A stretch of 64,000 bases of DNA from Natrialba swarupiae. Lineage in GTDB: Archaea; Halobacteriota; Halobacteria; Halobacteriales; Natrialbaceae. The DNA is taken from NCBI RefSeq assembly GCF_008245225.1, contig NZ_VTAW01000001.1, positions 248,001-312,000 on the forward strand, written 5' to 3'. Both the position numbers and the translations under genes were made by a program. Every line of letters starts with the position of its first letter. Within the stretch, counting starts at the first letter, position 1. Below, piece by piece: positions 1 to 64,000 of the stretch. Under the pieces are notes generated by a model. The model saw only the letters and a list, made by a program, of their open reading frames with translations. It was not told the DNA's origin and made no database searches.

Positions 1-249
1 CAACCCCGCGACGACGGCGACTGTGTGACCGCCGATGACGTGGTACGCACCCTCTGCACGCGCTTTCTCGCCAGTTGCCATCAGATACGCCGACGGCCCC
101 AGACTCGGGAACAGAAACGGCTGACCGGTCACCAGTGTGATCGCGCCGAGGACCGTAAAGTGTAAGAATACGTTGACGGTCGCACTGTATTCGTCTTTGA
201 TGTCGAGGTCCCGGTCTGGGTCCTCGAACGGGAGTTCGACGTCGAGCAA
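1..249 (-). CDS. HPP family integral membrane protein (partial, C-terminus beyond window)
   Basis: This reading frame is cut by the left edge of the window. About 83 N-terminal residues are visible. They show a short acidic leader, a hydrophobic segment that starts as FLHFTVLGAITLVTG, then PFLFPSLGPSAYLMA and GGHTVAVVAG. The PSLGP and GGH...AG elements are typical of HPP-domain membrane proteins, which have several transmembrane helices; some relatives are implicated in nitrite transport, but the role here is unknown. No ATG lies in frame. A TTG at 249 gives a compact start just before the conserved part and is my choice, but it is uncertain. Family assignment is fairly safe; the start is not. 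Confidence 0.65.
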   Translation of the reverse strand, partial: MLDVELPFEDPDRDLDIKDEYSATVNVFLHFTVLGAITLVTGQPFLFPSLGPSAYLMATGEKARAEGAYHVIGGHTVAVVAGL

Positions 250-321
250 ACGTAGCGAAACACACGCGACGAATCGGCAAAAACGCTCGTACTGTCTCGA
301 TTCGGCCGAAAGCCCCGACTG

Positions 322-540
322 CCGTTCACGTCGTCGCCGGCGGAACGGTCGACTGGACCGCCGCAGACGGAACCCACGACGCGGACCATCGTGGGTGTGT
401 ACGAGTACGTCTGCACCGCCTACGAGCCCAGGGTGCGACCGAGAGCGTCGTCGGCTGGCCGGAGTGGGAGGATGAACCCGAACTCGAGGCACCGGCCGAG
501 GCGTATCCCGACGCGACCGCCGACGCCATCGAACGACCAA
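322..540 (+). pseudogene. decayed halocyanin-like (blue copper) gene
   Basis: Three frame-shifted pieces resemble a haloarchaeal halocyanin in the right order. In frame 324 the stretch reads HVVAGGTVDWTAADGTHDA, like the first half of a cupredoxin fold. From 391, in another frame, it reads GVYEYVCTAYEP, like the GTYEYVCTPHE copper-ligand strand. Further on, back in the first frame, it reads GATESVVGWPEWEDEPELEA, like a VVVG end plus an acidic tail. The middle, including one copper-ligand region, is missing and there is no start codon. I read this as a gene that has lost function by frameshifts and deletion. It could be partly coincidental similarity, because the pieces are short. Confidence 0.45.
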
Positions 541-671
541 CGAACGGATTGGCGACGTACTCGAGGTGGTTCACGGATCGTCCAACCGGCACAGGGCCGT
601 TTCGGCCGTTACGGGGCCGTTCCGTCCGCGTAGGGTCGTCTCAGACCTTGTGGAGTCGTTCCACCGGCGTC

Positions 672-1169
672 TCACGTTGGCGTCCCCAACACGGCGACGT
701 CGTAGCGTCCGACGTCCGCTGGTGACTCGAGCAAGATCACTTCGAACGCCCACCGATCACCGGCGTCGACGTCGCCGATCGTATCGAGGTACTGACCGAG
801 CTGGTCGCCAGCGTCGTCGTAGACGCGAGCGCGAACCTCCACGACCTGGACGCGGTCGTCGCCGACGTTTTCGACCGTTCCCTGTACCGTCGACCCCCTG
901 AAGTCGTCCTCGAGGACGAACTCGTGGTCGACGAGCGAGAGCGACTCGAGCGACGTGGCGCTCCCGTGGCTTTCCTGTCGGGCGAGCGCTTCGGCCGTGG
1001 TCATCTCCTCGGCCGATCGGTCGTCGCCGGCGACGTCGACGACGCCACCGTCTTCGTACGCCGGGTTAGCGCCCTCGTCGAGCCCGTTGCACCCGGCGAC
1101 GGCGACCGCGGCCCCCGATCCGAGAACTGAGAGGAGTCGGCGTCGAGTAGAGCGGTGACGGGACGTCAT
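672..1169 (-). CDS. FxLYD-domain Tat lipoprotein
   Basis: The product has 165 residues. The N-terminus has a twin-arginine run (STRRRLL), a hydrophobic stretch and a lipobox ending AVAGC, so it should be exported by Tat and lipid-anchored outside the cell. The C-terminal half, from about residue 75, is an FxLYD-type beta domain: a conserved start LVDHEFVLED, then VQGTVENVGDDRVQVVEVRARVYD and a closing strand typical of cell-surface proteins that preserve an extracellular fold. The ATG at 1169 puts the twin arginines close to the start; an upstream extension is open but has no signal sense. No enzymatic function is suggested. Confidence 0.8.
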   Translation of the reverse strand: MTSRHRSTRRRLLSVLGSGAAVAVAGCNGLDEGANPAYEDGGVVDVAGDDRSAEEMTTAEALARQESHGSATSLESLSLVDHEFVLEDDFRGSTVQGTVENVGDDRVQVVEVRARVYDDAGDQLGQYLDTIGDVDAGDRWAFEVILLESPADVGRYDVAVLGTPT

Positions 1170-1342
1170 CGTCGCGACGGTCGCGTGAGCGGGTCGCTGA
1201 CTCGTTCGCTGTCTCCGATCATACGAGAAGCGACGGCGGGGAGGTAGTTGAGTCTGGGCCCTGCACACCGGAGTCGACGGGACGAGTGCGAACAGCGGTA
1301 TGCAACGCGGGACCTTTTGCTCGTCGACGGTGAACCGACGAT

Positions 1343-2419
1343 ATGGGGTCGTCCGACACCGAGAAGACGCTCGAGTCCTACGGGCCCGACATCGGCGAGC
1401 GCACGAGCGGGTTGACTCGAGTTCGCGAGTGGGTACTGGTCGAAGGCGACCGCCTGGTCGTCGCAGCGCTCGTCTCGATCGCGGCGTTTTTGGGGTTTCT
1501 CGTGCTCGACGAAGTGGGTATCATCTCCGTTCTCAACGGCGATTCGATCACCCGCCTGGCTGGCGGCATGATCGCCGGAACGTTCTCGCTCGTGACGCTC
1601 GTCGTCTCGATCAACCAGCTCATCCTCTCGCGGGAGTTCGGCGCGGCTGGCGAGTCCGAGCGTCAACTCGAGGGCGTCGTGTCGTTTCGAGAGGACGTCG
1701 CGGAGACGGCGGCCGTCCCCGCGGTCCCCGCGTCGCCGACGAGACTGCTCGAACTGCTCGCGGCGTCGGTTCGCGACCACGGCGGAGAACTCGAGAGCGC
1801 AATCGACGATAACGACGACGAACTCGCGGCGCAGGTCGGGTGGTACGCCGCCGACGTCCAGGAGCGCGCCGACCGACTCGACGAGACCCTCGAGCACACG
1901 AAGTTCGGGACGTTCCGAGCAGTCTCGGCAGCGATCGGCTACGACGACGCCTGGCAACTGTACGTCGCCCGCCACGTGAAGGGGCGATACGGCGACGACC
2001 TCTCCGCGGAGGGACGCGAGGCACTCGAGGAGTTAATCGAGACGCTCGAGTTGTTCAGCGTCGCTCGCGAGCACTTCAAGACGACGTATCTCCAGCGCGA
2101 GTTGACGCGTTTCTCACAGTTGACGATCTACTGTGGCGTGCCGGCGATCCTCTCTGCGATGTTGATCGGCTTTCTGTACGCCGACCTCGGCGGGCCGTCG
2201 ATCAACGTCGACTTCCTTCCGGTCGTCGTCGCCGCGCTCGTCGCCGTCGTCGTCTCGCCGCTCGCGCTGTTGACCTCCTACATCCTCCGGACGGCAACCG
2301 TGACCCGGCGGACGGCCTCCGTCGGCCCGATGCTCCCCCAGAAGGCACCGGACGAGGGCCCCTTCGACGTCACGTACGCCGAGGAGTCGGAGTCGGGGTC
2401 CCCGACGGGGTCCGACTGA
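1343..2419 (+). CDS. haloarchaeal four-helix membrane protein, paralogue 1
   Basis: The product is a 358-residue protein I cannot assign to a named family. It has two hydrophobic helices near residues 38-57 and 74-94, an acidic soluble middle of about 150 residues, and two further helices near 260-282 and 290-318. The acidic C-terminal tail ends in DVTYAEESESGSPTGSD. The gene immediately downstream encodes a protein with the same architecture and shared blocks: ...VVSINQLILSREFGA, FGTF near the middle, AREHFKT in the linker, and the last helix with ILRTATV. The fixed spacing suggests an inner-membrane protein with a cytoplasmic or extracellular linker domain. Function is unknown. Confidence 0.85.
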   Translation: MGSSDTEKTLESYGPDIGERTSGLTRVREWVLVEGDRLVVAALVSIAAFLGFLVLDEVGIISVLNGDSITRLAGGMIAGTFSLVTLVVSINQLILSREFGAAGESERQLEGVVSFREDVAETAAVPAVPASPTRLLELLAASVRDHGGELESAIDDNDDELAAQVGWYAADVQERADRLDETLEHTKFGTFRAVSAAIGYDDAWQLYVARHVKGRYGDDLSAEGREALEELIETLELFSVAREHFKTTYLQRELTRFSQLTIYCGVPAILSAMLIGFLYADLGGPSINVDFLPVVVAALVAVVVSPLALLTSYILRTATVTRRTASVGPMLPQKAPDEGPFDVTYAEESESGSPTGSD

Positions 2420-2564
2420 ATCGATCGCCGTTCGGACTCGATCCGAGCGTTGGGACGGACACCAACCCGGACTCGAGCGGTCGCTGGGCCGGCTCGAAAC
2501 CGCTCTCACCCGTCGAGTCCCGGCCCTGTTATTTTACCGCCGACCGTCGTGTGTCCGGACGTCG

Positions 2565-3590
2565 ATGACCGACCCGGACTCGAGCGACGAATCGAACGGC
2601 TACGACAGACTCGGTGGCCCCCGGCTCTGGCTGTTACTTCGGCTGAACCGCTGGGCATTTACCGGTGTCATCCTGCTCGCCGTGTTCGTCGTTCTCGTCG
2701 CCGCAAGCGGACTCGAGTTGACGCCTCTCCGGGAGATCGTCGAGAGCCAGGACGGCATCGAGTTCCTCTTCTCGGCCTTTATCGGGGCGATCATCACCGG
2801 CACGTCGATCGTCGTCACGATCAACCAGCTGGTGCTCTCCCAGGAACTCGGCGCGGTCGGCCAGCAACGCGGACGGATGCAGGAAGCGATGGGGTTTCGA
2901 CGGGACGTCGAGAGCACGATCGAGGAAGACGCGAGTCCGCCCGAACCCGCCGCCTTTCTCTTCGAACTCGTCGACGGAGTCCACGAACGGGCGAACGAAC
3001 TGGAGTCCGAGATGGAAGACGAACGCGACGAGGAGCTTCGGGAGAAGGTCGCAGAGTACGTCGAGGAAACGACCGGCAACGCCGAGAGCGTCAAATCGGA
3101 TCTCCGAGACGCCCAGTTCGGGACGTTCGACGTGATCTGGAACGCGCTCAACTTCAATTATTCGCGGAAGATTTACGACGCCCGCAAGATTCGAGCCGAT
3201 CACAGCGACTCGCTCTCCGACGAGGCGAACGAGAAGGTCGATCACGTGATCGACACGCTCCAGCTGTTCGGGCCGGCCCGCGAACACTTCAAGACGCTGT
3301 ACTTCCAGTGGGAGTTGATCAACCTCTCGCGGGCGCTGTTGTACATCTCGGTGCCCGCACTGACGGTGATGGCGTTGCTGATCATGTACGTCGACGGGAG
3401 CGCGCTTCCGGGAACGACCCTCGGCGTCGACAACCTGGTCTGGGTGACGAGCGCCGGGTTCGTCGTCGGCATTTCGCCGTTCGTCGTCTTCATCGTCTAC
3501 ATCCTCCGCATCGCGACGGTCGCGAAGCGAACGCTCGCGATGGGTCCGTTCATCCTCCGGGAGTCCGAACGCGACGAGGACCTCGGCTGA
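2565..3590 (+). CDS. haloarchaeal four-helix membrane protein, paralogue 2
   Basis: The product has 341 residues and is a tandem paralogue of the preceding gene. Shared landmarks occur in the same order: ITGTSIVVTINQLVLSQELGA in the second helix region, AQFGTFDV in the acidic linker, LFGPAREHFKTLYFQWEL before the third helix, and VVFIVYILRIATVAKRTLAMG in the fourth. A TTATTTT element about 35 nt before the ATG could give it its own promoter, so the pair need not be one transcript. The linker has heptad-like acidic stretches that may form coiled coil. Function is unknown; retention of both copies suggests hetero-oligomers or divergent regulation. Confidence 0.85.
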   Translation: MTDPDSSDESNGYDRLGGPRLWLLLRLNRWAFTGVILLAVFVVLVAASGLELTPLREIVESQDGIEFLFSAFIGAIITGTSIVVTINQLVLSQELGAVGQQRGRMQEAMGFRRDVESTIEEDASPPEPAAFLFELVDGVHERANELESEMEDERDEELREKVAEYVEETTGNAESVKSDLRDAQFGTFDVIWNALNFNYSRKIYDARKIRADHSDSLSDEANEKVDHVIDTLQLFGPAREHFKTLYFQWELINLSRALLYISVPALTVMALLIMYVDGSALPGTTLGVDNLVWVTSAGFVVGISPFVVFIVYILRIATVAKRTLAMGPFILRESERDEDLG

Positions 3591-3746
3591 CACCGACCGC
3601 CGTTCGGACCACCGGTGCCCCGAGCGACGGATCGGCAACGACGGACGGCGAGACGAACGATCTGCTTCGGCCTCCCCGGCCTCGAGATCGGTCGACGCGA
3701 CTGCCTGTCCCCCCATTATTTTCCGGTCGCCGTCGAACACTCGCAC

Positions 3747-4031
3747 ATGTCCGACGGGGAAACCGAGACCGTTCGCGTCTGGTTGGTCGAACGGACCTAC
3801 TCCGACGACGAACAGAACCTGATCATCCTCACGTACGCCACGACGGACGGTGACCGGTACTTCCGCAAGGAGCGTGCGCTTACGTCGTTTACCGACGCTC
3901 GCGAGACGACCGCCGCCGTCGATGCGGCTCCCGAGAACCTCGGCACCGTCGGCGACCACGACCGTCGGACCCAGTACGCCGACGAGGCTCGACGGATGGC
4001 GTCCGTCCACGACCCCGACGACGTCATCTGA
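3747..4031 (+). CDS. small conserved haloarchaeal protein, unknown function
   Basis: The product is a 94-residue acidic soluble protein beginning MSDGETETVRVWLVERTY. It contains an ILTYATTDGDRYFRKERAL core and a C-terminal segment rich in Asp and Arg. There is no signal peptide or membrane helix. The ATG at 3747 follows an ATTATTTTCC element about 30 nt upstream, which fits a leaderless haloarchaeal start, so I rejected the longer open frame. The pattern (short beta strands, then a helix ending in DEARRM) looks like a real conserved haloarchaeal protein, but I do not recognise a named domain. Confidence 0.75.
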   Translation: MSDGETETVRVWLVERTYSDDEQNLIILTYATTDGDRYFRKERALTSFTDARETTAAVDAAPENLGTVGDHDRRTQYADEARRMASVHDPDDVI

Positions 4032-4073
4032 CGTGCACCTCGAGACCGCACTCGCGCTCGAGCGCCGGTGTGG

Positions 4074-4418
4074 TCACTGCAGCGCGCCGACGAGGACGAG
4101 TTCCGCCCGTTCGTCGCCGCGGTTGTGGATCTGCCGGCTCTCGTCGGGATCGATCCGGATCGCGTCCTCCGCCTCGAGCGAGACCGTCTCCTCGGCGTCG
4201 GTCAACTCGACGTCGATCGATCCCGAGACCACGTAGTAGATCTCCTCCTGGCCCGTCTCGGTTTCGTCGTGTTCCTTGCCACTCGCCTCCGCCTCGAGTT
4301 CGAGGACGGTGAACCCGAGCGACGACGTCTCGAGTTCCTCGCGCAGGAACCACATTCCGCCGTGTTCTTCCGGGACGACCGATTCGGCGTCGGTCTTCGC
4401 TGCGGTATCGTATCCCAT
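4074..4418 (-). CDS. cupin-domain protein
   Basis: The product is a 114-residue single-domain beta-barrel protein. The cupin core shows EIYYVVSGSIDVELTDAEET followed by EAEDAIRIDPDESRQIHNRG, the usual pattern of two conserved cupin motifs. The first motif keeps a Glu (QEEIYYVVSG) but the canonical HxH pair is weak, so metal binding is uncertain. Cupins of this size often bind sugars, small acids or metals, and their exact substrate cannot be inferred from sequence. The gene converges on the upstream gene and lies divergently from the ABC-transporter operon. Confidence 0.85.
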   Translation of the reverse strand: MGYDTAAKTDAESVVPEEHGGMWFLREELETSSLGFTVLELEAEASGKEHDETETGQEEIYYVVSGSIDVELTDAEETVSLEAEDAIRIDPDESRQIHNRGDERAELVLVGALQ

Positions 4419-4666
4419 GGATAGTCGATCTACGGCTATCCGGTAAACTCTTGGAGTATCGGCGATCCGCTCGTCCGCACCCGGACGGTTCCGAACCAGT
4501 CGGGTGCGACGAACGACTGGTTTTCGGCACAGTCTCTTCAGATCGAATTATTATATGAGATATGATTAAACCTGAGGAAATACGCTACAGTAGGCTGGTT
4601 TTCACATAAATTATATCTGGGGTGTTGGGGAGGTTTAATGCGTCGATCCGTGTACGTCGATACTGT
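4419..4666 (+). promoter_or_regulatory. divergent intergenic region with promoter for ABC importer operon
   Basis: This stretch is markedly AT-rich compared with its neighbours. It carries TATA-like elements on the plus strand: AAATTATATC around 4606 and TTTAATG at 4633-4639. The second sits about 28 nt before the ATG at 4667, as expected for a short-leader haloarchaeal mRNA. The other end holds the promoter of the cupin gene on the minus strand. I see no clear operator palindrome. Confidence 0.5.
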
Positions 4667-5752
4667 ATGACACAGATCACCATGGAGGACGTGAGCAAGT
4701 ACTTCGACGACGGCGAGACCGTCGCGAACTACCGGCTCAACCTCGAGGTGGAAGACGGCGAGTTCATCGTCTTCCTCGGGCCGTCGGGCTGTGGGAAGAC
4801 GACGGCACTCCGACTCGTCGCCGGGCTCGAGGATCCCTCCGAGGGAGCGATCTACTTCGACGGCCAGCGAGTCGACGGTCGGTCACCGAGCGACCGAAAC
4901 GTCGCGATGGTGTTCCAAAACTACGCGCTGTATCCGCATATGACCGTTGCGGAGAACGTCGCCTACCCGCTCAAGATCCAGGGAGTTCCGCCCGACGAAC
5001 GCGACCGGAAGGTCGAGGAGGCGATGAGTTTCCTGCACATCGAAGACCAGGCCGACAAACCTCCTGCCGAGTTGAGCGGCGGACAACGCCAGCGCGTGGC
5101 GCTGGCCCGCGCCATCGTTCGGGAGCCGTCCGTCTTCCTCCTCGACGAACCGCTGTCGAATCTCGACGCCAAGCTTCGCCAGGAGATGCGAAGCGAACTG
5201 AAACGCCTCCAGGACGAACTCGGGATCACGACGATCTACGTCACCCACAACCAGGAGGAGGCGATGAGCATGGCCCACCGGGTCGTCGTCATGAACCGGG
5301 GGACGATCCGTCAGGTCGCCCCGCCCGGAGAACTCTACTCGCGCCCGCGAACGGAGTGGGTCGCTCGATTTATCGGCTCGCCGCCGATGAACCTGCTCCG
5401 GGGAACCCGCCAGAACGGCTCGATCGAATTCGGCGAGGCGGGGTCGGTGGATCTCCGTCGAACGAGCCCCGGCGGCCTCGAGACGGTTCCCCGTGGGACC
5501 GTCTCGCTCGGCGTTCGACCGGAGGACATTACGGTCGAGACCGATCCGCCATCCGGAACGGCTGCGATCGAGGGGACGGTCGACACCGTCGAACCGCTCG
5601 GCGAGTACACCATCGTCAACGTCGCCGTCGCCGATCAGATCGTCAACGCGAAGGTGTCGTCGACGTCCGTCGACCGCGAGGATCGCGTCTACCTCACGTT
5701 CGACGACGACGACGCCTACCTCTACGACGAGAACGGCGAACTACTCTCCTGA
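4667..5752 (+). CDS. ABC transporter ATP-binding protein, MalK/UgpC type
   Basis: The product is a 361-residue ATPase that powers an importer of the carbohydrate-uptake (CUT1) class at the cytoplasmic face of the membrane. It has Walker A GPSGCGKTT, a Q-loop (VFQNYALYPHMTV), the signature LSGGQRQRVALARAI, Walker B VFLLDEPLSNLDAKLR and the switch histidine in YVTHNQEEAMSMA. A TOBE-type regulatory region follows from about residue 240. The ATG at 4667 was chosen over an open upstream extension; an internal ATG five codons later is also possible. Two permease genes follow at 4 bp and 1 bp spacing. Substrate is probably a sugar or glycerol phosphate but is not determinable here. Confidence 0.93.
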   Translation: MTQITMEDVSKYFDDGETVANYRLNLEVEDGEFIVFLGPSGCGKTTALRLVAGLEDPSEGAIYFDGQRVDGRSPSDRNVAMVFQNYALYPHMTVAENVAYPLKIQGVPPDERDRKVEEAMSFLHIEDQADKPPAELSGGQRQRVALARAIVREPSVFLLDEPLSNLDAKLRQEMRSELKRLQDELGITTIYVTHNQEEAMSMAHRVVVMNRGTIRQVAPPGELYSRPRTEWVARFIGSPPMNLLRGTRQNGSIEFGEAGSVDLRRTSPGGLETVPRGTVSLGVRPEDITVETDPPSGTAAIEGTVDTVEPLGEYTIVNVAVADQIVNAKVSSTSVDREDRVYLTFDDDDAYLYDENGELLS

Positions 5753-5756
5753 GACG

Positions 5757-6710
5757 ATGAGCTTACGAGATCACATCGACGCGCTCGAGGCCGATGGGGT
5801 TGCGTGGCCGGACGTCGATCGGCGGAAGGCAACGGCGATCGTGGTGTTTCTCGTCCCCGGGCTGACGCTGTTCGGGATCTTCTCGGTCGGCCCCATCGTC
5901 TACTCGGCGGTCGGGAGTTTCTTCTCGTGGGACGGGTTCACCATAGAGAGTTTTACCGGGCTGGACAACTGGATTCGGACGTTCGCCGACCCCCTCATCG
6001 TCAACTGGGACAACATTCTGCGCTGGCGGTTCCCGATGGGCGCGCTCACGCAGAACCTCCTCTGGGTCGTTCTTCACGTCCCGATCAGTACCTTGCTGGG
6101 GCTTGGAATGGCGCTTCTGTTCGTCGATCTCAAGGGACGACGGATCCTCCGATCGATGGTCTTTCTCGGATTCACGACGCCGACGATCATCATCGGGCTC
6201 GTCCTCATGTTCATCTACGACCCCCAGGCGGGGATCTTCAACGAGTTGCTTCGCGTAATCGGCCTCGGCGGACAGGTCCGCAACTGGACGCAGTCGCCCC
6301 AGGTGGCGATCTACGCGCTCATCGCCGGCGGCATCTGGGTACAGACCGGATTCAACATGTTGCTCTACAGTTCGGCGCTGGCGGCGATCGATCCGTCGCT
6401 GATCGAGTCCGCGAAAGTCGACGGCGCCGGGCGCTGGCGTCGGTTCTGGGACATCACCTGGCCGCTGGTCAGACCCGTCACCGCGGTGGTCGTCATCATG
6501 GGGATCATCTGGGTCATGCGGGTGTTCGACATCGTCTACGCGGCCGGCGGCTCCGCCGGCGGCCCAAATCACGCCTACTCAGTGCTCGGGATCGAGGTCT
6601 ACCGCGCCGCGTTCGAACCGCCGATCGACTACGGGAAGGCGATGGTCGTCGCGCTCGTCCAACTGGTCATCGTCGCCCCGCTCGCGCTGTACATCGCCCG
6701 AATGAACTAA
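5757..6710 (+). CDS. ABC transporter permease, MalF/UgpA-like
   Basis: The product is a 317-residue permease with six predicted membrane helices, the first at about residues 23-50. The EAA loop that contacts the ATPase reads SLIESAKVDGAGRWRRFWDI near residue 215, followed by TWPLVRPV. It belongs with the first, MalF-like subunit of carbohydrate-type importers. The start ATG lies 4 bp after the ATPase stop and the stop is 1 bp before the next ATG, so the three genes form one translationally coupled operon. Confidence 0.92.
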   Translation: MSLRDHIDALEADGVAWPDVDRRKATAIVVFLVPGLTLFGIFSVGPIVYSAVGSFFSWDGFTIESFTGLDNWIRTFADPLIVNWDNILRWRFPMGALTQNLLWVVLHVPISTLLGLGMALLFVDLKGRRILRSMVFLGFTTPTIIIGLVLMFIYDPQAGIFNELLRVIGLGGQVRNWTQSPQVAIYALIAGGIWVQTGFNMLLYSSALAAIDPSLIESAKVDGAGRWRRFWDITWPLVRPVTAVVVIMGIIWVMRVFDIVYAAGGSAGGPNHAYSVLGIEVYRAAFEPPIDYGKAMVVALVQLVIVAPLALYIARMN

Positions 6711-6711
6711 C

Positions 6712-7677
6712 ATGGCAGACGATACCCACTCCCCAGGCGAACCGACCCCGGCCTCGAGTCGCGAGACCGACCAGTATCTCCCCCCGGACGCGATACCCGA
6801 GACCGCACCCCGGAGAGAGGACGACGTGGCGACGCGACTCGCCGCCGCCGTTCCGTCGATGCCACGGCTCCTGAAGTACGCGATCGCGATCACGGTTGCG
6901 GTGCTCTGGATCGTCCCGTTTCTGGGGCTGTTCATGGCGTCGTTCCGGCCGCTCGGCGAGATCCTCGCCGGCTGGTGGCACGTCGAGGGAATGACGATCA
7001 CCCTCGAGAACTACACGCGGGCGTGGTCGTATCAGACGGCACCGATGGGTCGGGCGCTGTTCAACACCCTGGTCGTCACCGTGCCGGCGGTGCTCGTCGT
7101 CATGTTGCTCGGCGCGATGGCGGCGTACCCGTTTGCACGGTTCGAGTTCCCGCTGAAGACGACGCTGTTTTTCCTGATCTTGCTCGTGATGGCTGCTCCG
7201 CCGGAGCTGGTCGCGATGGGCAACTACAACACGCTCCGCGAGATCGGGCTGTTCGACAGCTACATGGGGTTGATCCTGGTCCACATCGGCTGGGGGCTGG
7301 GCTGGGTCGTCCTCTTCCTTCGCAACTACCTGCTCGGCATTCCCGTCGAGCTAGAGGAAGCCGCACGCATCGACGGTGCCTCGCGGTATCAGATCTTCCG
7401 GACGATCATCCTGCCGCTGTCGACGCCCGCGCTCGTCTCCGTGGCGGTAATCCAGTTCACCTGGGTCTGGAACGCCTTCTTCTTCCCGCTCGTCTTCATG
7501 CGCTCGCCGGAACTCTACCTCGCCCCGCAGGTCCTCCCGCTGATGACCGGCCGCATCCAGGTCGAGTGGGGGCTCGTCGCCGCCGGCTCGGTGATGACGA
7601 TGGCCGTCCCCGTCTTCCTCTTTCTGGTACTCGAGCGCTACTACAAACAGGGGGTGGTTGCGGCGGTCACGGACTGA
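6712..7677 (+). CDS. ABC transporter permease, MalG/UgpE-like
   Basis: The product is a 321-residue second permease of the importer. An unusually long hydrophilic N-terminus of about 50 residues (rich in Pro, Glu and Asp) precedes six membrane helices. The EAA loop is LEEAARIDGASRYQIFRTI near residue 218, followed by LPLSTPALVS. Such subunits form the transmembrane channel with the MalF-type partner. It is the last gene of the plus-strand operon; a binding-protein gene lies just beyond on the opposite strand. Confidence 0.92.
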   Translation: MADDTHSPGEPTPASSRETDQYLPPDAIPETAPRREDDVATRLAAAVPSMPRLLKYAIAITVAVLWIVPFLGLFMASFRPLGEILAGWWHVEGMTITLENYTRAWSYQTAPMGRALFNTLVVTVPAVLVVMLLGAMAAYPFARFEFPLKTTLFFLILLVMAAPPELVAMGNYNTLREIGLFDSYMGLILVHIGWGLGWVVLFLRNYLLGIPVELEEAARIDGASRYQIFRTIILPLSTPALVSVAVIQFTWVWNAFFFPLVFMRSPELYLAPQVLPLMTGRIQVEWGLVAAGSVMTMAVPVFLFLVLERYYKQGVVAAVTD

Positions 7678-7821
7678 CCACGCGTCGATCCGGTTTTCGC
7701 CCGGCGGTTCGTCGTCGAACCGCTACTCGTCGTCGCTGACTTGCGGTTGTGCGTGCTGGCTCGAGAACGCTCGAACGCCATAACACAGCTGTTCGAGCCG
7801 TTACGACGCCGATCGTCGCCC

Positions 7822-8118
7822 CTATAACGGCCCGATCCCAGTCGCCGTAGCGATCACCGCGAGAGCGATCGCGAGCAGGTTCGCGACGAGGAATGCGGTC
7901 GTCGATCGCCAGGCGAAATAGAGGAAGGTGAGGAGTGGGAGGGCGGCGACGATCGCCGGTCGGACGCCCTGGACCGCAAGCGTCGCGAGAAAGGCGGTCG
8001 TAAACAGGTAGAGGACGTCCATCGCGAGTGTGCTGGCGTTGCGCCGACGCATCTCCTGTCCCAGGACGTACACCGCCTCGGCGGGGCCGCCGCCACGCGT
8101 TCGATCGCCGTCGACCAC
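7822..8118 (-). CDS. small two-helix membrane protein downstream of binding protein
   Basis: The product has 98 residues. A soluble N-terminus of about 30 residues ends in RRRNASTL. Hydrophobic helices follow around residues 33-65 (probably two closely spaced) and 70-95. It starts one base after the stop of the solute-binding protein gene, so the two are co-transcribed and probably translationally coupled. I do not recognise the family. It may be an accessory or anchoring subunit for the importer, but that is inferred only from position. Confidence 0.65.
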   Translation of the reverse strand: MVDGDRTRGGGPAEAVYVLGQEMRRRNASTLAMDVLYLFTTAFLATLAVQGVRPAIVAALPLLTFLYFAWRSTTAFLVANLLAIALAVIATATGIGPL

Positions 8119-8119
8119 G

Positions 8120-9445
8120 TTAGACCTCGTCTTGCTCCTCGACCGTCTCCTGTAAGACCGCGTCGAGCGAGTCGACGAGTGGCTCGACGTCCTGGTCGGG
8201 TTCGGCCCAGAAGCCGGTCAACACGGACCAGAACTCCGACTGGAACGGATCGCCGAGCGTGTCGTCTAAGTCCGGCACGAGTTCCACCTCGTCGGCCATC
8301 TCCGAGAGCTCGAGCATGATCTCGACGTCGTAGGCGTCGTCGTCCACCTCGAGGTTCGAGGCGATGAAACCGCCGCGTTCGGCCCACACCGCCTGGCCGT
8401 CGGCCGACACCATCTCCGCGACGGCCGTCCGCGCCGCTTCGACGTCGTCGCCGTACTCCGGGACCGTAAACCAGTTTTCGGCGGCGACCATCGCATCCGT
8501 GCCGGGGAGCATGAAGACGTCCAGATCGTCTGGGTCCTCGATCGCCCCGAACGTCGGCGTCCACGACCCCATGAAGTACAGCGGAATCTCGTTCTCCCAG
8601 AAGAACTCGTACTGGATGCCGAAGTCCCGGACCTCGCTGAAGTACCCCTGCTGGAGGAGATCCTGGATCTCCTGGAAGGCCGTGACGACGCGCTCGTCGG
8701 TGAACGCCGCGTCGCCATCGATGAGATCGCGCTGGAGCTGTGCGCCGTCGTCTTGCCGGAGGATGAACGCCTCGGTGACGTCGCTCAGCGGCCAGCCGTC
8801 ACCGTTTCCAGACGCCAGCGGCGCTTCGACGCCCTCGATCCCGTCGATCTCCGCGAGCAGATCGAGGAACTGGTCGTAGTCGTCGGGCTCCTCGAGGCCG
8901 TGATCGTCGAAAAACGACGATCGATACCAGAATCCGGGTTTGAGATCCATCTTGAACGGCGCGGCGTAGGCCTCACCGTCGACGCTTACGAACTCCGGAT
9001 CGGGCGCGAACTCCTCGGGATCCCAGGTGTCGGTCAACGACGCCAGATGACCCGACTCGGCGTCCGACTGGACGCGGGCCGGTGACGGCATCACGACGAC
9101 GTCGGCGGTCGCCACGCCCGCCTCGTAATCGATCAGCGTCCCGGTCAGAATCGCCTCGGTGTCCCGCGGTTCGTACGTAATGTCGATCCCGGTCTCCTCC
9201 TCGGCGTGATCGACGACCGCGAGGAAGTCTTCTTCCTCGTCTTCGGTCCAGACGCCGGTGACGGAAATCGATTCCTCTTGTACTTCTCCGCCCTCGTCGC
9301 CGACATCGTCGGCGTCGTCGGCCTCGTCAGTGCTCTCCTCGACGTCACTCCCTTCCTCTCCGAGACAGCCAGCCAGGCCGACGACGCCGGCCCCGACTCC
9401 TCCGATAACGGTCCGCCGACGCACAGGCATGTTACTGTCACCCAT
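8120..9445 (-). CDS. extracellular solute-binding lipoprotein of CUT1-type ABC importer
   Basis: The product is a 441-residue lipoprotein. A Tat signal (VRRRTVIGG), a hydrophobic core and a lipobox LAGC are followed by a very acidic linker of about 35 residues. The body resembles family 1 extracellular binding proteins: SITGVWTEDEE..., a hinge region with GEAYAAPFKMDLKPGFWYR near residue 165, then GIQYEFFWENEIPLYFMGSW. It should capture the substrate outside the cell and deliver it to the permeases encoded from the left. It lies on the opposite strand, converging with that operon, which is unusual because binding proteins are normally the first gene. Start is ATG 9445; an ATG five codons later is also usable. 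Confidence 0.88.
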   Translation of the reverse strand: MGDSNMPVRRRTVIGGVGAGVVGLAGCLGEEGSDVEESTDEADDADDVGDEGGEVQEESISVTGVWTEDEEEDFLAVVDHAEEETGIDITYEPRDTEAILTGTLIDYEAGVATADVVVMPSPARVQSDAESGHLASLTDTWDPEEFAPDPEFVSVDGEAYAAPFKMDLKPGFWYRSSFFDDHGLEEPDDYDQFLDLLAEIDGIEGVEAPLASGNGDGWPLSDVTEAFILRQDDGAQLQRDLIDGDAAFTDERVVTAFQEIQDLLQQGYFSEVRDFGIQYEFFWENEIPLYFMGSWTPTFGAIEDPDDLDVFMLPGTDAMVAAENWFTVPEYGDDVEAARTAVAEMVSADGQAVWAERGGFIASNLEVDDDAYDVEIMLELSEMADEVELVPDLDDTLGDPFQSEFWSVLTGFWAEPDQDVEPLVDSLDAVLQETVEEQDEV

Positions 9446-9648
9446 ACTGATTTCCGACCACGATCTCGGACTTAATGGTTTGCCCAAGCGCCATGTAATT
9501 AAGTGTGGAGTGAGTTACCGCTCTCCGGGAGATTCTCCACAACCAGACCGACGCGGTACGGATCGAAACGAGATGCCGAGTCGAACGGCAGTGTCGGTCA
9601 CCTACCGCATGATTTATTTGAAATCCCTCACGATACACGTTTGACAAA

Positions 9649-10821
9649 ATGAACGAGAAACGTACGGTAGTTACCCTGTTCGGGGTCGGCGTCGCGGTCG
9701 TGACGGCGTACATCGCCTACCGATTCATCGCGGCGCTTACCATTGCCGTCTTTCTCTACTACTCGACGCGGCGCTTCTACAAGTCCCTCGAGCGGCTTCA
9801 CCTTCCCGATAAGGCACGTGCCGGACTCGTCATCTCGTTTCTCGGCGTTCCGTTGCTCGTTCTCATCACCTACACCGTCGCCCTCATCGTGGTCGAGATC
9901 CGCAACTTCGCTGCCGAGTATCCGGTCACCGAGATGCTTCCACAGGACGTCGTCTGGGTACAGAGCCTCGAGAACCCGCCGGAGCTCACGATTCAGGGGC
10001 TGGCCGTCGCCTACCAGGCCGGCACTTTCGACCCGTTTATCGACTTCGCGGTCGACCACGCCGGCCTGCTGACGAGCGTCGTCTCGAACGTGCTGTTGAA
10101 TCTGTTGATCGTCGTCGTCGTCACCTACTACCTCCTGATCGACGGCTCGAAGTTCCACGAGTGGTTACTCCGGTTCGACGACGACGCGATCGTCCGCGAG
10201 TACCTGGAGACCGCCGACAAGGAACTCGAGGCCGTACTGTTCGGAAACCTGCTGAACGTGATCCTCATCTCGCTGATCGCCATCGTCACGTTCATGGGGT
10301 ACAACCTAGCGGTCCCGTCGGCCGTCGAGATTCCCTACCCCGCACTCGCCGGCGCGCTCACCGGTATCGCGAGTCTGATTCCGGTCGTCGGGATGAAAAT
10401 CGTCTACGTTCCCGTCGCCATCGCGGCGGCCGTCCCGCTCGTCCTCGACGGCACCACCTCGCTGATCGTCTATCTGGTGGGCTTTCTGGTGCTCACGATC
10501 GTCGTCGTCGATACGATTCCCGATCTCGTCCTCCGTCCGTACCTGAGTGGCGAGCGCACCCACGTCGGCTTGCTGATGCTCGCGTACATCTTCGGCCCGA
10601 TCGTCTTCGGTTTCTACGGGCTCTTTTTGGCCCCGATCATCCTCGTCCTCGGACTGACGTTCGCCGACACCGCGCTTCCGCGACTCCTCGGTGCCAACGC
10701 CGGTCGGCGCTCCGGCCCACCCGAACGAACCGAGGGCGTCTCGGTCTCGGGACAAACCGAGGGCGTCTCGGTCTCGACGCAATCTCCCTCGAGCGAACCG
10801 TCGGGGGAAGCCAGCCAGTGA
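9649..10821 (+). CDS. AI-2E family transporter (membrane exporter-like)
   Basis: The product is a 390-residue membrane protein. It has an N-terminal pair of helices (residues 8-45), a soluble stretch, and five to six more helices, with the family-typical YLSGERTHVGLLMLAYIFGP near residue 300 and the following LFLAPIILVLGL. This superfamily includes autoinducer-2 exporters, but in haloarchaea members are of unknown substrate and some may act as Na+/H+ antiporters. The C-terminal tail holds a duplicated nine-residue unit TEGVSVS(G/T)Q. A TATTTG element about 30 nt upstream of the ATG is a likely promoter. Confidence 0.88.
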   Translation: MNEKRTVVTLFGVGVAVVTAYIAYRFIAALTIAVFLYYSTRRFYKSLERLHLPDKARAGLVISFLGVPLLVLITYTVALIVVEIRNFAAEYPVTEMLPQDVVWVQSLENPPELTIQGLAVAYQAGTFDPFIDFAVDHAGLLTSVVSNVLLNLLIVVVVTYYLLIDGSKFHEWLLRFDDDAIVREYLETADKELEAVLFGNLLNVILISLIAIVTFMGYNLAVPSAVEIPYPALAGALTGIASLIPVVGMKIVYVPVAIAAAVPLVLDGTTSLIVYLVGFLVLTIVVVDTIPDLVLRPYLSGERTHVGLLMLAYIFGPIVFGFYGLFLAPIILVLGLTFADTALPRLLGANAGRRSGPPERTEGVSVSGQTEGVSVSTQSPSSEPSGEASQ

Positions 10822-10860
10822 CAGTCAACGATTATCAGGACGGAATCCGTTAGCACGCTC

Positions 10861-11709
10861 GTGAACAACGATACGACAGCGACGTTCGACATCGGCGAGA
10901 CGACGGTCGACCGACTCGGATTCGGGGGAATGCGTCTCTGTGGCGAGGAGATTATCGGTCCACCGGAGGACGAGGAAACCGCACGCGAGGTCGTGCAGAC
11001 GGCCGTCGATTCGGGCGTCACCTTCATCGATACCGCCGACTCCTACGGCCCCGGTGTCAGCGAACGGCTCATCGGCGAAGCGATCGGCGACCCCGAGGAC
11101 GTCGTCGTGGCGACGAAAGCCGGCCTCTTGCGCAACCGCGAGGGCGAGTGGCTCGCCCACGGCGACCCCGATTACATCCGCAATCAGGTGCTCGCCTCCC
11201 GCGACCGGCTCCGAACCGAGACCATCGACCTCTATCAGTTCCACCGCCCCGACCCCGACACCCCCTTCGAGGACTCCGTCTCGACGTTCGCCAAACTGAA
11301 AGACGAGGGCCTCGTCGACCAGGTCGGCCTCAGTAACGTCTCCGTCGACCAACTCGAGACTGCACGCGAACACGTCGAGATCGCGACCGTCCAGAACCGG
11401 TACAACGTCGACGATCGATCGTCGAGGGACGTCCTCGAGGTCTGTACAGACAACGACATCGGCTTCATCCCCTGGGCACCCATCGACGCCGACGACCTCG
11501 CAACTCACGGCGACCTCATCGACGAGATCGCCGACGAACACGACGCGACCAGACGACAGGTCGCGCTGGCGTGGCTGCTCGAGCGGTCGCCGGTGGTGTT
11601 GCCGATCCCCGGTACGTCGAGTCCCGACCACCTCGAGTCGAATCTCGAGGCTCGAGAGCTCTCGCTTCCCGACGAGGCGGTACAGCGATTGACCGACGCG
11701 GGTCGATAA
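10861..11709 (+). CDS. aldo/keto reductase
   Basis: The product is a 282-residue NAD(P)H-dependent oxidoreductase of the aldo/keto reductase superfamily. It starts with GTG. The TIM-barrel motifs are easy to place: RLGFGGMRL, FIDTADSYGPGVSE (catalytic Asp and Tyr), VVATKAG (catalytic Lys), DLYQFHRPD (His), VGLSNVS, and the cofactor-binding segment PIPGTSSPDHLESNLEA near the C-terminus. It is likely cytoplasmic and reduces small aldehydes or ketones; the exact substrate is not predictable. It begins 39 bp after the AI-2E gene and may be in the same transcript. Confidence 0.92.
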   Translation: MNNDTTATFDIGETTVDRLGFGGMRLCGEEIIGPPEDEETAREVVQTAVDSGVTFIDTADSYGPGVSERLIGEAIGDPEDVVVATKAGLLRNREGEWLAHGDPDYIRNQVLASRDRLRTETIDLYQFHRPDPDTPFEDSVSTFAKLKDEGLVDQVGLSNVSVDQLETAREHVEIATVQNRYNVDDRSSRDVLEVCTDNDIGFIPWAPIDADDLATHGDLIDEIADEHDATRRQVALAWLLERSPVVLPIPGTSSPDHLESNLEARELSLPDEAVQRLTDAGR

Positions 11710-12115
11710 GAGATCGTCTAACCGACACCGCCTTTCGGCGTTCCACGCCTGAGACGGTCTGCTGTCCGTCAGCTGTAACATTCCCTCGCTCGGGACGTAC
11801 TGGAGTTCAACGATGCGGAGGGCCCCATCCACAGGCTTATTAACTCATTTAATCAATAGAGGTATATCCGATTCAGCGTACCCAGCCCGTACTATCGGTA
11901 GGCCGACCAATCATCGCGCGAGGATGGATCTGGCCCGACCCCAGAACGGGTGACTCTCCAATATCAAGTTTACTCAGCTTTGAGTACAATCTATCGCTAT
12001 TCGGCTACTGTGGGCCGTTATGAACTCCCATATGGCAACGTGAGATTAGGTAATTTGTATCACACGCAGGATAGGATCCTCGGCGTTTATGTACCAGCGT
12101 GATTGCATCCCTAGT
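11710..12115 (+). promoter_or_regulatory. 406-bp leader region before pckA
   Basis: I see no gene here. The centre is AT-rich for this genome and contains several AT blocks near 11838-11872 and around 11960. A GTTTATG element at 12085-12091 lies 25 nt before the pckA ATG and is the likely TATA box. The unusual length suggests room for transcription-factor sites controlling gluconeogenesis, but I find no clear palindrome and no RNA motif I can name. Confidence 0.45.
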
Positions 12116-13627
12116 ATGTCCGAAACCGGGACCAAGCGTCGGTCTCCCAGACGAGAGCTTCCGGATCCGACTGAGGCGTCGAACGTGCGATACAACCCTA
12201 CGCTCGAGGAGCTACGTGAACTCGCCGAAGACGACGAGATCACCACCGAGTTCGGCTCCTCGTCGTACGTCAGCGAGTACCGCTCGCGGTGTGCGGACAA
12301 GACCAAAAACGCAGTCGACGACGAGTTTTCGACCGAGGACTACGACCTGCTCGAGAACGCCGTCGACGCCGTCGAAGCGCGTGAGATGATCTGTGTCGAC
12401 CGGCTCATGGGGCGCCACCCCGACGCGACCTTCTGTTGCCGTCTCTACGTGCCGGTAGCACACGCTCGCATCGCCCTGGCGTGGGCGAAGCTGTTCGAGC
12501 CGGCCGACGGCCGCGAACCCGACCTCGTGACCGTCCAGGACCCCGACCACGAGCGGACGGCGATCCGCGTACTCCCCGAGGACGGGTTCACCGCGGTACT
12601 CGGCAGCGATTACACCGGCGAGGCGAAGAAGTCGTTCCTCCGCCTCTTCATGTACCGTACGAAACAGCGTGGCGGTCTCGGTCTGCACGCGGGCAGCAAG
12701 CGTGTACGGGTCCGCGACGCTGACGGCGATATGCACACTGTCGGCCAGGTCTTCCTCGGCCTCTCGGCGACCGGCAAGTCGACGCTGACCTCCCACGGCC
12801 TCTGGCTCGAAGAGCCCGAAGACGCCGTCATGCTCCAGGACGACGTCTGTGCGTTGCTCCCGGACGGCTCCGTCGCCGGAAGCGAAGGCAAGGGGCTGTT
12901 CATCAAGACGATCGGCCTCGAGCGAGAGGAACAGCCCACCCTCTATACGGCTGCGACCCACGAATCGGCGGTGCTCGAGAACGTCGCCGTCGACGACGAC
13001 GGAACCGTCGACTTCGACGAGCCCCGATACACGAAAAACTCCCGGGCGATCGTCCAGCGCTCGGAACTCGAGAGCGCCGACGAGGAGATCGACTTAGACG
13101 GCGTCGACCAGGTCTTTTTCATCACGCGCAACCCGCTTATGCCCCCGGTCGCGAAACTCGACGAGGAGGAGGCGGCCGTCGCGTTCATGCTCGGCGAGTC
13201 GATCGAGACCAGCGCGGGCGACCCCTCGCGTGCGGGCGAATCGATCCGCGTCGTCGGAACGAATCCGTTTATCATCGGCTCGGAGGGCGAAGAAGGGAAC
13301 CAGTTTCGCGATCTCATCGCCGATCTGGACGTCGACTGTTTCGTCATCAACACCGGCTATCTCGGCGACGAGTCCAAAGATATCGGCGTCACCGAGTCGG
13401 TGACGATCCTCACCGAACTCGCCCGTGGGACGATCGAGTGGACCGACGACGAGGCGACCGGCCTCACGCTCCCCGAAGCGGTCCCTGGCCTGGACATCGA
13501 GGCGTTCTCCGTCCCCGACCACGTCGACGATTACGAGACCGCCGCCGCTGAACTCCGCGAGGAGCGCCTCGAGTATCTCGAGCAGTTCGAGGACTTAGAC
13601 GAGAAGATCAAAGAAGCGACGTACTGA
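12116..13627 (+). CDS. pckA: ATP-dependent phosphoenolpyruvate carboxykinase
   Basis: The product is a 503-residue cytosolic enzyme converting oxaloacetate and ATP to PEP, CO2 and ADP, the entry to gluconeogenesis. Signature motifs are present: the kinase-1a P-loop GLSATGKST at residues 215-223, a metal site shortly before it in the GLGLHAGSKR region, the kinase-2 LQDDVCALL near residue 240, and EGKGLFIKTIGL just after it. The length suits the ATP-dependent family. The ATG at 12116 follows a TATA-like element by about 25 nt; the upstream open extension is rejected. It is transcribed alone; the following sequence is foreign in composition. Confidence 0.92.
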   Translation: MSETGTKRRSPRRELPDPTEASNVRYNPTLEELRELAEDDEITTEFGSSSYVSEYRSRCADKTKNAVDDEFSTEDYDLLENAVDAVEAREMICVDRLMGRHPDATFCCRLYVPVAHARIALAWAKLFEPADGREPDLVTVQDPDHERTAIRVLPEDGFTAVLGSDYTGEAKKSFLRLFMYRTKQRGGLGLHAGSKRVRVRDADGDMHTVGQVFLGLSATGKSTLTSHGLWLEEPEDAVMLQDDVCALLPDGSVAGSEGKGLFIKTIGLEREEQPTLYTAATHESAVLENVAVDDDGTVDFDEPRYTKNSRAIVQRSELESADEEIDLDGVDQVFFITRNPLMPPVAKLDEEEAAVAFMLGESIETSAGDPSRAGESIRVVGTNPFIIGSEGEEGNQFRDLIADLDVDCFVINTGYLGDESKDIGVTESVTILTELARGTIEWTDDEATGLTLPEAVPGLDIEAFSVPDHVDDYETAAAELREERLEYLEQFEDLDEKIKEATY

Positions 13628-13671
13628 TCGACCGGTTTCACTCGAGTCCGAGTTATCCAATAGAGTCGGAT

Positions 13672-13860
13672 TATCTGAGCAGCAGAGCAACTAAATTGAG
13701 CAGCGGTTATATAGAAAATGACGGGATTTTTACCCTTGGTGTAGATGTAGGTGAAAGCATTGGAGTATTTGATGTATTTAGCGATGTCGGAAATTCAGTA
13801 GAACACCCTGTTACAGGACAAAGTGGTTTTAACGACGAATATGCACAGAAATGTGGTTGA
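13672..13860 (+). pseudogene. AT-rich C-terminal gene fragment, unknown family
   Basis: An open frame without a start codon runs to a TGA at 13858-13860. From about 13699 it reads as a plausible protein end: SSGYIENDGIFTLGVDVG, ESIGVFDVFSDVG and a cysteine-containing close at CG. Codon use is AT-rich and unlike the pckA gene just upstream, matching instead the AT-rich body of the next gene. It ends 6 bp from the stop of that gene on the other strand. I read it as the tail of an imported gene whose start was lost when the segment was inserted or rearranged; the first dozen codons may be ordinary intergenic DNA. I recognise no family. Confidence 0.45.
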
Positions 13861-13866
13861 AGAAGG

Positions 13867-15474
13867 CTAGTCCCAGACCTCGGCTACCGAGTTAGTATAG
13901 TTAAAGTTTCTGATATCTTCAACTTTCTCCTCTTCGACAAAGACGTATGTCTCGGTATCGCCAAGCTCTCCTTCTGCTACCAAGTATCCGTCCGGTACTT
14001 CGGACTCTACATGGCTCTTTGCATGTAGGGGTTCGTGTTTTTGGCTAGTTATTACTGTCCACTTCTTTCTTGTATCTTCCTCGAACTTATTTAGCTTGTT
14101 TTTGTTAAAGTTCGGTACAAACTCTGTATCCAACTGTTCTGCATATTCGTGTGATGTTAAGAATCCAAGTATCTTTGTCTCTCTAATACCGTCTACCATC
14201 TCTGTAGGAGAATCGTTTCCGGCCGAGTCAATAAATCTTAAAGAGTTTCCGAATATTGCGGAGTGTATATCGGTTTTATCCAGTACTTCGTAGTTTCTGT
14301 CTTTCTGTTTTTCTATAGTGTTTTTCATTTCCTGGTAGTCGTACGGTCCTAGTGCTGTACCGTCTCGGTATTCGCTTTCCATTGCCGGCCGGATGAAGTC
14401 TGTTCCTGGCTGTTGTATGCTGTCACGGTTTCTACCCCACATCGGTTCACAGTAGTGGAGGTTCCAGTCGCCGGATTCATCTTTAAGCGCGATATTGATG
14501 ACTTCATGTGTGGTTGTCGGTTCGTATGTTTCCCAGACAACCATGTCGTCCCGGTCCCAGTCCAGAAGCTCTTTTCCAAAGTATCGGAGAGCGTTGTAAC
14601 CAACTACGCTACTTGTCCCGCTGCCACGGATGTTTGAGTCTATTACTCCTTTTCCCATTCTTATGGTTGGGAATATTCCTTTTACCATGCCGTACAGTTT
14701 TTCTTGTCTTGTACCGTTTTCCGGTATTTCTTCTTCTACAAAACTTTTGATATCGTCGTAACCTCTGATTCCGGAGGTATGTGTGGTTAATACATCTTCC
14801 CCGGTTACAGGAGGTCCGTCTATGTCGTTCCAGTATTTTTCGTCCCAGTCTTCTTCGGTTAGTGTGTTTACTATGGTATCCCATTCTCTTTCTGTGGTGT
14901 AGTCTGAGTCTCCTCCGGCTGTCTCTGCCTGGTCGCGGAAGTCTACTTTAAATCCTTTCCACGGGTTTTCGACCGTTTCTGTAACTGTTTCCGTATCCCC
15001 TTGGTCGTCTCGAAGTTCGATTTCGACCGTGTTTTCGCCGGGCTGGAACTGCTGGGTCGGAATCGCCCCAGATAGCTCCGCCGTCTTCCCGTCGATACTC
15101 ACCGTTTCCTCGAGATCGTCGAGGGTCGCCGATCCGAACACGCCCTCGAGACTGGCGTCGACGGTGAGATCCTCGAGTTCCGCATCGGACGTCAGCGACA
15201 CCGTGAGTTCCGACCGCTCGTCGGCGTTCTCGTCGGTGACCAGTGGAATGTAGCCGTGTTCGACCTCGAGTTCGACCTCGGGATCGACCAGCCCGCCCTG
15301 TGGATCGTCGCTGTCGGATTCACGACTCGGGTCGGTGTCGCTGACGGGCTCACCGTCTGCGTCGGTCGCCCCCTCCTCGAGTACGTCGGTACAGCCAGCG
15401 ATACTAGCACCCGACGGTACAGACAGCGCTACCAGAACCGTTCGCCGGTCGATTCGCCACTTACGGTCACCCAT
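13867..15474 (-). CDS. chimeric Tat lipoprotein with AT-rich C-terminal body
   Basis: The product has 535 residues. Residues 1-155 look native: Tat motif DRRTVLVAL, lipobox SIAGC (Cys28), a Ser/Asp/Glu linker and a beta-rich domain (EVELEVEHGYIPL..., ending PGENTVEIELRDD), encoded in GC-rich DNA. From about residue 157 (near 15005) the DNA turns strongly AT-rich with codons like TCT, TTA, AAA and AGA to the end. This body has scattered Trp, Cys and His (THEVINIALKDE, DWNLHYCEPMWG) and ends TNSVAEVWD. I recognise no domain in it. It should sit outside the cell as a lipid-anchored protein. The composition break within one intact frame suggests in-frame fusion of transferred DNA to a resident export module. 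Confidence 0.75.
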   Translation of the reverse strand: MGDRKWRIDRRTVLVALSVPSGASIAGCTDVLEEGATDADGEPVSDTDPSRESDSDDPQGGLVDPEVELEVEHGYIPLVTDENADERSELTVSLTSDAELEDLTVDASLEGVFGSATLDDLEETVSIDGKTAELSGAIPTQQFQPGENTVEIELRDDQGDTETVTETVENPWKGFKVDFRDQAETAGGDSDYTTEREWDTIVNTLTEEDWDEKYWNDIDGPPVTGEDVLTTHTSGIRGYDDIKSFVEEEIPENGTRQEKLYGMVKGIFPTIRMGKGVIDSNIRGSGTSSVVGYNALRYFGKELLDWDRDDMVVWETYEPTTTHEVINIALKDESGDWNLHYCEPMWGRNRDSIQQPGTDFIRPAMESEYRDGTALGPYDYQEMKNTIEKQKDRNYEVLDKTDIHSAIFGNSLRFIDSAGNDSPTEMVDGIRETKILGFLTSHEYAEQLDTEFVPNFNKNKLNKFEEDTRKKWTVITSQKHEPLHAKSHVESEVPDGYLVAEGELGDTETYVFVEEEKVEDIRNFNYTNSVAEVWD

Positions 15475-15573
15475 CGAAATCCCCTCTCATACGCCCTCGA
15501 GTAATTGAATCGACGGTTATCACGATCCCCAATAAATGTATCCGTAGCAACGACTGTCAGTTCAGTCGACAGA

Positions 15574-16684
15574 TCAGGGGCGCTCGAGGATTCGCTTTCG
15601 TTTCTCGACTGCTGATCCGTATCGTCGCACTGTATGCGACGATGTATGGCGTAACTGTTCTCGAACATGCTCGAGATCACCGTCCTCGGCCATGTGCTTC
15701 CCGACAGTATCTCGAAGCGTGAGCCACGTAATTTGGCGACCATCGTCGTCGATTTCCCCAATATCGCAGAGTTTGCGCAGCAGATAGTTGAGCGAGTTCG
15801 ACTGATATGGGTTTTTCTTCCGCGTCAACCACAACAGGTCGGTGTCGTCGTACTTGGAGTACTGTGCTCGCTCTTCGAGCCAGTTCTCGAGCGCCCGCGT
15901 CGTTTGCGGACGTAACGCGACGATCCACTGATCGTCCTCTGACGATACCTCCTCGTTCGGAATCTGTAGAATACCGTTCTCGAGATCGAGCCAGAACGTC
16001 TTCGCCCGCTCGACCTCGTCGGGGCGAAGCCCCGTATCGAGCGTCGTCCAGATGAGACTCGGGTATTTCCAGCTGTCCGCTCGCTTCCAATCGTCCGTTC
16101 CGATCTCCGATTTCGGAACCCCGAACCGCTGCGCGAGGTATTCCTTCCATCGATCCCGTTCGTCGGGTGAGAGGCTCGTGTAACTCGGAATCGATCCGTA
16201 TTCGAGGGCGGCTTCGCGGAGCATTGCCATCTCCGTTCTCGTCAGGCAATCCTCGAGCGACGAATCCTCCTCGGAGACCGTGAAACTGAACTCCGGTTCC
16301 CATTCGGGTGCGCCTTTGATGTGGTGTTTCCACTTGAAGAGCAATTTTAGCGCTTTCTCGATTCCCTTCTTGTACGAATTCTCGTGATCCTGCAACGCAA
16401 CGTGTTGGAGGTATCGATCCGCGTGTTCTGCATCCACCAGTAACGTGTACCCGTTCTCGAGTTCGGACCAGACGTACCGGTAGAAGCCGTCGATTCGGTA
16501 GATGGCGACCTCCACGGTTTTTTTTGCTGTATCCCTCCTCCTGCTGGGGATCTTTTCCTTCGTCGAGCAACCAGTCGATCAACCGCTTCTGGTGGTGCTT
16601 GTAATCGAAGACGTGTTTTTCGTTTGCTTCCAGGGTTTTCCGAGTCGGTTCGGAAAGGATACGGATGTCTCTGTATGTGGCCAT
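15574..16684 (-). pseudogene. tyrosine recombinase/integrase, frameshifted in an A8 run
   Basis: A phage-type integrase is split into two frames. The first piece begins at ATG 16684 (MATYRDIRILSEPTRKTL) and carries the SAM-like core-binding start. It reaches a run of eight A residues on the coding strand (16518-16525 on the plus strand). Removing one A would give YSKKTVEVAIYRIDGF and join it to the second piece, which runs to 15574. That piece has the catalytic domain: TGLRPDEVE (first Arg), WLTLRDTVGKHM (second Arg; the usual His is Thr), LRHTSSHTV and the nucleophile in RRYG. It is either inactive, rescued by slippage at the homopolymer, or a sequencing error. The tRNA-His next door is the probable integration target. 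Confidence 0.75.
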
Positions 16685-16723
16685 TGGTATCACCGGACGA
16701 ATGTTGAATAATTTATTACCTAG

Positions 16724-16731
16724 GTTTATAA
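16724..16731 (-). promoter_or_regulatory. putative TATA box of the integrase
   Basis: The sequence TTTATAAA lies about 40 nt upstream of the integrase ATG at 16684, in an AT-rich patch between that gene and the tRNA. It is symmetrical, so direction is inferred from the position of the gene. Confidence 0.35.
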
Positions 16732-16868
16732 AATGTATTAGTACAGGCATTTTTAAACACCCGGGTACGGCGGGGCGACTACCTATTGTTCTAACCGTGA
16801 AGCCTGTGAATGGCGATCGGACCCAAAACTGAGAGACCTGAAAATCGCCCGTAGAAACCGTGATGGAG

Positions 16869-16941
16869 GTCCGGGTGCGAGAATCGAACCCGCGTCTCAG
16901 CCTCCACAAGGCTGAAGGATAACCACTACCCCAACCCGGAC
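16869..16941 (-). tRNA. tRNA-His (GTG)
   Basis: The 73-nt gene on the minus strand folds into a cloverleaf. The acceptor stem includes the extra G-1 paired with C73 that is diagnostic for tRNA-His. The anticodon stem is CAGCC/GGCTG with loop TTGTGGA, giving anticodon GTG. The T-arm contains GGTTCGATT. CCA is not encoded. A CTAAATAA box about 15-20 nt upstream (16954-16961) is the likely promoter. The 3' end faces the integrase 185 bp away, the usual arrangement at an integration site. Confidence 0.95.
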
Positions 16942-17116
16942 ACGCTTGCAGGCTTATTTAGGACTGGTCCACCTGAAATACGTTACGACTCGAGTACGGT
17001 CCGTATGCGAGTTCGTGACGCGGATTTTCCCGTTCTCGCGAACCTCGAGAGTTCAGTTCTCGCCACAGTCGCGACCGAGACCCTTTTTTCCGCGCCGACC
17101 GTAGCCTCGCCAACGC

Positions 17117-17572
17117 GTGGCCATCACCGACAAGATCTACGTCAAGAACCACCGACAGCTCAGCTCCCAGCTCGAGACGAACATCCCGAAAGGCGCGTTC
17201 AAGGGGGCGACGCTCGACGTGCTCTTCCAGGGAGAGGGCCTCGAGAAACTCGACGACGCCACCCGCGATCGCGTCCTCGATTTCGCACAGGACTTCCTCG
17301 ACTGTGACTGCGACAACAACCCCTACTGTGGCTGTCCCGAGCGGAAGTTCCAGCGATACCTCCTCGAGTTGCGCGCGCAGGGACTCGGTCCGGACGCCAT
17401 CGTCGACGTGATGAGCGACGATTACATGCTCTATGCCTACCCCGGCGACGTTCTCTCGTTTCTCGACGACGCCGTCCGGACGCTCGAGGCCGCCGAAGGA
17501 CTCGCTCGCGTCGACGGCGCCGACGGGAAAGCCGACGAGATCAGACGCGAGAAACAGAACCTCGCCAGATAA
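17117..17572 (+). CDS. conserved haloarchaeal protein with Cys-rich centre (DUF5814-like)
   Basis: The product has 151 residues and starts with GTG (AITDKIYVKNHRQL). The centre holds FLDCDCDNNPYCGCPERKF, with four Cys in CxC...CxC spacing that could bind zinc or another metal. It is followed by LRAQGLGPDAIVDVMSDDY and a helical C-terminus. I associate it with the haloarchaeal DUF5814 group from memory; no function is known. It is cytoplasmic with no signal peptide. Confidence 0.75.
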   Translation: MAITDKIYVKNHRQLSSQLETNIPKGAFKGATLDVLFQGEGLEKLDDATRDRVLDFAQDFLDCDCDNNPYCGCPERKFQRYLLELRAQGLGPDAIVDVMSDDYMLYAYPGDVLSFLDDAVRTLEAAEGLARVDGADGKADEIRREKQNLAR

Positions 17573-17628
17573 GACGCAATCGAGGCCCGCAATCGGCGCT
17601 CGAAGCGAACTGCGTCGACCGGAGGCGA

Positions 17629-18042
17629 TCACCGGAGCTGGTAGGATTCGCCCTCGCCATCCAGGTCGTCGAGTAAGAGCACCTCGTCCTCGCCCTCGAG
17701 TCGGTCCTGGAGGTCGTTGACGTACGCCTTGTACTCGTCGAGTTGCTCCCGGAGGTGGTCGGCCTCGAGTTCGAGCCGTTCGTGCTCGCGGATGAAACTC
17801 TTGGGAACCTCGATCGTCGGCGGGAACGATAGGTCGCCGTCCTCACCCTCAGCCGGTGCCGAACGCGACTCGAGTTCCCGCCTGGGAACGACCTCGACCT
17901 GGCCGTCGTGGTCGACGAGCTGGTCGACGTAATCCCGGAAGACGGCCGAAAGCGAGATATCCCGTTCTTCGGCGATATCCTGGAGCGCCTCGAAGGCGTC
18001 CTCGTTGACGCGAAACGAGATCGTCTTGTTCTTGTTGCCCAT
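17629..18042 (-). CDS. ribbon-helix-helix-type protein with coiled-coil tail
   Basis: The product has 137 residues. The N-terminus KTISFRVNEDAFEALQDIAE, followed by RDISLSAVFRDYVDQLVD, fits a ribbon-helix-helix (CopG/MetJ-like) DNA-binding fold: a short beta strand, then two helices. From residue 85 a long charged helix rich in Glu and Leu, with heptad spacing, probably forms a coiled coil for dimerisation. It may be a transcriptional regulator or a chromatin-associated protein. The ATG at 18042 is favoured because the conserved fold begins immediately after it. Confidence 0.75.
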   Translation of the reverse strand: MGNKNKTISFRVNEDAFEALQDIAEERDISLSAVFRDYVDQLVDHDGQVEVVPRRELESRSAPAEGEDGDLSFPPTIEVPKSFIREHERLELEADHLREQLDEYKAYVNDLQDRLEGEDEVLLLDDLDGEGESYQLR

Positions 18043-18170
18043 TCGCCCGCTAGTGCGTACTCCGATCACTTAACGATTCGTCAGACGACGGTCTTTCCTT
18101 CCGATCAAAATAGTGCGAACAGAGAGAGGGAGTCGGACAGGCTAACCCGCTCGAGCCCTAACGTGACCCC

Positions 18171-19277
18171 ATGCTCGCGGACACACCTGGGCTCCACCAC
18201 GTGACGGGAATCGTCGGTGACGCCCAGGAGGCCGTCAACGTCTACGCCGGCGTACTGGGGCTTTACCCCGTAATCCGGACCGTGAACGTCGAGGACGTTC
18301 TCCAGCATCACCTCTACTTCGGCGACGAGACGGGCTCGCCGGGGACGGTCTTTACCTGCTTTCCCGACCCCCACGCCGATCCAGGACGCGTCGGCAAACC
18401 CCAGGTCGATGCCGTCGCCTTCCGCGTCCCCGACGGCTCGCTCCCGTACTGGTGCGAGCGCCTCGAGGCCCACGACGTCGACGTCGACGGCCCGCTCGAG
18501 CGATTCGACGAACGATTCCTTCGACTCGAAGATCCCGTCGGGACGAGACTCGAACTCGTCGCCGACTCCGACGCTGACGACTGTGACGCCGAGCCGTGGC
18601 CGGAAAGTGACGTTCCGCCAGACGCTGCAATCTGTGATCTGTACGGCGTCTCGACGCGTTCGTTGAACCCCTACGCTACGGCGAGTACGCTCGAGACTCT
18701 CGGCTTCGCGTACGACGAGGAAGGTGACGAACGGGTCCGGTACCGCACGACAGGCGATCGGGCGACGGTCGTCGACGTGGGGGTTGGGGCGGAAGAAACC
18801 ACGGCCGACTCCGGAACGGGCTCGGACGTATTCGAGGGCGGCTCGGTGGCCGAGCGAGCGGCGTCGTTCGGCCGGGAGGGGCCGGGAACGATCCACCACG
18901 TCGCCGTCCGAGCCGAGAGCGAGGCGGCGCTGTCCGAGTGGCGCGAGCTGTTCGACGACCGCGGATACGACGTTTCGCGAGTCAAAGACCGTCACTTCTT
19001 TCACTCGCTGTACGTCCGCGAACCCGGTGGCATCCTCTTCGAACTCGCGACCGAGACCGACGGCGTCGCCGTCGAGCGCACGCTGGCGACGGATACCACC
19101 GATTCGACGGACTCGAGGGAGCCGACGGACCTGCCGCTTTACCTCCCGGACTGGTTCGAAAGCGATCGCGAGTTGATCGAGAGCCAGCTTCCCTCGCTGT
19201 CGATACCGATCGACGAAGACAGTCGCAAACCGAGCGACGCGGGAGGCGGTGATACCGAAGACGAGGGCGGAGCGTGA
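18171..19277 (+). CDS. VOC-family ring-cleaving dioxygenase homologue
   Basis: The product is a 368-residue protein with two vicinal-oxygen-chelate modules. The first starts GLHHVTGIVGDAQEAVNVY and the second contains TIHHVAVRAESEAALSEW and later GGILFELATE. The paired His in each HHV and the Glu of FELAT correspond to the metal site of type I extradiol-like dioxygenases and related hydroquinone dioxygenases (LinE/MhqO family). The middle is acidic and likely a linker. It is a soluble Fe- or Mn-dependent enzyme in this class, exact substrate unknown. The stop codon overlaps the start of the next gene by 4 bp, so an esterase is made from the same message. Confidence 0.88.
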   Translation: MLADTPGLHHVTGIVGDAQEAVNVYAGVLGLYPVIRTVNVEDVLQHHLYFGDETGSPGTVFTCFPDPHADPGRVGKPQVDAVAFRVPDGSLPYWCERLEAHDVDVDGPLERFDERFLRLEDPVGTRLELVADSDADDCDAEPWPESDVPPDAAICDLYGVSTRSLNPYATASTLETLGFAYDEEGDERVRYRTTGDRATVVDVGVGAEETTADSGTGSDVFEGGSVAERAASFGREGPGTIHHVAVRAESEAALSEWRELFDDRGYDVSRVKDRHFFHSLYVREPGGILFELATETDGVAVERTLATDTTDSTDSREPTDLPLYLPDWFESDRELIESQLPSLSIPIDEDSRKPSDAGGGDTEDEGGA

Positions 19278-19981
19278 CGGACTCGAGTCGCCGACTGACC
19301 GCCGTGTCGGGGCCCCACGAGGGACAGGAACTGCTCACTGCGGGTGCGCCCGCGATGGCGGCAGACGCGGCCGTCGTCCTCTGTCACGGCCGTGGCGCGA
19401 CCGCCCAGGGTGTCGTCAATCTGTTCGATCCGATCTCCCGCCACGGCGTTGCCTTCCTCGCCCCGCAGGCCGAGCGGAGTCGGTGGTACCCCCGTCCGAC
19501 GACCGCTCTGCGAACCGAGAACGAACCGTGGCTCACTTCGAGCGTCGAGTGCGTCGACGCCGCGCTCAAGGCGACCCGATCGATCGGCGTCCCGCCGGAG
19601 CGGACACTTCTCGGGGGGTTCTCACAGGGCGCGAGCGTGGTCGCGGAGTACGTCCGCCGAAACCCGAGTCGGTACGGCGGCGTCTTCCTCCTCTCTGGGG
19701 TGCTCCCTGGTGACGCCGTCAGAGCTCCCGACGTAACCGATCCCGCCGACGCGATCGATGGCGACGGCTCGGACGACCGAACCGCGGCCCTCGAGGGAAC
19801 GCCGGTCCTCGTCGGATGGGGCGAAAACGACCCACGGATCGACCGTGGACGCGCTGGCGAAACTGTCGAGGCGTTCGAGCGAGCGGGCGGCGACGTCGAC
19901 GAACGGATCTATCCCGACCTCGGCCACGAGGTAACCGACGACGAGTTCGAGGCGATTCGCGCGATGCTCCCGGACCCGTAA
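19274..19981 (+). CDS. alpha/beta hydrolase, phospholipase/carboxylesterase family
   Basis: The product has 235 residues. It begins at a GTG overlapping the previous stop. The fold is clear: VVLCHGRGATAQGVV (oxyanion region), the nucleophile elbow LGGFSQGASVVAEY (Ser in GFSQG), LVGWGENDPRIDRG with the Asp, and YPDLGHEVTDDEF with the catalytic His. It belongs to the small carboxylesterase/acyl-protein-thioesterase-like group often paired with VOC dioxygenases in bacteria and archaea (MhqD/MhqO style). That pairing suggests a role in detoxifying quinones or phenolics. Confidence 0.9.
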   Translation: MTDSSRRLTAVSGPHEGQELLTAGAPAMAADAAVVLCHGRGATAQGVVNLFDPISRHGVAFLAPQAERSRWYPRPTTALRTENEPWLTSSVECVDAALKATRSIGVPPERTLLGGFSQGASVVAEYVRRNPSRYGGVFLLSGVLPGDAVRAPDVTDPADAIDGDGSDDRTAALEGTPVLVGWGENDPRIDRGRAGETVEAFERAGGDVDERIYPDLGHEVTDDEFEAIRAMLPDP

Positions 19982-20013
19982 CCGATTCTCACCGCACCAG
20001 CCGCCGATCGGCG

Positions 20014-20499
20014 TCAGTCCGGCCCCATTCCCTTCTCCTCGAGTTCATCGATCGCTGCAGCGGTCTTCTCACACTCCTCGAGACCCATTCCGGGGAGAAC
20101 GTGGTCGGCTTTGGTGAACTGGATCTCCGCGTAGTCGACGATCTGGACTCGGTTGCCCCAGGGATCGCGAAACTCGAGACCCGGTGCGTCGAGTCGATCG
20201 ATTCCCAACTGCTCGAGTCGGCGTTCGACGCGGTCTGCGTCGTCGACGACGAGACCGAAGTGACGGGCGTCGTCGATCCCGTCACCCTCGGTCTCCGCGA
20301 GCGCGATGAACTGATCGCCCATATCGACGAACGCTTTCGTCTCGGAGCGGCCGCGTTCCTCGAACGCGAAGATCGACTCGTAGAACTCGAGTGCTGCCTC
20401 GAGGTCGGCAACCTCGAGTGCGACGTGGTTGATGCCGACGAGCTGTGGTCGGTCGTCGGCGTCTCGGTGGTGATCGCGGTCGGTCGACCGTTCGGTCAT
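20014..20499 (-). CDS. VOC/glyoxalase-type protein
   Basis: The product is a 161-residue single VOC domain. It starts after a charged N-terminus at LVGINHVALEVADLEAALEF; later blocks are FVDMGDQFIALAE, ARHFGLVVDDADRVER and FRDPWGNRVQIVDYAEIQF. The conserved His of NHVALEV and the second His of RHFGLVV fit metal ligands in the glyoxalase I-like family, but many members are not glyoxalases. It is on the opposite strand to the other VOC gene nearby. No partner is evident. Confidence 0.85.
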   Translation of the reverse strand: MTERSTDRDHHRDADDRPQLVGINHVALEVADLEAALEFYESIFAFEERGRSETKAFVDMGDQFIALAETEGDGIDDARHFGLVVDDADRVERRLEQLGIDRLDAPGLEFRDPWGNRVQIVDYAEIQFTKADHVLPGMGLEECEKTAAAIDELEEKGMGPD

Positions 20500-20655
20500 A
20501 CGAACACCGTCGGTATCGGTCTGAAAAGATATCTGCCGGCCGATCCGTGCCGATCGACCGACTGCCGCCTACCCGCCGAACGGAATCGGTGGTGTGTCGT
20601 GGTGGTCTCGAGTTGGGGTCCGTTCGGCGGTCCAGTACCGTTCCAGCGTCGATGC

Positions 20656-20690
20656 GGGTCGAATTCGATGGTGGGGCCGATTCAACCCTG
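20656..20690. repeat. imperfect inverted repeat, diverged copy of a repeat at 54.8 kb
   Basis: GGGTCGAATTCG and CGATTCAACCC flank a G-rich centre in the 212-bp gap between a VOC gene and rpap3. The same arrangement, almost the same sequence but better paired, occurs at 54792-54835. It may be a dispersed small repeat or an RNA hairpin. No other gene-like feature is seen in the gap. Confidence 0.5.
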
Positions 20691-20711
20691 TCGTTCGGGC
20701 GTAGACCGCCA

Positions 20712-21347
20712 CTACGTGGTCGGTTCTGGATTCTGTGTGCCCTCGATGGACTCGAGTGCCTGGATCACGTCGTTGCGGTAGTTGACGACCGGGGAGTCGT
20801 AGCGCTCGCGAGCCATCTTGGCGTACTCGTTCGTGGGTGCGGTCGATCCGCTCTCGGGAGGCTCCTGTTCGGCTTCCCACTCCTCGAACGCTTCGACGCG
20901 CTCTAACGTGCGTTCGGCGGTCTCGACGACCCAGCGGTCGCGGGTCGCCTCGTCGACGATCGCGATGGATTCGGGTCGAAGCGAGACGTTGACCGTTCCG
21001 TCGTCGGTCTCGTACGTCCGGGGTTTACCCACGACCGCGGCGTACGCTGGGGGCTCCGTATCGCGGAGCGCGGCCGCCGCTTCGGGCTGATACTGACCGG
21101 CGTAGACGAAGAACGTCCCCGTCGGATCGACGACGCGGCCACGCCAGTACTCGCTTTCCTCGCCGACGTCTTCGGTCTCGGTTAAGGTGCCGACGACGAA
21201 CACGCGGTTCGCGCGGTCGCCGGTCGGGAGGAGCGCGTAGTTGGGTGCGCGCTCGTCGTCGCTTTCTTTGAAGGCGTACGTCGAGTCGTTGAATTCGGAG
21301 GCGAAGACGCGCCGGGCGACTTCGCGCGTGAGTTCTGCGCCGCTCAT
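20712..21347 (-). CDS. rpap3: RPA-associated protein (Rpap3-like)
   Basis: The product is a 211-residue protein with an OB-like core (RVFVVGTLTETEDVGEES, WRGRVVDPTGTFFVYAGQYQ). It is encoded 1 bp downstream of the Rpa3-type protein. Haloarchaeal rpa3-rpap3 pairs were described in Haloferax, where both products are needed together for DNA repair and single-strand binding. The acidic and helical C-terminus (YAKMARERYDSPVVNYRNDV) may mediate partner contacts. The coupling with rpa3 is the strongest evidence for function. Confidence 0.88.
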   Translation of the reverse strand: MSGAELTREVARRVFASEFNDSTYAFKESDDERAPNYALLPTGDRANRVFVVGTLTETEDVGEESEYWRGRVVDPTGTFFVYAGQYQPEAAAALRDTEPPAYAAVVGKPRTYETDDGTVNVSLRPESIAIVDEATRDRWVVETAERTLERVEAFEEWEAEQEPPESGSTAPTNEYAKMARERYDSPVVNYRNDVIQALESIEGTQNPEPTT

Positions 21348-21348
21348 G

Positions 21349-22278
21349 TTACATCGACCTCGCTTTGATCAGCAGTTGTTCTGCATCCGCCGGCCCATCG
21401 AGTTCGGAGACATCGTCGGCAAGAACGTATCGGCCGAACGTCGGCCCCTCGATGCGGTAGTAGGTGCCGACGATGTCGTCTGCGATCTCGTCGGCGACGA
21501 TCGTCGTATCGAGTGCGTCCATCGCCATCTCCTTGGCCTCCTCGAGGCTGAGTCCAGTCAGTTCCTCGGTGGCTTCCTTATCGAAGATGACCTCGTGGGC
21601 GTCGATACCGTCGTCGACGACCGCCTTGATCCGGAGGTCGAACTCGCCTTCGACCTCGCCGTGTTCGCTACACCGGCCGTTCTGGAGGACGCGGGTACAG
21701 CCCTCAACGGGACAGCGCTTGATGAGTCCGCTGCCGCTTTGCATGTCGACGAGTGCGCCCTCGACCTCGCTCGTGTCGTCGCCGACCTCGATCTCCTCCT
21801 CGAGTTCCTCGATAACGGTGGTGCTGTTCAGTTTGACCGAGTACCGGCCCTGGTACTCGTCGGTGACCACGTTCCGGAGTTCGTAGACCCCGCCTTCCTC
21901 TAGGCTCGGCAGGTCGGATTTCGCCCACTTGGTGAACTTGATAGTTCCCGTCGGATCGCCGAGCAAGCCGACCTGGGCGACCGAATCGCTCCGGGGGTCC
22001 CAGAGTTCGATGACTTTGGCAGTGAGGTCGATCCACTGTTCGGGCTCGTCGACGTCCTCGACGTTGACGTGCTCGCTCGAGCCACTGGAGATGTCCTCGC
22101 GTTCGAGACCCGCCTCCTCTAAGTAGTGGTTGGTGACGCTTCGCCGTGCCTCGTCCATCGGTACCTTGTACTCGTCGACGAGCGTGCTCAGGCGGTCCTC
22201 GACGTCGTCGACGCTGACGTCGATGTGGTCCGAAAACTGGTCGTGTATGTCGTCCGCGTGCTGTCGTACGTCGCTCAT
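21349..22278 (-). CDS. rpa3: single-stranded DNA-binding protein Rpa3-like, with zinc finger
   Basis: The product is a 309-residue replication protein A homologue that protects single-stranded DNA in replication, recombination and repair. An N-terminal helical region (residues 1-60) precedes an OB fold (WIDLTAKVIELWD, GLLGDPTGTIKFTKWAK) and a zinc-binding element CPVEGCTRVLQNGRCSEHG at about residues 191-209 with Cys-x4-Cys and Cys-x2-His. The C-terminal part FDLRIKAVVDDGIDAHEVIF is another OB-like region. One OB plus finger of about 310 residues suits the Rpa3 group. The ATG at 22278 was chosen over an upstream one because it begins the conserved part. Confidence 0.9.
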   Translation of the reverse strand: MSDVRQHADDIHDQFSDHIDVSVDDVEDRLSTLVDEYKVPMDEARRSVTNHYLEEAGLEREDISSGSSEHVNVEDVDEPEQWIDLTAKVIELWDPRSDSVAQVGLLGDPTGTIKFTKWAKSDLPSLEEGGVYELRNVVTDEYQGRYSVKLNSTTVIEELEEEIEVGDDTSEVEGALVDMQSGSGLIKRCPVEGCTRVLQNGRCSEHGEVEGEFDLRIKAVVDDGIDAHEVIFDKEATEELTGLSLEEAKEMAMDALDTTIVADEIADDIVGTYYRIEGPTFGRYVLADDVSELDGPADAEQLLIKARSM

Positions 22279-22408
22279 TGTGTCACGCCTCCTCTTTGGT
22301 TTCAACGGGAGGCATACCGACGTTCGCGCCCAATAGTATTTAAACTGCCGCCACCGGAGCGAAAGTGAACTGATCGCCTCGAGAAGACGCCTTCGGGTCG
22401 GTCGACGG

Positions 22409-22645
22409 TTAGACTAACCCGGACGTGACCGCGTAGCCGACCGCGCCGACGACGATGAACACGATCGAGATCGCGAGGCCGTACCGCACGAACGAGTCGC
22501 CGTCGTTTACGGTTTCGTGTGCGCCGCGGTCGACGACCCGACGCCGATCGATCCGCCCGAGTTCGCCGGCGTGCTCGATGGCGAGGTGCTCGAGATACGC
22601 ATCCTCGTCGTCGAACGACGCCGCACAGTAGTCGCAGTCGGGCAT
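22409..22645 (-). CDS. small C2H2 zinc-finger membrane protein
   Basis: The product is 78 residues. It begins MPDCDYCAASFDDEDAYLEH and continues LAIEH, giving C-x2-C...H-x4-H, a zinc finger of the C2H2 type. One C-terminal hydrophobic helix (GLAISIVFIVVGAVGYAVTS) should anchor it in the membrane. Such finger plus helix proteins are common in haloarchaea and of unknown role. An upstream in-frame ATG would add seven residues; I prefer the one next to the finger. Confidence 0.75.
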   Translation of the reverse strand: MPDCDYCAASFDDEDAYLEHLAIEHAGELGRIDRRRVVDRGAHETVNDGDSFVRYGLAISIVFIVVGAVGYAVTSGLV

Positions 22646-22711
22646 CGTCTGTTCTCGTGAGCGCACGGACTCAACGGTGTCGGTTCGTTCGTCGATCCTT
22701 TCCCCGCTCGC

Positions 22712-23305
22712 TCACTCCCCGTCGCCGTAGTCCGACAGCGACCCCTCGGTCACGTCCGCACGGTGGCTCGTCGCCAGACCGGCGAGGTGGGGCGCTTCGG
22801 GGACGATAAGCTGTTCGCAGGCCGTTCGACAGGCGTTCGTACTCCCGGGCAGACAGAACACTGGCGTGTCGACGGCGATACCCGCTGTCGCGCGCGAGGC
22901 CATCGCTCGAGTTCCCACTTCGTCCCACGACAGCGAGCGGAACAGTTCACCGAATCCCGGCAGTTCGCGTTCGAACAGCGACGACGTCGCCTCGGGCGAG
23001 ACATCGTCTGCGGTGACGCCGGTACCGCCGGTCGTCAGGACGACGTCGATATCGCGACGCGCGACCAGCCCGCGGACCGCCGTCCGGATCGCCGAGTAAT
23101 CGTCGCGTACGAGCAGTCGCTCTCGAATCTCGTGGCCTTCGGCCTCGAAACACTCCTGGATGGTGTCGCCGCCTGGATCGTCGGGGTCCGCCTCGTCCGA
23201 CCCCGCGCGTGAACTCGAGACGGTCACGATCCCGACGTAGAGCGGGTCGATGACGTCGTGGCCGTGCTCGTCGGTGCTCCGCCGATCGTCTCTCTCGGTC
23301 GTCAT
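22712..23305 (-). CDS. moaB: MoaB/MogA-family molybdopterin biosynthesis protein
   Basis: The product is a 197-residue cytoplasmic protein that probably adenylylates molybdopterin or prepares it for metal insertion. The MoCF-biosynthesis fold is visible: YVGIVTVSSSR, VVLTTGGTGVTADDVSPEA (binding GGTG loop), LPGFGELFRSLSWDEVGTRA, and VFCLPGSTNAC. A charged N-terminal extension of about 20 residues is rich in Asp and Arg. It is 35 bp downstream of the first CobW-like gene on the same strand, which may reflect shared metal-cofactor functions. Confidence 0.9.
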   Translation of the reverse strand: MTTERDDRRSTDEHGHDVIDPLYVGIVTVSSSRAGSDEADPDDPGGDTIQECFEAEGHEIRERLLVRDDYSAIRTAVRGLVARRDIDVVLTTGGTGVTADDVSPEATSSLFERELPGFGELFRSLSWDEVGTRAMASRATAGIAVDTPVFCLPGSTNACRTACEQLIVPEAPHLAGLATSHRADVTEGSLSDYGDGE

Positions 23306-23340
23306 GTCGTGTTCAACTCTACGCTCGAGGGCGATAACTG

Positions 23341-24675
23341 CTAGCGGTTCTCGGCCGTTTGCTCCCGCGCGTCCGCGGACACGGTGGCTGTCTCGCTCAT
23401 CGCCGTCGGCGCGTCGTTTTCGAACGCGGTCCAGTCGGCGTCCATCTCGTCGTCGGTGAGCAGGCAGTCGTCGAGGCGGTCGGTCAGTGCTCCTATCTCG
23501 AGATCGCGGCCGATGAGCGCCAGCCGTGTCTCGCGGTCGCCCCACTGCTCGTCCCACTCGAGGTCCGGCTGTCCCGACCGGTGGCGCTCCTGGCGCTCCG
23601 CCGAGAGGCTGGCGATCCAGCGGCCCGTAACCTCGAGGCTCGTCTCCGAACCAGCGAAACTCATCGTGATCGCCTGGCGTTCCCGGCCGGCGATCCAGCA
23701 CAGACCCTTCGCGCGGACGAGTCCGTCCGGGAGGTCGGCGAGGAGGGCGGCGAACCGCTCGGGGTGAAACGGCCGTCGACGCCGGTAGGTGTCGACTTCG
23801 ATGCCGTACTCCTCGTGCGGGTGAGCGTGATCGTGGTCGTGGTGGTCGTGGCCGTGATCGTGTCCCTCGCCGCGGTCATGATCGTGGCCCTCGCTGTGGC
23901 CGTGATCGTGGCCCTCGCCGTGGTCGTGGTCGTTCCCTTCGTCGTGGGTGTGAGCGACGGATTCGTCCTCGAGTGCCCGTTTCCAGCCCGCCGATTCGCC
24001 AGTTTCCTCGAGGTCGAAGCACTCGATTCCAAGGAGGTCGTCGGGGTCGACGCGGCCGTACTCGGTCGTCCTCACGGCCGCGTTCGGCTGGAGGGTCTCG
24101 AGTACCGCGACCACGCGGTCGCGTTCGGTCTCGGTCACCAGATCACACTTGTTGACGACGAGCAGATCGCAAAACTCCACCTGCTCGAGGACGAGGTCCG
24201 CGAGCGGTCGCGTTCCGGTCTCGTCCGGCCCCTCGATTGCGGGCACCTCGTCGGTTTCCGAGGTCACGAACCGATCGTGGAATCGACGGGCGTCGACGAC
24301 CGTGACGACCGACTCGAGGTCGTAGACGCCCGCCGCCGGACCGCGGACGAACTGACGGGCGATCGGTTCCGGCTCGCCGACGCCGGAGGCTTCGACGACG
24401 AGGTGGTCGAACTCCCGTTCGCGCTGGAGTCGGATCACCGACCGGGAGAGGTCGCCGCTCAGGCTACAACAGATGCAGCCGTTCTCGAGGGCGAGAACCT
24501 CTTCGCCGGTCGAGAGATCGGTTCGAGCTTCGACGAGGTCGGCGTCGACGTTCACCGCGCCGACGTCGTTGACGACGAGCCCGATTTCGCGGTCGCTGGA
24601 CTCGAGCAGACCGGAGAGCAACGTCGTTTTCCCCGCGCCCAGTTCGCCACAGAGGATGGTGACCGGAATCGCCAT
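23341..24675 (-). CDS. CobW/P47K-family metal-chaperone GTPase with long His-rich loop
   Basis: The product has 444 residues. It is a G3E GTPase of the COG0523 family. Walker A is GELGAGKTT at residues 10-18 and the metal-binding motif is GCICC near residue 67. The NKCD motif lies in LVVNKCDLV. Between residues about 240 and 290 is a stretch with about 20 His alternating with Asp and Gly (HDHGEGHDHGHSEGHDH and similar) expected to store or bind metal ions. A C-terminal CobW domain follows. Such proteins insert or traffic Zn, Co or Ni. The stop codon of the next gene upstream abuts its start, so the two are coupled. Confidence 0.9.
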   Translation of the reverse strand: MAIPVTILCGELGAGKTTLLSGLLESSDREIGLVVNDVGAVNVDADLVEARTDLSTGEEVLALENGCICCSLSGDLSRSVIRLQREREFDHLVVEASGVGEPEPIARQFVRGPAAGVYDLESVVTVVDARRFHDRFVTSETDEVPAIEGPDETGTRPLADLVLEQVEFCDLLVVNKCDLVTETERDRVVAVLETLQPNAAVRTTEYGRVDPDDLLGIECFDLEETGESAGWKRALEDESVAHTHDEGNDHDHGEGHDHGHSEGHDHDRGEGHDHGHDHHDHDHAHPHEEYGIEVDTYRRRRPFHPERFAALLADLPDGLVRAKGLCWIAGRERQAITMSFAGSETSLEVTGRWIASLSAERQERHRSGQPDLEWDEQWGDRETRLALIGRDLEIGALTDRLDDCLLTDDEMDADWTAFENDAPTAMSETATVSADAREQTAENR

Positions 24676-25881
24676 CTACTGGTTCGTGAGCGCGAGTTCA
24701 CGTCGCTCTTGCGGTTCGAACGGATCGATGTAGGCGTCCCAGTTTTCGTCCATCTCGTCGTCGGTGAGGACGCAGTCGTCGAGTCGCTCGATCAGGGCGT
24801 CTTCCTCGAACTCGCGACCGATGAAGACGAGTCGCGTCATTCGGTCACCCCACTCGTCGCTCCAGTCGTCTTTCAGCCCCGGACGCGCGGCGAAGTACTT
24901 CTTGCGTTCCTGCTCGGGGAGAGTCGCGAGCCACTTCCCGGAGGGTCCCGCGCGGACGGAGGTCCCGGCCTTGTCGACGCCCATCGCGACGTCCTCGCGA
25001 CCGGCGCTCCAGAAAAACCCCTTCGCACGGATGAGTTCGTCCGGCAGGTCCGAGAGCAACGTGGCGATCCGCTTGGGATGGAACGGCCGATCGCGCTGGT
25101 AGACGAAGGAGGTGACGCCGTGTTCCTCCTGTGGATCGTGGTGGTGGTCGTGCTTGAGTTCGTGTTTCCAGCCCGCCGAATCCTGCGCCTGCTGGAAGTC
25201 GAACCGTCCGGTGCCGAGGATCTCGTCCGGATCGACGTCGCCGAACTCGGTGCGGATGATCTTCGCACGCGGCTGGAGGCGCTCGAGAACAACCTCGATC
25301 TCCTCGAGTGCGTCGTCCGGCACGAGATCGCACTTGTTACACAAGAGGACGTCACAGAACTCGATCTGGTCGAGCAACACCTCCTCGGGGACGCGCCCCG
25401 AGTCGTCCTCGAGTTGCTGGTTCGTCAGCGCGGACCCCGAGTCGAACGACTCCCAGAAACTGTGAGCGTTGACGACGGTTACCATCGTGTCGAGTTCGTA
25501 GGTACCGGTCGGATCGAAGCTCGCATCCTCGAAGCCCATCGCGAACGTCTGTGCGACGGGAACCGGTTCCGAGATACCCGACGATTCGACGAGCAGGTAA
25601 TCGAACTCGCGGCGGTCGGCGAGTCGGCCAACCTCGTCTAACATGTCCCCGCGCAGACGACAGCAGATACAGCCGTTCGACATCTCGATGATCTCTTCAT
25701 CGCCAGCCAGATCGGATTGCTTGGCGACGTGCTCGGCATCGACGTTTACCTCCCCCATATCGTTGACGACGACGGCGACATCGAGGCCGTGGTCTGCGGT
25801 CAAGACGCGGTTGAGTACGGTCGTTTTCCCCGCCCCCAAGCTTCCGCTCAGGACGGTGACAGGGATGTGATCGTCGTTCAT
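24676..25881 (-). CDS. second CobW/P47K-family GTPase
   Basis: The product has 401 residues and is a paralogue of the adjacent gene. Walker A is GSLGAGKTT near residue 13 and GCICC lies near residue 68 (SNGCICCRLRGDM); NKCD occurs in LLCNKCDLVPD. It lacks the long His-rich loop, having only a short HDHHHD. The C-terminal domain has FIGREFEEDALIERLDD. It is the first gene of the minus-strand operon, so its promoter lies in the 104-bp gap shared with a NikR-like gene, and metal-responsive co-regulation is likely. The ATG at 25881 gives the usual short lead to the P-loop. Confidence 0.9.
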   Translation of the reverse strand: MNDDHIPVTVLSGSLGAGKTTVLNRVLTADHGLDVAVVVNDMGEVNVDAEHVAKQSDLAGDEEIIEMSNGCICCRLRGDMLDEVGRLADRREFDYLLVESSGISEPVPVAQTFAMGFEDASFDPTGTYELDTMVTVVNAHSFWESFDSGSALTNQQLEDDSGRVPEEVLLDQIEFCDVLLCNKCDLVPDDALEEIEVVLERLQPRAKIIRTEFGDVDPDEILGTGRFDFQQAQDSAGWKHELKHDHHHDPQEEHGVTSFVYQRDRPFHPKRIATLLSDLPDELIRAKGFFWSAGREDVAMGVDKAGTSVRAGPSGKWLATLPEQERKKYFAARPGLKDDWSDEWGDRMTRLVFIGREFEEDALIERLDDCVLTDDEMDENWDAYIDPFEPQERRELALTNQ

Positions 25882-25909
25882 CAGCAAGATGTGAAATAGA
25901 TATCCGAGC

Positions 25910-25954
25910 TTGTTAATATTAGTTATTTCGTAACCGGCGCATTTTGAATAACAA
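25910..25954. promoter_or_regulatory. candidate operator: inverted repeat between CobW operon and NikR-like gene
   Basis: In the 104-bp gap, TTGTTA at 25910-25915 is mirrored by TAACAA at 25949-25954, and GTTATT (25922-25927) by AATAAC (25947-25952). The whole stretch is AT-rich and overlaps the likely TATA elements of both promoters (TTAATATT on the CobW side, CTATTATAG at 25958-25966 on the NikR side). NikR-type proteins bind spaced dyads, so this is a reasonable site for control of both genes. The spacing differs from the enterobacterial NikR box. Confidence 0.5.
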
Positions 25955-25985
25955 ATTCTATTATAGTATGGGGACGAATTCATAT

Positions 25986-26408
25986 ATGCCAGTCGTCAGC
26001 GTCTCGATGCCCGCTGAACTGATCGATCGAATCGACGCACTCGCGGACGAACACGATTACACCGGTCGGAGCGAAGTCGTTCGGGAAGGTGCTCGAACCC
26101 TACTCTCGGAGTTCGACGACGATCGCCTCGAGGACCGACAGTTGGCCGGTATCGTGAGCGTCCTCTATGACTTCGGAACGCAGTCGATCGAACACCGAGT
26201 TACCGAGATTCGCCACGAACACGAGGAGGTTATCGTATCGAACGACCACAGCCACGTCGACGACTACTGTCTCGACCTGTTCGTTCTCGAGGGCGACCTC
26301 GAGTCGATCTCCACGTTCGTCGGAACCCTGCGGACGATCGAGGACGTCGGGACGGTCGATTACTCGTTGATCCCGATCGACTCAGTCGGGAGTCTGCAAG
26401 ACGTGTAG
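25986..26408 (+). CDS. NikR-like metal-responsive ribbon-helix-helix regulator
   Basis: The product has 140 residues. The ribbon-helix-helix domain is VVSVSMPAELIDRIDALADE and then YTGRSEVVREGARTLLSEF. The C-terminal ACT-like domain has HEHEEVIVSNDHSHVDDYCLDLFVLEG, with His and Cys in the positions of the NikR metal site (a His in the first strand, HSH, then Cys after DDY). It should be a metal-sensing repressor. It diverges from two CobW-type genes across a 104-bp region with a dyad, which points to control of metal trafficking. The ligand could be Ni, Co, Zn or Cu. ATG 25986 was chosen over two upstream in-frame ATGs. Confidence 0.9.
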   Translation: MPVVSVSMPAELIDRIDALADEHDYTGRSEVVREGARTLLSEFDDDRLEDRQLAGIVSVLYDFGTQSIEHRVTEIRHEHEEVIVSNDHSHVDDYCLDLFVLEGDLESISTFVGTLRTIEDVGTVDYSLIPIDSVGSLQDV

Positions 26409-26748
26409 GCGGTACACCTTCTCTAAATCCTGGTCCGGGCGAGTCGATCGGTCCATCCATCGCGGTCGATCAGCGTTCACTCGAGTCTGCGCTTGCCGAG
26501 GTTGGCACGTGTCGTTTGCTCCCCTGTGTCCTCGAACTGGGGCCCGCTGTACAGTGACGTTGTCGCCCCGGAAATCATTCGTATGACATTTAAGTTGGTC
26601 GCCGCCGTTATTGTCACAAATCCTTTTTCTTCCGAACGGAATAAACACCGGTTTTCGAGCCGAGTTCGGGGACAGAACGGCGGTACAGTTATTGTCTTTG
26701 CTCGATATCTTTCGAAGACGTGACTAACGGTGGTGTGTAATACGATCG
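26409..26748. other. 340-bp intergenic region, no gene recognised
   Basis: No convincing reading frame is present. The left part is GC-rich and the right part has AT-rich blocks. A GTTATTGTC segment near 26686-26695 is the closest TATA-like element to the histidine kinase, about 55 nt before its ATG. I see no palindrome strong enough to call an operator. Confidence 0.4.
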
Positions 26749-28191
26749 ATGAGTAGAAGATCCGCCCGGATACCGATCGACTGCTTCGACGACCCCGTCT
26801 TCGTCTTCGACGAACGCGGCCGCATTCGAGAGTGGAATCGGTCGGCACTCGAGGCTAGTGGCTACTCCGAAACCGAACTCGAGTCGATGCCGGTCGATCG
26901 GATCCTCGGTGGAGCGGAGACCTCCACCGTCGTGGACACGATCGAACAGTGTTCCGACCCCACCGATCCCGTTCGCCTCGAGTCGACGTTCGTCACGGCC
27001 GACGGGGAACGGCGTCCGTTCGACTGTACGGTGACTGGATTGGCGGACGACTCCGACGCTCGGGCCGGAATGGTGGTCGCTCGCGACGCCTCCGAGCGAA
27101 CGGAACTCGAGGACCAACTCCGAGAGACCCGTCACTTTATCGATCAGCTCTTTCACCGCGTTCCGACGGCTCTCTACGTCAAGGATACCGACGCCCGCCA
27201 CGTTCGGATGAGCGACTACGATATCGCCCCTAGCGACGCGATCGGGCGGACCGACCTCGAGATATACGACCGGGAGTTAGCCGAGGAGACGTACGCGGAC
27301 GACATGCAGGTGATCCGGACGGGAGAGCCGATCCTCAACAAAGAAGAGTACAATCCGACGGATCAAGAGTGGACGCTCACGTCGAAAGTGCCGTGGTACG
27401 ACGAGGACGGCGAGATAAACGGACTGATCGGCGTCTCGAGGCTCATCACCGAAAAGAAAGAGTACGAACGGGCGATCGAGCGCCAGAACGAACGCCTCGA
27501 TAACTTCGCCAGCATCGTCTCCCACGACCTTCGGAATCCGCTCAATGCCGCGGTGGGATATCTGGAGTTGGTCGCAAACGACTGTGACTCCGAGCACCTC
27601 CCGCAGGTCGAGCGATCGCTCGAGCGCATGGACGCACTGATCGAGGACCTGCTGGAACTCGCTCGACAAGGGCGGTCGATCGACGAGCGAACGACGGTCT
27701 CCCTGGCGTCGATCGCCGACGACTGCTGGGACTCCGTTCGAGCGTCGTCAGCGTCGCTTCGGGTCGATTCGGACGGCACGCTCGAGGCCGACCCGGAGCG
27801 GTTGAAACAGGTCTTCGAGAACCTCTTTCGGAACGCCGTCGAACACGGTTCGACGAGCCCTCGGTCGCAAACGCCCGAGGACGCCGTGGAGCACGGCTCC
27901 ACGAGCGATGCTGACGGTTCTGCAGACGCGATCGAACACGGCGGCGCGGACGTGACGGTGACTGTTGGACGAACCGCCGACGGGTTCTACGTCGAAGACG
28001 ACGGTCCGGGGGTACCACCGGGCGACCGCGACCAACTGTTCGATCACGGCTATACGACGAGCGACGACGGCACGGGATTCGGGCTCACGATCGTCGAGGA
28101 GATCGTCGACGCACACGGCTGGGAGATCGACGTCTGCGAGGGAAGCGACGGCGGACTCCGATTCGAGATCGTCGGAACCGGCACCGAATAA
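26749..28191 (+). CDS. PAS-domain histidine kinase
   Basis: The product has 480 residues and no membrane helices, so it is a cytoplasmic sensor kinase. Two PAS domains are seen: residues about 8-110 (CFDDPVFVFDERGRIREWNR) and about 125-240 (FHRVPTALYVKDTDARHVR, ending GVSRLITEKKEYE). The phosphoacceptor is His259 in NFASIVSHDLRNPLNAAVGY. The ATPase domain has Asn362 in FRNAVEHGSTS, DDGPGVPPGDR and TTSDDGTGFGLTIVEEI. Between the N and G1 boxes is an insertion made of repeats of an (A)VEHGSTS-like unit. No response regulator is adjacent, as is common in haloarchaea. Confidence 0.93.
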   Translation: MSRRSARIPIDCFDDPVFVFDERGRIREWNRSALEASGYSETELESMPVDRILGGAETSTVVDTIEQCSDPTDPVRLESTFVTADGERRPFDCTVTGLADDSDARAGMVVARDASERTELEDQLRETRHFIDQLFHRVPTALYVKDTDARHVRMSDYDIAPSDAIGRTDLEIYDRELAEETYADDMQVIRTGEPILNKEEYNPTDQEWTLTSKVPWYDEDGEINGLIGVSRLITEKKEYERAIERQNERLDNFASIVSHDLRNPLNAAVGYLELVANDCDSEHLPQVERSLERMDALIEDLLELARQGRSIDERTTVSLASIADDCWDSVRASSASLRVDSDGTLEADPERLKQVFENLFRNAVEHGSTSPRSQTPEDAVEHGSTSDADGSADAIEHGGADVTVTVGRTADGFYVEDDGPGVPPGDRDQLFDHGYTTSDDGTGFGLTIVEEIVDAHGWEIDVCEGSDGGLRFEIVGTGTE

Positions 28192-28266
28192 CCACGAACA
28201 GCCGAAACCTACAGGCCAGACTTCGATCGTTCCGGCCTCCGCGAACGTCCCGGAGAAATCTTCGAG

Positions 28267-28339
28267 CGCCGAAGCCAGGACTCGAACCTGGGACAACCTC
28301 GTTAACAGCGAGGTGCTCTACCATCTGAGCTACTTCGGC
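28267..28339 (-). tRNA. tRNA-Asn (GTT)
   Basis: The 73-nt gene on the minus strand has acceptor GCCGAAG/CTTCGGC with discriminator G. The anticodon stem CCTCG/CGAGG encloses loop CTGTTAA, giving anticodon GTT. The T-loop is GGTTCGAGTCC. CCA is not encoded. It is divergent from the CCA-adding enzyme gene that starts about 95 bp away. Confidence 0.95.
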
Positions 28340-28434
28340 TCGATTTCACGTAGTCGGGTGCATTTGATAGGGCTTTCGTTTTGCCTTCCGCCGGTTCGAT
28401 ACGCTTTCACGCATCGCTCGAGTACGACCGTTCA

Positions 28435-29856
28435 ATGAGTGACGAGGATGCCGACCGCGACGATTCCACGAGCGAAGAAATCGCCGGGCACGACGACCCG
28501 CCGGACGATTCGGTCCAGGCCGTCGTCGGTCGGGTTCGCGACCGCGTCGACCCCGACGAGAGCGAACGCGAGCGTCTCGAGGCCGTCGCGGATCGCCTCC
28601 TCGAGCGAGCGGCGGCCGCGGCGACCGAGCGCTGTCCCGACGCCGACGTCTTACAGGCGGGCTCGTCCGCCCGCGGGACGTGGATCAGCGGCGACCGCGA
28701 CATCGATGTCTTCGTTCGGTTCCCGCCCGAACTCGACCGGGAAACGCTCGAGGCGTACGGACTCGAGGTCGGCCACGAAACCCTCCCGGACGGCCACGAG
28801 GAGTACGCCGAACACCCTTACGTCAAAGGCGAACTCGAGGGGTTCGACGTCGACATCGTCCCCTGTTTCCGACTCGACTCCGCGACCGAGATCCGATCGG
28901 CGGTCGACCGAACCCCCTTTCATACGCAGTATCTTCGAGAACAGCTCGACGACGAACTCGCAGCCGACACCCGGATGACGAAAGGGTTTCTGAAAGGGAT
29001 CGGCGTCTACGGAAGCGACCTCCGAACGCGGGGGTTCAGTGGCTACCTCACCGAACTCCTCGTCTGCGAATACGGCGGCTTTCGGCCGTTTCTCGAGGCC
29101 GTCCGTAACTGGCAGCCGCCGATCCGTCTCGACCCGGAAGACCACGGCCGGACCACCTTCGACGACCCGCTCGTCGTCATCGATCCCACCGATCCCGAGC
29201 GCAACGTCGCGGCTGTCTGTTCGGCCGAGAACGTCGCCCGTCTCCAACACTACGCGCGTGCGTTCCTCGATGATCCCGACCCCGAGTTCTTCGAGACCGA
29301 CGAACCGGAGCCACTGGCCGAATCCGAACTCCGGCGTCACCTCGAGCGACGCGACACGACGCCGGTCGCCGTTCGGTTCGACGCACCCGATCTCGTCGAG
29401 GACCAGCTCTATCCCCAACTTCGCAAGTCACTCGACGGGATCATCCAGGAACTCGACGGCCGGGGTTTCGACGTCCTGCGTGCGACGGCGTTCGCTAACA
29501 GCACCTGCGTCGTCTTCGCTGAACTCGCGGTCGACCAACGACCGGCCGTCGAACGTCACGAGGGGCCGCCAGTTCACGTCAAAAATCACTCACGAGAGTT
29601 CTACGACGCGTACGTCGACGACCCCGACGTGTACGGTCCGTTCCTCGATGGCGATCGGTACGTCGCCGAGCGCGGTCGGGAGTTTACGACCGCCCGTGCG
29701 TTTCTCGAGAGCGATCAGCTGTTCGACGTCGCCCTCGGGGCACACGTCGCGACGGCTCTCGAGGAGGGGTACGAGATCCTCGTCGGCGAGGACGTACACG
29801 CGTTGCTCCCCGAGTTCGGAGCCGAACTCCGTACGTACTTCGAACCGACGCCGTGA
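28435..29856 (+). CDS. cca: archaeal CCA-adding enzyme (class I tRNA nucleotidyltransferase)
   Basis: The product has 473 residues and adds CCA to tRNA 3' ends in the cytoplasm; none of the three tRNA genes in this window encodes CCA. The catalytic motif of the class I nucleotidyltransferase is QAGSSARGTWISGDRDIDVF (Gly-Ser then DxD) at about residues 76-95, with the third carboxylate in FDVDIVPCF. Later blocks TRMTKGFLKGIG, RGFSGYLTELL and the C-terminal arm match the archaeal family. An acidic N-terminal tail of about 30 residues is typical of haloarchaeal proteins. The ATG at 28435 is preferred over an upstream TTG. Confidence 0.92.
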   Translation: MSDEDADRDDSTSEEIAGHDDPPDDSVQAVVGRVRDRVDPDESERERLEAVADRLLERAAAAATERCPDADVLQAGSSARGTWISGDRDIDVFVRFPPELDRETLEAYGLEVGHETLPDGHEEYAEHPYVKGELEGFDVDIVPCFRLDSATEIRSAVDRTPFHTQYLREQLDDELAADTRMTKGFLKGIGVYGSDLRTRGFSGYLTELLVCEYGGFRPFLEAVRNWQPPIRLDPEDHGRTTFDDPLVVIDPTDPERNVAAVCSAENVARLQHYARAFLDDPDPEFFETDEPEPLAESELRRHLERRDTTPVAVRFDAPDLVEDQLYPQLRKSLDGIIQELDGRGFDVLRATAFANSTCVVFAELAVDQRPAVERHEGPPVHVKNHSREFYDAYVDDPDVYGPFLDGDRYVAERGREFTTARAFLESDQLFDVALGAHVATALEEGYEILVGEDVHALLPEFGAELRTYFEPTP

Positions 29857-29974
29857 CCACGGCCGGGGCGAACGCCGAGGCGACCGACGTCAGTCGGCAG
29901 ACGTCTCTTCGCCGGCAGCCTGTCCGGTGTCGTCGGCCGGCACTCGTCTGCCGTCTTCGGCTCGAACGGCGAGA

Positions 29975-30367
29975 TCACTCGAACCCGCTCGTGGGCGACG
30001 CCGTCCGTTCCCACACGCCCCGTTCTCGAAGCCCCAGGAGAAGCTGCGAAACGACGCTCAGTAACGGCAATTCGAGCAACGGACCGATCACCAGCGCCAG
30101 CGGAACGAGCGGTTCGTGCGGGAAGGCAACGACTGCGATCGCGAGCGCCGTCGGCGAGTTGCGCGACAGAATCGTACAGTTGAAACAGACGACTTCCTCG
30201 TAACTGAACGCGCCAAGGCGTCCGATCGCCAGCCCGAGAACGAAGTTGACGGCGTAGAAGACGACAACGGGGACGGCGAGCAGCGCTAGCACACCGGGGT
30301 TGGCGAGAACGACGCTCTCGAGCAAGGTTTCGAACGGCAGTGCAACGAGTTCGCCGGCGAATAAATT
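29975..30367 (-). pseudogene. C-terminal remnant of an arsenic-resistance (ACR3/BASS-like) transporter
   Basis: An open frame shows only the last part of a ten-helix transporter of the arsenical-resistance/bile-acid symporter superfamily: LFAGELVALPFETLLESVV, then YAVNFVLGLAIGRLGAF and SRNSPTALAIAVVAFP, followed by PLVPLALVIGPLLELPLLS. No start codon gives a normal protein; homology stops around 30367, 14 bp from the stop of the HDAC gene upstream. About two thirds of the gene are missing, so I call it a truncated pseudogene. A TTG at 30325 would produce 116 residues, probably non-functional. A complete, different ACR3 gene occurs at 47.2 kb. Confidence 0.7.
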
Positions 30368-30380
30368 GCAGCGGCTACTC

Positions 30381-31388
30381 TCACTCGTGTGCGTCTGCGA
30401 CGTCTTCGAGCATCGATTCGACGGCGTCGTTCGGATCCCCGTCCGGTTCGATCGGCTCTCGACCGTCGAACGTCTCGTGGACGATCGCGACGCTATCTGC
30501 GAGAACGTCGAGGCCGTACCCGCCCTCGAGGACGAACGACAGTGCGGCGTCGAGCTCCTCGGCGAGCGTTCGCAACCGATCGGTCATCAACGCGTACCCC
30601 TCCGTCGACAGCCGGATCCGCGAGATCGGATCGTGCCGGTGCGCGTCGAAGCCCGCGCTTACGATCACCAGATCGGGACCGAACGCCTCGAGCGCCGCGG
30701 AGACCGGTCCCTCGATCGCCGCAAGATAGCCGGGATCGCCCGTCCCGGCGGGCATCGGGAGGTTCATCGTCGTTCCCCGCCCGTCGCCCTCGCCGATCTC
30801 GTCGACATCGCCGGTACCGGGGTACAGACCCTGTTCGTGGAGTGACACGAAGTAGACGTCGTCGCGGTCGTAGAAGATGTCCTGGGTGCCGTTGCCGTGG
30901 TGGACGTCCCAGTCGATAATTGCAACTCGATCGACGTCGTGGACATCGTGATCGAGTGCGTGCTGTGCGGCGACTGCGGCGTTGTTCGCAAAGCAAAACC
31001 CCATCGCGTCGTCGGCGACGGCGTGGTGACCCGGCGGACGGCCCAGCGAGAACGGCATCTTCCGGCCGTCGTCACCCTCGAGTGCCGCCTCGACCGCCCA
31101 GCAGGCCAGCCCCGAACTGTGACGGATCGCGTCCCACGTCCCTTCGCTTGCCGTCGTGTCGGGATCCCAGTTGCCGCCGCCGTCGGCACAGAACTCCTCG
31201 ACGGACTCGACGTACGCCCGGTCGTGAACTGCTGCGAGTTCGTCGATATCGCAGGGTTCGGCATCGACGTACTCGACGCCGTGTTTTCGTTTCAGTCGTT
31301 CCCGGATGGCCCGCAGCCGGTCGGCCGTCTCGGGGTGGCGTGGACCAGGATCGTGCCCGAGACAGACGTCGCTGTAGCCAAATTGCAT
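30381..31388 (-). CDS. hdaI: histone-deacetylase-family (HDAC class II-like) deacetylase
   Basis: The product is a 335-residue zinc-dependent deacetylase of the HDAC/acetoin-utilisation superfamily. Active-site blocks: GRPPGHHAVADDAMGFCFAN (two adjacent His), AIIDWDVHHGNGTQDIFY (Asp and His metal ligands), VSAGFDAHRHDP (second Asp) and LEGGYGLDVLADSV (catalytic Tyr). In archaea these enzymes act on acetyl-lysine or on small amides such as polyamines. The start codon is 1 bp from the stop of the doublet-histone gene, so both proteins are made from one message; this suggests a chromatin-related role. ATG 31388 (MQFGYSDVCLGH) is the conserved family start. Confidence 0.92.
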   Translation of the reverse strand: MQFGYSDVCLGHDPGPRHPETADRLRAIRERLKRKHGVEYVDAEPCDIDELAAVHDRAYVESVEEFCADGGGNWDPDTTASEGTWDAIRHSSGLACWAVEAALEGDDGRKMPFSLGRPPGHHAVADDAMGFCFANNAAVAAQHALDHDVHDVDRVAIIDWDVHHGNGTQDIFYDRDDVYFVSLHEQGLYPGTGDVDEIGEGDGRGTTMNLPMPAGTGDPGYLAAIEGPVSAALEAFGPDLVIVSAGFDAHRHDPISRIRLSTEGYALMTDRLRTLAEELDAALSFVLEGGYGLDVLADSVAIVHETFDGREPIEPDGDPNDAVESMLEDVADAHE

Positions 31389-31389
31389 C

Positions 31390-31821
31390 TCACTCGAACA
31401 GCGAGAAGTACGTCTCGATGTCGTCGTCGATGATCGTTCGCCGATCGGCGTGTCGCGCGAGGATCGCCGCCGCCCGTGCGACGTTGTCGGCATAATCCTC
31501 GAGAATGTCGGCGAGTGCGATCCGTGCGTCCATCGAGACCCGGTACCGGTCGTCGATCTCCAGTCTGGCGATGCGGTCGACCGGCGCGACCGGCAACTCG
31601 AGGTCGTCCTTGTCGACGACCGTATCGACCTCGAAGTCCGAGGCCATCAGCGTCTTCCGTCCGTCCGCAGTCGCCCGTTCGGCGGCGTCGATTGCGAGCG
31701 CGCTTCCGTGCTCCTGTATCCGCGTTGCGAGTTCCCTGGAGGCGTCGGCGCTCACCCGGAGGTCGTCCGCGTTCCGCCTGATGATCGTATCCACCGGCGC
31801 GAACGGGAGTTCGACGTTCAT
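31390..31821 (-). CDS. hstA: doublet archaeal histone (two fused histone folds)
   Basis: The product has 143 residues and consists of two histone folds in tandem, folding as an internal dimer. Fold one covers residues 1-70 (FAPVDTIIRRNADDLRVSA, RKTLMASDFEV). Fold two covers residues 74-143 (VAPVDRIARLEIDDRYRVS, ending DDDIETYFSLFE). It should bind DNA and shape chromatin or act as a global regulator in haloarchaea, where histone levels are low. The protein is acidic and has only two lysines (Lys56 and Lys71), unlike eukaryotic histone tails. It is followed at 1 bp by the HDAC gene and preceded by the rpa2 gene at 65 bp. Confidence 0.93.
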   Translation of the reverse strand: MNVELPFAPVDTIIRRNADDLRVSADASRELATRIQEHGSALAIDAAERATADGRKTLMASDFEVDTVVDKDDLELPVAPVDRIARLEIDDRYRVSMDARIALADILEDYADNVARAAAILARHADRRTIIDDDIETYFSLFE

Positions 31822-31886
31822 ACCTTGATAGGTGAATCTAACTCCCTTAACGCTTTTCCTAGCGTTCGATGAGGATCCTCGACCGC

Positions 31887-33335
31887 TCAGAAGACGTCAC
31901 TGGCCTCGAGGCGTCCGTCTGAGACGACACCTCGTACCGTGATCTCTTCGCCGAGGCCCACGTCGGTATCCGTCTCGACGCTCATCGTCGTCTCGCCGTC
32001 GTCGAGGACGACTGGGTCCCCGGCCTGGACGACGACGCCGGTAAATTCGACTTCTTCGCCGTCCGCCGCTCCGTCTGTCTGCGCTTGCTCGGAAGGCGTT
32101 TCCGCGACGTCGTCCGAGACGCCGGTTTCCCCACCGTCGTCGGAGCCGGTCTCGCTCCCATCGTCTGCAAACGCTGACAGCCCCTCGCTTGTGGAACTCT
32201 CTCGATCGTCTGTGTCCGCCCCGGTGTCGGAATCGGTGTCGAGCACCGTAATCGTCGACTGCCAGCCGGCCGATGCCTCGAGGTCGTCCTGCCAGCCGTC
32301 CTGAATCTCGACGTCGCCGAGTGCGACCTCGTCGCCGGGGCCGATATCGATGTCTGCCTTTTGGCCCCAGAGTGCGACGCGAATATCGCCGGTCGCGTCC
32401 TGAACGCGAATGTTGCGAACCTGTCCCTCGGAGCCGTCGTCCCGATCGAAGGTACGTTTCGGATCCGCCGAACGGACGACTCCCGCGAGGTCGACCGTCT
32501 GGCCGATCTCGACGTCCTCGATCGGCGTACTCTCCGGAACGTACTCGATGTCCTCGTCGACGTCTTCGATCGCACCCCGGTTCCCGACGTGCACCTCGAG
32601 GCTTCCATCTCGTTCGCGAACGTAGCCGTCGATCACCTCGATCGTCGTCCCAGGGTCGATCTCCTCGGCGAGATCGGCCCGCTCGTCCCAGAGGGTGACG
32701 CGTACGCGGCCAGTCGAGTCGCCGACGACGAGGTTCGAGACCTTTCCTTCGGTGCCGTCGTCGCGGTCGAACGTTCGGACGCTGTCGGTATCGAGGACGA
32801 GTCCGACGAGGTTGACGTTCGAGAGGCCAAGCGAGAGGCTCTCGACCGTGTGCGTATCGGAGACCTGCACCTCGATCTCCGTATCGTCGTCGGGTTCGAC
32901 GTCGTCGACGCTCACCTCGACGCCCGAAAAGCCCTCCTTGGGTCGGCCCTTGATTCGGAGCACCTGTCCCTCCTCGAGTTCTTCGGTGGCTGCTTCGGCG
33001 TGGTCGTCCCAGAACGCCGCCCGGACGGAGCCGGTCTCGTCTGCGACCTCGACGTTGGCCACCCGGCCGTCCTCGTCCTCGCCGTCCCGTTCGAAGGTGC
33101 GAACCTCGCCGATGCTCACCACCTTGGCGACGAACTTCGCCTCTTCCATGCCGGGCTCGATGTCGGCGATGCCGCCGACCTCGCTTTCGCCGACTTCGTG
33201 AGCGACGAGCATCGCCGCCGTCTCCTCGTCCGCGAGTCCACCCATCTGCTCGACTTTCGCCTCGACGGCTTCGCGAAACTCCTCGAGAGAAACGTCGGCC
33301 TCGAGATCCTCGTAGACGCCCTCGATGTCGCTCAT
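31887..33335 (-). CDS. rpa2: replication protein A homologue Rpa2, multiple OB folds
   Basis: The product has 482 residues and is the main single-stranded DNA-binding protein type of haloarchaea (Rpa2 group), acting in replication and repair. After an N-terminal helical region (residues 1-70) there are three clear OB folds with near-repeated cores: VVSIGEVRTFERD...GRVANVEVADETGSV, VLDTDSVRTFDRD...GKVSNLVVGDSTGRV and VVRSADPKRTFDRD...GQVRNIRVQDATGDI. A very acidic Asp/Thr/Ser linker precedes a short C-terminal OB-like domain (EFTGVVVQAGDPVVLDDG). No zinc finger is present, which separates it from Rpa3. ATG 33335 begins the conserved protein. Confidence 0.93.
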   Translation of the reverse strand: MSDIEGVYEDLEADVSLEEFREAVEAKVEQMGGLADEETAAMLVAHEVGESEVGGIADIEPGMEEAKFVAKVVSIGEVRTFERDGEDEDGRVANVEVADETGSVRAAFWDDHAEAATEELEEGQVLRIKGRPKEGFSGVEVSVDDVEPDDDTEIEVQVSDTHTVESLSLGLSNVNLVGLVLDTDSVRTFDRDDGTEGKVSNLVVGDSTGRVRVTLWDERADLAEEIDPGTTIEVIDGYVRERDGSLEVHVGNRGAIEDVDEDIEYVPESTPIEDVEIGQTVDLAGVVRSADPKRTFDRDDGSEGQVRNIRVQDATGDIRVALWGQKADIDIGPGDEVALGDVEIQDGWQDDLEASAGWQSTITVLDTDSDTGADTDDRESSTSEGLSAFADDGSETGSDDGGETGVSDDVAETPSEQAQTDGAADGEEVEFTGVVVQAGDPVVLDDGETTMSVETDTDVGLGEEITVRGVVSDGRLEASDVF

Positions 33336-33363
33336 TCTTATGCTCGTGCATGCGTAGCCCGCG

Positions 33364-33370
33364 CATAAGC
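33364..33370 (-). promoter_or_regulatory. likely TATA box of rpa2
   Basis: GCTTATG on the minus strand lies about 30 nt before the rpa2 start codon, the distance of a leaderless or near-leaderless haloarchaeal mRNA. The rest of the 273-bp gap to the tRNA holds a TATATAAA at 33525-33532 with no obvious gene in range. Confidence 0.45.
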
Positions 33371-33578
33371 GTTGTCCATTCGTCCCGCTCGAGGAGCTCT
33401 CTCTCTCTCTCGGGGTCCGGTGTCGCGTTCGTCGGCTGGCTCTCGAGACGAGAGGGGCAAGCAGGGGTGACTCGAGGGGCCAACGGTCGGGTCCACGGCC
33501 ATACCCCTGCTGGCCGCGGATTCGTATATAAACTCTCGTGTCGGCTGTCATCGACGTTCGGGTCGGGTTCGAAAGGGC

Positions 33579-33585
33579 TTTAATA
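33579..33585 (+). promoter_or_regulatory. TATA box of tRNA-Arg
   Basis: TTTAATA lies 24-30 nt before the mature 5' end of tRNA-Arg at 33609, the normal archaeal distance to a transcription start just ahead of a tRNA. It is preceded by GGGC, typical of a strong short promoter. Confidence 0.55.
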
Positions 33586-33608
33586 CTGACCCGGCTACGG
33601 GTAGATGA

Positions 33609-33681
33609 GTCCTGATAGGGTAGTGGACTATCCTCTTGGCTTGCGGAGCCAGGGACCGGAGTTCAAATCTCCGTCAGGACG
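33609..33681 (+). tRNA. tRNA-Arg (GCG)
   Basis: The 73-nt gene has acceptor GTCCTGA/TCAGGAC with discriminator G. The anticodon stem TTGGC/GCCAG holds loop TTGCGGA, which gives anticodon GCG for CGC codons. The T-arm is CGGAGTTCAAATCTCCG. CCA is not encoded. Its 3' half is repeated twice further downstream, marking it as an integration target. Confidence 0.95.
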
Positions 33682-33770
33682 TTTCTGCCGACACCAAACC
33701 GCGAGCGAAGCGAGCGGCTGGTGTCGGTGAAACTCCAGTACGGAGATTTGAGCAGACGAGTCGCAGCCCG
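33669..33770 (+). repeat. direct repeat copy 1, beginning in tRNA-Arg 3' end
   Basis: A 102-bp unit starts inside the tRNA acceptor/T-arm end (CTCCGTCAGGACG) and runs through a hairpin made of CCGACACCA and TGGTGTCGG with an AT-free loop (GCGAGCGAAGCGAGC). It is repeated with about seven substitutions at 33921-34022. The hairpin just after the tRNA could be a terminator. Confidence 0.85.
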
Positions 33771-33810
33771 GAACGGCGCGAAGCGCCGCATGCCTGGACC
33801 GTCTCGGCGA

Positions 33811-33831
33811 GTTCAAATCTCCGTCAGGACG
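33811..33831 (+). repeat. 21-bp copy of tRNA-Arg 3' end
   Basis: GTTCAAATCTCCGTCAGGAC followed by G is identical to the last 21 bases of tRNA-Arg (33661-33681). An exact copy of a tRNA 3' end 150 bp downstream is the hallmark of an attachment-site scar left by an integrative element, or of tandem integrations. Confidence 0.85.
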
Positions 33832-33920
33832 CTCACTTATCGCGAGTGCTTCACGTTGTTCAGCACTCGCTCTTGCGTTCGGTCCTGACGTGCTCCACGC
33901 TCGTGTTCACTCGCGTGGAA

Positions 33921-34022
33921 CTCCGTCAGGACGTTTTTGCCGACACCAAACCGCGAGCGAAGCGAGCGGCTGGTGTCGGTGAAACTCCAATACGGAGGTT
34001 TGAGCAGGCGATTCCCAGCCCG
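33921..34022 (+). repeat. direct repeat copy 2, with third tRNA-Arg 3' fragment
   Basis: The unit begins with a 13-bp copy of the tRNA end (CTCCGTCAGGACG) and then matches 33682-33770, including the same hairpin. The distance between the two copies is 252 bp. Further similarity (GGACC then TCTCG) continues a little beyond both copies. No integrase or other gene lies between the copies. Confidence 0.85.
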
Positions 34023-34137
34023 AGACGCGAACGAAGTAAGCGACCCGGACCATCTCGTACGGGTTCCTGTCCGTCAGTGCCGGCCCAGCTGTGACCCGTC
34101 GGGCGGGTGTGGCGGGTGTTCGGGACAGCAATCCATC

Positions 34138-34896
34138 TCACTCGGCGTCCGCGTGAGCGATCGTCGCATCGTCGATCGACGCGCCCTCGTGGAGGCGAAC
34201 GACGCCGCGGTAGGCGAAACAGGTGATGGCTTGCGGGCAGAGCTGTCCGTCCTCGAGCGTGGAGGCGAGACCGATGTCGACGGTGACGTCGTCGCCGTCG
34301 TAGTCGACCGCGCGAAAGACGACCTCGTGACACGGCGTCGGTGCGACGATTCGTCCGGCGAACCGGACCGCGTTTCCGTCGATTTCGACGGTAGTGCGTT
34401 CGTCCTCGGTGCGCTCGTATCTCGGATCGCAGTCGGTTTCGCGGGACGAAACCGTGGCCTCGAGTACGGGGACGTCGTCGCCGACGCTGGCGTGAACGAC
34501 GGAGAGGCCGGTGTAGCCACCCGAGTCGGGGAGGGCGAATGGCTCCTCGTAGTCCGCACAGGAGATGACGTCCGGACAGCCCCTCCCGTCGGCTCGTTCG
34601 GAGTCGATCGTCACCGATAGCGAGTCGTCGCCGCTTTCGACGTCCGCGAGAACGGGCTCGTGACACGGCGTCGGCGTCGTCACCCGGCCCGCGGCGATCG
34701 CTCGCCCGTCGAACAACTCGAGGGAGGCGTGGACGTCGTCACATCGCCAGCTCGCTTCGGGGTCGCCCCCCGTGTGAGATTCGTTCGGCTCGCTCGCGTG
34801 ATCGTCGTCGGACGCGAGCGCAGAGACGCTCAGTCCGGTCGTGGTGAGTCCGATGCCTGTCGTCGATCGAAGGATGGTTCGGCGTGATGGGGCCAT
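34138..34896 (-). CDS. Tat-exported protein with duplicated Cys-containing domain
   Basis: The product has 252 residues. A Tat-type signal (PSRRTILRSTTGIGL) precedes a His/Glu/Asp-rich spacer. The mature part is two copies of an about 85-residue beta domain. Copy 1 contains AAGRVTTPTPCHEPVLADV and CPDVISCADYEEPF; copy 2 contains FAGRIVAPTPCHEVVFRAV and CPQAITCFAYRGVV. Each has three conserved Cys (PCHE, CP and SC/TC), so disulphides or metal sites are likely outside the cell. I do not recognise a named family. Confidence 0.8.
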   Translation of the reverse strand: MAPSRRTILRSTTGIGLTTTGLSVSALASDDDHASEPNESHTGGDPEASWRCDDVHASLELFDGRAIAAGRVTTPTPCHEPVLADVESGDDSLSVTIDSERADGRGCPDVISCADYEEPFALPDSGGYTGLSVVHASVGDDVPVLEATVSSRETDCDPRYERTEDERTTVEIDGNAVRFAGRIVAPTPCHEVVFRAVDYDGDDVTVDIGLASTLEDGQLCPQAITCFAYRGVVRLHEGASIDDATIAHADAE

Positions 34897-35059
34897 GAGT
34901 GTGACTCTCGATCGATGTGCGGGTAAGTCGGGCGCACATCGACGGAATTCACCACGTTCTCCAACTGATTTTCGTTGGTTATACAGTTTGGGTCAACGAA
35001 TGTTCTGTAAACACGTTATGCTTTAACCGCTCGAAAGAGCGGCCGCTCGAGGGTCGGAA

Positions 35060-35632
35060 ACTGGGTGAGAGGAGTAAGCCCCCTTCTGTTCGTCCCAGCA
35101 TTCGGCTGAGCGTCCGCGCCGTCCGCGGGGATGCCGCGGGCGTTCGGGCTACCACGGCGCGGACTTGCACCAGTGAGGGTTCGCCGTTCCATCGATCCTC
35201 GGCCGTCCGGTCGCAGTCGACCGTGTCGAACACGGTCCACGGTTTCGAACCGTGATCGTCGACTACGATCCTGCTCGGCGGTTTATACCGCCTCACATAA
35301 CGTGGTCGCGAAGCGACCACGCGGTTCACGGCTAACGCCGTTCACTTATTGGCGACTCTCGCGCCAACAGCGCTCCGAGTCGCCCTCCCTCTGCGGGTTA
35401 ACTCCCCTTCCTCACGGTCGGGTTCGCGCGCATCATCGGTCGGGCCGAGACGTGTCGTTTCTGTTCCAGAGCCAGCGGTCTCCCGCTCCGGACTTGCGTC
35501 CGGTCACCCGCCCGAACGGGTGGGGGGACTTTCCTCGCGAGCGTGACACATCCCGACGGATGGGTCACGGTGGACGACTCCGCCGTTGCCGGCGAACTCG
35601 CCGCGGCAGCTGGGCTCTCTCTCCCACGGTGG
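35060..35632 (-). ncRNA. rnpB: RNase P RNA
   Basis: The catalytic RNA that trims tRNA 5' leaders. On the minus strand the universal 5' core GAGGAAAGTCCCCCC is at 35522-35536. The 3' core, ACAGAAGGGGGCTTACTCC, is around 35071-35089. The ends pair as P1: GGGAGAGAG near 35621 with CTCTCACCC near 35065. An upstream CTTATTCG box near 35648-35655 fits a promoter. Between the cores there is a run of perfect hairpins (GACCGTGT/ACACGGTC, CACGGTT/AACCGTG and CGTGGTCG/CGACCACG) that extend the specificity region. This explains most of the 835-bp gap between protein genes. Ends are accurate to about 15 nt. Confidence 0.9.
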
Positions 35633-35731
35633 GTAGGGCCTTCGGCCGAATAAGTCCCCCGGTCGTCGCCCCATTTTGGCTCCCGAAACGAATGGAAGCG
35701 TTTTAGGACGAGAACTCCCATGTACTGGTGT

Positions 35732-36331
35732 ATGTCCCAGCGACAGGGCGTCGACCTTTCCTACGAAGACGGGGCGCGCGCCGTCAAACTCGCGCGCGAA
35801 TCCGTCGAATCCTACGTCGAACACGGCCAACGAGAACAACCGGGGAGCATGCGAGAGGCTTTCTACGAGCGAACGGGCGCGTTCGTTCGTCTCGAGTCCA
35901 CGCGGGGTCGCGGGAGCCTGCGGGGCTGTGCGGGCGGCTACCGCTCGGATGACCAGCTCGGCCACGTCATCGTCGACGCGGCGATCGAAGCCGCGAGCGA
36001 GGACTCCTGTGGCTCGGAGGTCAGCCCCTCCGAGCTTCCGAACCTGACCGTCTCGGTCTGTGCCGTTAGAAACGTCGTGCTCACGGACGATCCACTCGCC
36101 GACATGGAACTCGGCACCCACGGGGTCGCGATCGACGGCGGCGAGGGCAGCTGGCTCTACCCTACCGTTCCCGTCGAGAACGGCTGGAGCGAGCGCGAGT
36201 ACCTCGACCGGATCTGCCGGAAGGCGAAACTCGCCCCGACGGCGTGGCAGGACGACGACGTCGTCGTCACCCTCTTCGAAGGACAGGTCTTTCGCGAGCG
36301 GGAGGCCGACGGGAGCATCGAGGAACTGTAG
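35732..36331 (+). CDS. AMMECR1-family protein (TIGR00296)
   Basis: The product is a 199-residue soluble protein of the universally spread AMMECR1 group. Signature elements are GSLRGCAGGY near residue 64, LPNLTVSVCAVRNVVLTDDP, and LYPTVPVENGWSEREYLDRICRKA with LAPTAWQDD. The Cys of LRGC is conserved in the family. Function is unsettled; a role in RNA or lipid metabolism has been suggested. A GTTTTAGG box about 25 nt before the ATG is the likely promoter, divergent from the RNase P RNA. Confidence 0.9.
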   Translation: MSQRQGVDLSYEDGARAVKLARESVESYVEHGQREQPGSMREAFYERTGAFVRLESTRGRGSLRGCAGGYRSDDQLGHVIVDAAIEAASEDSCGSEVSPSELPNLTVSVCAVRNVVLTDDPLADMELGTHGVAIDGGEGSWLYPTVPVENGWSEREYLDRICRKAKLAPTAWQDDDVVVTLFEGQVFREREADGSIEEL

Positions 36332-36417
36332 CGACACTCGGTGACGACGACCGAATCGGTACGTGGGCGAGTAGGCCCGACAGTCGATTCTGAAGACGAA
36401 TCTCTCCTCGAGTGCGC

Positions 36418-37254
36418 TCACTCGAGCGGCTCGCGTTCGTCGCCCTCATCGCCATCGACGGCGCTCGCACCGACGTTAGTCTCGCCGATGTCGCTCGTAT
36501 CGACGCCAACGTTATCGGCGTCAGTCCCGTCGACGTCGCCCCCATCGACGCCAGGTTCGTCGTGGAACGCGCCGAGCAACACCGCGTTCAGGACGCCACC
36601 GAGCATCGCCAGGACGTTCCAGAGGTGAAACGAGACGAACCCGCCGACGACGCCCAGCGCGGCGACGGCGAGTGCGGCCGGGAGCGTCTCGATCTGGTAC
36701 TGGCCGAACACGTAGGAGACGTGAGGGTCCGAATAGACCAGCGGCGCGGCGAGCATGGCGGTCACGATCGAGACGGAGACGACGAGTACGGTAAACGCCA
36801 GCACACCGTAGACGAACTTGAGGAAAACCAACACGAAACTGGTCCAGGTGGTCGGCGCGGTTACCAGCGCGGCGAGCGCGTCGGCGTAGCCGTCTTCGGC
36901 GCGAAGCAGGCTTCGGGGATTGTCCGCACGGAAGGCCGTAGGCAGCGGGGTCTCGATACCGACCAGATGCGTCGCGAGCAGCGCCTCGACGGCTGCGAGC
37001 ACGACGACGGCGAGCACCGTCAGAAACAGGATCGGAATCCCGACCAGCGTGATCGAGAGCCCGACCCCGAGGGAGACGCCGGTGACGACGGTGACGAAGT
37101 AGAGCAGTCCCAGCGGAAACGCGAGGGCGACGTACAGCAGGTTGGCGTACGTCTGGGGGCGGAACGGAACGCCGAAGAACCAGCGAATCGGTCGATCGCC
37201 TGGCCCGTCGGAACCGTTCTGGACGACTGTGGAGGTGGATCGGATCGAGTTCAT
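36418..37254 (-). CDS. sensor-domain-like multi-helix membrane protein
   Basis: The product has 278 residues. It begins with a hydrophilic 25-residue leader, then FRPQTYANLLYVALAFPLGL starts the conserved bacterial/archaeal 'sensor' membrane domain; SITLVGIPILFLTVLAVVVL follows. Five helices are expected up to about residue 220, with a highly acidic 50-residue tail (DGGDVDGTDADNVGVD). The domain is usually found at the front of histidine kinases; here no kinase domain follows. A second, truncated copy lies at 38.8 kb, on the other side of a small membrane-protein cluster. Confidence 0.82.
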   Translation of the reverse strand: MNSIRSTSTVVQNGSDGPGDRPIRWFFGVPFRPQTYANLLYVALAFPLGLLYFVTVVTGVSLGVGLSITLVGIPILFLTVLAVVVLAAVEALLATHLVGIETPLPTAFRADNPRSLLRAEDGYADALAALVTAPTTWTSFVLVFLKFVYGVLAFTVLVVSVSIVTAMLAAPLVYSDPHVSYVFGQYQIETLPAALAVAALGVVGGFVSFHLWNVLAMLGGVLNAVLLGAFHDEPGVDGGDVDGTDADNVGVDTSDIGETNVGASAVDGDEGDEREPLE

Positions 37255-37487
37255 GCGACACTCGGTCGGACGGGCCGAATCCGCCTATAACGGGCCAACG
37301 AGTTGGTCGGTCGCCAACCCTGCGAAAGAATAATATAGGAGTTTACCTCCCGACTCGAGGAAGGAGCGGGCCGGAGCCATCGACTCGAGAATCGATCCAG
37401 AACCGAGCCAGAGCCCGAAAGCGGCGAATCGAGACTCGAGTGCGGGTCCCTCGATACCGAGGCGGGTTCGCCCTCTGACGAGTGAGG

Positions 37488-37760
37488 TCAGTAGTGAAAC
37501 GTCCGGTAGATCGCCGCCAGACCGAGGGTGTGAGCGAGCGTGATCGCGAGGAGGGCCTCGGCGTCGGTGAGATCGATCGCCGGGCCGACGAGGTAGAGGA
37601 CGAGGTAGGGAACGACCGCGATGCAGACGATCCCGATCGAGAGCGCGCCCATCGTCGGGCTATCGTTTCGCCGGAACCCGCGGTAGGCGAGGAGGGCGAC
37701 GAACAGTCCGAGGACTGCCGTGAGGCCGGACGCGAGCGCGGTGATGGTTTCGAGTGGCAT
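37488..37760 (-). CDS. small three-helix membrane protein (DUF7521-like)
   Basis: The product is a 90-residue protein with three hydrophobic helices (about residues 6-25, 38-60 and 66-86) and short polar linkers (RGFRRNDSP). It is the last gene of a three-gene minus-strand set with a related membrane protein and a winged-helix regulator. Such triads recur in haloarchaea; the function is unknown. Confidence 0.78.
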   Translation of the reverse strand: MPLETITALASGLTAVLGLFVALLAYRGFRRNDSPTMGALSIGIVCIAVVPYLVLYLVGPAIDLTDAEALLAITLAHTLGLAAIYRTFHY

Positions 37761-37762
37761 GG

Positions 37763-38209
37763 TTATCTCGAGTAGACGACGTACAGGATGACGACCAACC
37801 CGGACAGTTCCGAGAGCGTCGTGGTCAACAGCTGGACGGACAGTGGAATCGCCGCGACGTTCCCGACGAGCAGCCGAATGAACATCGGTGCCGGCGCGAG
37901 CAAGAACATCCCGACGGCGAGCAACAGGATCGGCCGGGCCTTCGTTCGCCGGTAGCCCTCGACGAACCGGTAGGTGACGAGCACCGAGAGGACCAACGCG
38001 ACGAAAAAGGTCGCGATCGCCGCGAGAACGACGGGCGTCGAGCCGCCTTCGACTTCGATCTGGAGGGGAGCGACCGGGATACTCCCGAGGCGTGCGATGG
38101 CCTCGAGCGTCCTGGTCGACGTGATCGAACCGACCGCTTCGGGCACCGAACCCGTCGCTCGAGCGAGCGCCGCGGGCGGTCCGGTCAGTGGTGTGGGTGT
38201 TCCGATCAT
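37763..38209 (-). CDS. multi-helix membrane protein (DUF7521-like)
   Basis: The product has 148 residues. The first 50 are hydrophilic or partly hydrophobic, followed by three helices (about residues 58-80, 92-112 and 120-145). The pattern of YRFVEGYRRTKARPILLLAVG resembles the neighbouring small protein (YRGFRRNDSPTMGALSIGI). The start overlaps the regulator stop by 4 bp and the end is 2 bp before the next start, so it is in one operon with both. Confidence 0.75.
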   Translation of the reverse strand: MIGTPTPLTGPPAALARATGSVPEAVGSITSTRTLEAIARLGSIPVAPLQIEVEGGSTPVVLAAIATFFVALVLSVLVTYRFVEGYRRTKARPILLLAVGMFLLAPAPMFIRLLVGNVAAIPLSVQLLTTTLSELSGLVVILYVVYSR

Positions 38210-38562
38210 CCCGTGAATTCCTCGTACAGTCGGGTGAACGTGTCAGCCGGTTCCTCCTCGGCGTAGTCGACGTCGACGTCGAAGCCGTCCTCGGTGACGT
38301 CGATCGCGACGCCCTCGAGTCGGGCGACGTACACCTTGTAGTGGTGACCGTTCGGATCGAGTCGTTGCTGGTCGACCAGGAGCCCGCGCTCCTGGAGCCG
38401 GTCGATGCGCCGGTAGATCGTCGACGGGTCGGCGTCACAGGCCGCACTCAGCGACTCCGCGGACTGGGCCTCGTCGTAGGTCTCGAGGATAATCGTTCGG
38501 GCGTACTCGTCGTCGAGTAAGGCGAGTAGCTCCTCGGTCTCGGAGTCGACGCGGCTGCTCAT
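38206..38562 (-). CDS. winged-helix transcriptional regulator (ArsR-like)
   Basis: The product has 118 residues. The HTH is ARTIILETYDEAQSAESLSA, then CDADPSTIYRRIDRLQERGL, typical of haloarchaeal ArsR/DUF7342-type winged helices. The C-terminal part YKVYVARLEGVAIDVTEDG is a beta sheet and ends TRLYEEFTG. It heads the operon with two membrane proteins and probably controls it. ATG 38562 (MSSRVDSETEELLALLDDEY) was chosen because conserved sequence begins there. Confidence 0.85.
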   Translation of the reverse strand: MSSRVDSETEELLALLDDEYARTIILETYDEAQSAESLSAACDADPSTIYRRIDRLQERGLLVDQQRLDPNGHHYKVYVARLEGVAIDVTEDGFDVDVDYAEEEPADTFTRLYEEFTG

Positions 38563-38820
38563 CGGTGGGCCGTGGCTCGAGGGTGGATCCTCGTCTCCGC
38601 GAGCCGTTCCGGGGTGTTCGGGCGTCGGTCGTCGACGAACGCGTTCGAATCGATTCCCGGCGACGATACTTGCCGTGTCGACACGTCGCTCGAGAATCAC
38701 GTTCCGATCGAGATAATCGTTCGGGTTTCGGTCACCAGGTGATCCGACGGGTTGTGGAACGCGACCGACAACGTGTCGGTTCTCGAATACTTATGTCGTG
38801 CGAGCGAGCTATCAACCGAC

Positions 38821-39130
38821 GTGAGTCTCCGGACGTCGCCCCCGTCGGTCGATCGGGTCGGAACCGTTCTCCGATCGATCGTCTCGAGTCCGTTTCGCCC
38901 CCAGACGTATCGCAACCTGCTGTACCTGCTGGTGGCGTTTCCGCTCGGCACGATCTACTTCGTGTTTCTCGTCGCCGGCGTCAGCCTCTCGGTCACGCTG
39001 ATCGGGATACCTATCCTACTGTTCGTCCTCGTGACGAGCCACGGGCTTGTGGCGTTCGAACGCGAACTCGCCAGACTGGCTCCTCGGCTAGTACGCCCGC
39101 TTGGTCCTGAGCGAGCGGTCACTCCAGTAA
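38821..39130 (+). pseudogene. truncated sensor-domain membrane protein
   Basis: From a GTG at 38821 the frame encodes VSLRTSPPSV..., then FRPQTYRNLLYLLVAFPLGT and VSLSVTLIGIPILLFVLV, closely matching the first half of the sensor domain encoded at 36.4-37.3 kb. After LVAFERELARLAPRLV (about 39095) the similarity stops and the frame becomes composition noise that overlaps the 3' end of the gene on the other strand. The second half of the domain is missing, so I call it a truncated copy. It could still make a short two-helix protein. Confidence 0.65.
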
Positions 39131-39223
39131 CCCGGTACAGTGGACTGTTTCGTACGAACTGCTGTCCGTCATTTTCGGTGGGACCTCGCTCGTCCTGCGA
39201 GGTCACCGGTACTCCGGTCCCTA

Positions 39224-40456
39224 TCAGCCGTCCGTGGCGTCACTGGCCGGACCGGCCCGGTCGCCGAATCCGACCGTCTCGGCGTCGGCCAGACACCGCT
39301 CGCTCGCTTCTTCGAGGTCGAACTCCTGGACGATCTCACCGTCGCGGATCAGGGGCTCGAGCAACGGCTCGCCGCCGTCCGGTGGTTCCGCGTCGGCGAG
39401 GGCAATTCGGTGGCCGCCGTCGGGCGTCCGGTACACCTGCTTTTCGCCGGAGAGCTTGCCGCGCTTGGAGATCGGTTCGCCGTCGTCGCCGGACTGCGTC
39501 CGGCTGTTCGAGGGATCGGACGATCCCTCGCTGATTTCGACGATGTCGAGACTGAAGTCGACCGAGTCGGCGCCGGTGATGTGGCTGCCGACGCCGAAGC
39601 CGTCGGCGACGTCCCGCAGGTTCCGAATCGTCTCGGGCTCGAGGCCGCCACTACAGAAGATATCGACGTCCTCGCGGCCTCGAGTGTCGAGTTCCCAGCG
39701 CACCTCCCGGACGATGTGTCGGAAGTCGCCGCGCCGGGAACCCGTGGTGTCGATCCGAACGCCGTCCAGGTCCTCGCCGAGCGTCTCGGCGGCGAGCAGG
39801 CTCTCGCTTTTCTCGTCCCAGAAGGTGTCGACCAGCGCGATCCGCGGGACGTCCTCGGGGACGGCCTCGTCGAAGGCCGTCCACGCCGCCGCCTGATTCC
39901 CTTCGCCGAAACAGAACATGAGCGCGTGGGGCATCGTCCCGCCCGGCTCCCTGCCGAGAACTTCACCCGCCGCGACGTGCGAGAAGCCGTCGAGGCCGGC
40001 CAGTAACGCGGCGCGTTCGACCGACGCGGTGATCGACGGGTGGACGTGACGAGCGCCGAACGACAGCACGAGCGAGTCGGGTGCGGCCAGACGCGCCTCG
40101 AGCGCCGCCGTGGCGAAGCCGCTTGGCTGTGACAGAAATCCCAGCAGGGAGGTTTCGAGTTCCGCGAACTCCAGGTACGAGCCTTCGACCCGGAGCACCG
40201 GACCGCCGTCGAACAGCTGCCCGTCGGGGAGCGCATCGACGTCGACGTCGCGGCCCTCGAACAGCGTCGCGACGTCTTCGACGCCGGTGAAGACGTCGAA
40301 CGATCCGGTCGGGAACTGGTCTGCGGTCACCTCGGCGACCACGGGGGGATTCTTCCCGGCGTGCTCGAGCGTCGCTCGGGTGCGCTCGAAGTAGGCGTCG
40401 GTCGCGGCTCCCTCGAGAATCGCGTCGGCGGAGACGGTTCCGAACGGCTGTGACAT
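39224..40456 (-). CDS. pncB: nicotinate phosphoribosyltransferase
   Basis: The product has 410 residues. It converts nicotinate and PRPP to nicotinate mononucleotide in NAD salvage. Recognisable blocks: FDVFTGVEDVATLFEGRD, LRVEGSYLEFAELETSLLG, SFGARHVHP (active-site Arg and His region), GTMPHALMFCF, ALVDTFWDEKSE, and the phosphate-binding region FCSGGLEPETIRNLRDVADG then GVGSHIT. The family includes quinolinate phosphoribosyltransferase relatives, but SFGARHVHP and the length favour nicotinate. A nicotinamidase gene lies 1.9 kb away, consistent with the Preiss-Handler route. Confidence 0.88.
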   Translation of the reverse strand: MSQPFGTVSADAILEGAATDAYFERTRATLEHAGKNPPVVAEVTADQFPTGSFDVFTGVEDVATLFEGRDVDVDALPDGQLFDGGPVLRVEGSYLEFAELETSLLGFLSQPSGFATAALEARLAAPDSLVLSFGARHVHPSITASVERAALLAGLDGFSHVAAGEVLGREPGGTMPHALMFCFGEGNQAAAWTAFDEAVPEDVPRIALVDTFWDEKSESLLAAETLGEDLDGVRIDTTGSRRGDFRHIVREVRWELDTRGREDVDIFCSGGLEPETIRNLRDVADGFGVGSHITGADSVDFSLDIVEISEGSSDPSNSRTQSGDDGEPISKRGKLSGEKQVYRTPDGGHRIALADAEPPDGGEPLLEPLIRDGEIVQEFDLEEASERCLADAETVGFGDRAGPASDATDG

Positions 40457-40486
40457 AGCGTCGATTTCCCGCCCGGAACAAAAAAT

Positions 40487-42169
40487 CTACCTTTCGACCC
40501 GTCGCTGGGCGCGAGAGGCGGCCGTTCGACCGCGAACGACGACGATCGCGATCCCGGTTCCGATCACGACGACCGCGACGGTGGCGATCGAGCCGAGGCC
40601 GGTCTCGACGGCCGCCGCGATCGGATCGCTGTCGTCGCCGTCGGCGCTCGCGGTGATTCCGGTCGCGTCGGCGCTCCCGTCGGCGGTCGGTCCCCCGATG
40701 TCGGCTCCGGCTCCGTCGGTGGCTGTTGCGCCCCCGTCGATCTCCTCGAGGTCGTCGACCGACGGGGCGCGGACGATCGTCACGGTCTCGCCGTCTCGGT
40801 CGACGGCGTACGCGCCGGGGTAGTCGTCGTCGATTTCGTACGCGTTCGCCCGGTCGTCGACCGGTTCGGCGCCGTAGCCCGAGAGGAGTTCGAGGTACGC
40901 CTCGAGGAACTCCTCGGCGTCTTCGGCCGTCTGCCACTCGCTTTGCCAGACGTAGCCGGTGTACTCCACCGACTCCATCGGATCGGTCGATTCGGGGGCG
41001 TCGGCGGCGACGTAGACGACGAGTTCGTCGCCGACCCAGCCGTCGGTGTACCGGTGGTCGTACTCGTAGCCGCCGTCGGTCACGACGTCGTCGCGTTCGA
41101 GTACCGTCGGCTCCGACGAGTCGAACGCGCCGGCAGCGAACATCGAGACCATTCCGACCTCGCCGACGGTCTCGTTTGCGACCTCGCCGCCGACTTCGAG
41201 TGGCTCCCACTCGTCGCTCGAGCGATCCTCGAGGGCGACGTCGACGGGCGTGCGCTCGTCCCCTGGCCGGATGACTTCGGAACTGCTCGCGGGCGGATCG
41301 TCGTAGGCGGCGTCGACGGCCGCCCAGCCGTCGTCCTGTGCCAGCAGGTAGTCGACGTAGTCGGGGCCATCGTCGTAGGGCTGGAAGAGGATCAGGTACA
41401 GCCCCCAGTTGATATCCGAGACGCCGCCCGGTTCGTCGTCGGGAATCACGCAGTTCCACTCGGTCTCACAGCGCTGTTCGTACTCGGTTTCGACCCAGAC
41501 GGCGTCGCCCTCGACCAGCCCGTTCGACGCGGCCGTGTCGTCGATCGTCGATCGGTCGAATCCGCCGAGCCCGAACCGCTGGTCTTGCAGTGCGTGAAGC
41601 AACTCGTGGCCGAGGGTGATCTCGTCGGTCTCCGGTTCGTCCGGATTGTCGGAGATGACGACGACCTCGCCGGTGGTGGGGTCGTAGTAGCCGTTGACCG
41701 CGCCGCCGTACAGCGAGTCGTACTCGTCTTCGGCGTCGGTCGCCCGGTCGACGACGAACAGCGCCTCGTAGTTGACGTTGCGCTGGATCAGTTCGTCCTC
41801 GGAGACGTTCCCGAAGACGTCGCCGTGTTCGGCTCGATACTCCTCGCGCGAGACGACGTCGACGTGGACGTCGTCTTCGAACGTGAGTTCGCGAATCACC
41901 TCGACGCGGGCCATCGATCGGTAGATCACCGCCTCGAGTTCGTCCTCGGCGAGTGTGGCGTCGTCGCGATCGTCGACGGGCAGTTCGTCGTCGTACCAGT
42001 AGCCCTCGACGTAGCCGATGGTCGACTCGGTTGTGGGCTCGGCGGGACGGTCATCGCCTGCCGGCCGTTCCTCGAGGACGACCCCGAAAAACGCGACGCC
42101 CCCGAGGACTGCGAGGAGGACGAGCGCGGCGGCGAGGAGGGCGACGGTCCGCGTTCGACTCGAGTTCAT
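40487..42169 (-). CDS. Hvo_1808-family surface protein, probable zinc metalloprotease
   Basis: The product has 560 residues. A signal-anchor helix (TVALLAAALVLLAVLGGVAF) near residue 10-30 precedes an acidic ectodomain with the motif TLGHELLHALQDQ, an HExxH-type zinc protease signature, and a few residues on GLGGFDRSTIDD. A Ser/Asp/Thr-rich stalk (TDGAGADIGGPTADGSADAT) leads to a C-terminal membrane helix (GSIATVAVVVIGTGIAIVVV) with RRVER at the end. It should be an anchored surface protein facing outside. The Hvo_1808 name is from memory of the haloarchaeal family; substrate unknown. Confidence 0.85.
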   Translation of the reverse strand: MNSSRTRTVALLAAALVLLAVLGGVAFFGVVLEERPAGDDRPAEPTTESTIGYVEGYWYDDELPVDDRDDATLAEDELEAVIYRSMARVEVIRELTFEDDVHVDVVSREEYRAEHGDVFGNVSEDELIQRNVNYEALFVVDRATDAEDEYDSLYGGAVNGYYDPTTGEVVVISDNPDEPETDEITLGHELLHALQDQRFGLGGFDRSTIDDTAASNGLVEGDAVWVETEYEQRCETEWNCVIPDDEPGGVSDINWGLYLILFQPYDDGPDYVDYLLAQDDGWAAVDAAYDDPPASSSEVIRPGDERTPVDVALEDRSSDEWEPLEVGGEVANETVGEVGMVSMFAAGAFDSSEPTVLERDDVVTDGGYEYDHRYTDGWVGDELVVYVAADAPESTDPMESVEYTGYVWQSEWQTAEDAEEFLEAYLELLSGYGAEPVDDRANAYEIDDDYPGAYAVDRDGETVTIVRAPSVDDLEEIDGGATATDGAGADIGGPTADGSADATGITASADGDDSDPIAAAVETGLGSIATVAVVVIGTGIAIVVVRGRTAASRAQRRVER

Positions 42170-42316
42170 CGCGGCTGATAGCGATCCGTACGGAACCGAC
42201 GGCAAAAAGGACCCCGGTCGACCGATCGACGGCACCTTTCGTCGCGGCCGGACGAGACGCTCGCGGCGTCGATGCCGCCGCGAACGTTTTTACGGTCCCT
42301 GTTCGAACGCCCACGC

Positions 42317-42895
42317 ATGAGACTCGAGCCAGCGCGCACGGCGGTGGTGGTCGTCGACATGCAAAACGGCTTCTGTCACCCGGACGGCTCGCTGTACGCG
42401 CCCGGCAGCGAGGCGGTGATCGAACCGATCGCCGATCTGGTCGAGCGGGCGAGCGACGCCGGAGCGTCGGTGCTCTACACCCGGGACGTCCACCCGCCCG
42501 AGCAGTTCGAGGACGCCCACTACTACGACGAGTTCGACCAGTGGGGCGAACACGTCCTCGAGGGATCGTGGGACGCCGAGATCGTCGACGAACTGCCCTC
42601 GGAGCGGGCGGATCACGTCGTCGAGAAACACACCTACGACGCCTTCTACGCGACGGAACTCGAGGCGTGGTTGAACGCACGCGGCATCGACGACCTCGTG
42701 CTCTGTGGAACGCTCGCGAACGTCTGTGTCCTCCACACGGGCGGGAGCGCGGGGCTTCGGGACTTCCGGCCGCTGCTCGTCGAGGACTGTATCGGCAGTA
42801 TCGAAGACGAGCACAAGGAGTACGCCCTAGAGCACGCCGAGTGGCTGTTCGGCGAGGTGGTCGAACGCGACGATCTCGCGTTCGAATCCAACTGA
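42317..42895 (+). CDS. pncA: nicotinamidase / isochorismatase-family hydrolase
   Basis: The product is a 192-residue cysteine hydrolase. The catalytic triad fits Asp14 (VVVVDMQNGF), Lys104 (VVEKHTYDAFY) and Cys137 (GTLANVCVLHT). Metal-binding residues lie in RDVHPPEQFEDAHYY. It probably hydrolyses nicotinamide to nicotinate, feeding the nicotinate phosphoribosyltransferase encoded on the other strand. The family includes other amidases, so nicotinamide as the substrate is supported mainly by context. ATG 42317 gives a standard length. Confidence 0.88.
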   Translation: MRLEPARTAVVVVDMQNGFCHPDGSLYAPGSEAVIEPIADLVERASDAGASVLYTRDVHPPEQFEDAHYYDEFDQWGEHVLEGSWDAEIVDELPSERADHVVEKHTYDAFYATELEAWLNARGIDDLVLCGTLANVCVLHTGGSAGLRDFRPLLVEDCIGSIEDEHKEYALEHAEWLFGEVVERDDLAFESN

Positions 42896-43015
42896 TACCC
42901 CGTTTGCCGTTCCCTGTCCGTCTCCAAGACGACATCCGTTCGTCGCCGAGGACCGTCGGCGACGACTCCGGAGAAACCACCACCGCTTATCCGTTCGAGC
43001 GGCGACTCTCCGCCA

Positions 43016-43621
43016 ATGACGAGCTCCGACGACTGGACGCTGATCGAGGAGGTCACCGAGTACGAGACGCCCTGGTACGACGCCGGCTACGACCGCCTCG
43101 AGCAACCCGACGGAAGCGAGAAACGATACTACTGGGCCGAGTTGCCGCCCGCGGTCGTCGTCGTGGCCCGAGTCGACGGCAGTCTGCTCGAGGCGGTCGA
43201 CGGTGAGCGGACGGACGGGACGGCCGGTGACGACGCCACGGACGAGGATCACCTCCTCTTCGTCGAGCAGTACCGGCCGACGATCCGCGAGACGCATCTC
43301 GAGTTACCCGCGGGAATCGTCGAAGACGGCGAGTCCTATACGACCGCAGCGGCGCGTGAACTCGAGGAGGAGACCGGTTTTCGCCCCTCGAGTACGGCGT
43401 TGCTCCAGGAGTATGCCGTCGCGACTGGCGTCCTCCGGCACGACCGGGCCATCGTCTACGCCGAGGGACTCGAACTCGGCCGGCGTGAACTCGACTCGAA
43501 CGAGTTCCTCGAGGTGCGGACGGTTCCAGTCTCTCGGGCGCTCGAGCGCGCTCGCGAGCAGCCGGCGAACGACTCGACGATGTCGGCGCTGTTGCTCGCG
43601 GCCGAGGACGGGCTGTTGTAA
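43016..43621 (+). CDS. NUDIX hydrolase (ADP-ribose pyrophosphatase type)
   Basis: The product has 201 residues. The NUDIX box is GIVEDGESYTTAAARELEEE followed by TGF. Upstream RPTIRETHLELPAG is the usual sequence of ADP-ribose pyrophosphatases. The 120 bp to the nicotinamidase gene and the shared direction suggest one transcript. Hydrolysis of ADP-ribose or related nucleotides to AMP would fit NAD turnover. A 20-residue Asp/Thr insertion (DGTAGDDATDEDH) sits before the catalytic part. Confidence 0.9.
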   Translation: MTSSDDWTLIEEVTEYETPWYDAGYDRLEQPDGSEKRYYWAELPPAVVVVARVDGSLLEAVDGERTDGTAGDDATDEDHLLFVEQYRPTIRETHLELPAGIVEDGESYTTAAARELEEETGFRPSSTALLQEYAVATGVLRHDRAIVYAEGLELGRRELDSNEFLEVRTVPVSRALERAREQPANDSTMSALLLAAEDGLL

Positions 43622-43772
43622 CGCCGAGGCTGTCGACTACCGACGTCACGTCGACGAGCGGGTCCGTGGGTCGGCAGGTGATTTCGACCCGGCGTTCGCT
43701 CGAGTCGCGATCCATCTTCCGTCAGTGCCGATGGACCCACGACTCGTCTTGCGGTCGCACACTCCACTGGTG

Positions 43773-43882
43773 CGGCAAACCGCCTTGAACCACTCTTTCC
43801 GAAGATTACGTCCGGATAGACTTTGGTATCTAAACTAGTGGAAAAAGAAATCCTCGTCTCGTTAACGGCAAACCGCTTGAAC
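43773..43882 (+). promoter_or_regulatory. paired direct repeats upstream of copA, candidate operator
   Basis: CGGCAAACCGCCTTGAAC at 43773-43790 recurs as CGGCAAACCGCTTGAAC at 43866-43882, 36 nt before the copA GTG. Two nearly identical 17-18 bp units in a 296-bp gene-free gap are a plausible binding site for a metal-responsive regulator. The sequence between them is AT-rich with TATCTAAACTAG near 43829 that could be the core promoter. Confidence 0.5.
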
Positions 43883-43917
43883 GTGGATCCCCTACTCTGG
43901 AACGAGGTGACCACATC

Positions 43918-46620
43918 GTGAAATCTAGCCTGTCTATCTCGGGAATGTCGTGTGCGACGTGTTCGGGGACGGTCGAGGACGCCGTCTCGGACCTCGAAGG
44001 GGTCCACTCCGCCGACGTCAACTTCGCGACGGACGAGGCAACCGTCGAGTACGACCCCGAAGCGGTTTCGCTCGCCGAAATCTACGCGGCAGTCGAGGAC
44101 GCGGGCTACGAACCCGACCGGTCGACGGCGACGATCGAAATCGCCGGGATGTCGTGTGCGACGTGTTCGGGGACGGTCGAGGAGGCCCTCGAGGGAGTCC
44201 CTGGCGTCGTCTCGGTGTCGGCCAACTACGCGACCGACGAGGGAACCGTGACGTTCAATCCCAACGACGTGTCGCTCCCGACGATCTACGACGCGATCGA
44301 GGAGGCCGGCTACGAACCGGATCGCGCCGTCGACGAGGCGGGCAGGGAACTGACCGAGGAACGCGAGAGCGCCGTCGAGCGGGAACTCCGGACGAAACGC
44401 ACGTGGACGATCGTCGGCGGCCTGCTGGCGGCTCCCTTCGTCCTCGTCATGGCCCAGATGGGAACCGAGTGGCTCTACGACTTCGCGTTCCTTCCGGGCT
44501 GGTTCGACTGGGTCGAGTTCGTCTTCGCGACGGCGCTGATGGCGACGCTGGGCTGGCACTTCATCAAGGGGGCGTACACCGCGCTCGTCAACAACCGGCA
44601 GGCGAACATGGACACGCTCGTCGCGGTCGGCACCAGCGCCGGCTACCTCTACAGTACGGCGGTCATCTTCGGCGTGATCACCGGCGGGCTCTACTTCGAG
44701 GCCGTCGCCTTTATCCTCTGGTTTATCTACCTCGGCGTCTGGCTCGAGGCCCGATCGAAGGCCCGCGCGAGCGCCGCGCTCCGGGAACTGCTCGAGATGC
44801 AAGCAGAGGAGGCCACCCTCGTACGCGACGGCGAGGAGGTCGTCGTCCCGCTCGAGGACGTCGAACCCGGCGACGTGATGAAAGTCCGGCCAGGTGAGCA
44901 GATTCCGACCGATGGCGTCGTCGTCGACGGCGAGAGCGCGGTCGACGAGTCGATGGTCACGGGCGAGTCGGTGCCGGTCGAGAAACGCGAGGGCGACGAG
45001 GTCGTCGGCTCGACGATCAACGAGAACGGACGTCTACTCGTCGAGGCGACCAACGTCGGCGAGGAGACGGCGATCCAGCAGATCGTCGAACGGGTCAAGG
45101 AGGCCCAGGCCCGCCAGCCTGACGTCCAGCGGCTGGTCGACCAGGTCAGCGCCTACTTCGTCCCCGCGGTGATCGTCAACGCCGTCGTCTGGTCGCTTCT
45201 GTGGGCGGCGTTCCCGACCGAACTGTACGCCGTCTCCTCGACGCTCGGCTCGTGGATCCCCTTGCTCGAGCCCGTCGGCGGCGGCCCCGAGGTCGCCGTC
45301 CCCGCCACCGGCGTCGGCATTCCACTCCTCGAGTTCTCGATCGTCGTCCTCGCCTCGGCAATCTTGATCGCCTGCCCCTGTGCGCTCGGGCTCGCGACGC
45401 CGATGGCGACGATGGTCGGCTCGACGATCAGCGCGAAAAACGGCGTCCTCTACAAGGGCGCGGACGTCCTCGAGAAGGCTCGCGGCATCGACGTCGTCGT
45501 CTTCGACAAGACGGGGACGCTGACCCACGGCGATATGCGCCTGACCGACGTCGTTCCCGTCGACGACGCCGTCGAGACTGACGGCCCCGTCGCGGACGGC
45601 GGCTCGTCTACCTCCGCCACCGATGGCGGCGTCCTCGAGTCGCCCGTCGACCCAGTGGACCTCGAGGCCGACGAGCGGACACTTCTCTCGGTCGCCGCGA
45701 GCGCCGAGTCGGGGTCCGAACACCCGCTGGCTCGAGCGATCGTCGAGGGTGCCGAGGAACGCGGCCTCGACCTCGAGACGCCGACGGCGTTCGAGAACGT
45801 CCCCGGCCACGGAATCCGCGCCACGATCCCCCGCGGCGAGGTGCTGGTGGGCAACCGGAAACTCATGCGCGAACACGGCGTCGACCCCTCGCCCGTCGAG
45901 GCGACGATGGAACGCCTCGAGTACGAGGGGAAGACGGCGATGCTGGTCGCACTCGAGCGTGACGACGGTGCGGATCGCGAGTACGAGTTACTGGGCGTGA
46001 TCGCTAACGCCGATACGGTCCGCGAGAGCGCCAAGGAGACGGTTGCCGAACTACAGGCGAGAGGACTCGAGGTGATGATGCTCACCGGGGACAACGAGCG
46101 GACCGGCCGCGCGGTCGGCGAGCGCCTCGGGATCGAGCCGGCAAACGTCCACGCGGAGGTCCTACCCGAGGACAAAGCCGACGAGATCGAGTCGATTCAG
46201 TCCGATGGACGTCGGGCCATCATGGTCGGCGACGGCGTCAACGACGCGCCGGCGTTGACCTCGGCACACGTCGGTATCGCCATCGGCTCGGGCACCGACG
46301 TCGCCATCGAGAGCGCCGACGTCACGCTGATGCGCGACGATCCCGCGGACGTGCTGAAAGCGATGCGGATCGCCGACGCCACGATCTCGAAGGTCCGCCA
46401 GAATCTCTTCTGGGCGTTCGCCTACAACGCGACGTTGCTCCCGATCGCGTCGATCGGGCTCTTGAACCCCGCACTCGCCGGAATCGCGATGGCCGCCTCG
46501 AGCGTCTCGGTCGTTTCAAATAGTCTGGCGTTCATCGGGTGGGATCCCCACGACGACTACGTCTTCACACCGCTTCGGCCGTTCGTCTGGGTACGGGATC
46601 GACTAACAGTGGTCGAGTAA
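43918..46620 (+). CDS. copA: copper-exporting P-type ATPase, CPC type with two heavy-metal domains
   Basis: The product has 900 residues and pumps Cu(I) (or Ag(I)) out of the cytoplasm using ATP. Two N-terminal metal domains carry [14 protein letters not shown] (Cys12, Cys15) and [14 protein letters not shown] (Cys80, Cys83). Eight membrane helices follow. The ion channel motif is [10 protein letters not shown] (residues 486-488 CPC), the phosphorylation site [10 protein letters not shown] (Asp530) and the actuator TGE in [12 protein letters not shown]. The P/N domain shows [11 protein letters not shown] (HP) and [13 protein letters not shown] and ends [12 protein letters not shown]. It begins with GTG. 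A pair of repeats upstream suggests metal control. Confidence 0.93.
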
Positions 46621-46686
46621 TCGATGTCGTTTGTATGTTTGTTCTTAGAACGTGGTCACAACCCACTATCTCCAATTTAGCCACGG

Positions 46687-46696
46687 TTCAATTGAA
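46687..46696. promoter_or_regulatory. 10-bp palindrome upstream of arsR
   Basis: TTCAATTGAA sits about 146 bp before the arsR start codon in a 221-bp AT-rich gap without genes. A CATATATG box near 46733 could be the core promoter. ArsR repressors bind short dyads, so this is a possible operator; the distance to the TATA box is somewhat long. Confidence 0.3.
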
Positions 46697-46841
46697 TCTC
46701 CATTCGGGAATACGGACCAACACTCTGGCTAACCATATATGCGAACTCTACAGCCATTTCGACCCAATTGTGAATGTACCCTTCTCTCCTGGCAAGAGTA
46801 CTCCGCAACAGTTAATTGAGAGAATGGTCAAGTGAGCGCTG

Positions 46842-47243
46842 ATGGCACAAGCGACCGAACGATTACAGCGGTATCTCGACGACGAACTCGAGGAGTGTCG
46901 CAACGAGGACGTCGAGCGCCGCCTCGACGAACTCAGTACGCTCGAGGCCGGACTCGGGACGGAACGAGCCCAGGCCGAACTCGAGGTGCTCTCGGCGCTG
47001 TCCAACGAGACGCGGTATACCCTCGTGCGCGTTCTCGTCGCGGCCGAAGATGATCTCTGCGTCTGTGAACTGAACGCCGTCGTCGACGTCACGGAAAGCG
47101 GTCTCAGTCATGCCCTCTCGGCGCTCGTCGAGGCGGGGCTCGTCGAGGGATGGAAGGATGGGCGCTGGAAGAAGTATCGAGCGACCAACCAGGCTGTCGC
47201 GCTCGTCACGGTTCTCGAAGGGAGCGTCAGCATCGATGAGTGA
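46842..47243 (+). CDS. arsR: ArsR-family arsenite-responsive repressor
   Basis: The product has 133 residues. The winged helix is LSALSNETRYTLVRVLVAAE, then DDLCVCELNAVVDVTESGL and HALSALVEAGLVEGWKDG. LCVC in the first helix region is the canonical As(III)/Sb(III) sensor (ELCVCEL motif). An acidic N-terminal extension of about 45 residues precedes it. It heads the arsenic operon with overlapping ACR3 gene, so it probably represses it until arsenite binds. The 8-bp overlap with the next gene suggests translational coupling. Confidence 0.92.
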   Translation: MAQATERLQRYLDDELEECRNEDVERRLDELSTLEAGLGTERAQAELEVLSALSNETRYTLVRVLVAAEDDLCVCELNAVVDVTESGLSHALSALVEAGLVEGWKDGRWKKYRATNQAVALVTVLEGSVSIDE

Positions 47244-48417
47244 TCTCGAACACGACCACGGGCCGGACTGTGACTGTCCGGACTGTGGCGACCCGCGGTC
47301 GATGGATTTCCTCGATAAGTATCTGACCGTCTGGATCTTCCTCGCGATGGGCATCGGTGTCGGACTCGGCTACGTCGCCCCCGGCATCGTCGATCCGATT
47401 CAGGAGTATCATCTCGTCGAGATCGGACTCATCGCGATGATGTATCCGCCGCTGGCGAAGGTTAACTACCGCCAGCTTCCTCGCGTGTTCAGCCAGTGGC
47501 GTGTCCTCTCGTTGAGCCTCATTCAAAACTGGCTCATCGGGCCGACGCTGATGTTCGCCCTCGCGGTGATATTCTTCAGCGGTATCGTGCCCGCTTTTCC
47601 GGCCCGTCCCGAGTACTTCCTCGGGTTGATCTTCATCGGGATGGCCCGCTGTATCGCCATGGTGTTGGTCTGGAACGACCTCGCCGACGGCTCGAGCGAG
47701 TACGCCGCCGGGCTGGTCGCGTTCAACAGCGTCTTCCAGATCATCACCTACGGTGTCTACATCTGGTTTTTCGCGCTCTTCTTGCCGCCGATTCTGGGGC
47801 TCGAGGCGATGGTCGCCGGCATCGGTGCCTTCGACATCACCGTCGGACAGGTGTTCTGGGCGATCGCGATCTTCCTCGGGATTCCGTTTGCCGGCGGTAT
47901 CGTGACCCGTCTGGGTGGCGTTCGCTCGAAGGGTGAAGAGTGGTACGAAGAGACGTTCGTACCCAGGATCAGTCCGCTGACGCTGATCGCACTGCTGTTT
48001 ACCGTCATCGTGATGTTCGCCACGCAGGGTGACAACATCCTCGCACAGCCCCTCGACGTGGTGTGGCTGGCGATCCCGCTGACGATCTACTTCGTCGTGA
48101 TGTTCCTCGTCAGCTTCGGGATGGGGCGTGGCATCGGTGCCGATTACTCGACGACGACCGCCATCGGCTTCACCGCCGCCTCGAACAACTTCGAACTCGC
48201 GATCGCGGTCGCCGTCGCCGTCTTCGGCGTGGGCTCCGGCGTTGCCTTTGCGACCGTTATCGGGCCGCTGATCGAGGTGCCCGTCCTGCTCGGGCTGGTC
48301 TACGTCGCCATCTACTTCCAGGAGAAATTCGACTGGGGTGGCTACGAGACCGGACAGCTCGAGAGCACGAAACCTACGGGAGATGACCTAACACCGTCGA
48401 AAACGGACGACGACTGA
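47236..48417 (+). CDS. arsB: ACR3-type arsenite efflux permease
   Basis: The product has 393 residues and should export As(III) with ten membrane helices. Family motifs include MYPPLAKVNYRQLPRVF, GMARCIAMVLVWNDLADGSS with the essential Cys of helix 4, and FTAASNNFELAIAVAVAVFG. The N-terminus has an unusual short Cys/His-rich tail HDHGPDCDCPDCGDP, which could scavenge or deliver metal. The gene overlaps arsR by 8 bp and is followed 6 bp later by a UspA gene. Other ORF starts are excluded by the overlap with arsR. Confidence 0.92.
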   Translation: MSDLEHDHGPDCDCPDCGDPRSMDFLDKYLTVWIFLAMGIGVGLGYVAPGIVDPIQEYHLVEIGLIAMMYPPLAKVNYRQLPRVFSQWRVLSLSLIQNWLIGPTLMFALAVIFFSGIVPAFPARPEYFLGLIFIGMARCIAMVLVWNDLADGSSEYAAGLVAFNSVFQIITYGVYIWFFALFLPPILGLEAMVAGIGAFDITVGQVFWAIAIFLGIPFAGGIVTRLGGVRSKGEEWYEETFVPRISPLTLIALLFTVIVMFATQGDNILAQPLDVVWLAIPLTIYFVVMFLVSFGMGRGIGADYSTTTAIGFTAASNNFELAIAVAVAVFGVGSGVAFATVIGPLIEVPVLLGLVYVAIYFQEKFDWGGYETGQLESTKPTGDDLTPSKTDDD

Positions 48418-48423
48418 CAGCCT

Positions 48424-49356
48424 ATGACGTTCGATACACTCCTCACACCGACCGATGGAAGCGATCCGGCTGAAGCCACTGTGCGACGCGGTTTCGACCT
48501 TGCAGCACAACTCGAGGCCAGCGTCCACGTCCTCTCGGTTGCAGACAGCTCCCTCGCGACGGGAGCGGGCTACTCCGGCGATTCGACGTCAATTCGTGCC
48601 CGGCTTCGCGAACGAGCAGATACCCGCGCAGCGTCCCTTCGAGCGGACGCTGAGGAACGTGGCCTCGATGCGACGGCAGTGGTTCGCGAAGGGATCCCGG
48701 CCAAGGAGATCGTCGACTACGCCGACGAGCAGGGACTCGACGCGATCACACTGGGAACGTCGGGTCGCGGGGGCGTCGCGCGTGCCGTCGCCGGAAGCGT
48801 GGCGGATAAGGTGGTCCGAACTGCGACGGTTCCCGTACTCACGCTCAATCGGGCGGCGATCGACGACGGCGAGGACTCGGTCGACTCGATCCTGTTCCCG
48901 ACCGACGGCAGTGAACCGTCCGAGGCAGCCGCTGCCCACGGGGGCGGCCTCGCCGAGCAGCTGGATGCGACCGTCCACTGTTTCTCGGTGGTCGACGACG
49001 GGGTTACCAGTGGACTGGACTCGCTGCTGGCGGATGACGACAGCTCGTCCGTCGACGGGCTCGCTGAGCAAGCTGACGACCACGTCGACCGGGCCGCAAC
49101 GACTGTGACGGACTGCGACGTCGAGTGTGTCAGTGCAACGGCCACCGGCGATCCCGCCGAGGAGATCATCGACTACGCCGACGACCACGGCCTCGATATG
49201 ATCGTGATGGGTACGCACGGCCGTGGCGGATTCCAGCGGGCCGTCGTCGGGAGCGTCACCGACGAGGTCGTCAGAACGGCGTCCGTCCCCGTACTGACGG
49301 TCCGTGCCGAAACGAGCGAACTACCGGAAGAAACCGAACGGCGTGAGAACGAATGA
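48424..49356 (+). CDS. tandem universal-stress (UspA) protein in arsenic operon
   Basis: The product has 310 residues made of two Usp domains. Domain 1 is residues 1-145 (FDTLLTPTDGSDPAEATVRR, LGTSGRGGVARAVAGSVADK). Domain 2 is residues 152-290 (SILFPTDGSEPSEAAAAHGG and MGTHGRGGFQRAVVGSVTDE). The G-x2-G-x9-G(S/T) nucleotide-binding loop is present in both, so ATP binding is likely. It is translationally wedged between the arsenite permease (6 bp) and arsenate reductase (4-bp ATGA overlap). A stress-response role in arsenic tolerance is inferred from that. Confidence 0.9.
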   Translation: MTFDTLLTPTDGSDPAEATVRRGFDLAAQLEASVHVLSVADSSLATGAGYSGDSTSIRARLRERADTRAASLRADAEERGLDATAVVREGIPAKEIVDYADEQGLDAITLGTSGRGGVARAVAGSVADKVVRTATVPVLTLNRAAIDDGEDSVDSILFPTDGSEPSEAAAAHGGGLAEQLDATVHCFSVVDDGVTSGLDSLLADDDSSSVDGLAEQADDHVDRAATTVTDCDVECVSATATGDPAEEIIDYADDHGLDMIVMGTHGRGGFQRAVVGSVTDEVVRTASVPVLTVRAETSELPEETERRENE

Positions 49357-49805
49357 CCGAATCGTCGGGCAGGATCCAGATAGCCTTCGTCTGCGTCCAG
49401 AATGCGGGCCGCTCGCAGATGGCGTACGCGTTCGCCCAGCGTGAACTGACAGAACGGGAGTTGTCGGACGAGATAACCCTCGTCACTGGTGGAACCCGCC
49501 CCGCCGACCACGTCCACGGCGAGGTCGTCCGGGCGATGGACCCAGTCGGTATCGATCTGTCGGACCGGACGCCCCGTGAAATTACGTTCGAAGAGATCCA
49601 GGCGAGCCAGTACGTCATCACGATGGGCTGTTCGGCCGACGACGTCTGTCCGGGCGGATGGGCAGGCGAGAACCGGGACTGGGACCTCGAGGATCCGGAC
49701 GGGAGATCGGCTGCTGAAGTCGGTCGGATCCGCGACGAGGTCGAACGACGTGTGGCCGATCTGTTCGACGAGATCGAATCACCGTCGGAACCACATCCCA
49801 CGTAA
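49353..49805 (+). CDS. arsC: arsenate reductase, low-molecular-weight phosphatase type
   Basis: The product is 150 residues. The phosphatase loop CVQNAGRSQMA has Cys14 and Arg20 as in thioredoxin-coupled ArsC. The family-specific later cysteines lie in VITMGCSADDVCPGG, which would form the disulphide relay, with ENRDWDLEDPDG next (catalytic Asp). It reduces As(V) to As(III) for export by the ACR3 pump. The ATGA overlap with the UspA gene shows co-translation. Confidence 0.92.
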   Translation: MTESSGRIQIAFVCVQNAGRSQMAYAFAQRELTERELSDEITLVTGGTRPADHVHGEVVRAMDPVGIDLSDRTPREITFEEIQASQYVITMGCSADDVCPGGWAGENRDWDLEDPDGRSAAEVGRIRDEVERRVADLFDEIESPSEPHPT

Positions 49806-49924
49806 CGCGACTCGTCTAAGTTCCCTGCTCGTCGAGTAAGCAACTGAATTAGCTCTCGTACAGGGATTTCGTCGACTTGTACGACCGGTGTACCGACCGC
49901 GTATTCGATCGATACCGATGGCTC

Positions 49925-50686
49925 TCACCTGAACCGCTCGTCCAGGACGACCGGAATCCCGCGACTCGCCACGTCGCCGGCGAACGCCTTCGAGTCGGCC
50001 TCGAGTTCCGGGAACGTGTTGTAGTGGATCGGGACCACGAGGTCTGGCTCGAGGTCCTCGGCGAGGTCGGCGGCACCGTGGCGGTCCATCGTGTAGTTCT
50101 GTGCGATCGAGGGCACAAACAGCGAGACGTCGAGGTCGGCGTGCCCCTCGAGGACGTCGGAGTCACCCGTCCAGAAACAGGGGACGCCGTCGACCGTCAG
50201 GACGAATCCACAGCCCAGCCCTTCGGGGTGGAGTGGCTCGCCGTCGCGGACGTTCGGTCCGTCGGCGTGGTTGTACGCCGGCACCGCGCGCACGTCGACG
50301 CCTGCCACCGTCAGGTCGTCGCCGTAGCCGATTCGGCGGACGTCGTACGGGAGAGACTCGGGTTCGACGACGTCCCGTCCGCCGTCGGCGACGTTCTCGG
50401 CCGAGACTCCCTCGTAGACGACGACCGTCGCGTCCTCGCTCGCGACGCGTTCGACGCCGTCGTCGTCGTAGTGGTGGTCGTGGGTGACGACCACGAGGTC
50501 CCCGTCGCGGGCGTCGTAGGCCTCCCCGCTCGGGTGCGAGGCGTCACCGTACTGCTCCGCCCAGGTGCCGTCGAGCGTCCCGTACCGACCGGGGTCGGTG
50601 TAGACGACGGTGCCGTCGGGCGCTTCGATGCGCGTCGTCGCGTACCCGAGCCAGGAGACCTCGAGGCCGTCGTGCGTGACTGTCAT
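49925..50686 (-). CDS. metallo-beta-lactamase-fold hydrolase (UPF0173-like)
   Basis: The product has 253 residues. The MBL core starts EVSWLGYATTRIEAPDGTVV, has the metal site VVTHDHHYDDDG and later VPAYNHAD, GVPCFWTGDSDVLEG and VPIHYNTFPELEADSKAF. It is a soluble hydrolase with two metal ions in the family; the specific substrate is unknown. It lies convergently with arsC in the metal-resistance region but is not obviously a metal gene. Confidence 0.88.
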   Translation of the reverse strand: MTVTHDGLEVSWLGYATTRIEAPDGTVVYTDPGRYGTLDGTWAEQYGDASHPSGEAYDARDGDLVVVTHDHHYDDDGVERVASEDATVVVYEGVSAENVADGGRDVVEPESLPYDVRRIGYGDDLTVAGVDVRAVPAYNHADGPNVRDGEPLHPEGLGCGFVLTVDGVPCFWTGDSDVLEGHADLDVSLFVPSIAQNYTMDRHGAADLAEDLEPDLVVPIHYNTFPELEADSKAFAGDVASRGIPVVLDERFR

Positions 50687-50976
50687 ACCCGGACCAACGT
50701 CGTTCGGTCAATAAAGTGGCAGGGTTCACCGATCCCCGTGGAGTCAGACCACTTCGCGCTGGCACGGTCTCGAAGTCGGCGACGAAACGACGCGACGTGT
50801 CCATCAACACCCGGGGACGCGCCGGTCCAACAGTGTCGAAGAATTATGATCGTTCGACACGGACTAGCACGGGACGATGCACAGCCGATTCCGGCGACCG
50901 AACAGTGACCCGCACGACTACCCGGCGAGGAATCCGGAATGGGGCGTCAGCGACGCTCTCGAGATAATTCAAACGA

Positions 50977-53262
50977 ATGACTGACTCGTCGACCGATCAC
51001 GACGAGTCTCGATCGCACGCCCCGTCGGAACGCGATAGCCGGGACGTCGGGAACAAACCGACGGACGAATACTGTTCGTGTTGTCGGATCTGCGATTGCT
51101 ATCGCGACGCGCCCGAAGCCGACGAGAAACCGGCCGACGCCCACGGCCAGCACGCAGGGAACGACCACGCCCACGACCAGCACGCGGGAGACGACCACGG
51201 CGAACAGGTCGATCACTCGGACCACGAGGAACTGTTCAAACGGCGCTTTTTCGTCTGTCTCGCCCTCTCACTTCCGGTGTTGTACTACAGCCCGATGCTC
51301 CAGGAGTGGTTCGGGTACGCCGCGGTGACGTTCCCGGGAAGCGCGTTCGTCGGTCCGGTTCTGGGCGTCGTCGTCTTCGCCTACAGCGGCGTTCCGTTCC
51401 TCCGGATGGGGGCGGTCGAGGCTCGCAATCGAGAGCCCGGAATGATGTTGCTGATCTCGCTCGCGATCACCGTCGCGTTCGTCTACAGCCTCGCTGCCGT
51501 CGTCTTCGGCATCGGCGAGCCGTTCTTCTGGGAACTCGTGACGCTGATCGTCATCTTCCTGCTGGGCCACTGGATCGAGATGCGCTCGGTCCGGCGGGCG
51601 TCGGGCGCGCTGGACGAACTCGCCGAACTGTTGCCCGCCACCGCGGAGCGAATCACGGACGACGGACCCGAGGAGGTTCCGATCGACGACCTCGAGGAGG
51701 GGGACCTCGTACTCGTCCGGCCCGGCTCGAACGTCCCCGCCGACGGCGTCGTCGAGGAAGGCGAGTCGAACGTCGACGAATCGGTGATCACGGGCGAATC
51801 GAAGCCGGTTTCGAAGGGGCCGGGCGACGACGTCGTCGGCGGGACGACCGTCCGCGACGGGAGTTTGCGCGTCCGCGTCGCGGCGACGGGCGAGGAGACG
51901 ACGCTCTCGGGCATCGTGCGCCTCGTCGAGGACGCCCAGGAGAGTCGGTCGCGGACGCAGGTGCTCGCGGACCGCGCCGCAGGCTGGCTGTTCTACGCGG
52001 CCCTCGGTGTCGCGGCCGTCACCGCCGTGGCGTGGTCGGCCGCCGTCGGCTTCGGCTTGCCGGTCGTCGAGCGCGTCGTCACCGTCCTCGTCATCGCCTG
52101 CCCGCACGCGCTGGGTCTCGCCGTCCCCCTCGTCGTCGCGATCAACACGTCCATGGCCGCCCGCAACGGGATGTTGATCCGCGACCGGATCGCGATGGAA
52201 TCGGCGCGGAACCTCGACACCGTCGTCTTCGACAAGACGGGGACGCTCACGGAGGGCGAGCAGGGCGTCGTCGACGTTGCGACCGCTGACCAGTGGGGCG
52301 AAGACGACGTCCTGACGCTCGCGGCCGCCGCCGAGGGCGACTCCGAGCACGTTATCGCCCAGGCGATCCGCGACACCGCGGCGGACCAAGACCTCCCGGT
52401 CCCCGGCGTTCGGGGATTCGAGGCGCTCGAGGGGCGGGGCGTCCGCGCGACGATCGAGCGGGAGGCGGTCCCGGCCGCCGCATCCACTGCGGACGAGTCC
52501 GCGGATATCGGCGCACCGCCGTCCGACGCTGAGAGCGACCGGGACGGCCACACCGTCTCGGTCGGCGGACCCAACCTGTTGCGCCACCTCGAGATCGATC
52601 CCGATCCGGCGCTCGAGCGCTTCGCGTCCGAGGCCGGCGATCGCGGCGAGGGCGTCGTCTACGTGCTTCGCGACGAGACGGTCGTCGGTGCGATCGCGCT
52701 CGCGGACGTGATCCGCGAGGAGAGTTTCGAGGCGATCGACGCGCTCCACGGAATGGGCGTCGACGTGGCGATGCTCACCGGTGACGACGCCGACGTGGCT
52801 CACGCCGTCGCAGACGAACTCGAGATCGATACGGTCTTCGCTGAGGTACTCCCGGAGGACAAAGACGAGAAGATCCTCGAGTTACAAGAGCGTGGCCACC
52901 TCGTCGGAATGGTCGGCGACGGCGTCAACGACGCGCCTGCGCTCACTCGATCCGACGTAGGGATCGCGATCGGCTCGGGAACGGACGTCGCCGTCGAGTC
53001 GGCGGACGTGGTGCTCGTAGAGAACGATCCTCGAGACGTCGCTCGGCTCGTCCGACTGAGCGCGAAGAGCTACCGAAAGATGGCCGAGAACATCGCCTGG
53101 GCGGCCGGCTACAACGTCTTCGCCTTGCCGCTTGCGGCCGGCGTCCTCGCGCCGATCGGCATCCTGCTCTCGCCGGCCGTCGGCGCGGTTCTCATGTCTG
53201 CGAGTACGGTGATCGTGGCGGTAAACGCACAGCTGTTGCGGCGGGCAGAGCTCTCGACGTGA
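50977..53262 (+). CDS. copB: CopB-type P1B ATPase with Cys/His-rich N-terminus
   Basis: The product has 761 residues. It carries CPH in place of CPC ([10 protein letters not shown], residues 375-377), the mark of CopB-type Cu/Ag transporters. [10 protein letters not shown] gives Asp419, [11 protein letters not shown] is the actuator, and [12 protein letters not shown] the hinge. The N-terminus has no heavy-metal domain. Instead CSCCRICDC is at residues 33-41 and His-rich repeats ([17 protein letters not shown]) lie at about residues 54-85, likely metal ligands. A short insertion near residue 500 holds acidic low-complexity sequence. It is monocistronic, with a 290-bp upstream gap that has no other feature. 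Confidence 0.92.
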
Positions 53263-53435
53263 GACGAACTCGAGGACGGGAACTCACCGGGCGCTCACCG
53301 AAATCCCGGCAACCGTGAGGATGGCGTCGATCCGACCCGCTCGTCCGATCACGAGTCCCGCGCACGAACGAGCCCTGCGCCGAGCGCTCGCCCGGATGAA
53401 AAGACAGTTCCCTGCCGACGACGAACGGGCGATAA

Positions 53436-54287
53436 ATGCGAATCGCCGTTCCCAACAAGGGCCGCCTGCACGAGCCGACGATAGACCTTCTCGAGCGGGC
53501 GGGGCTGCATCTCGAGAACGGTGCCGACCGGAAGCTGTACGCCGATACCGTCGATCCCGACGTCTCCGTGCTGTTCGCCCGCGCGGCGGATATTCCCGAG
53601 TACGTCGCCGACGGCGCGGCCGACCTCGGTATTACGGGTCTCGATCAGGTTCACGAGGCTCGCGTCGACGACGTCGAGGAGTTACTGGACCTCGAGTTCG
53701 GCCGCTGTCGGCTCGTCCTCGCCGCGCCGGAAGACGGGGACATCGAGGGCGTTGCGGACCTGGCAGGCAAAACGGTCGCCACGGAGTTTCCCAACGTGAC
53801 CGCGGATTTCTTCGCCGACACGGGCGTCTCCCCCGATATCGTCGAGGTAACTGGCGCGACTGAACTCACGCCCCACGTCGAGATGGCCGACGCCATCGTC
53901 GACATCACGTCCACCGGCACGACGCTGAAGATGAACCGGCTGGCCGTCGTCGACGAGGTGCTCTCGAGTTCCGTTCGCCTCTTCGGCCGCACGGACGTCG
54001 TCGACGACCCGAAAGTCAGGGAGGTCCGGACGGCGCTCTCGTCGGTCAAACAGGCCGAGGGCAAGCGCTACCTGATGATGAACGTCCCCGAGGATCGACT
54101 CGAGGCGGTCCGGGACGTCATCCCCGGGATGGGTGGGCCGACGGTGATGGACGTCGCCAACGGCGGTGGGAAGGTCGCCGTCCACGCCGTCGTCGACGAA
54201 CGGGACGTCTTCGAGACGATTACCGAGGTCAAGAAGGCGGGTGCGAGCGACATTTTGGTGACCGAAATCGAGCGGTTGGTCGAGTAG
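53436..54287 (+). CDS. hisG: ATP phosphoribosyltransferase (long form)
   Basis: The product has 283 residues. It catalyses the first step of histidine biosynthesis (ATP and PRPP to phosphoribosyl-ATP). Motifs: [20 protein letters not shown] at the start, [33 protein letters not shown] and [20 protein letters not shown] (PRPP loop). The C-terminal about 75 residues, including [20 protein letters not shown], form the allosteric PII-like domain of the long form that is inhibited by histidine. It stands alone, not in a his operon. Confidence 0.93.
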
Positions 54288-54557
54288 CCACGTCGCTTCG
54301 CTCGCCCGGACTGCCGTCCCGACGTATCGGACCACCGCAGGATGGGTTGGGACGTGACGGAGCTGGTACGGACTGCTGTCCCGCTGGACAGTTGCGACCG
54401 TATGACGGGTCCGGACCACCGGAACTGGCGGACGGCAGACCGTGTGGCGTACGCCGGCTCGTATCGTTCTCTGTCTACTCCGGCGCGTCGTACAGTCACA
54501 ATTGTCGACTCGTCGAAATTATTATGCTGGTCCGTGATGTGGTGTGTGTCAACACGT

Positions 54558-54773
54558 ATGGCAGGGTGTTCGTCGCACGACCTCCTGGCCGTCCTCGAGA
54601 AACAGGGGCCGTCGCGGACGACGCGGCTGGCGGCCGAACTCGAGGCTCACCCGATCACGGTCACCCAACGCTGTGACGCTCTGCAGGCCGACGGCTACGT
54701 CCGCCGCGTTTCGGCCGACGTGTTCGGTATCACCGAGGATGGCCGAGCGTATCTGTCGACACACGTCGACTAG
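54558..54773 (+). CDS. small winged-helix DNA-binding protein
   Basis: The product is 71 residues: LLAVLEKQGPSRTTRLAAEL, then HPITVTQRCDALQADGYVRR and VFGITEDGRAYLSTHVD. This is one winged-helix domain with the wing at the end, as in haloarchaeal phage-repressor-like PhiH1/ArsR regulators. A TTATTATG box near 54518 gives a likely promoter. An in-frame ATG seven codons upstream is possible. Target unknown. Confidence 0.75.
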   Translation: MAGCSSHDLLAVLEKQGPSRTTRLAAELEAHPITVTQRCDALQADGYVRRVSADVFGITEDGRAYLSTHVD

Positions 54774-54791
54774 TGCTTTGGCAAGCCTGCA

Positions 54792-54835
54792 CTGCAGGGT
54801 CGAATTCGGTGGTGTGGTTCGATTCGACCCTGCAG
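54792..54835. repeat. perfect 14-bp inverted repeat
   Basis: CTGCAGGGTCGAAT (54792-54805) is exactly mirrored by ATTCGACCCTGCAG (54822-54835) with a 16-nt G/T-rich loop. A diverged copy is at 20656-20690. It begins 18 bp after the stop of the small winged-helix gene and could act as a terminator hairpin, a mobile palindrome or a regulator-binding site. Confidence 0.75.
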
Positions 54836-54853
54836 TCGACGCGTGTCGAAGTA

Positions 54854-54939
54854 CTATAGTAGCCACTGAACGTCATTGCACACTCGATCGCCAGACAGAT
54901 CGGCGATCGATGTGTAAATCGTTTCAGTTGTTACTATAG
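54854..54939. mobile_element. MITE-like 86-bp palindrome with CTATAG ends
   Basis: The two arms run from CTATAGTAGCCACTGAACG (start 54854) to CAGTTGTTACTATAG (end 54939) and are imperfect inverted repeats of about 38 bp around an AGACAGAT centre, meeting at TCGATCGCC/GGCGATCGA. The element carries no gene. Its shape, AT content and CTATAG ends resemble small non-autonomous palindromic elements I recall from Natrialbales genomes. The family name needs database confirmation. Confidence 0.7.
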
Positions 54940-54962
54940 CCGCGCCGGCGACGGCCTGTTGC

Positions 54963-55991
54963 TCACTTCTCTTCGTCGAGCGGCGGCCAGTTCCAGGCGT
55001 CGGCGCGGACGACGCCGAGGAGTTTTCGGCGGCGCTCATTGAGTTCCTCGAGGGCCTCCTCGAACTCCTCGTCTGCGACCGTCGGAACCCCCGCTTTGCG
55101 CAGTTGATCGAGATCCGGGTCGGGCGGCACCTCGTCGGCGGGTTCGATGAACGCCGTGTCGAGGGTCTCGAGGTAGCTCTGTGCGCTCGAGCGGGCGTCC
55201 TCGACCAGCATCGGATTCGGTTTTCCATCGTCTGGGACGCCGTAGCGGTAGATCGTCAGCGCTTCGTCCAGGATGGGGACGGCGACCGCGGAGGCGTGTT
55301 TCTTCTGTTCGCTGTGGTAGTAGTGCAAGATCGGGTAGGACTTGTGTTGGTCCGCCAGCAACGAGAGATCCGCGGAGAGCGACTCGAGGGACAACCCGAG
55401 ACCGTCGAACGCTGCAGACGCGTCGTCGGCGTTCCGTCGGTCGTCCCAACTCGTCCGAACGAACGCCTCGCTTCGCGTCCCGAGTCCCGTCACGTCGCTG
55501 GCAAACGAGCGCTTCTCGGAGACGGCACCGAGCACGGCGAGCACGTAGGAGACGGCGAGCGTGACGAACGCCATTCCCGTCGCCGTCGTGAATGCGCTGG
55601 CGATCTCCCAGGTCCCGCTCGTCGGCGTGTAGTCGCCGTTGCCGTTCGTGAACATCGTGTAGGCGACGTAGTAGAACCGGCCGGTCCAGTCGGCTGGATC
55701 GCCGGTGTGGGCACTGACGAGTGCGACGGAGCCGCCGGCGAACAGCAGCGTCCACCCGATCCACAGCAGTCCGATCCACATCGCAAGCGTGAACACGAGA
55801 ATAAGCGGGCCCGCGAGGCTGAGCACCCGCTGGTTGTCGTCGCTGGCGCGACGGAGCCCGCGCCAGACGGCCGTCGTCAGGCGGGACGAGAGCGGACCGG
55901 AGCCGCCGTCGACCCACAGCGTCGTCCAGAGCAGGTCCACGACGACCGCGACGAGGACCACGATACCGATGACGAGAAACAGCGGTTCCAT
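54963..55991 (-). CDS. potassium-channel-like membrane protein (ion channel family)
   Basis: The product has 342 residues. It has a first helix (residues 5-22), two helices around residues 55-90, a pore loop WTGRFYYVAYTMFTNGNGDY and another helix at about 135-160, which fits a two-transmembrane ion channel with an extra N-terminal helix. The filter-like TNGNGDYTP differs from the K+ channel TVGYGD, so selectivity is uncertain. A long cytoplasmic helical part follows (residues 165-342), ending ADAWNWPPLDEEK. Start ATG 55991 was chosen; a GTG two codons earlier is possible. Confidence 0.78.
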   Translation of the reverse strand: MEPLFLVIGIVVLVAVVVDLLWTTLWVDGGSGPLSSRLTTAVWRGLRRASDDNQRVLSLAGPLILVFTLAMWIGLLWIGWTLLFAGGSVALVSAHTGDPADWTGRFYYVAYTMFTNGNGDYTPTSGTWEIASAFTTATGMAFVTLAVSYVLAVLGAVSEKRSFASDVTGLGTRSEAFVRTSWDDRRNADDASAAFDGLGLSLESLSADLSLLADQHKSYPILHYYHSEQKKHASAVAVPILDEALTIYRYGVPDDGKPNPMLVEDARSSAQSYLETLDTAFIEPADEVPPDPDLDQLRKAGVPTVADEEFEEALEELNERRRKLLGVVRADAWNWPPLDEEK

Positions 55992-56252
55992 AGCCACCGA
56001 CTACGTCTCGGACGCCCGTCAACGCCACCCCAGCGAATCGGTCGGCCTTCATGTGTTTCCGAACGGCCGGATCGCGATCGCTGAACCACCCGTCCGTGAA
56101 CTGAACGGTCTGACCGATTATCTGTGAACCGAGAAGAGAATCCGTAGACGCGTCCGAGAGAGCGACCGTGGTGGTGTCGAGTCGATCACGACCGGAGAGA
56201 CGTTGGCAGCCCGTATCGACACTCGAGTGTCGGTCGCCGAACCGATCGGCGG

Positions 56253-56813
56253 TTACTCGAGCAAGCCGAGATCCTCGAGTCGAGAGACGATCTTGTCGAC
56301 GGCGTGTTCGGCGTCTTCGGGTTTCTTCCCGCCAGTGATGACGAGTTTGCCCGAGCCGAACAGGAGCGCGACGACCTCCGGTTCGTCGAGGCGATAGACG
56401 AGACCGGGGAACTGTTCGGGTTCGTACTCGATGTTCTCGAGACCCAGCCCGATCGCGATCGCGTTCAGGTTGAGGTTGCGCCCGAGGTCGGCCGAGGTGA
56501 CGATGTTCTGGACGACGATCTCGGGGTCTTCGTTGACCTGAATCTGGAGCTCACGGAGCTTATCGAAGACGATACGCAGGCTCTCGTGGACGTCGTCGGT
56601 GCTCTTCGCGCCGGTGCAGACGATCTTCCCCGAGCGGAAGATGAGCGCGGCGGATTTGGGGTTCTGGGTGCGATACACGAGGCCGGGGAACTGTTCGGGG
56701 TCGTAGTCGGCCCCCTCTAAGTCCATTGCGACGCTCTGGAGGTCGAGTTCCTGGCCGATGCCGGTCGACGCCACCACGTTTTCGATGTTGATGGTGTCCT
56801 TCGGATCCGTCAT
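56253..56813 (-). CDS. tbp: TATA-box-binding protein
   Basis: The product has 186 residues and is the basal transcription factor that binds TATA boxes and recruits TFB and RNA polymerase. Two tandem saddle repeats are clear. Repeat 1 spans about residues 8-92 (INIENVVASTGIGQELDLQS, EQFPGLVYRTQNPKSAALIF). Repeat 2 spans about residues 99-186 (IVVQNIVTSADLGRNLNLNA, EQFPGLVYRLDEPEVVALLF, SGKLVITGGKKPEDAEHAV). Haloarchaea carry several TBP genes; this is a canonical one. Promoter: a TTTATAAA box 28 nt upstream. Confidence 0.95.
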   Translation of the reverse strand: MTDPKDTINIENVVASTGIGQELDLQSVAMDLEGADYDPEQFPGLVYRTQNPKSAALIFRSGKIVCTGAKSTDDVHESLRIVFDKLRELQIQVNEDPEIVVQNIVTSADLGRNLNLNAIAIGLGLENIEYEPEQFPGLVYRLDEPEVVALLFGSGKLVITGGKKPEDAEHAVDKIVSRLEDLGLLE

Positions 56814-56840
56814 AAGTCGCTTAAAAAGACGTATTTAAGG

Positions 56841-56848
56841 TTTATAAA
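56841..56848 (-). promoter_or_regulatory. TATA box of tbp
   Basis: TTTATAAA lies 28 nt before the tbp ATG at 56813, and a second AT block (TTAAATAC) sits closer to the gene. The strong consensus box suggests high expression and possible autoregulation of TBP. Confidence 0.6.
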
Positions 56849-56977
56849 GGTTAGTACCGGTACCTGATATATCCGGTTTATTTTGCTCTTCGGGTGTTCG
56901 AGCTATCTCCCGCCGGTTTTACTCGCCCCGGTGTCACCTCACTCCGTTCGATCGGTCGCTCGAGAAGCGGTAGGCTC

Positions 56978-58087
56978 ATGGCCGGGCCGGGACGACGGTC
57001 GAACGTGTATCTCCTCGAACTCGGCGGCGAGGACGACGAATTTGCGGCCTGCGAGGCGGCGAGTGCGGCGACCGGCGTTCGTCCGATCGCGCCCGGCCTC
57101 GCCGTCGCGCGCGGCGTCGTCCCCGAACGCGTCCGCGGGCTGGCGTACACCCACCGGGCGAGCGAACTCCTCGGACGGACCGACGCCGACCTCGAGAGCG
57201 CGCAGGCGTTACTCGAGGCCGCCTCGATCGATCGCGAGGGGACCGTCGCCGTACGGGCGACGGACGTTCACGGTTCGACCGGGATCGACACCGCCCGCGC
57301 CGAGCGCGAGCTCGGTCAGGTGCTCGTCGACCGCGGCTTCTCGGTCGACCTCGAGGGGCCGGATCACCTGTTGCGTGCCGTCTTCTCGGCGGGGCGACTC
57401 GAGCAGTCGGACCCGCCGACGGACGACGGAAACGGGGACACTGAGGACGAACGCCTCTCCGTCTGCGCGCTCGGCTGGCTCGCCGCCGAGAGCGTCCGCG
57501 ACTTCGGGAGCCGCGCGCCGACGGACAAACCTTTCTTCCAGCCCGGGAGCATGGACCCACTGCTCGCGCGAGCCGTCGCGAACGTGGCGGGCGCGCGAGC
57601 CGGGAACACGATTCTGGACCCGATGTGTGGAACCGGTGGCGTACTCGTCGAGGCGGGCCTCGTCGGGGCCGACGTGATCGGAACCGACGCCCAGCGAAAG
57701 ATGGTCGACGGAAGCCGAGAGAATCTGGCACAGTTCCTCGAGGGGGACGCGCTCTCGCCGACGGGCGTCGATTGCGGTCGCTGGACTGTCGCCCGCGGCG
57801 ACGCGACCCGGCTCCCATTCCCCGACGACGCGGTCGACGCGGTCGTCTTCGACGCACCCTACGGCCGCCAGTCGAAGATCGAGCGCCACCGCCTCGAGGA
57901 TCTGGTCTCCGGCGCGCTCGCCGAAGCTCGCCGGGTCGCTCCGCGTGCCGTCGTCGTTGCCGACCGATCGTGGACCGAGGCGGCTCGAGACGCGGGCTGG
58001 GAACTCGAGTCCACGTTCGAGCGGCGGGTCCACCGCTCGCTGACGCGGTACGTGATGGTACTCGAGAGTCCCCACCAATCCGTATGA
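56978..58087 (+). CDS. tRNA guanosine-10 N2-methyltransferase family (THUMP-MTase)
   Basis: The product has 369 residues. An N-terminal THUMP region (residues 1-150, beginning RRSNVYLLELGGEDDEFAAC) binds tRNA. The SAM-dependent domain has KPFFQPGSMDPLLARAVANV, NTILDPMCGTGGVLVEAGLV and the catalytic motif DAPYG (VVFDAPYGRQS, Asp292), where the usual motif is DPPYG. It should methylate N2 of guanosine 10 in tRNA, as in archaeal Trm-G10 proteins. ATG 56978 was chosen over an upstream start because the conserved part begins there. Confidence 0.88.
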   Translation: MAGPGRRSNVYLLELGGEDDEFAACEAASAATGVRPIAPGLAVARGVVPERVRGLAYTHRASELLGRTDADLESAQALLEAASIDREGTVAVRATDVHGSTGIDTARAERELGQVLVDRGFSVDLEGPDHLLRAVFSAGRLEQSDPPTDDGNGDTEDERLSVCALGWLAAESVRDFGSRAPTDKPFFQPGSMDPLLARAVANVAGARAGNTILDPMCGTGGVLVEAGLVGADVIGTDAQRKMVDGSRENLAQFLEGDALSPTGVDCGRWTVARGDATRLPFPDDAVDAVVFDAPYGRQSKIERHRLEDLVSGALAEARRVAPRAVVVADRSWTEAARDAGWELESTFERRVHRSLTRYVMVLESPHQSV

Positions 58088-58138
58088 GGCGATAAGGCAG
58101 ATGCCGCTTCCTCGGGGGTGCAGGCTTTCGGCGTCCGC

Positions 58139-59140
58139 CTACGAGACCGAGTCACCGACGCCGACGAGATCGAACTCAAGTCCGGCATCCGTCTCGCGTG
58201 CGCGCTCGTAGACGACCCGTGCCGCGGCGACGTCCTGAATCGCCAGCCCGGTCGAGTCGAAGACGGTGACGCCCGTCTCCGGCGTTCGACCCGATTTTGC
58301 CCCGACGACCAGTTCTCCGATCTCGGCGTCGATGTCGTCGTCGGTGAGTACCCCCTCGGCGTACGGGACGTTGATCTCACCGGAGTGGGTACACTGCTCG
58401 TAGTCGTCGATGACGATCGTCGCGGACTCGAGCAACGCATCGGCGAGTTCGTGTTTTCCGGCGGCGTCGGCACCGATCGCGTTCACGTGCGTGTGCTCCC
58501 CGACGTCGTCGGGGCCGACGATTGGCTCCTCGACGGGCGTCACCGTCGAGAGGACGTCACACTGTCCCGCCTCCGAGATCGACCCCTCCCGGACGTCGAA
58601 CTCCTCGGCGTAGGTGTCGACGAACCGCTCGACGCGTTCGTCGTCTGCGTCCGTGATGACGACCTCCTCGATCGGTCGAATCTCGGCGATGGCCTCGAGT
58701 TGGGTGTACGACTGGACGCCCGCGCCGACGAGACCCAGACTCGAGGCGCCCTCGACCGCGAGATAGTCGGTGGCGACGGCGGCGGCCGCCCCGGTGCGTT
58801 TCATCGTCAACGTCGTTCCGTCCATGATCGACAGCGGGAAGGCGGTCTCGGGATCGGAGTAGATCATCGTCCCCAGCACCGTGGGGAGGTCGTGCTCCGT
58901 GGGGTTGTTCAGGTGGACGTTGACCCACTTGATGCCGGCGGCGTCCCACTCGCCGGTGTCGAGATACGCCGGCATCGACCGGAAGTCGCCGTCGTAGCGC
59001 GGAAGCTCGATGTAGGATTTGACCGGCATCTGGGTATCGCCGCGCTCGAACGCTCCGAACGCCTCCTCGACCGCGTCGACGACGTCCGCGAGTCGGGCAC
59101 AGTCGTCGACGTCGTCGCTGTCCAGAAGCAGCGTGTTCAT
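58139..59140 (-). CDS. ornithine cyclodeaminase / alanine dehydrogenase-family protein
   Basis: The product has 333 residues. It is an NAD(P)-dependent enzyme of the mu-crystallin superfamily. Features: KSYIELPRYDGDFRSMPAYL, GIKWVNVHLNNP, TTLTMKRTGAAAAVATDYLA, the dinucleotide site LGLVGAGVQSYTQLEAI and HVNAIGADAAGKHELADALL. Members deaminate ornithine to proline or act as alanine or ketimine reductases. The Lys of GIKW and the Arg of MKRTGA are conserved for substrate. The precise substrate is not predictable. It is monocistronic. Confidence 0.88.
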   Translation of the reverse strand: MNTLLLDSDDVDDCARLADVVDAVEEAFGAFERGDTQMPVKSYIELPRYDGDFRSMPAYLDTGEWDAAGIKWVNVHLNNPTEHDLPTVLGTMIYSDPETAFPLSIMDGTTLTMKRTGAAAAVATDYLAVEGASSLGLVGAGVQSYTQLEAIAEIRPIEEVVITDADDERVERFVDTYAEEFDVREGSISEAGQCDVLSTVTPVEEPIVGPDDVGEHTHVNAIGADAAGKHELADALLESATIVIDDYEQCTHSGEINVPYAEGVLTDDDIDAEIGELVVGAKSGRTPETGVTVFDSTGLAIQDVAAARVVYERARETDAGLEFDLVGVGDSVS

Positions 59141-59238
59141 AGTGGCGAATTTTGCGGGAACCTACTTAGTTCGTAGTGAAGTGGCCCCGGATCGTCGACC
59201 GGACCGACCGTTGTGCTCGAGGTTCCAGCGGTAAGAGC

Positions 59239-59391
59239 TTAGCTCGTCGCCCGAAACAGGACGGCCGGGGTCCGGTACGATGTCAGTCGTTCCTCGTCGT
59301 CGGATTCGTAGCGAAACGCGAGCACGTCCTCGAGGTCGCCGGGGGCGTCCGACAGCAGCGACCTGATCTTCCGGGGGCGGCCCGCAGAGCA
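59239..59391 (-). pseudogene. C-terminal remnant of an unidentified small gene
   Basis: On the minus strand one frame ends with a TAA at 59239-59241 and looks protein-like: IRSLLSDAPGDLEDVLAFRY, then ESDDEERLTSYRTPAVLF and RATS. It is acidic and has haloarchaeal codon use, but no start codon sits in frame and the upstream sequence (towards 59391) is short and not coding in style. The rest of the 327-bp gap before the thermosome gene has no other gene that I can see. This may be a remnant of a deleted gene, or an unrecognised short protein that starts at a non-standard codon. Confidence 0.35.
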
Positions 59392-59467
59392 AAATTTAGT
59401 TCTGGCTCGCGGCTACGCAGCTCGCCTTTACGAGGTTCTCACTCGCTTCGCTCGTTCCGAACCTCGC

Positions 59468-61147
59468 CTACATCATGCCGCCCATGCCACCGCCCATGCC
59501 GCCCATGCCGCCGCCCATACCGCCGCCTGGGCCGCCGGGCATCTCCTCGTCATCGTCGTCGTCGGCGACCGCGAGGTCGCCGGCGGCGATGACGTCGTCG
59601 ATGCGAAGCAGCATGACTGCGGCTTCGGTGGCGGACTCGATCGCCTGGGTCTTCACGCGCAGCGGTTCGTAGACGCCTTCCTCGCCCATGTCGATCGTGT
59701 CGCCGGTAAAGGCATCGAGACCGGCAGCCTCGTTGCCGCCGTCGTGATCGGCACGGAGTTCGACGAGGGAGTCGATGGGGTCGAGTCCGGCGTTCTCGGC
59801 CAGCGTACGCGGGATGACCTCGAGGGCGTCGGCGAAGGCTTCGACGGCGAGCTGTTCGCGGCCGCCGACGGAGTCGGCGTAGTCACGCAGAGCCAGCGAG
59901 AGTTCGACTTCGGGTGCGCCGCCGCCGGCGAGCACCTTGCCGTCCTCGACGGTCGTTCGCACCACACCGAGGGAGTCCTCGATGGCGCGGTCGATCTCGT
60001 CGATGACGTGTTCGGTGCCACCCCGCAGGATGAGGGTGACGGCCTTGGCGTCCTCGACGTCCTCGACGAAGATGCGCTGGTCGCCAGCGATGTCCTGCTG
60101 GGCGACGTTGCCGGCGAAGCCGAGGTCGTCCTCGCTGATGTCGTCGACCGAGGAGACGGGCCGGGCACCGGTCGCGCGGGCCAGCTGGCTCTGGTCGCTG
60201 GATTTGACGCGGCGGACGGCGATGATGCCTTCCTGGGCGAGGTAGTGTTGGGCCATGTCGTCGATGCCGCCGTCGACGAAGACGACGTCCGCGCCGACGT
60301 CGGCGAGCGTCTCGGCCATCTCGCGCAGTTGGGCCTCCTCCTGTTCTAAGAACTGCTCGAGCTGGTCGGGGTCGGTGACGTTGACCTCGGCGTCGATCTC
60401 GGTCTCTTTGATCTCGAGGTCGCCGTCGATGATCGCGACCGACGCGTCCTCCGCGAAGTACGGCATGTTCTCGGAGACGCGCTCTTTGTCGACGATGACT
60501 CCTTCGACGAGTTCGGAGTTCTCGATCGAACCGCCGACGACCTTCTCGACTTTGATGTTGTCCGTGTCGATGCCGTCCTCGTCGGCGACGGACTGGACGG
60601 CGTCGACGACGAGTTCGGAAAGCAGGTCACGAGCGCTCTCTGCGCCTTTGCCGGTCATCGCTGTCGCGGCGATCTGGTGGAGGATCTCGTCGTCGTCTTC
60701 GTCGACGTCGATGGCGATCTCCTCGAGAACGTTGGTGGCCTCCTCGGCGGCCTGGCGATATCCTTGTGCGAGCGTGGTTGCGTGGATGTCCTGCTCTAAG
60801 AGTTCCTCGGCCTGGCTGAGCAATTCACCAGAGACGACGACGGCGCTGGTGGTGCCGTCGCCGACCTCGTCTTCCTGGGTCTCGGCGACTTCGACGATCA
60901 TGTCGGCCGCCGGGTGGTCGATCTCCATCTCGGAGAGGAGAGTCACACCGTCGTTGGTGACGATGACGTTGCCCGTCGAGTCGACGAGCATCTTGTCCAT
61001 GCCCTTCGGGCCGAGTGTGGTTCGTACGGACTCGGCGACGGCCTTGCCGGCCTGGACGTTCATCGACTGTGCGTCTTTGCCGGACGTCCGCTGGCTGTCC
61101 TCCGAGAGAACGATAAGGGGCTGATTGCCCATCTGCTGTTGTGCCAT
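59468..61147 (-). CDS. thermosome (group II chaperonin) subunit
   Basis: The product has 559 residues and forms the double-ring ATP-dependent chaperonin that folds cytosolic proteins. Motifs: [56 protein letters not shown] (ATP site), and later [20 protein letters not shown] and [15 protein letters not shown]. The tail ends in Gly-Met repeats ([14 protein letters not shown]), a normal feature of haloarchaeal subunits. Its promoter has a strong TATA box. The gene stands alone, with the KH-domain gene upstream on the same strand. Confidence 0.95.
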
Positions 61148-61174
61148 AGTCAGGGAAAGATTGATTGTTATTCT

Positions 61175-61182
61175 ATATAAAT
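61175..61182 (-). promoter_or_regulatory. TATA box of thermosome gene
   Basis: TTTATATA on the minus strand is 28 nt upstream of the thermosome ATG at 61147 and is preceded by AAAGA, a plausible TFB-recognition element. This close spacing indicates a near-leaderless message. Confidence 0.65.
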
Positions 61183-61337
61183 CTTTTGAGTGCGTACGAG
61201 GCGAATGCCCCTACGCGGGTATTACCTGGCAGATCCTGCTGAGGTCATCCGCCGTCATTTATATTGTAACCGAGGGGATGTCGAGCGTGAGAGGTCTCGT
61301 CCCGACCGATCACGGATCGAATAGAAGGCCGAGCCGA

Positions 61338-61898
61338 TTAGGCTTCCTCTGAGCCGGGAAACCGGTGGTACTCCAACCCCTGGTGTTTCATCTCGTTGTG
61401 TCGTTCCTCGAGGAACGAGTAGACCGCACCGTGTGGTGCGCCGTCTAAGAGCATCTCCGCGGCGGTACGGACGGCGTCGACCTGTTCGGGCGCGCCGATG
61501 ATGCCGAGCGTCGAGCCGTAGATGACGACCGATGCGCCGGAGAGTTCCTCCATCAGTTCGCGGGTCCGCCCCGATTCGCCGATGAGGCGGCCTTTCTGCC
61601 GTTTCATGTCGTTTTTATTTCTCGAGGCGGCGTCGATATCGACGACGTCGAACAGCATCATATCGTCCTCGAGCAGCCGGAGCGCGTCCTCGGGCGGGAA
61701 TCCGCGCCCGATCGCTCGAACGATCTCCGGGCCTTTGAGGCCGCGAACGGGGTCGCCGACGGCGTCGACCGCAACCGAGCCGTTCTCGGAGTCGATGTCC
61801 AGTCGAACTTCGGCTTCCGCCTCGATTTCGCGCATCGTCTCGCCGCCCTCGCCGATGAGAACACCGATTCGGTCCTGCGGAATCTTCACGTGCTGCAT
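61338..61898 (-). CDS. archaeal KH-domain protein (Dim2/Pno1-like)
   Basis: The product has 186 residues and carries two KH RNA-binding domains. KH1: VKIPQDRIGVLIGEGGETMR (GxxG is GEGG). KH2: KRQKGRLIGESGRTRELMEE (GESG). Blocks RAIGRGFPPEDALRLLEDDM and AEMLLDGAPHGAVYSFLEER are conserved in archaeal ribosome-biogenesis KH proteins related to Dim2/Pno1. It probably works in 16S rRNA processing. ATG 61898 (MQHVKIPQDRIG) is the family start. No RIO kinase or eIF1A gene lies adjacent on the left. Confidence 0.9.
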   Translation of the reverse strand: MQHVKIPQDRIGVLIGEGGETMREIEAEAEVRLDIDSENGSVAVDAVGDPVRGLKGPEIVRAIGRGFPPEDALRLLEDDMMLFDVVDIDAASRNKNDMKRQKGRLIGESGRTRELMEELSGASVVIYGSTLGIIGAPEQVDAVRTAAEMLLDGAPHGAVYSFLEERHNEMKHQGLEYHRFPGSEEA

Positions 61899-62089
61899 GT
61901 ACCCGGCTACTCGCTCGGCGAGGTTAAGCGCTTGGACCGCACTCCGAGCCGCGTTCGGTCGTGTCCCGGCGACCCGTTCCGACCACTGCTCTCTCGAGAA
62001 GCCCGTGGCGATGCGAGACGACGACTGCGGATGGGCGCGACGCGTGAGGGTGGCGTAGTATTTTCCCGCTCGCGAACGACCGGACGAGT

Positions 62090-62665
62090 ATGACCGGTGA
62101 CGACTGTTGGCGCTGCAGAGCGGACGTCGATTCCGACGCGAACTTCTGTTCGGAGTGTGGCGCGGAGCTGACGGAGAGCCGAGACGACGACCGTGCGCCG
62201 GTCGAGAGAGGTGCTGACAGGAGAGCAAAAGCGTTCAGAACCAGCAGGGCGAGTGAATACGAAACTGGCAGTGAGAGCGGATACGGTCCCGATCACGACG
62301 TCGAATACGATCCGGGCCAGAGCGAATACGACACGAGCGGCGGCGAGATAGACGGTACGAACGACGACGAACTCCTGGCCGCGGCCGCACACCTCCTCGC
62401 GATCGTGACGTGGGTCGTCGGCCCGGCGATCGTTCTCGTCGTCACCGACGATCCGTTCGTGGACGAAAACGCCCGCAACGCGTTGAACTGGCAGATCGTT
62501 TACACGGTCGGCATGATCGCGGCGACGCTTCTCTCGGCCATCCTGATCGGGATTCCCTTCTTGATCGTCCTTCCGTTCGTCAACGTCGCCGTCTGTGCGA
62601 TCGCCGCGGTCAAAGCGTACGGCGGCGAAACGTGGACATATCCGTTTACCCCCGATTTCGTCTGA
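62090..62665 (+). CDS. zinc-ribbon protein with DUF4870-type membrane domain
   Basis: The product has 191 residues. The N-terminal zinc ribbon DDCWRCRADVDSDANFCSEC has two CxxC pairs (Cys6, 9, 20, 23). A Ser/Asp/Glu/Tyr-rich linker follows. The C-terminal part has hydrophobic helices AAAAHLLAIVTWVVGPAIVL, then the conserved DPFVDENARNALNWQIVYT, and further helices, typical of DUF4870 membrane proteins. Its role is unknown; the finger may bind a partner or metal at the inner face. Confidence 0.85.
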   Translation: MTGDDCWRCRADVDSDANFCSECGAELTESRDDDRAPVERGADRRAKAFRTSRASEYETGSESGYGPDHDVEYDPGQSEYDTSGGEIDGTNDDELLAAAAHLLAIVTWVVGPAIVLVVTDDPFVDENARNALNWQIVYTVGMIAATLLSAILIGIPFLIVLPFVNVAVCAIAAVKAYGGETWTYPFTPDFV

Positions 62666-62809
62666 TACGGATTGCTATCCCTGCGTACCGCACACCGGAG
62701 AACGGATCCCGGATGCGGCGATACTGCTGGACAGCAGACCGTATGAGCGTTCGGCCCCACATCTGTACGAAAAGAAACTATTTTGTTCGCCCTCCGTGCT
62801 CGTTACGGT

Positions 62810-63529
62810 ATGGTTGATGAAGACGATCACGAACACGACGACGAGGTGCTAGAGCAACTGCTCGGGGGGAACGAGGTGCACATCGATGGTCTTCCGTCCG
62901 AACACTTCTCGGCGGTCAAGTCCGGCCAACATCCCGAGGTGGTCTCGGTCTGTTGTTCGGACTCGCGGGTCCCACAGGAGCGGATGTGGGGGGTCGAAGA
63001 TCCCGGAACGGTCTTTACGCCGAGTAACATCGGCAACCAGGTCTGGGACGACGACGGGGGCGAGCGGATCGTCGACGGGGGCGTCCTGTACCCGATCCAC
63101 CACGCAGGAACCGAGGTCGCGGCGATCGTCGGTCACACCGGCTGTGGAGCGGTGACGGCCGCCTACGACGTCGCGACAGGTGCCGACGAGCCCGGCCCAC
63201 GGGGTGTCGACAAGTGGATCGACCTGCTCGTGCCGGTCGTCGAGGAAGCCCTCGAGAGCAATCTCGTCGACGCGGACGCAGACCGGGAGACGGTGATCAA
63301 CCAGCTCGTCGAGTACAACGTCGACTATCAGGCGACGTTCCTCCGAGAGTCCGAGGACGTCCCCGAGGACGTCGACGTCTACGGCTTCGTCTACGACTTC
63401 CAGGGGATCTACGGCAACGAGGACGGACGGACCTATCTCGTCAACGTCAACGGCGAGACGGATCCCGACGTGATCGCCGACCTGATCCCCGACCGGTACG
63501 AGACGGCGACGCACAGTCTGCTGTACTGA
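62810..63529 (+). CDS. beta-class carbonic anhydrase
   Basis: The product has 239 residues. It interconverts CO2 and bicarbonate. The zinc-ligand motif CCSDSRVPQE has the essential Cys and Asp-Arg pair, and GHTGCGAVTAAYDV provides the His and Cys ligands. The N-terminus is acidic with a HEH run. Conserved VFTPSNIGNQVW matches the beta-class fold. A cytosolic role in bicarbonate supply for anaplerotic or biosynthetic carboxylation is likely. ATG 62810 starts the conserved part. Confidence 0.9.
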   Translation: MVDEDDHEHDDEVLEQLLGGNEVHIDGLPSEHFSAVKSGQHPEVVSVCCSDSRVPQERMWGVEDPGTVFTPSNIGNQVWDDDGGERIVDGGVLYPIHHAGTEVAAIVGHTGCGAVTAAYDVATGADEPGPRGVDKWIDLLVPVVEEALESNLVDADADRETVINQLVEYNVDYQATFLRESEDVPEDVDVYGFVYDFQGIYGNEDGRTYLVNVNGETDPDVIADLIPDRYETATHSLLY

Positions 63530-63653
63530 CGCCACTCCGAGCCTCTGGTCTCACCCCGGACTCACACCGACAGCACTCGCGGAAATCGACCGCCACCGGT
63601 CGGACGACGGATGCACTCGGTATCGTTTTACCGTCGGCGCCGAAAGTGACGAC

Positions 63654-63878
63654 ATGACGATGCGCTCGCTCCTCGAGTCGGACGTCGGGTTCTACTACGC
63701 GATCGGCGCGTTCACGCTCGCCGTCTTCGTCGCCGGAGTGGTCGGACTCTGGGCGATAGGTTCGAGCGGTGTCGGGACCAGAGAGCTGATCGGACTCGTC
63801 GTCGGGTTCGCCGCGTTCATGCTCGTCTACGTCGTCTCGATCGCCGTTCGACGCCTCGAGAAGGCCGAAGACGTCTGA
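63654..63878 (+). CDS. small two-helix membrane protein
   Basis: The product has 74 residues: a short start MTMRSLLESDVGFYY, two hydrophobic helices (about residues 15-35 and 45-66) separated by SSGVGTRELI, and a charged end AVRRLEKAEDV. No family is recognised. Both ATG 63654 and 63660 are possible starts. Confidence 0.7.
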   Translation: MTMRSLLESDVGFYYAIGAFTLAVFVAGVVGLWAIGSSGVGTRELIGLVVGFAAFMLVYVVSIAVRRLEKAEDV

Positions 63879-63929
63879 TCGCCGAGAGTCGGAGCGTTTA
63901 TACGTGTGTAGGAACTCCCTTCAAAGGCA

Positions 63930-64000
63930 ATGGCGAAAGGAACCGTTGATTTCTTCAACGACACTGGCGGCTACGGATTCATCGAGACTGAGGACGCGGA
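63930..64000 (+). CDS. cspA: cold-shock-domain protein (partial, runs off window)
   Basis: Only the first 23 codons are present: AKGTVDFFNDTGGYGFIETE. This is the RNP1-containing start of a CspA-like nucleic-acid-binding protein (K-G-x-V-x-F-F, then GYGFIE). A TTTATACG box about 33 nt upstream of the ATG fits its promoter. The rest lies beyond the right edge. Confidence 0.85.
   Translation, partial: MAKGTVDFFNDTGGYGFIETEDA

Follow-up and report, generated by a model that had tools for sequence, protein, structure and literature searches.

How a single exported protein comes to be encoded partly in GC-rich and partly in AT-rich DNA is the question raised by one open reading frame in the window, the 64,000-nucleotide stretch of the Natrialba swarupiae genome analysed here. 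The frame, P0001, lies on the minus strand at 13867..15474 (stop codon included) and translates into 535 residues. Its first 28 residues (15391..15474, minus strand), which end in RRTVLVALSVPSGASIAGC, form a signal peptide that aligns with the signal and lipobox of the protein family described below; a twin arginine and a lipobox were read by eye within residues 7–28, RIDRRTVLVALSVPSGASIAGC. The break in composition inside P0001 is beyond chance. The GC content is ~0.63–0.64 and GC3 is 0.72 for residues 1–155, versus 0.45 and 0.46, respectively, for residues 170–535, and the maximum-likelihood GC change point within the frame falls at 15036, with a 2logLR of 47.5, whereas the largest value among 300 codon shuffles was 13.0. 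Measured against neighbouring genes, the head of the protein has a codon adaptation of 0.57 and its body one of 0.33, compared with 0.54 for the adjoining integrase and 0.65–0.73 for host genes. A first-pass annotation had described the Tat signal and lipobox, an abrupt change in composition near 15005 and foreign codon use in the AT-rich part, all of which are borne out by these data. Its lower limit for the frame, 13670, is instead 13867, the earlier coordinates having taken in a separate gene fragment at 13690..13860. The annotation had also reported no recognised domain. This holds for domain libraries, as P0001 had no match in Pfam, NCBIfam, PHROG, PADLOC or PDB, but not for relatives, because other members of a family exist. 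A PADLOC match to PDC-S02 (E = 0.019) was too weak to use.

Neither single-sequence searches of GTDB contigs, viral contigs and host-family genomes, made with the body alone, nor whole-protein searches of plasmids and phages returned a credible relative. The weak matches L002, L004, L005 and L006 were signal-peptide-only, chance or antisense, and a profile search that included the signal peptide was swamped by lipobox matches. When 392 genomes of the order were searched, one open frame among several chance matches (L034) was a Tat-type lipoprotein that shares with P0001 the motif block F-x-D...NTLT-x-DW-x-E...ND. As a query, L034 found matches in 10 genomes, in single copy in most, and a scan of GTDB contigs added five loci, in Halapricum, Halolamina, two Halovenus and Halorientalis. 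One member is carried by plasmid pSTJ001 of Halobacterium hubeiense. In total, ~13 loci of the family were found, mostly outside the family to which the window host belongs, and no further member was found among 124 other genomes of that host family. A nanohaloarchaeon or other low-GC symbiont had been proposed as the donor of the AT-rich DNA; low GC is the one point in favour of this idea, which is extremely improbable given that every relative recovered, whether from GTDB contigs or by the other searches, belongs to the Halobacteria.

Profile comparisons connect P0001 to this family. A hidden Markov model of the family body, built without P0001, matched P0001 with E = 5.8e-4, whereas the best unrelated match among 1667 open reading frames had E = 1.1; a whole-protein family model gave E = 4.6e-4, whereas the best-scoring of 2000 shuffled sequences reached 0.083. 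Comparison of the P0001 body with the family by hhalign yielded P = 2.8e-4 and a score of 37, with 100 shuffles scoring at most 21.4. The hhalign match covers a C-terminal block (body 223–349, G-x-L-x-S-x-E ... G-x-L-x-x-x-E), other than the block found by hmmsearch, and the two blocks of P0001 are collinear with those of the family. The alignment, together with hmmsearch, places in P0001 the N-terminal body block of the family, F-x-D ... N-T-x-T-E-x-[DE]-W-x-E-x3-N-D, and the invariant R, R, L, G and C columns of the family's RR...lipobox N-terminus are all kept. The family motif P-E-H-[YF]-[VA]-T is absent from P0001, which has GPYDYQ at this place, with P kept and E-H lost. Because identity to the family is ~22%, with a weak middle of the alignment, and P-E-H is lost, P0001 is a divergent member whose assignment rests on the other blocks. 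As judged from HMM, hhalign and alignment, the AT-rich body, residues 175–535 (13870..14952, minus strand), belongs, as a remote member, to a rare and hitherto unlabelled family of haloarchaeal lipoproteins.

Structure prediction was compared for P0001, modelled from its single sequence, and L053, modelled from a seven-row alignment that includes the P0001 body. The predicted order of secondary-structure elements is alike in the two models; both are poor (pLDDT of 36 and 43), and this likeness is therefore supportive only. A fold search gave no match. A papain- or transglutaminase-like enzyme was considered for the body and rejected, there being no conserved Cys in the alignment, poor models and no fold or PDB sequence match.

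The head of P0001 measures 174 residues, compared with 39–91 in the other members, and the short acidic/Thr linker that joins lipobox and body in the family is not matched. The additional length corresponds to a GC-rich insert of ~100 residues (residues ~65–170; 14965..15282, minus strand), delimited by head lengths and segment matches. The insert has weak matches, at 31–41% identity, to parts of haloarchaeal surface-type open reading frames that are larger and often repetitive, and from these matches and its strand-rich sequence we call it Ig-like, a name that no domain library gives it. The break in composition could mark the place at which a resident GC-rich Tat lipoprotein module, consisting of the signal and this Ig-like domain, recombined in frame with a foreign AT-rich body, much as the first-pass annotation supposed when it described a body fused to a resident export module. 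The insert has no counterpart in other members, and the step is larger in P0001 than in any of them, with a head–body GC3 gap of 0.24 (0.70 versus 0.46) against −0.10 to 0.14, as this proposal would lead one to expect. However, the other members carry lipobox heads of their own, with GC3 above that of the body in eight of nine, and their bodies have GC contents of 0.44–0.58. Since most members thus combine an AT-rich body with a GC-richer head, the GC step is partly a family trait. Nor is the P0001 head clearly resident, because its codon adaptation equals that of the neighbouring integrase, with host genes at higher values; the head and the integrase also have the same GC3, 0.70, so that in composition and codon use the head fits the integrase no less well than it fits the host. 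No protein made of the P0001 head was found in congeners, and the searches yielded no full-length homologue that includes the insert, hence none with uniform composition. We regard fusion to a resident module as unlikely; a true chimera is possible for the Ig-like insert (residues 65–170). In another genome, L064 6825–7109 is a stub with 72% GC that holds the N-terminal part of the family only, the body being missing from that genome.

An AT-rich island of a few kilobases surrounds most family members. Together with the failure to find the family in the 124 host-family genomes, these islands uphold the earlier view that the AT-rich part of P0001 is foreign surface-protein DNA. The lipoprotein family recurs as the chief cargo of integrating elements of 3–5 kb, and in several genomes it has a tyrosine recombinase as its sole, or almost sole, companion between exact direct repeats of the end of a structural-RNA gene. 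The L060 element of Halolamina pelagica, 3,017 bp between exact 22-bp copies of the 3′ end of a tRNA-Ile gene, contains only the lipoprotein and a recombinase; the 3,092-bp L061 element of another Halolamina, between exact 19-bp tRNA-Ser copies, has the same content. A 14-bp repeat, TGAGTGCCGAGGCC, bounds 4.65 kb in L052 (Halapricum) and 3.21 kb in L055 (Halovenus aranensis). The longest direct repeats in shuffled sequences are 12–13 bp, versus the 22, 19, 14 and 14 bp found. In H. pelagica, the sister species, the site occupied in L061 is cleanly empty, such that both flanks join and their overlap is the att sequence; in the corresponding empty-site check of the L060 element, the tRNA-Ile gene does not adjoin the corresponding flank in the sister genome. 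One copy of TGAGTGCCGAGGCC is the 3′ end of the gene for the C/D-box sRNA sR-tMet, which also lies at the boundary in L056 and L063. The sR-tMet gene, with its 3′ end as the apparent attachment site, lies at 9750–9813 in L055, 6522–6594 in L052, 12924–12996 in L056 and 9309–9380 in L063. Two further observations concern these loci. In L052, two more AT-rich lipoproteins (6731–8119) stand beside the family member within the same att-bounded element, and L063, with its two att-like copies, may hold elements in tandem, one of them with a TrmB-like regulator.

Recombinases of the PF00589 type adjoin the family gene in 6 of the ~13 loci. Lipoproteins that are 88% identical occur with recombinases that are 26% identical, and recombinases that are 96% identical occur with lipoproteins that are 65% identical: cargo and recombinase reassort. 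The lipoprotein could still be an ordinary niche gene, such as a binding protein or an enzyme, that rides on islands by chance and has no role in the element. According to the open reading frame lists, no recombinase of this kind lies close by in L040, L054, L057, L058 and L062, the family has no known domain, and the C-terminal part is conserved in the alignment, as expected of a binding or catalytic domain. This reading has real weight while falling short of probable: the gene is paired repeatedly with three unrelated recombinases and is the sole cargo of two elements, and broken copies (an in-frame stop in L056 and a frameshift in L063) point to dispensability. A more far-reaching proposal, which we advance tentatively, is that haloarchaea harbour a class of self-contained two-gene integrative elements whose selected function resides in the lipoprotein, be it surface exclusion, immunity or transfer, and in which this protein has repeatedly acquired new, unrelated recombinase partners directed at RNA genes, sR-tMet included. 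Under our main reading, the recombinase would insert the element into a conserved RNA gene, leaving the gene restored. The lipoprotein would be exported by the Tat pathway and anchored to lipid, with its body displayed at the cell surface, where it would probably alter what enters or attaches to the cell, as in the exclusion of viruses or other elements. Surface exclusion or defence is our leading guess for its function from the genetic context, and a doubtful one.

Some phages of bacteria carry superinfection-exclusion lipoproteins, such as Llp of T5 and Ltp of TP-J34, which are smaller proteins. As lipid-anchored surface proteins on an integrating or viral element, they may offer a parallel in kind to the haloarchaeal family, with no sequence relation seen. 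Alternatively, the lipoprotein might aid the cell-to-cell movement of its element, for example by way of cell fusion or of membrane vesicles like those that carry haloarchaeal plasmids such as pR1SE. The two-gene element shows no other visible transfer function, and vesicle-borne plasmids do occur in haloarchaea (PMC10818511). The pR1SE-type plasmid vesicle elements resemble the present ones in that they are haloarchaeal mobile elements with surface or vesicle functions (PMC10818511); they differ in being larger plasmids, and the plasmid search gave no homology beyond pSTJ001. A role in transfer is rather improbable, as the lipoprotein has no similarity to known viral protein families and neither viral contigs nor phage records showed any sign of it.

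Other small or AT-rich archaeal elements resemble those described here in part. The cryptic integrated elements of Thaumarchaeota span 2.6–98 kb (PMC6563490) and share with them a tyrosine recombinase, direct repeats, insertion at tRNA genes and a potentially very small size. In contrast, the elements studied here have a conserved lipoprotein cargo, one recombinase type at a C/D-box sRNA gene and hosts among the Halobacteria. Islands of Halorubrum ezzemoulense are AT-rich (40–55% GC), carry integrases, often lie near tRNA genes and have hypothetical cargo (PMC11078007). They are alike in being AT-rich insertions with integrases and hypothetical cargo in GC-rich haloarchaea, whereas they consist of gene ensembles that include defence genes, and lipoproteins are unmentioned in that study. 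A 2021 review of archaeal tyrosine recombinases gives tRNA genes, protein genes and intergenic sites as targets, with sRNA genes unmentioned (PMC8371274). Our data suggest that the C/D-box sRNA gene sR-tMet serves as an integration site, of which a short literature search found no earlier report. As far as searched, the lipoprotein cargo family, its reuse with three recombinase types and the sR-tMet target are new. What appeared to be a one-off chimera becomes a recurring system of ~3-kb elements that combine one conserved surface lipoprotein with interchangeable recombinases and that rank with the smaller archaeal integrative elements on record. The system raises the question of which benefit makes a single lipoprotein worth carrying alone; the candidates, exclusion of viruses or elements and cell-to-cell transfer, are assayable in strains of Halolamina or Haloferax that can be grown in culture.

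In the window, a frameshifted integrase and a tRNA-His gene accompany P0001 and give the family's element layout over a 3.2-kb AT-rich stretch. The integrase is a tyrosine recombinase whose C-terminal 313 residues are in frame at 15574..16515 on the minus strand (PF00589, E = 3e-14). Three-frame translation places its N-terminal part (MATYRDIRILSEP...GYSKK), which is intact, in another frame at 16518..16684 of the same strand, with the start at 16684. The frame shifts at a run of eight A (16518–16525), which may be a homopolymer error or a true frameshift; the best homologues, at most 51% identical, have open frames of ~390 residues. Such an error, if it is one, and the draft state of the genome (99 contigs) would suit an assembly artefact that joined two contigs near 15000. 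This explanation is nonetheless very improbable, as the frame is open across the join, the order of lipobox, linker and body is that of the family, and the contig, of 419 kb, extends far beyond the AT-rich stretch on both sides. Beside the integrase is tRNA-His(GTG) (16868..16940, minus strand; ARAGORN and Rfam), the 3′ end of which is the presumed attachment site; a tRNA gene adjoins the recombinase in 13 of 14 loci of window-integrase homologues.

As the first-pass annotation noted, an AT-rich gene fragment converges on the stop codon of P0001. This 5′-truncated open frame without a start (13690..13860, plus strand) encodes 56 residues and has no relatives in the family loci or viral contigs. 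A gene for ATP-dependent PEPCK (12089..13627, plus strand; PF01293 and synteny) borders the AT-rich stretch. PEPCK lies between AKR and this stretch in the window and elsewhere in the genome in G001 and G004; it had no match in congeners G002 and G003, and in the relatives examined it has no adjoining tRNA-His. The distance from a flanking gene (9649–10821 in the window) to tRNA-His is 6.2 kb in the window versus 0.8 kb in G003. Because PEPCK and AKR are also part of the resulting ~5.4 kb of additional DNA, the limits of the element are inferred only. This DNA is missing from G003 and G001, where the genes around the site are different as well. No second copy of the tRNA-His end was found in the window at up to three mismatches, so the distal end of the element has been lost or is unrecognisable, and with the flanking att repeats missing the window copy is a probable remnant and not an intact element.

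Taken together with the family loci, this arrangement makes it probable that P0001 is anchored by lipid at the cell surface and is the cargo of a small integrative element with site-specific insertion. The window copy would have arrived together with a tRNA-targeting type of integrase, inserting at the tRNA-His 3′ end and occupying ~13.65–16.87 kb. The integrase would then have been frameshifted, unless it was misread at the homopolymer, and a deletion would have removed the distal end, including the 5′ portion of the gene that survives as the convergent fragment. The Ig-like spacer may have been gained in the linker within the window lineage. Congener G001 has two copies of the terminal 22 bases of tRNA-His, ~124 bp apart (L077 2687–2831), a duplication that is probably the scar of an excised or decayed element. 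Relatives of the window integrase (L018–L031) point to a broader range of such elements, lying beside tRNA-Glu, tRNA-Gly or tRNA-Thr genes in many haloarchaea, with varying neighbours.

Follow-up and report, generated by a model that had tools for sequence, protein, structure and literature searches.

The closest described relative of the locus considered here is the hstA-hdaI pair of Haloferax volcanii (HVO_0520 / HVO_0522), in which a doublet histone is followed, as here, by a class-II-type histone deacetylase (HDAC); the two genes overlap and are cotranscribed (PMC2946573). Passages of two papers describe hdaI as essential in that organism (PMC3017900, PMC6267482), a passage of a third reports that hstA deletion mutants are viable but grow less well (PMC10128011), and the main text of a Haloferax acetylome study does not name the histone among the acetylated proteins (PMC10294847). 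The acidic doublet histones of the HpyA/HstA type, or ‘cluster 3’, have a median length of 143 amino acids and a median pI of 4.7 (PMC13260811); excerpts of the published work report binding to DNA in vivo for both HpyA and HstA. For the regulation of haloarchaeal histones by acetylation, a pair of this kind is a strong natural candidate.

Here, we describe the corresponding genes in a window of 64,000 nucleotides from Natrialba swarupiae (contig NZ_VTAW01000001.1, positions 248,001 to 312,000). The pair is a well-conserved example of a known one, for which our survey numbers are new: class-wide figures were not found in open-licence papers; subscription papers may report them.

Results

Architecture of the locus

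The histone and HDAC genes are adjacent on the same strand, in that order, and are separated by a single base (Table 1), just as a preliminary description of the window had it. The HDAC open frame as listed, to 31493, merely runs upstream over the histone; the start given in Table 1 fits the alignment to relatives.

Table 1. Features of the histone-HDAC locus (window coordinates)
Feature	Position	Strand	Remarks
CCA tRNA nucleotidyltransferase (cca)	28381..29856	+	TIGR03671; convergent with HDAC
ACR3-type arsenite transporter fragment, C-terminal part	29975-30325	-	TIGR00832, 236-323 of 327; in the cca-HDAC interval
Zn-dependent HDAC-family deacetylase (HdaI type, predicted), 335 aa	30381..31388	-	PF00850; ATG at 31388-31386, end at 30381
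Intergenic base, histone stop to HDAC start	31389	-	one-base gap
Acidic doublet histone (HstA/HpyA type), 143 aa, pI 4.4	31390..31821	-	PF00808 in two stretches; ATG at 31821, TGA at 31392-31390
K71 codon (AAG)	31609..31611	-	linker between two histone folds
K56 codon (AAG)	31654..31656	-	R55-K56-T57 motif; loop between helices 25-52 and 60-63 (AlphaFold2 model)
BRE/TATA-like promoter motif GNAAANNNTTA	31846..31858	-	-37 to -25 of histone ATG
Single-stranded DNA-binding protein (RPA, PRK07211)	31887..33335	-	NF005551, E 1.8e-238; start at 33335

Both stretches of the histone are matched by Pfam PF00808 (E 1.3e-23), and the protein also matches the NCBIfam archaeal histone model; NCBIfam yields a model for the histone only and none for the HDAC. 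An AlphaFold2 model (pLDDT 94.4, from an alignment of 26) contains two histone folds, its best match in the PDB being the doublet histone of Methanopyrus (1F1E). With two folds in one chain, a length of 143 amino acids and a pI of 4.4, the protein is an acidic doublet histone, and we see no notable difference from the members of cluster 3: as there, the two folds are fused and the gene is the sole histone-fold (PF00808) gene found in its genome, here by profile search. The median pI of 77 homologues is 4.6, and a histone is present in 292/292 genomes drawn from the class Halobacteria.

Conservation of the gene pair

We surveyed 77 genomes (76 genera), reading approximately 5 kb to each side of the histone and letting a script choose as start codon the one nearest to the aligned start. 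In 73 of the 77, the distance from the stop codon of the histone to the HDAC start is -4 to +16 bp; in one genome (G131) it lies at +605 bp, and in three (G001, G021 and G217) no HDAC stands beside the histone. A second set, of 80 named loci, comprises 78 in which the genes are adjacent and two (Halorussus) with an estimated gap of 138-145 bp; these loci had been ordered by how closely they resemble the query alignment, overlap the first set (e.g. one Haloplanus and one Haloferax locus), and are not independent of it. Nine Haloferax loci have histone then HDAC with a 1-base overlap, in agreement with the similar Haloferax pair that the preliminary description had mentioned; the gene-order survey it proposed likewise bears out the tight pairing.

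The conservation extends to either side of the pair, with RPA upstream on the same strand in 72/77 and cca in 64/77 loci. Counted over the same 76 loci, RPA is found in 72, HDAC in 73 and cca in 63, against 5, 1, 0 and 11 for four other window genes (25.9-36.3 kb) that served as a control; a block of four genes (rpa, histone, hdaI, cca) is conserved. The ACR3 fragment that lies within this block in Natrialba swarupiae occurs in 0/76 related loci, and is therefore probably the remnant of an insertion.

In 61/77 genomes the histone ATG is preceded, at a distance of 36-38 nt, by the promoter-like motif GNAAANNNTTA, compared with a frequency of 0.0029 (0.29%) in random 45-mers from the same loci, and precedes 0/74 HDAC starts and 0/72 RPA starts. 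Several of the 16 genomes that miss it have near variants; none was seen in G217 and G021, both of which are without a linked HDAC. We read the motif as a haloarchaeal BRE/TATA element, which at such a distance from the ATG gives a leaderless transcript. Since the motif precedes the histone and has no counterpart before HDAC or RPA, histone and HDAC look like a leaderless transcript of their own, separate from RPA; cotranscription in Natrialba swarupiae would follow from this arrangement of the sequence. RPA and histone stand well apart, at a distance that varies from 38 to 1378 bp (72 genomes), and RPA is probably a conserved neighbour with a separate transcript, from which read-through is possible. 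Of the ancestral rpa-histone-hdaI unit suggested in the preliminary description, the histone-HDAC pair is probably old (73/77), while the spacing and the histone’s own promoter-like motif speak against including RPA; a single operon containing RPA was dropped as the simplest reading.

Beyond the class, HDAC and cca stand tail-to-tail in 13/26 loci from eight Halobacteriota families (L167-L172, L184, L185, L187, L190-L192, L194), the orthology of these outgroup HDACs resting on the shared cca neighbour. Among the matches listed, five of the 13 genomes (three families) have a single histone encoded on the HDAC strand some 2-4.6 kb further upstream, separated from it by other genes, and no tight histone-HDAC pair was seen outside Halobacteria in coordinate lists inspected by eye, a procedure by which a rare case may be missed. 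We infer that the tight pair was already present in the common ancestor of most Halobacteria, if not earlier. As neighbour of HDAC, cca looks older than the histone: the HDAC-cca arrangement would be the older neighbourhood, the tight histone link having probably arisen in or before that ancestor. That outgroup HDACs adjoin cca and have no closely spaced histone gene suggests that the enzyme’s older role was independent of the histone.

Such a history also accommodates a neutral or expression-driven synteny, in which histone and HDAC merely share one promoter within an old block and have no functional link; what has been kept is the whole four-gene block, beyond the pair, and HDAC and cca are convergent in half of the outgroup loci with no obvious function in common. 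Against this, the histone-HDAC spacing, the tightest measured within the block, is far tighter and steadier than that between rpa and histone, as expected under selection for coupling, and we judge a purely neutral origin of the pair to be unlikely.

Histone lysines

K56 and K71 are the only lysines in the 143-residue translation, and the preliminary description places both correctly, K71 in the linker and K56 within the segment RKT..ASDFE. A count of two is nothing out of the ordinary: window proteins average 1.58% lysine (46 putative proteins, a rough set whose open reading frames were picked by acidity), giving 2.26 expected in 143 amino acids and P(2 or fewer)=0.61. The low count equals the average of the window’s proteins and was dropped as a signal; among the 77 histones the number of lysines runs from 1 to 7, the commonest being 3. 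K56 and K71 as the matched pair of targets that had been proposed likewise find no support. K71 is weakly conserved (K in 37/77, R in 26/77), and was dropped as a general target, and in the histones of the nine Haloferax loci K56 is accompanied by K120 rather than K71; only K56 is constant, being lysine in 77/77 genus-level homologues and the only lysine of the histone in 17/77. Ten alignment columns are basic in >=95% of rows, nine of them arginine and K56 the only lysine, with the fold-2 counterpart of K56 (R128) being arginine in 76/77; the alignment thus indicates a position at which lysine is kept where arginine is the rule. An argument from two lysines therefore carries little weight; what can be put to the test is K56.

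In the 80 named loci, which overlap the 77-genome set, an aligned pass gives RKT in 80/80, and a motif expression 79 RKT and one RRT, the odd one being taken as a parsing slip. The motif is also usual outside the class, with RKT in 32/34 single histones from other Halobacteriota (36 histone loci, L154 and L160 being left out); in the remaining two genomes (L156, L175), each with its single histone 2-5 kb upstream of HDAC, the loop reads RRT. Within the class, K56 is not confined to genomes that keep the HDAC, being retained in all three surveyed genera without a linked one (L125, L129, L130). Since RKT is usual in the histones of relatives, and K56 is kept without a linked HDAC, the constancy of K56 needs no deacetylase; we dropped it as proof of acetylation, RKT being general in archaeal histones. 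A role in DNA contact explains this constancy without acetylation. According to a passage of PMC10899632, substitutions in the RKT loop of Thermococcus HTkA alter DNA affinity, T55L lowering and G52K raising it (T55 being, on our reading of the numbering, the T of RKT), and the loop corresponds to H4K77 and H4K79, which are acetylated in eukaryotes, where acetylation eases the unwrapping of DNA.

The three losses of the linked HDAC are of two kinds. In G001 (L130) the order of RPA, histone and cca is kept, but histone and cca have no HDAC between them; in G021 (L129) and G217 (L125) the histone lies just downstream of, and overlaps, a universal stress protein gene. These histone/universal stress protein overlaps belong to two families (L125:4588-5438, L129:4974-5848). 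Among the matches listed, the same three genomes and G007 (L290; same genus as G001) have only a distant HDAC-family gene. At L131-L133 the distant gene overlaps the gene upstream of it, which is a hydantoinase/oxoprolinase relative by Pfam at L132 and L133 and looks alike at L131; the two are perhaps an amide-degrading pair. Sir2 was found in 0/4 of these genomes as against 24/38 other genomes tested (Fisher P 0.027, uncorrected for kinship), making a natural loss of lysine deacetylation possible in the four. Some haloarchaea, then, lack both HdaI and Sir2 and yet have a histone with K56 (K56 having been read in G001, G021 and G217).

All of this bears on whether the pair is a dedicated histone switch, in which HdaI mainly deacetylates K56 of HstA and owes its essentiality to the harm done by acetylated histone. 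The nearly class-wide tight coupling speaks for it, as do the standing of K56 as the only invariant lysine (and sole lysine in a number of the histones) and the arginine at its fold-2 equivalent, lysine having been kept over arginine at one place only. K56 is, however, kept in genomes without a linked HDAC and is a lysine in archaeal histones generally; HDACs elsewhere lack a tight histone neighbour, among the matches listed; and hstA is dispensable in Haloferax, as the passage cited above has it (PMC10128011). We regard such a switch as improbable. Its one-lysine form, in which the Halobacteria histone has lost every conserved lysine but K56, in the loop corresponding to acetylated H4K79, the co-made HDAC keeps K56 bare and HdaI is essential only because acetylated histone is toxic, strikes us as decidedly doubtful.

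The HDAC-family enzyme

The enzyme covers positions 1-295 of the 298 of PF00850 (E 2.2e-88), i.e. the full-length domain, and has the active-site residues H121, H122, D161, H163, D248 and Y291, all six of which are present in 74/74 histone-linked HDACs; from the HDAC family we take these to be the His pair, the Asp-His-Asp zinc ligands and the catalytic Tyr. Among solved structures, HDAC6 and HDAH come closest to it; polyamine enzymes score lower. The gatekeeper place is Ile in 74/74 linked HDACs and Leu in HDAC6 domain 2; in the polyamine enzyme HDAC10 it is Glu. In a tree of 70 sequences (29 of the 74 linked HDACs and 41 others; quick method, midpoint root) the linked HDACs form one group (SH-aLRT 87), second HDAC copies of Halobacteria and the HDACs of genomes in which HDAC has been replaced falling on other branches.

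The genome’s second PF00850 gene lies on another contig (L134:4165-6907; G000 contig C37), divergent from a class-III aminotransferase gene, and is perhaps an acetylpolyamine amidohydrolase; given its contig, its neighbour and its different tree branch, it was set aside as a competitor for the histone. Beyond the aminotransferase, genes resembling those of ABC transporters can be seen by eye.

That the substrates of the linked enzyme are not proteins but small molecules, such as acetylpolyamines or related amides, we consider very improbable: PF00850 does include acetylpolyamine amidohydrolases, and other HDAC-family proteins of these genomes adjoin hydantoinase-type or aminotransferase genes, but those copies sit on other branches, the nearest solved relatives are HDAC6 and HDAH, and the gatekeeper is Ile rather than Glu.

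Discussion

The reading we favour, and hold to be reasonably probable, is that HdaI deacetylates protein lysines generally and has one or more essential substrates other than the histone, the histone being at most one client, via K56. Since Haloferax can do without hstA but not without hdaI, serving the histone cannot by itself be what makes HdaI essential, unless the histone becomes toxic when acetylated.

On this general-deacetylase reading, a short leaderless transcript would make a low-lysine, DNA-binding doublet histone together with a class-II-like Zn deacetylase, the latter by tight or overlapping translation after the histone, such that HdaI would be produced together with a chromatin regulator. 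Once K56 was acetylated, the RKT loop, which faces the DNA, would have one positive charge fewer and bind more loosely, and HdaI would restore the charge by deacetylation. Both the deacetylase activity and its action on the histone are what we infer from the genes; the pairing and the invariance of K56 are no demonstration that the histone is among the enzyme’s substrates. As judged from the alignment, K56 is the one credible histone site; that it is a real substrate remains putative, and we hold it tentatively, with rather less than even confidence.

Our survey narrows the matter to a single residue, K56 being the only histone lysine common to all 77 genomes. A clean answer would show if the deacetylation of histones is older than the eukaryotes, or if the HDACs of archaea have other proteins as their substrates.

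Set beside known systems, the locus departs from the nine Haloferax loci in details only: a 1-bp gap in place of a 1-bp overlap, and K71 in place of K120 as second lysine. With HDAC6 (5g0h) and bacterial HDAH (5g0x) the enzyme has in common the Zn ligands, the His pair, the Tyr and the PPGHHA and DWDVHHGNGTQ motifs, whereas it is single-domain, archaeal, very acidic (pI 4.3) and linked to a histone gene. The Sir2-Alba system of Sulfolobus, as presented in passages of PMC10294847 and PMC6267482, likewise combines a deacetylase with an archaeal chromatin protein; there, however, the enzyme is NAD-dependent, the chromatin protein is unrelated and the action has been demonstrated, whereas here it is putative.
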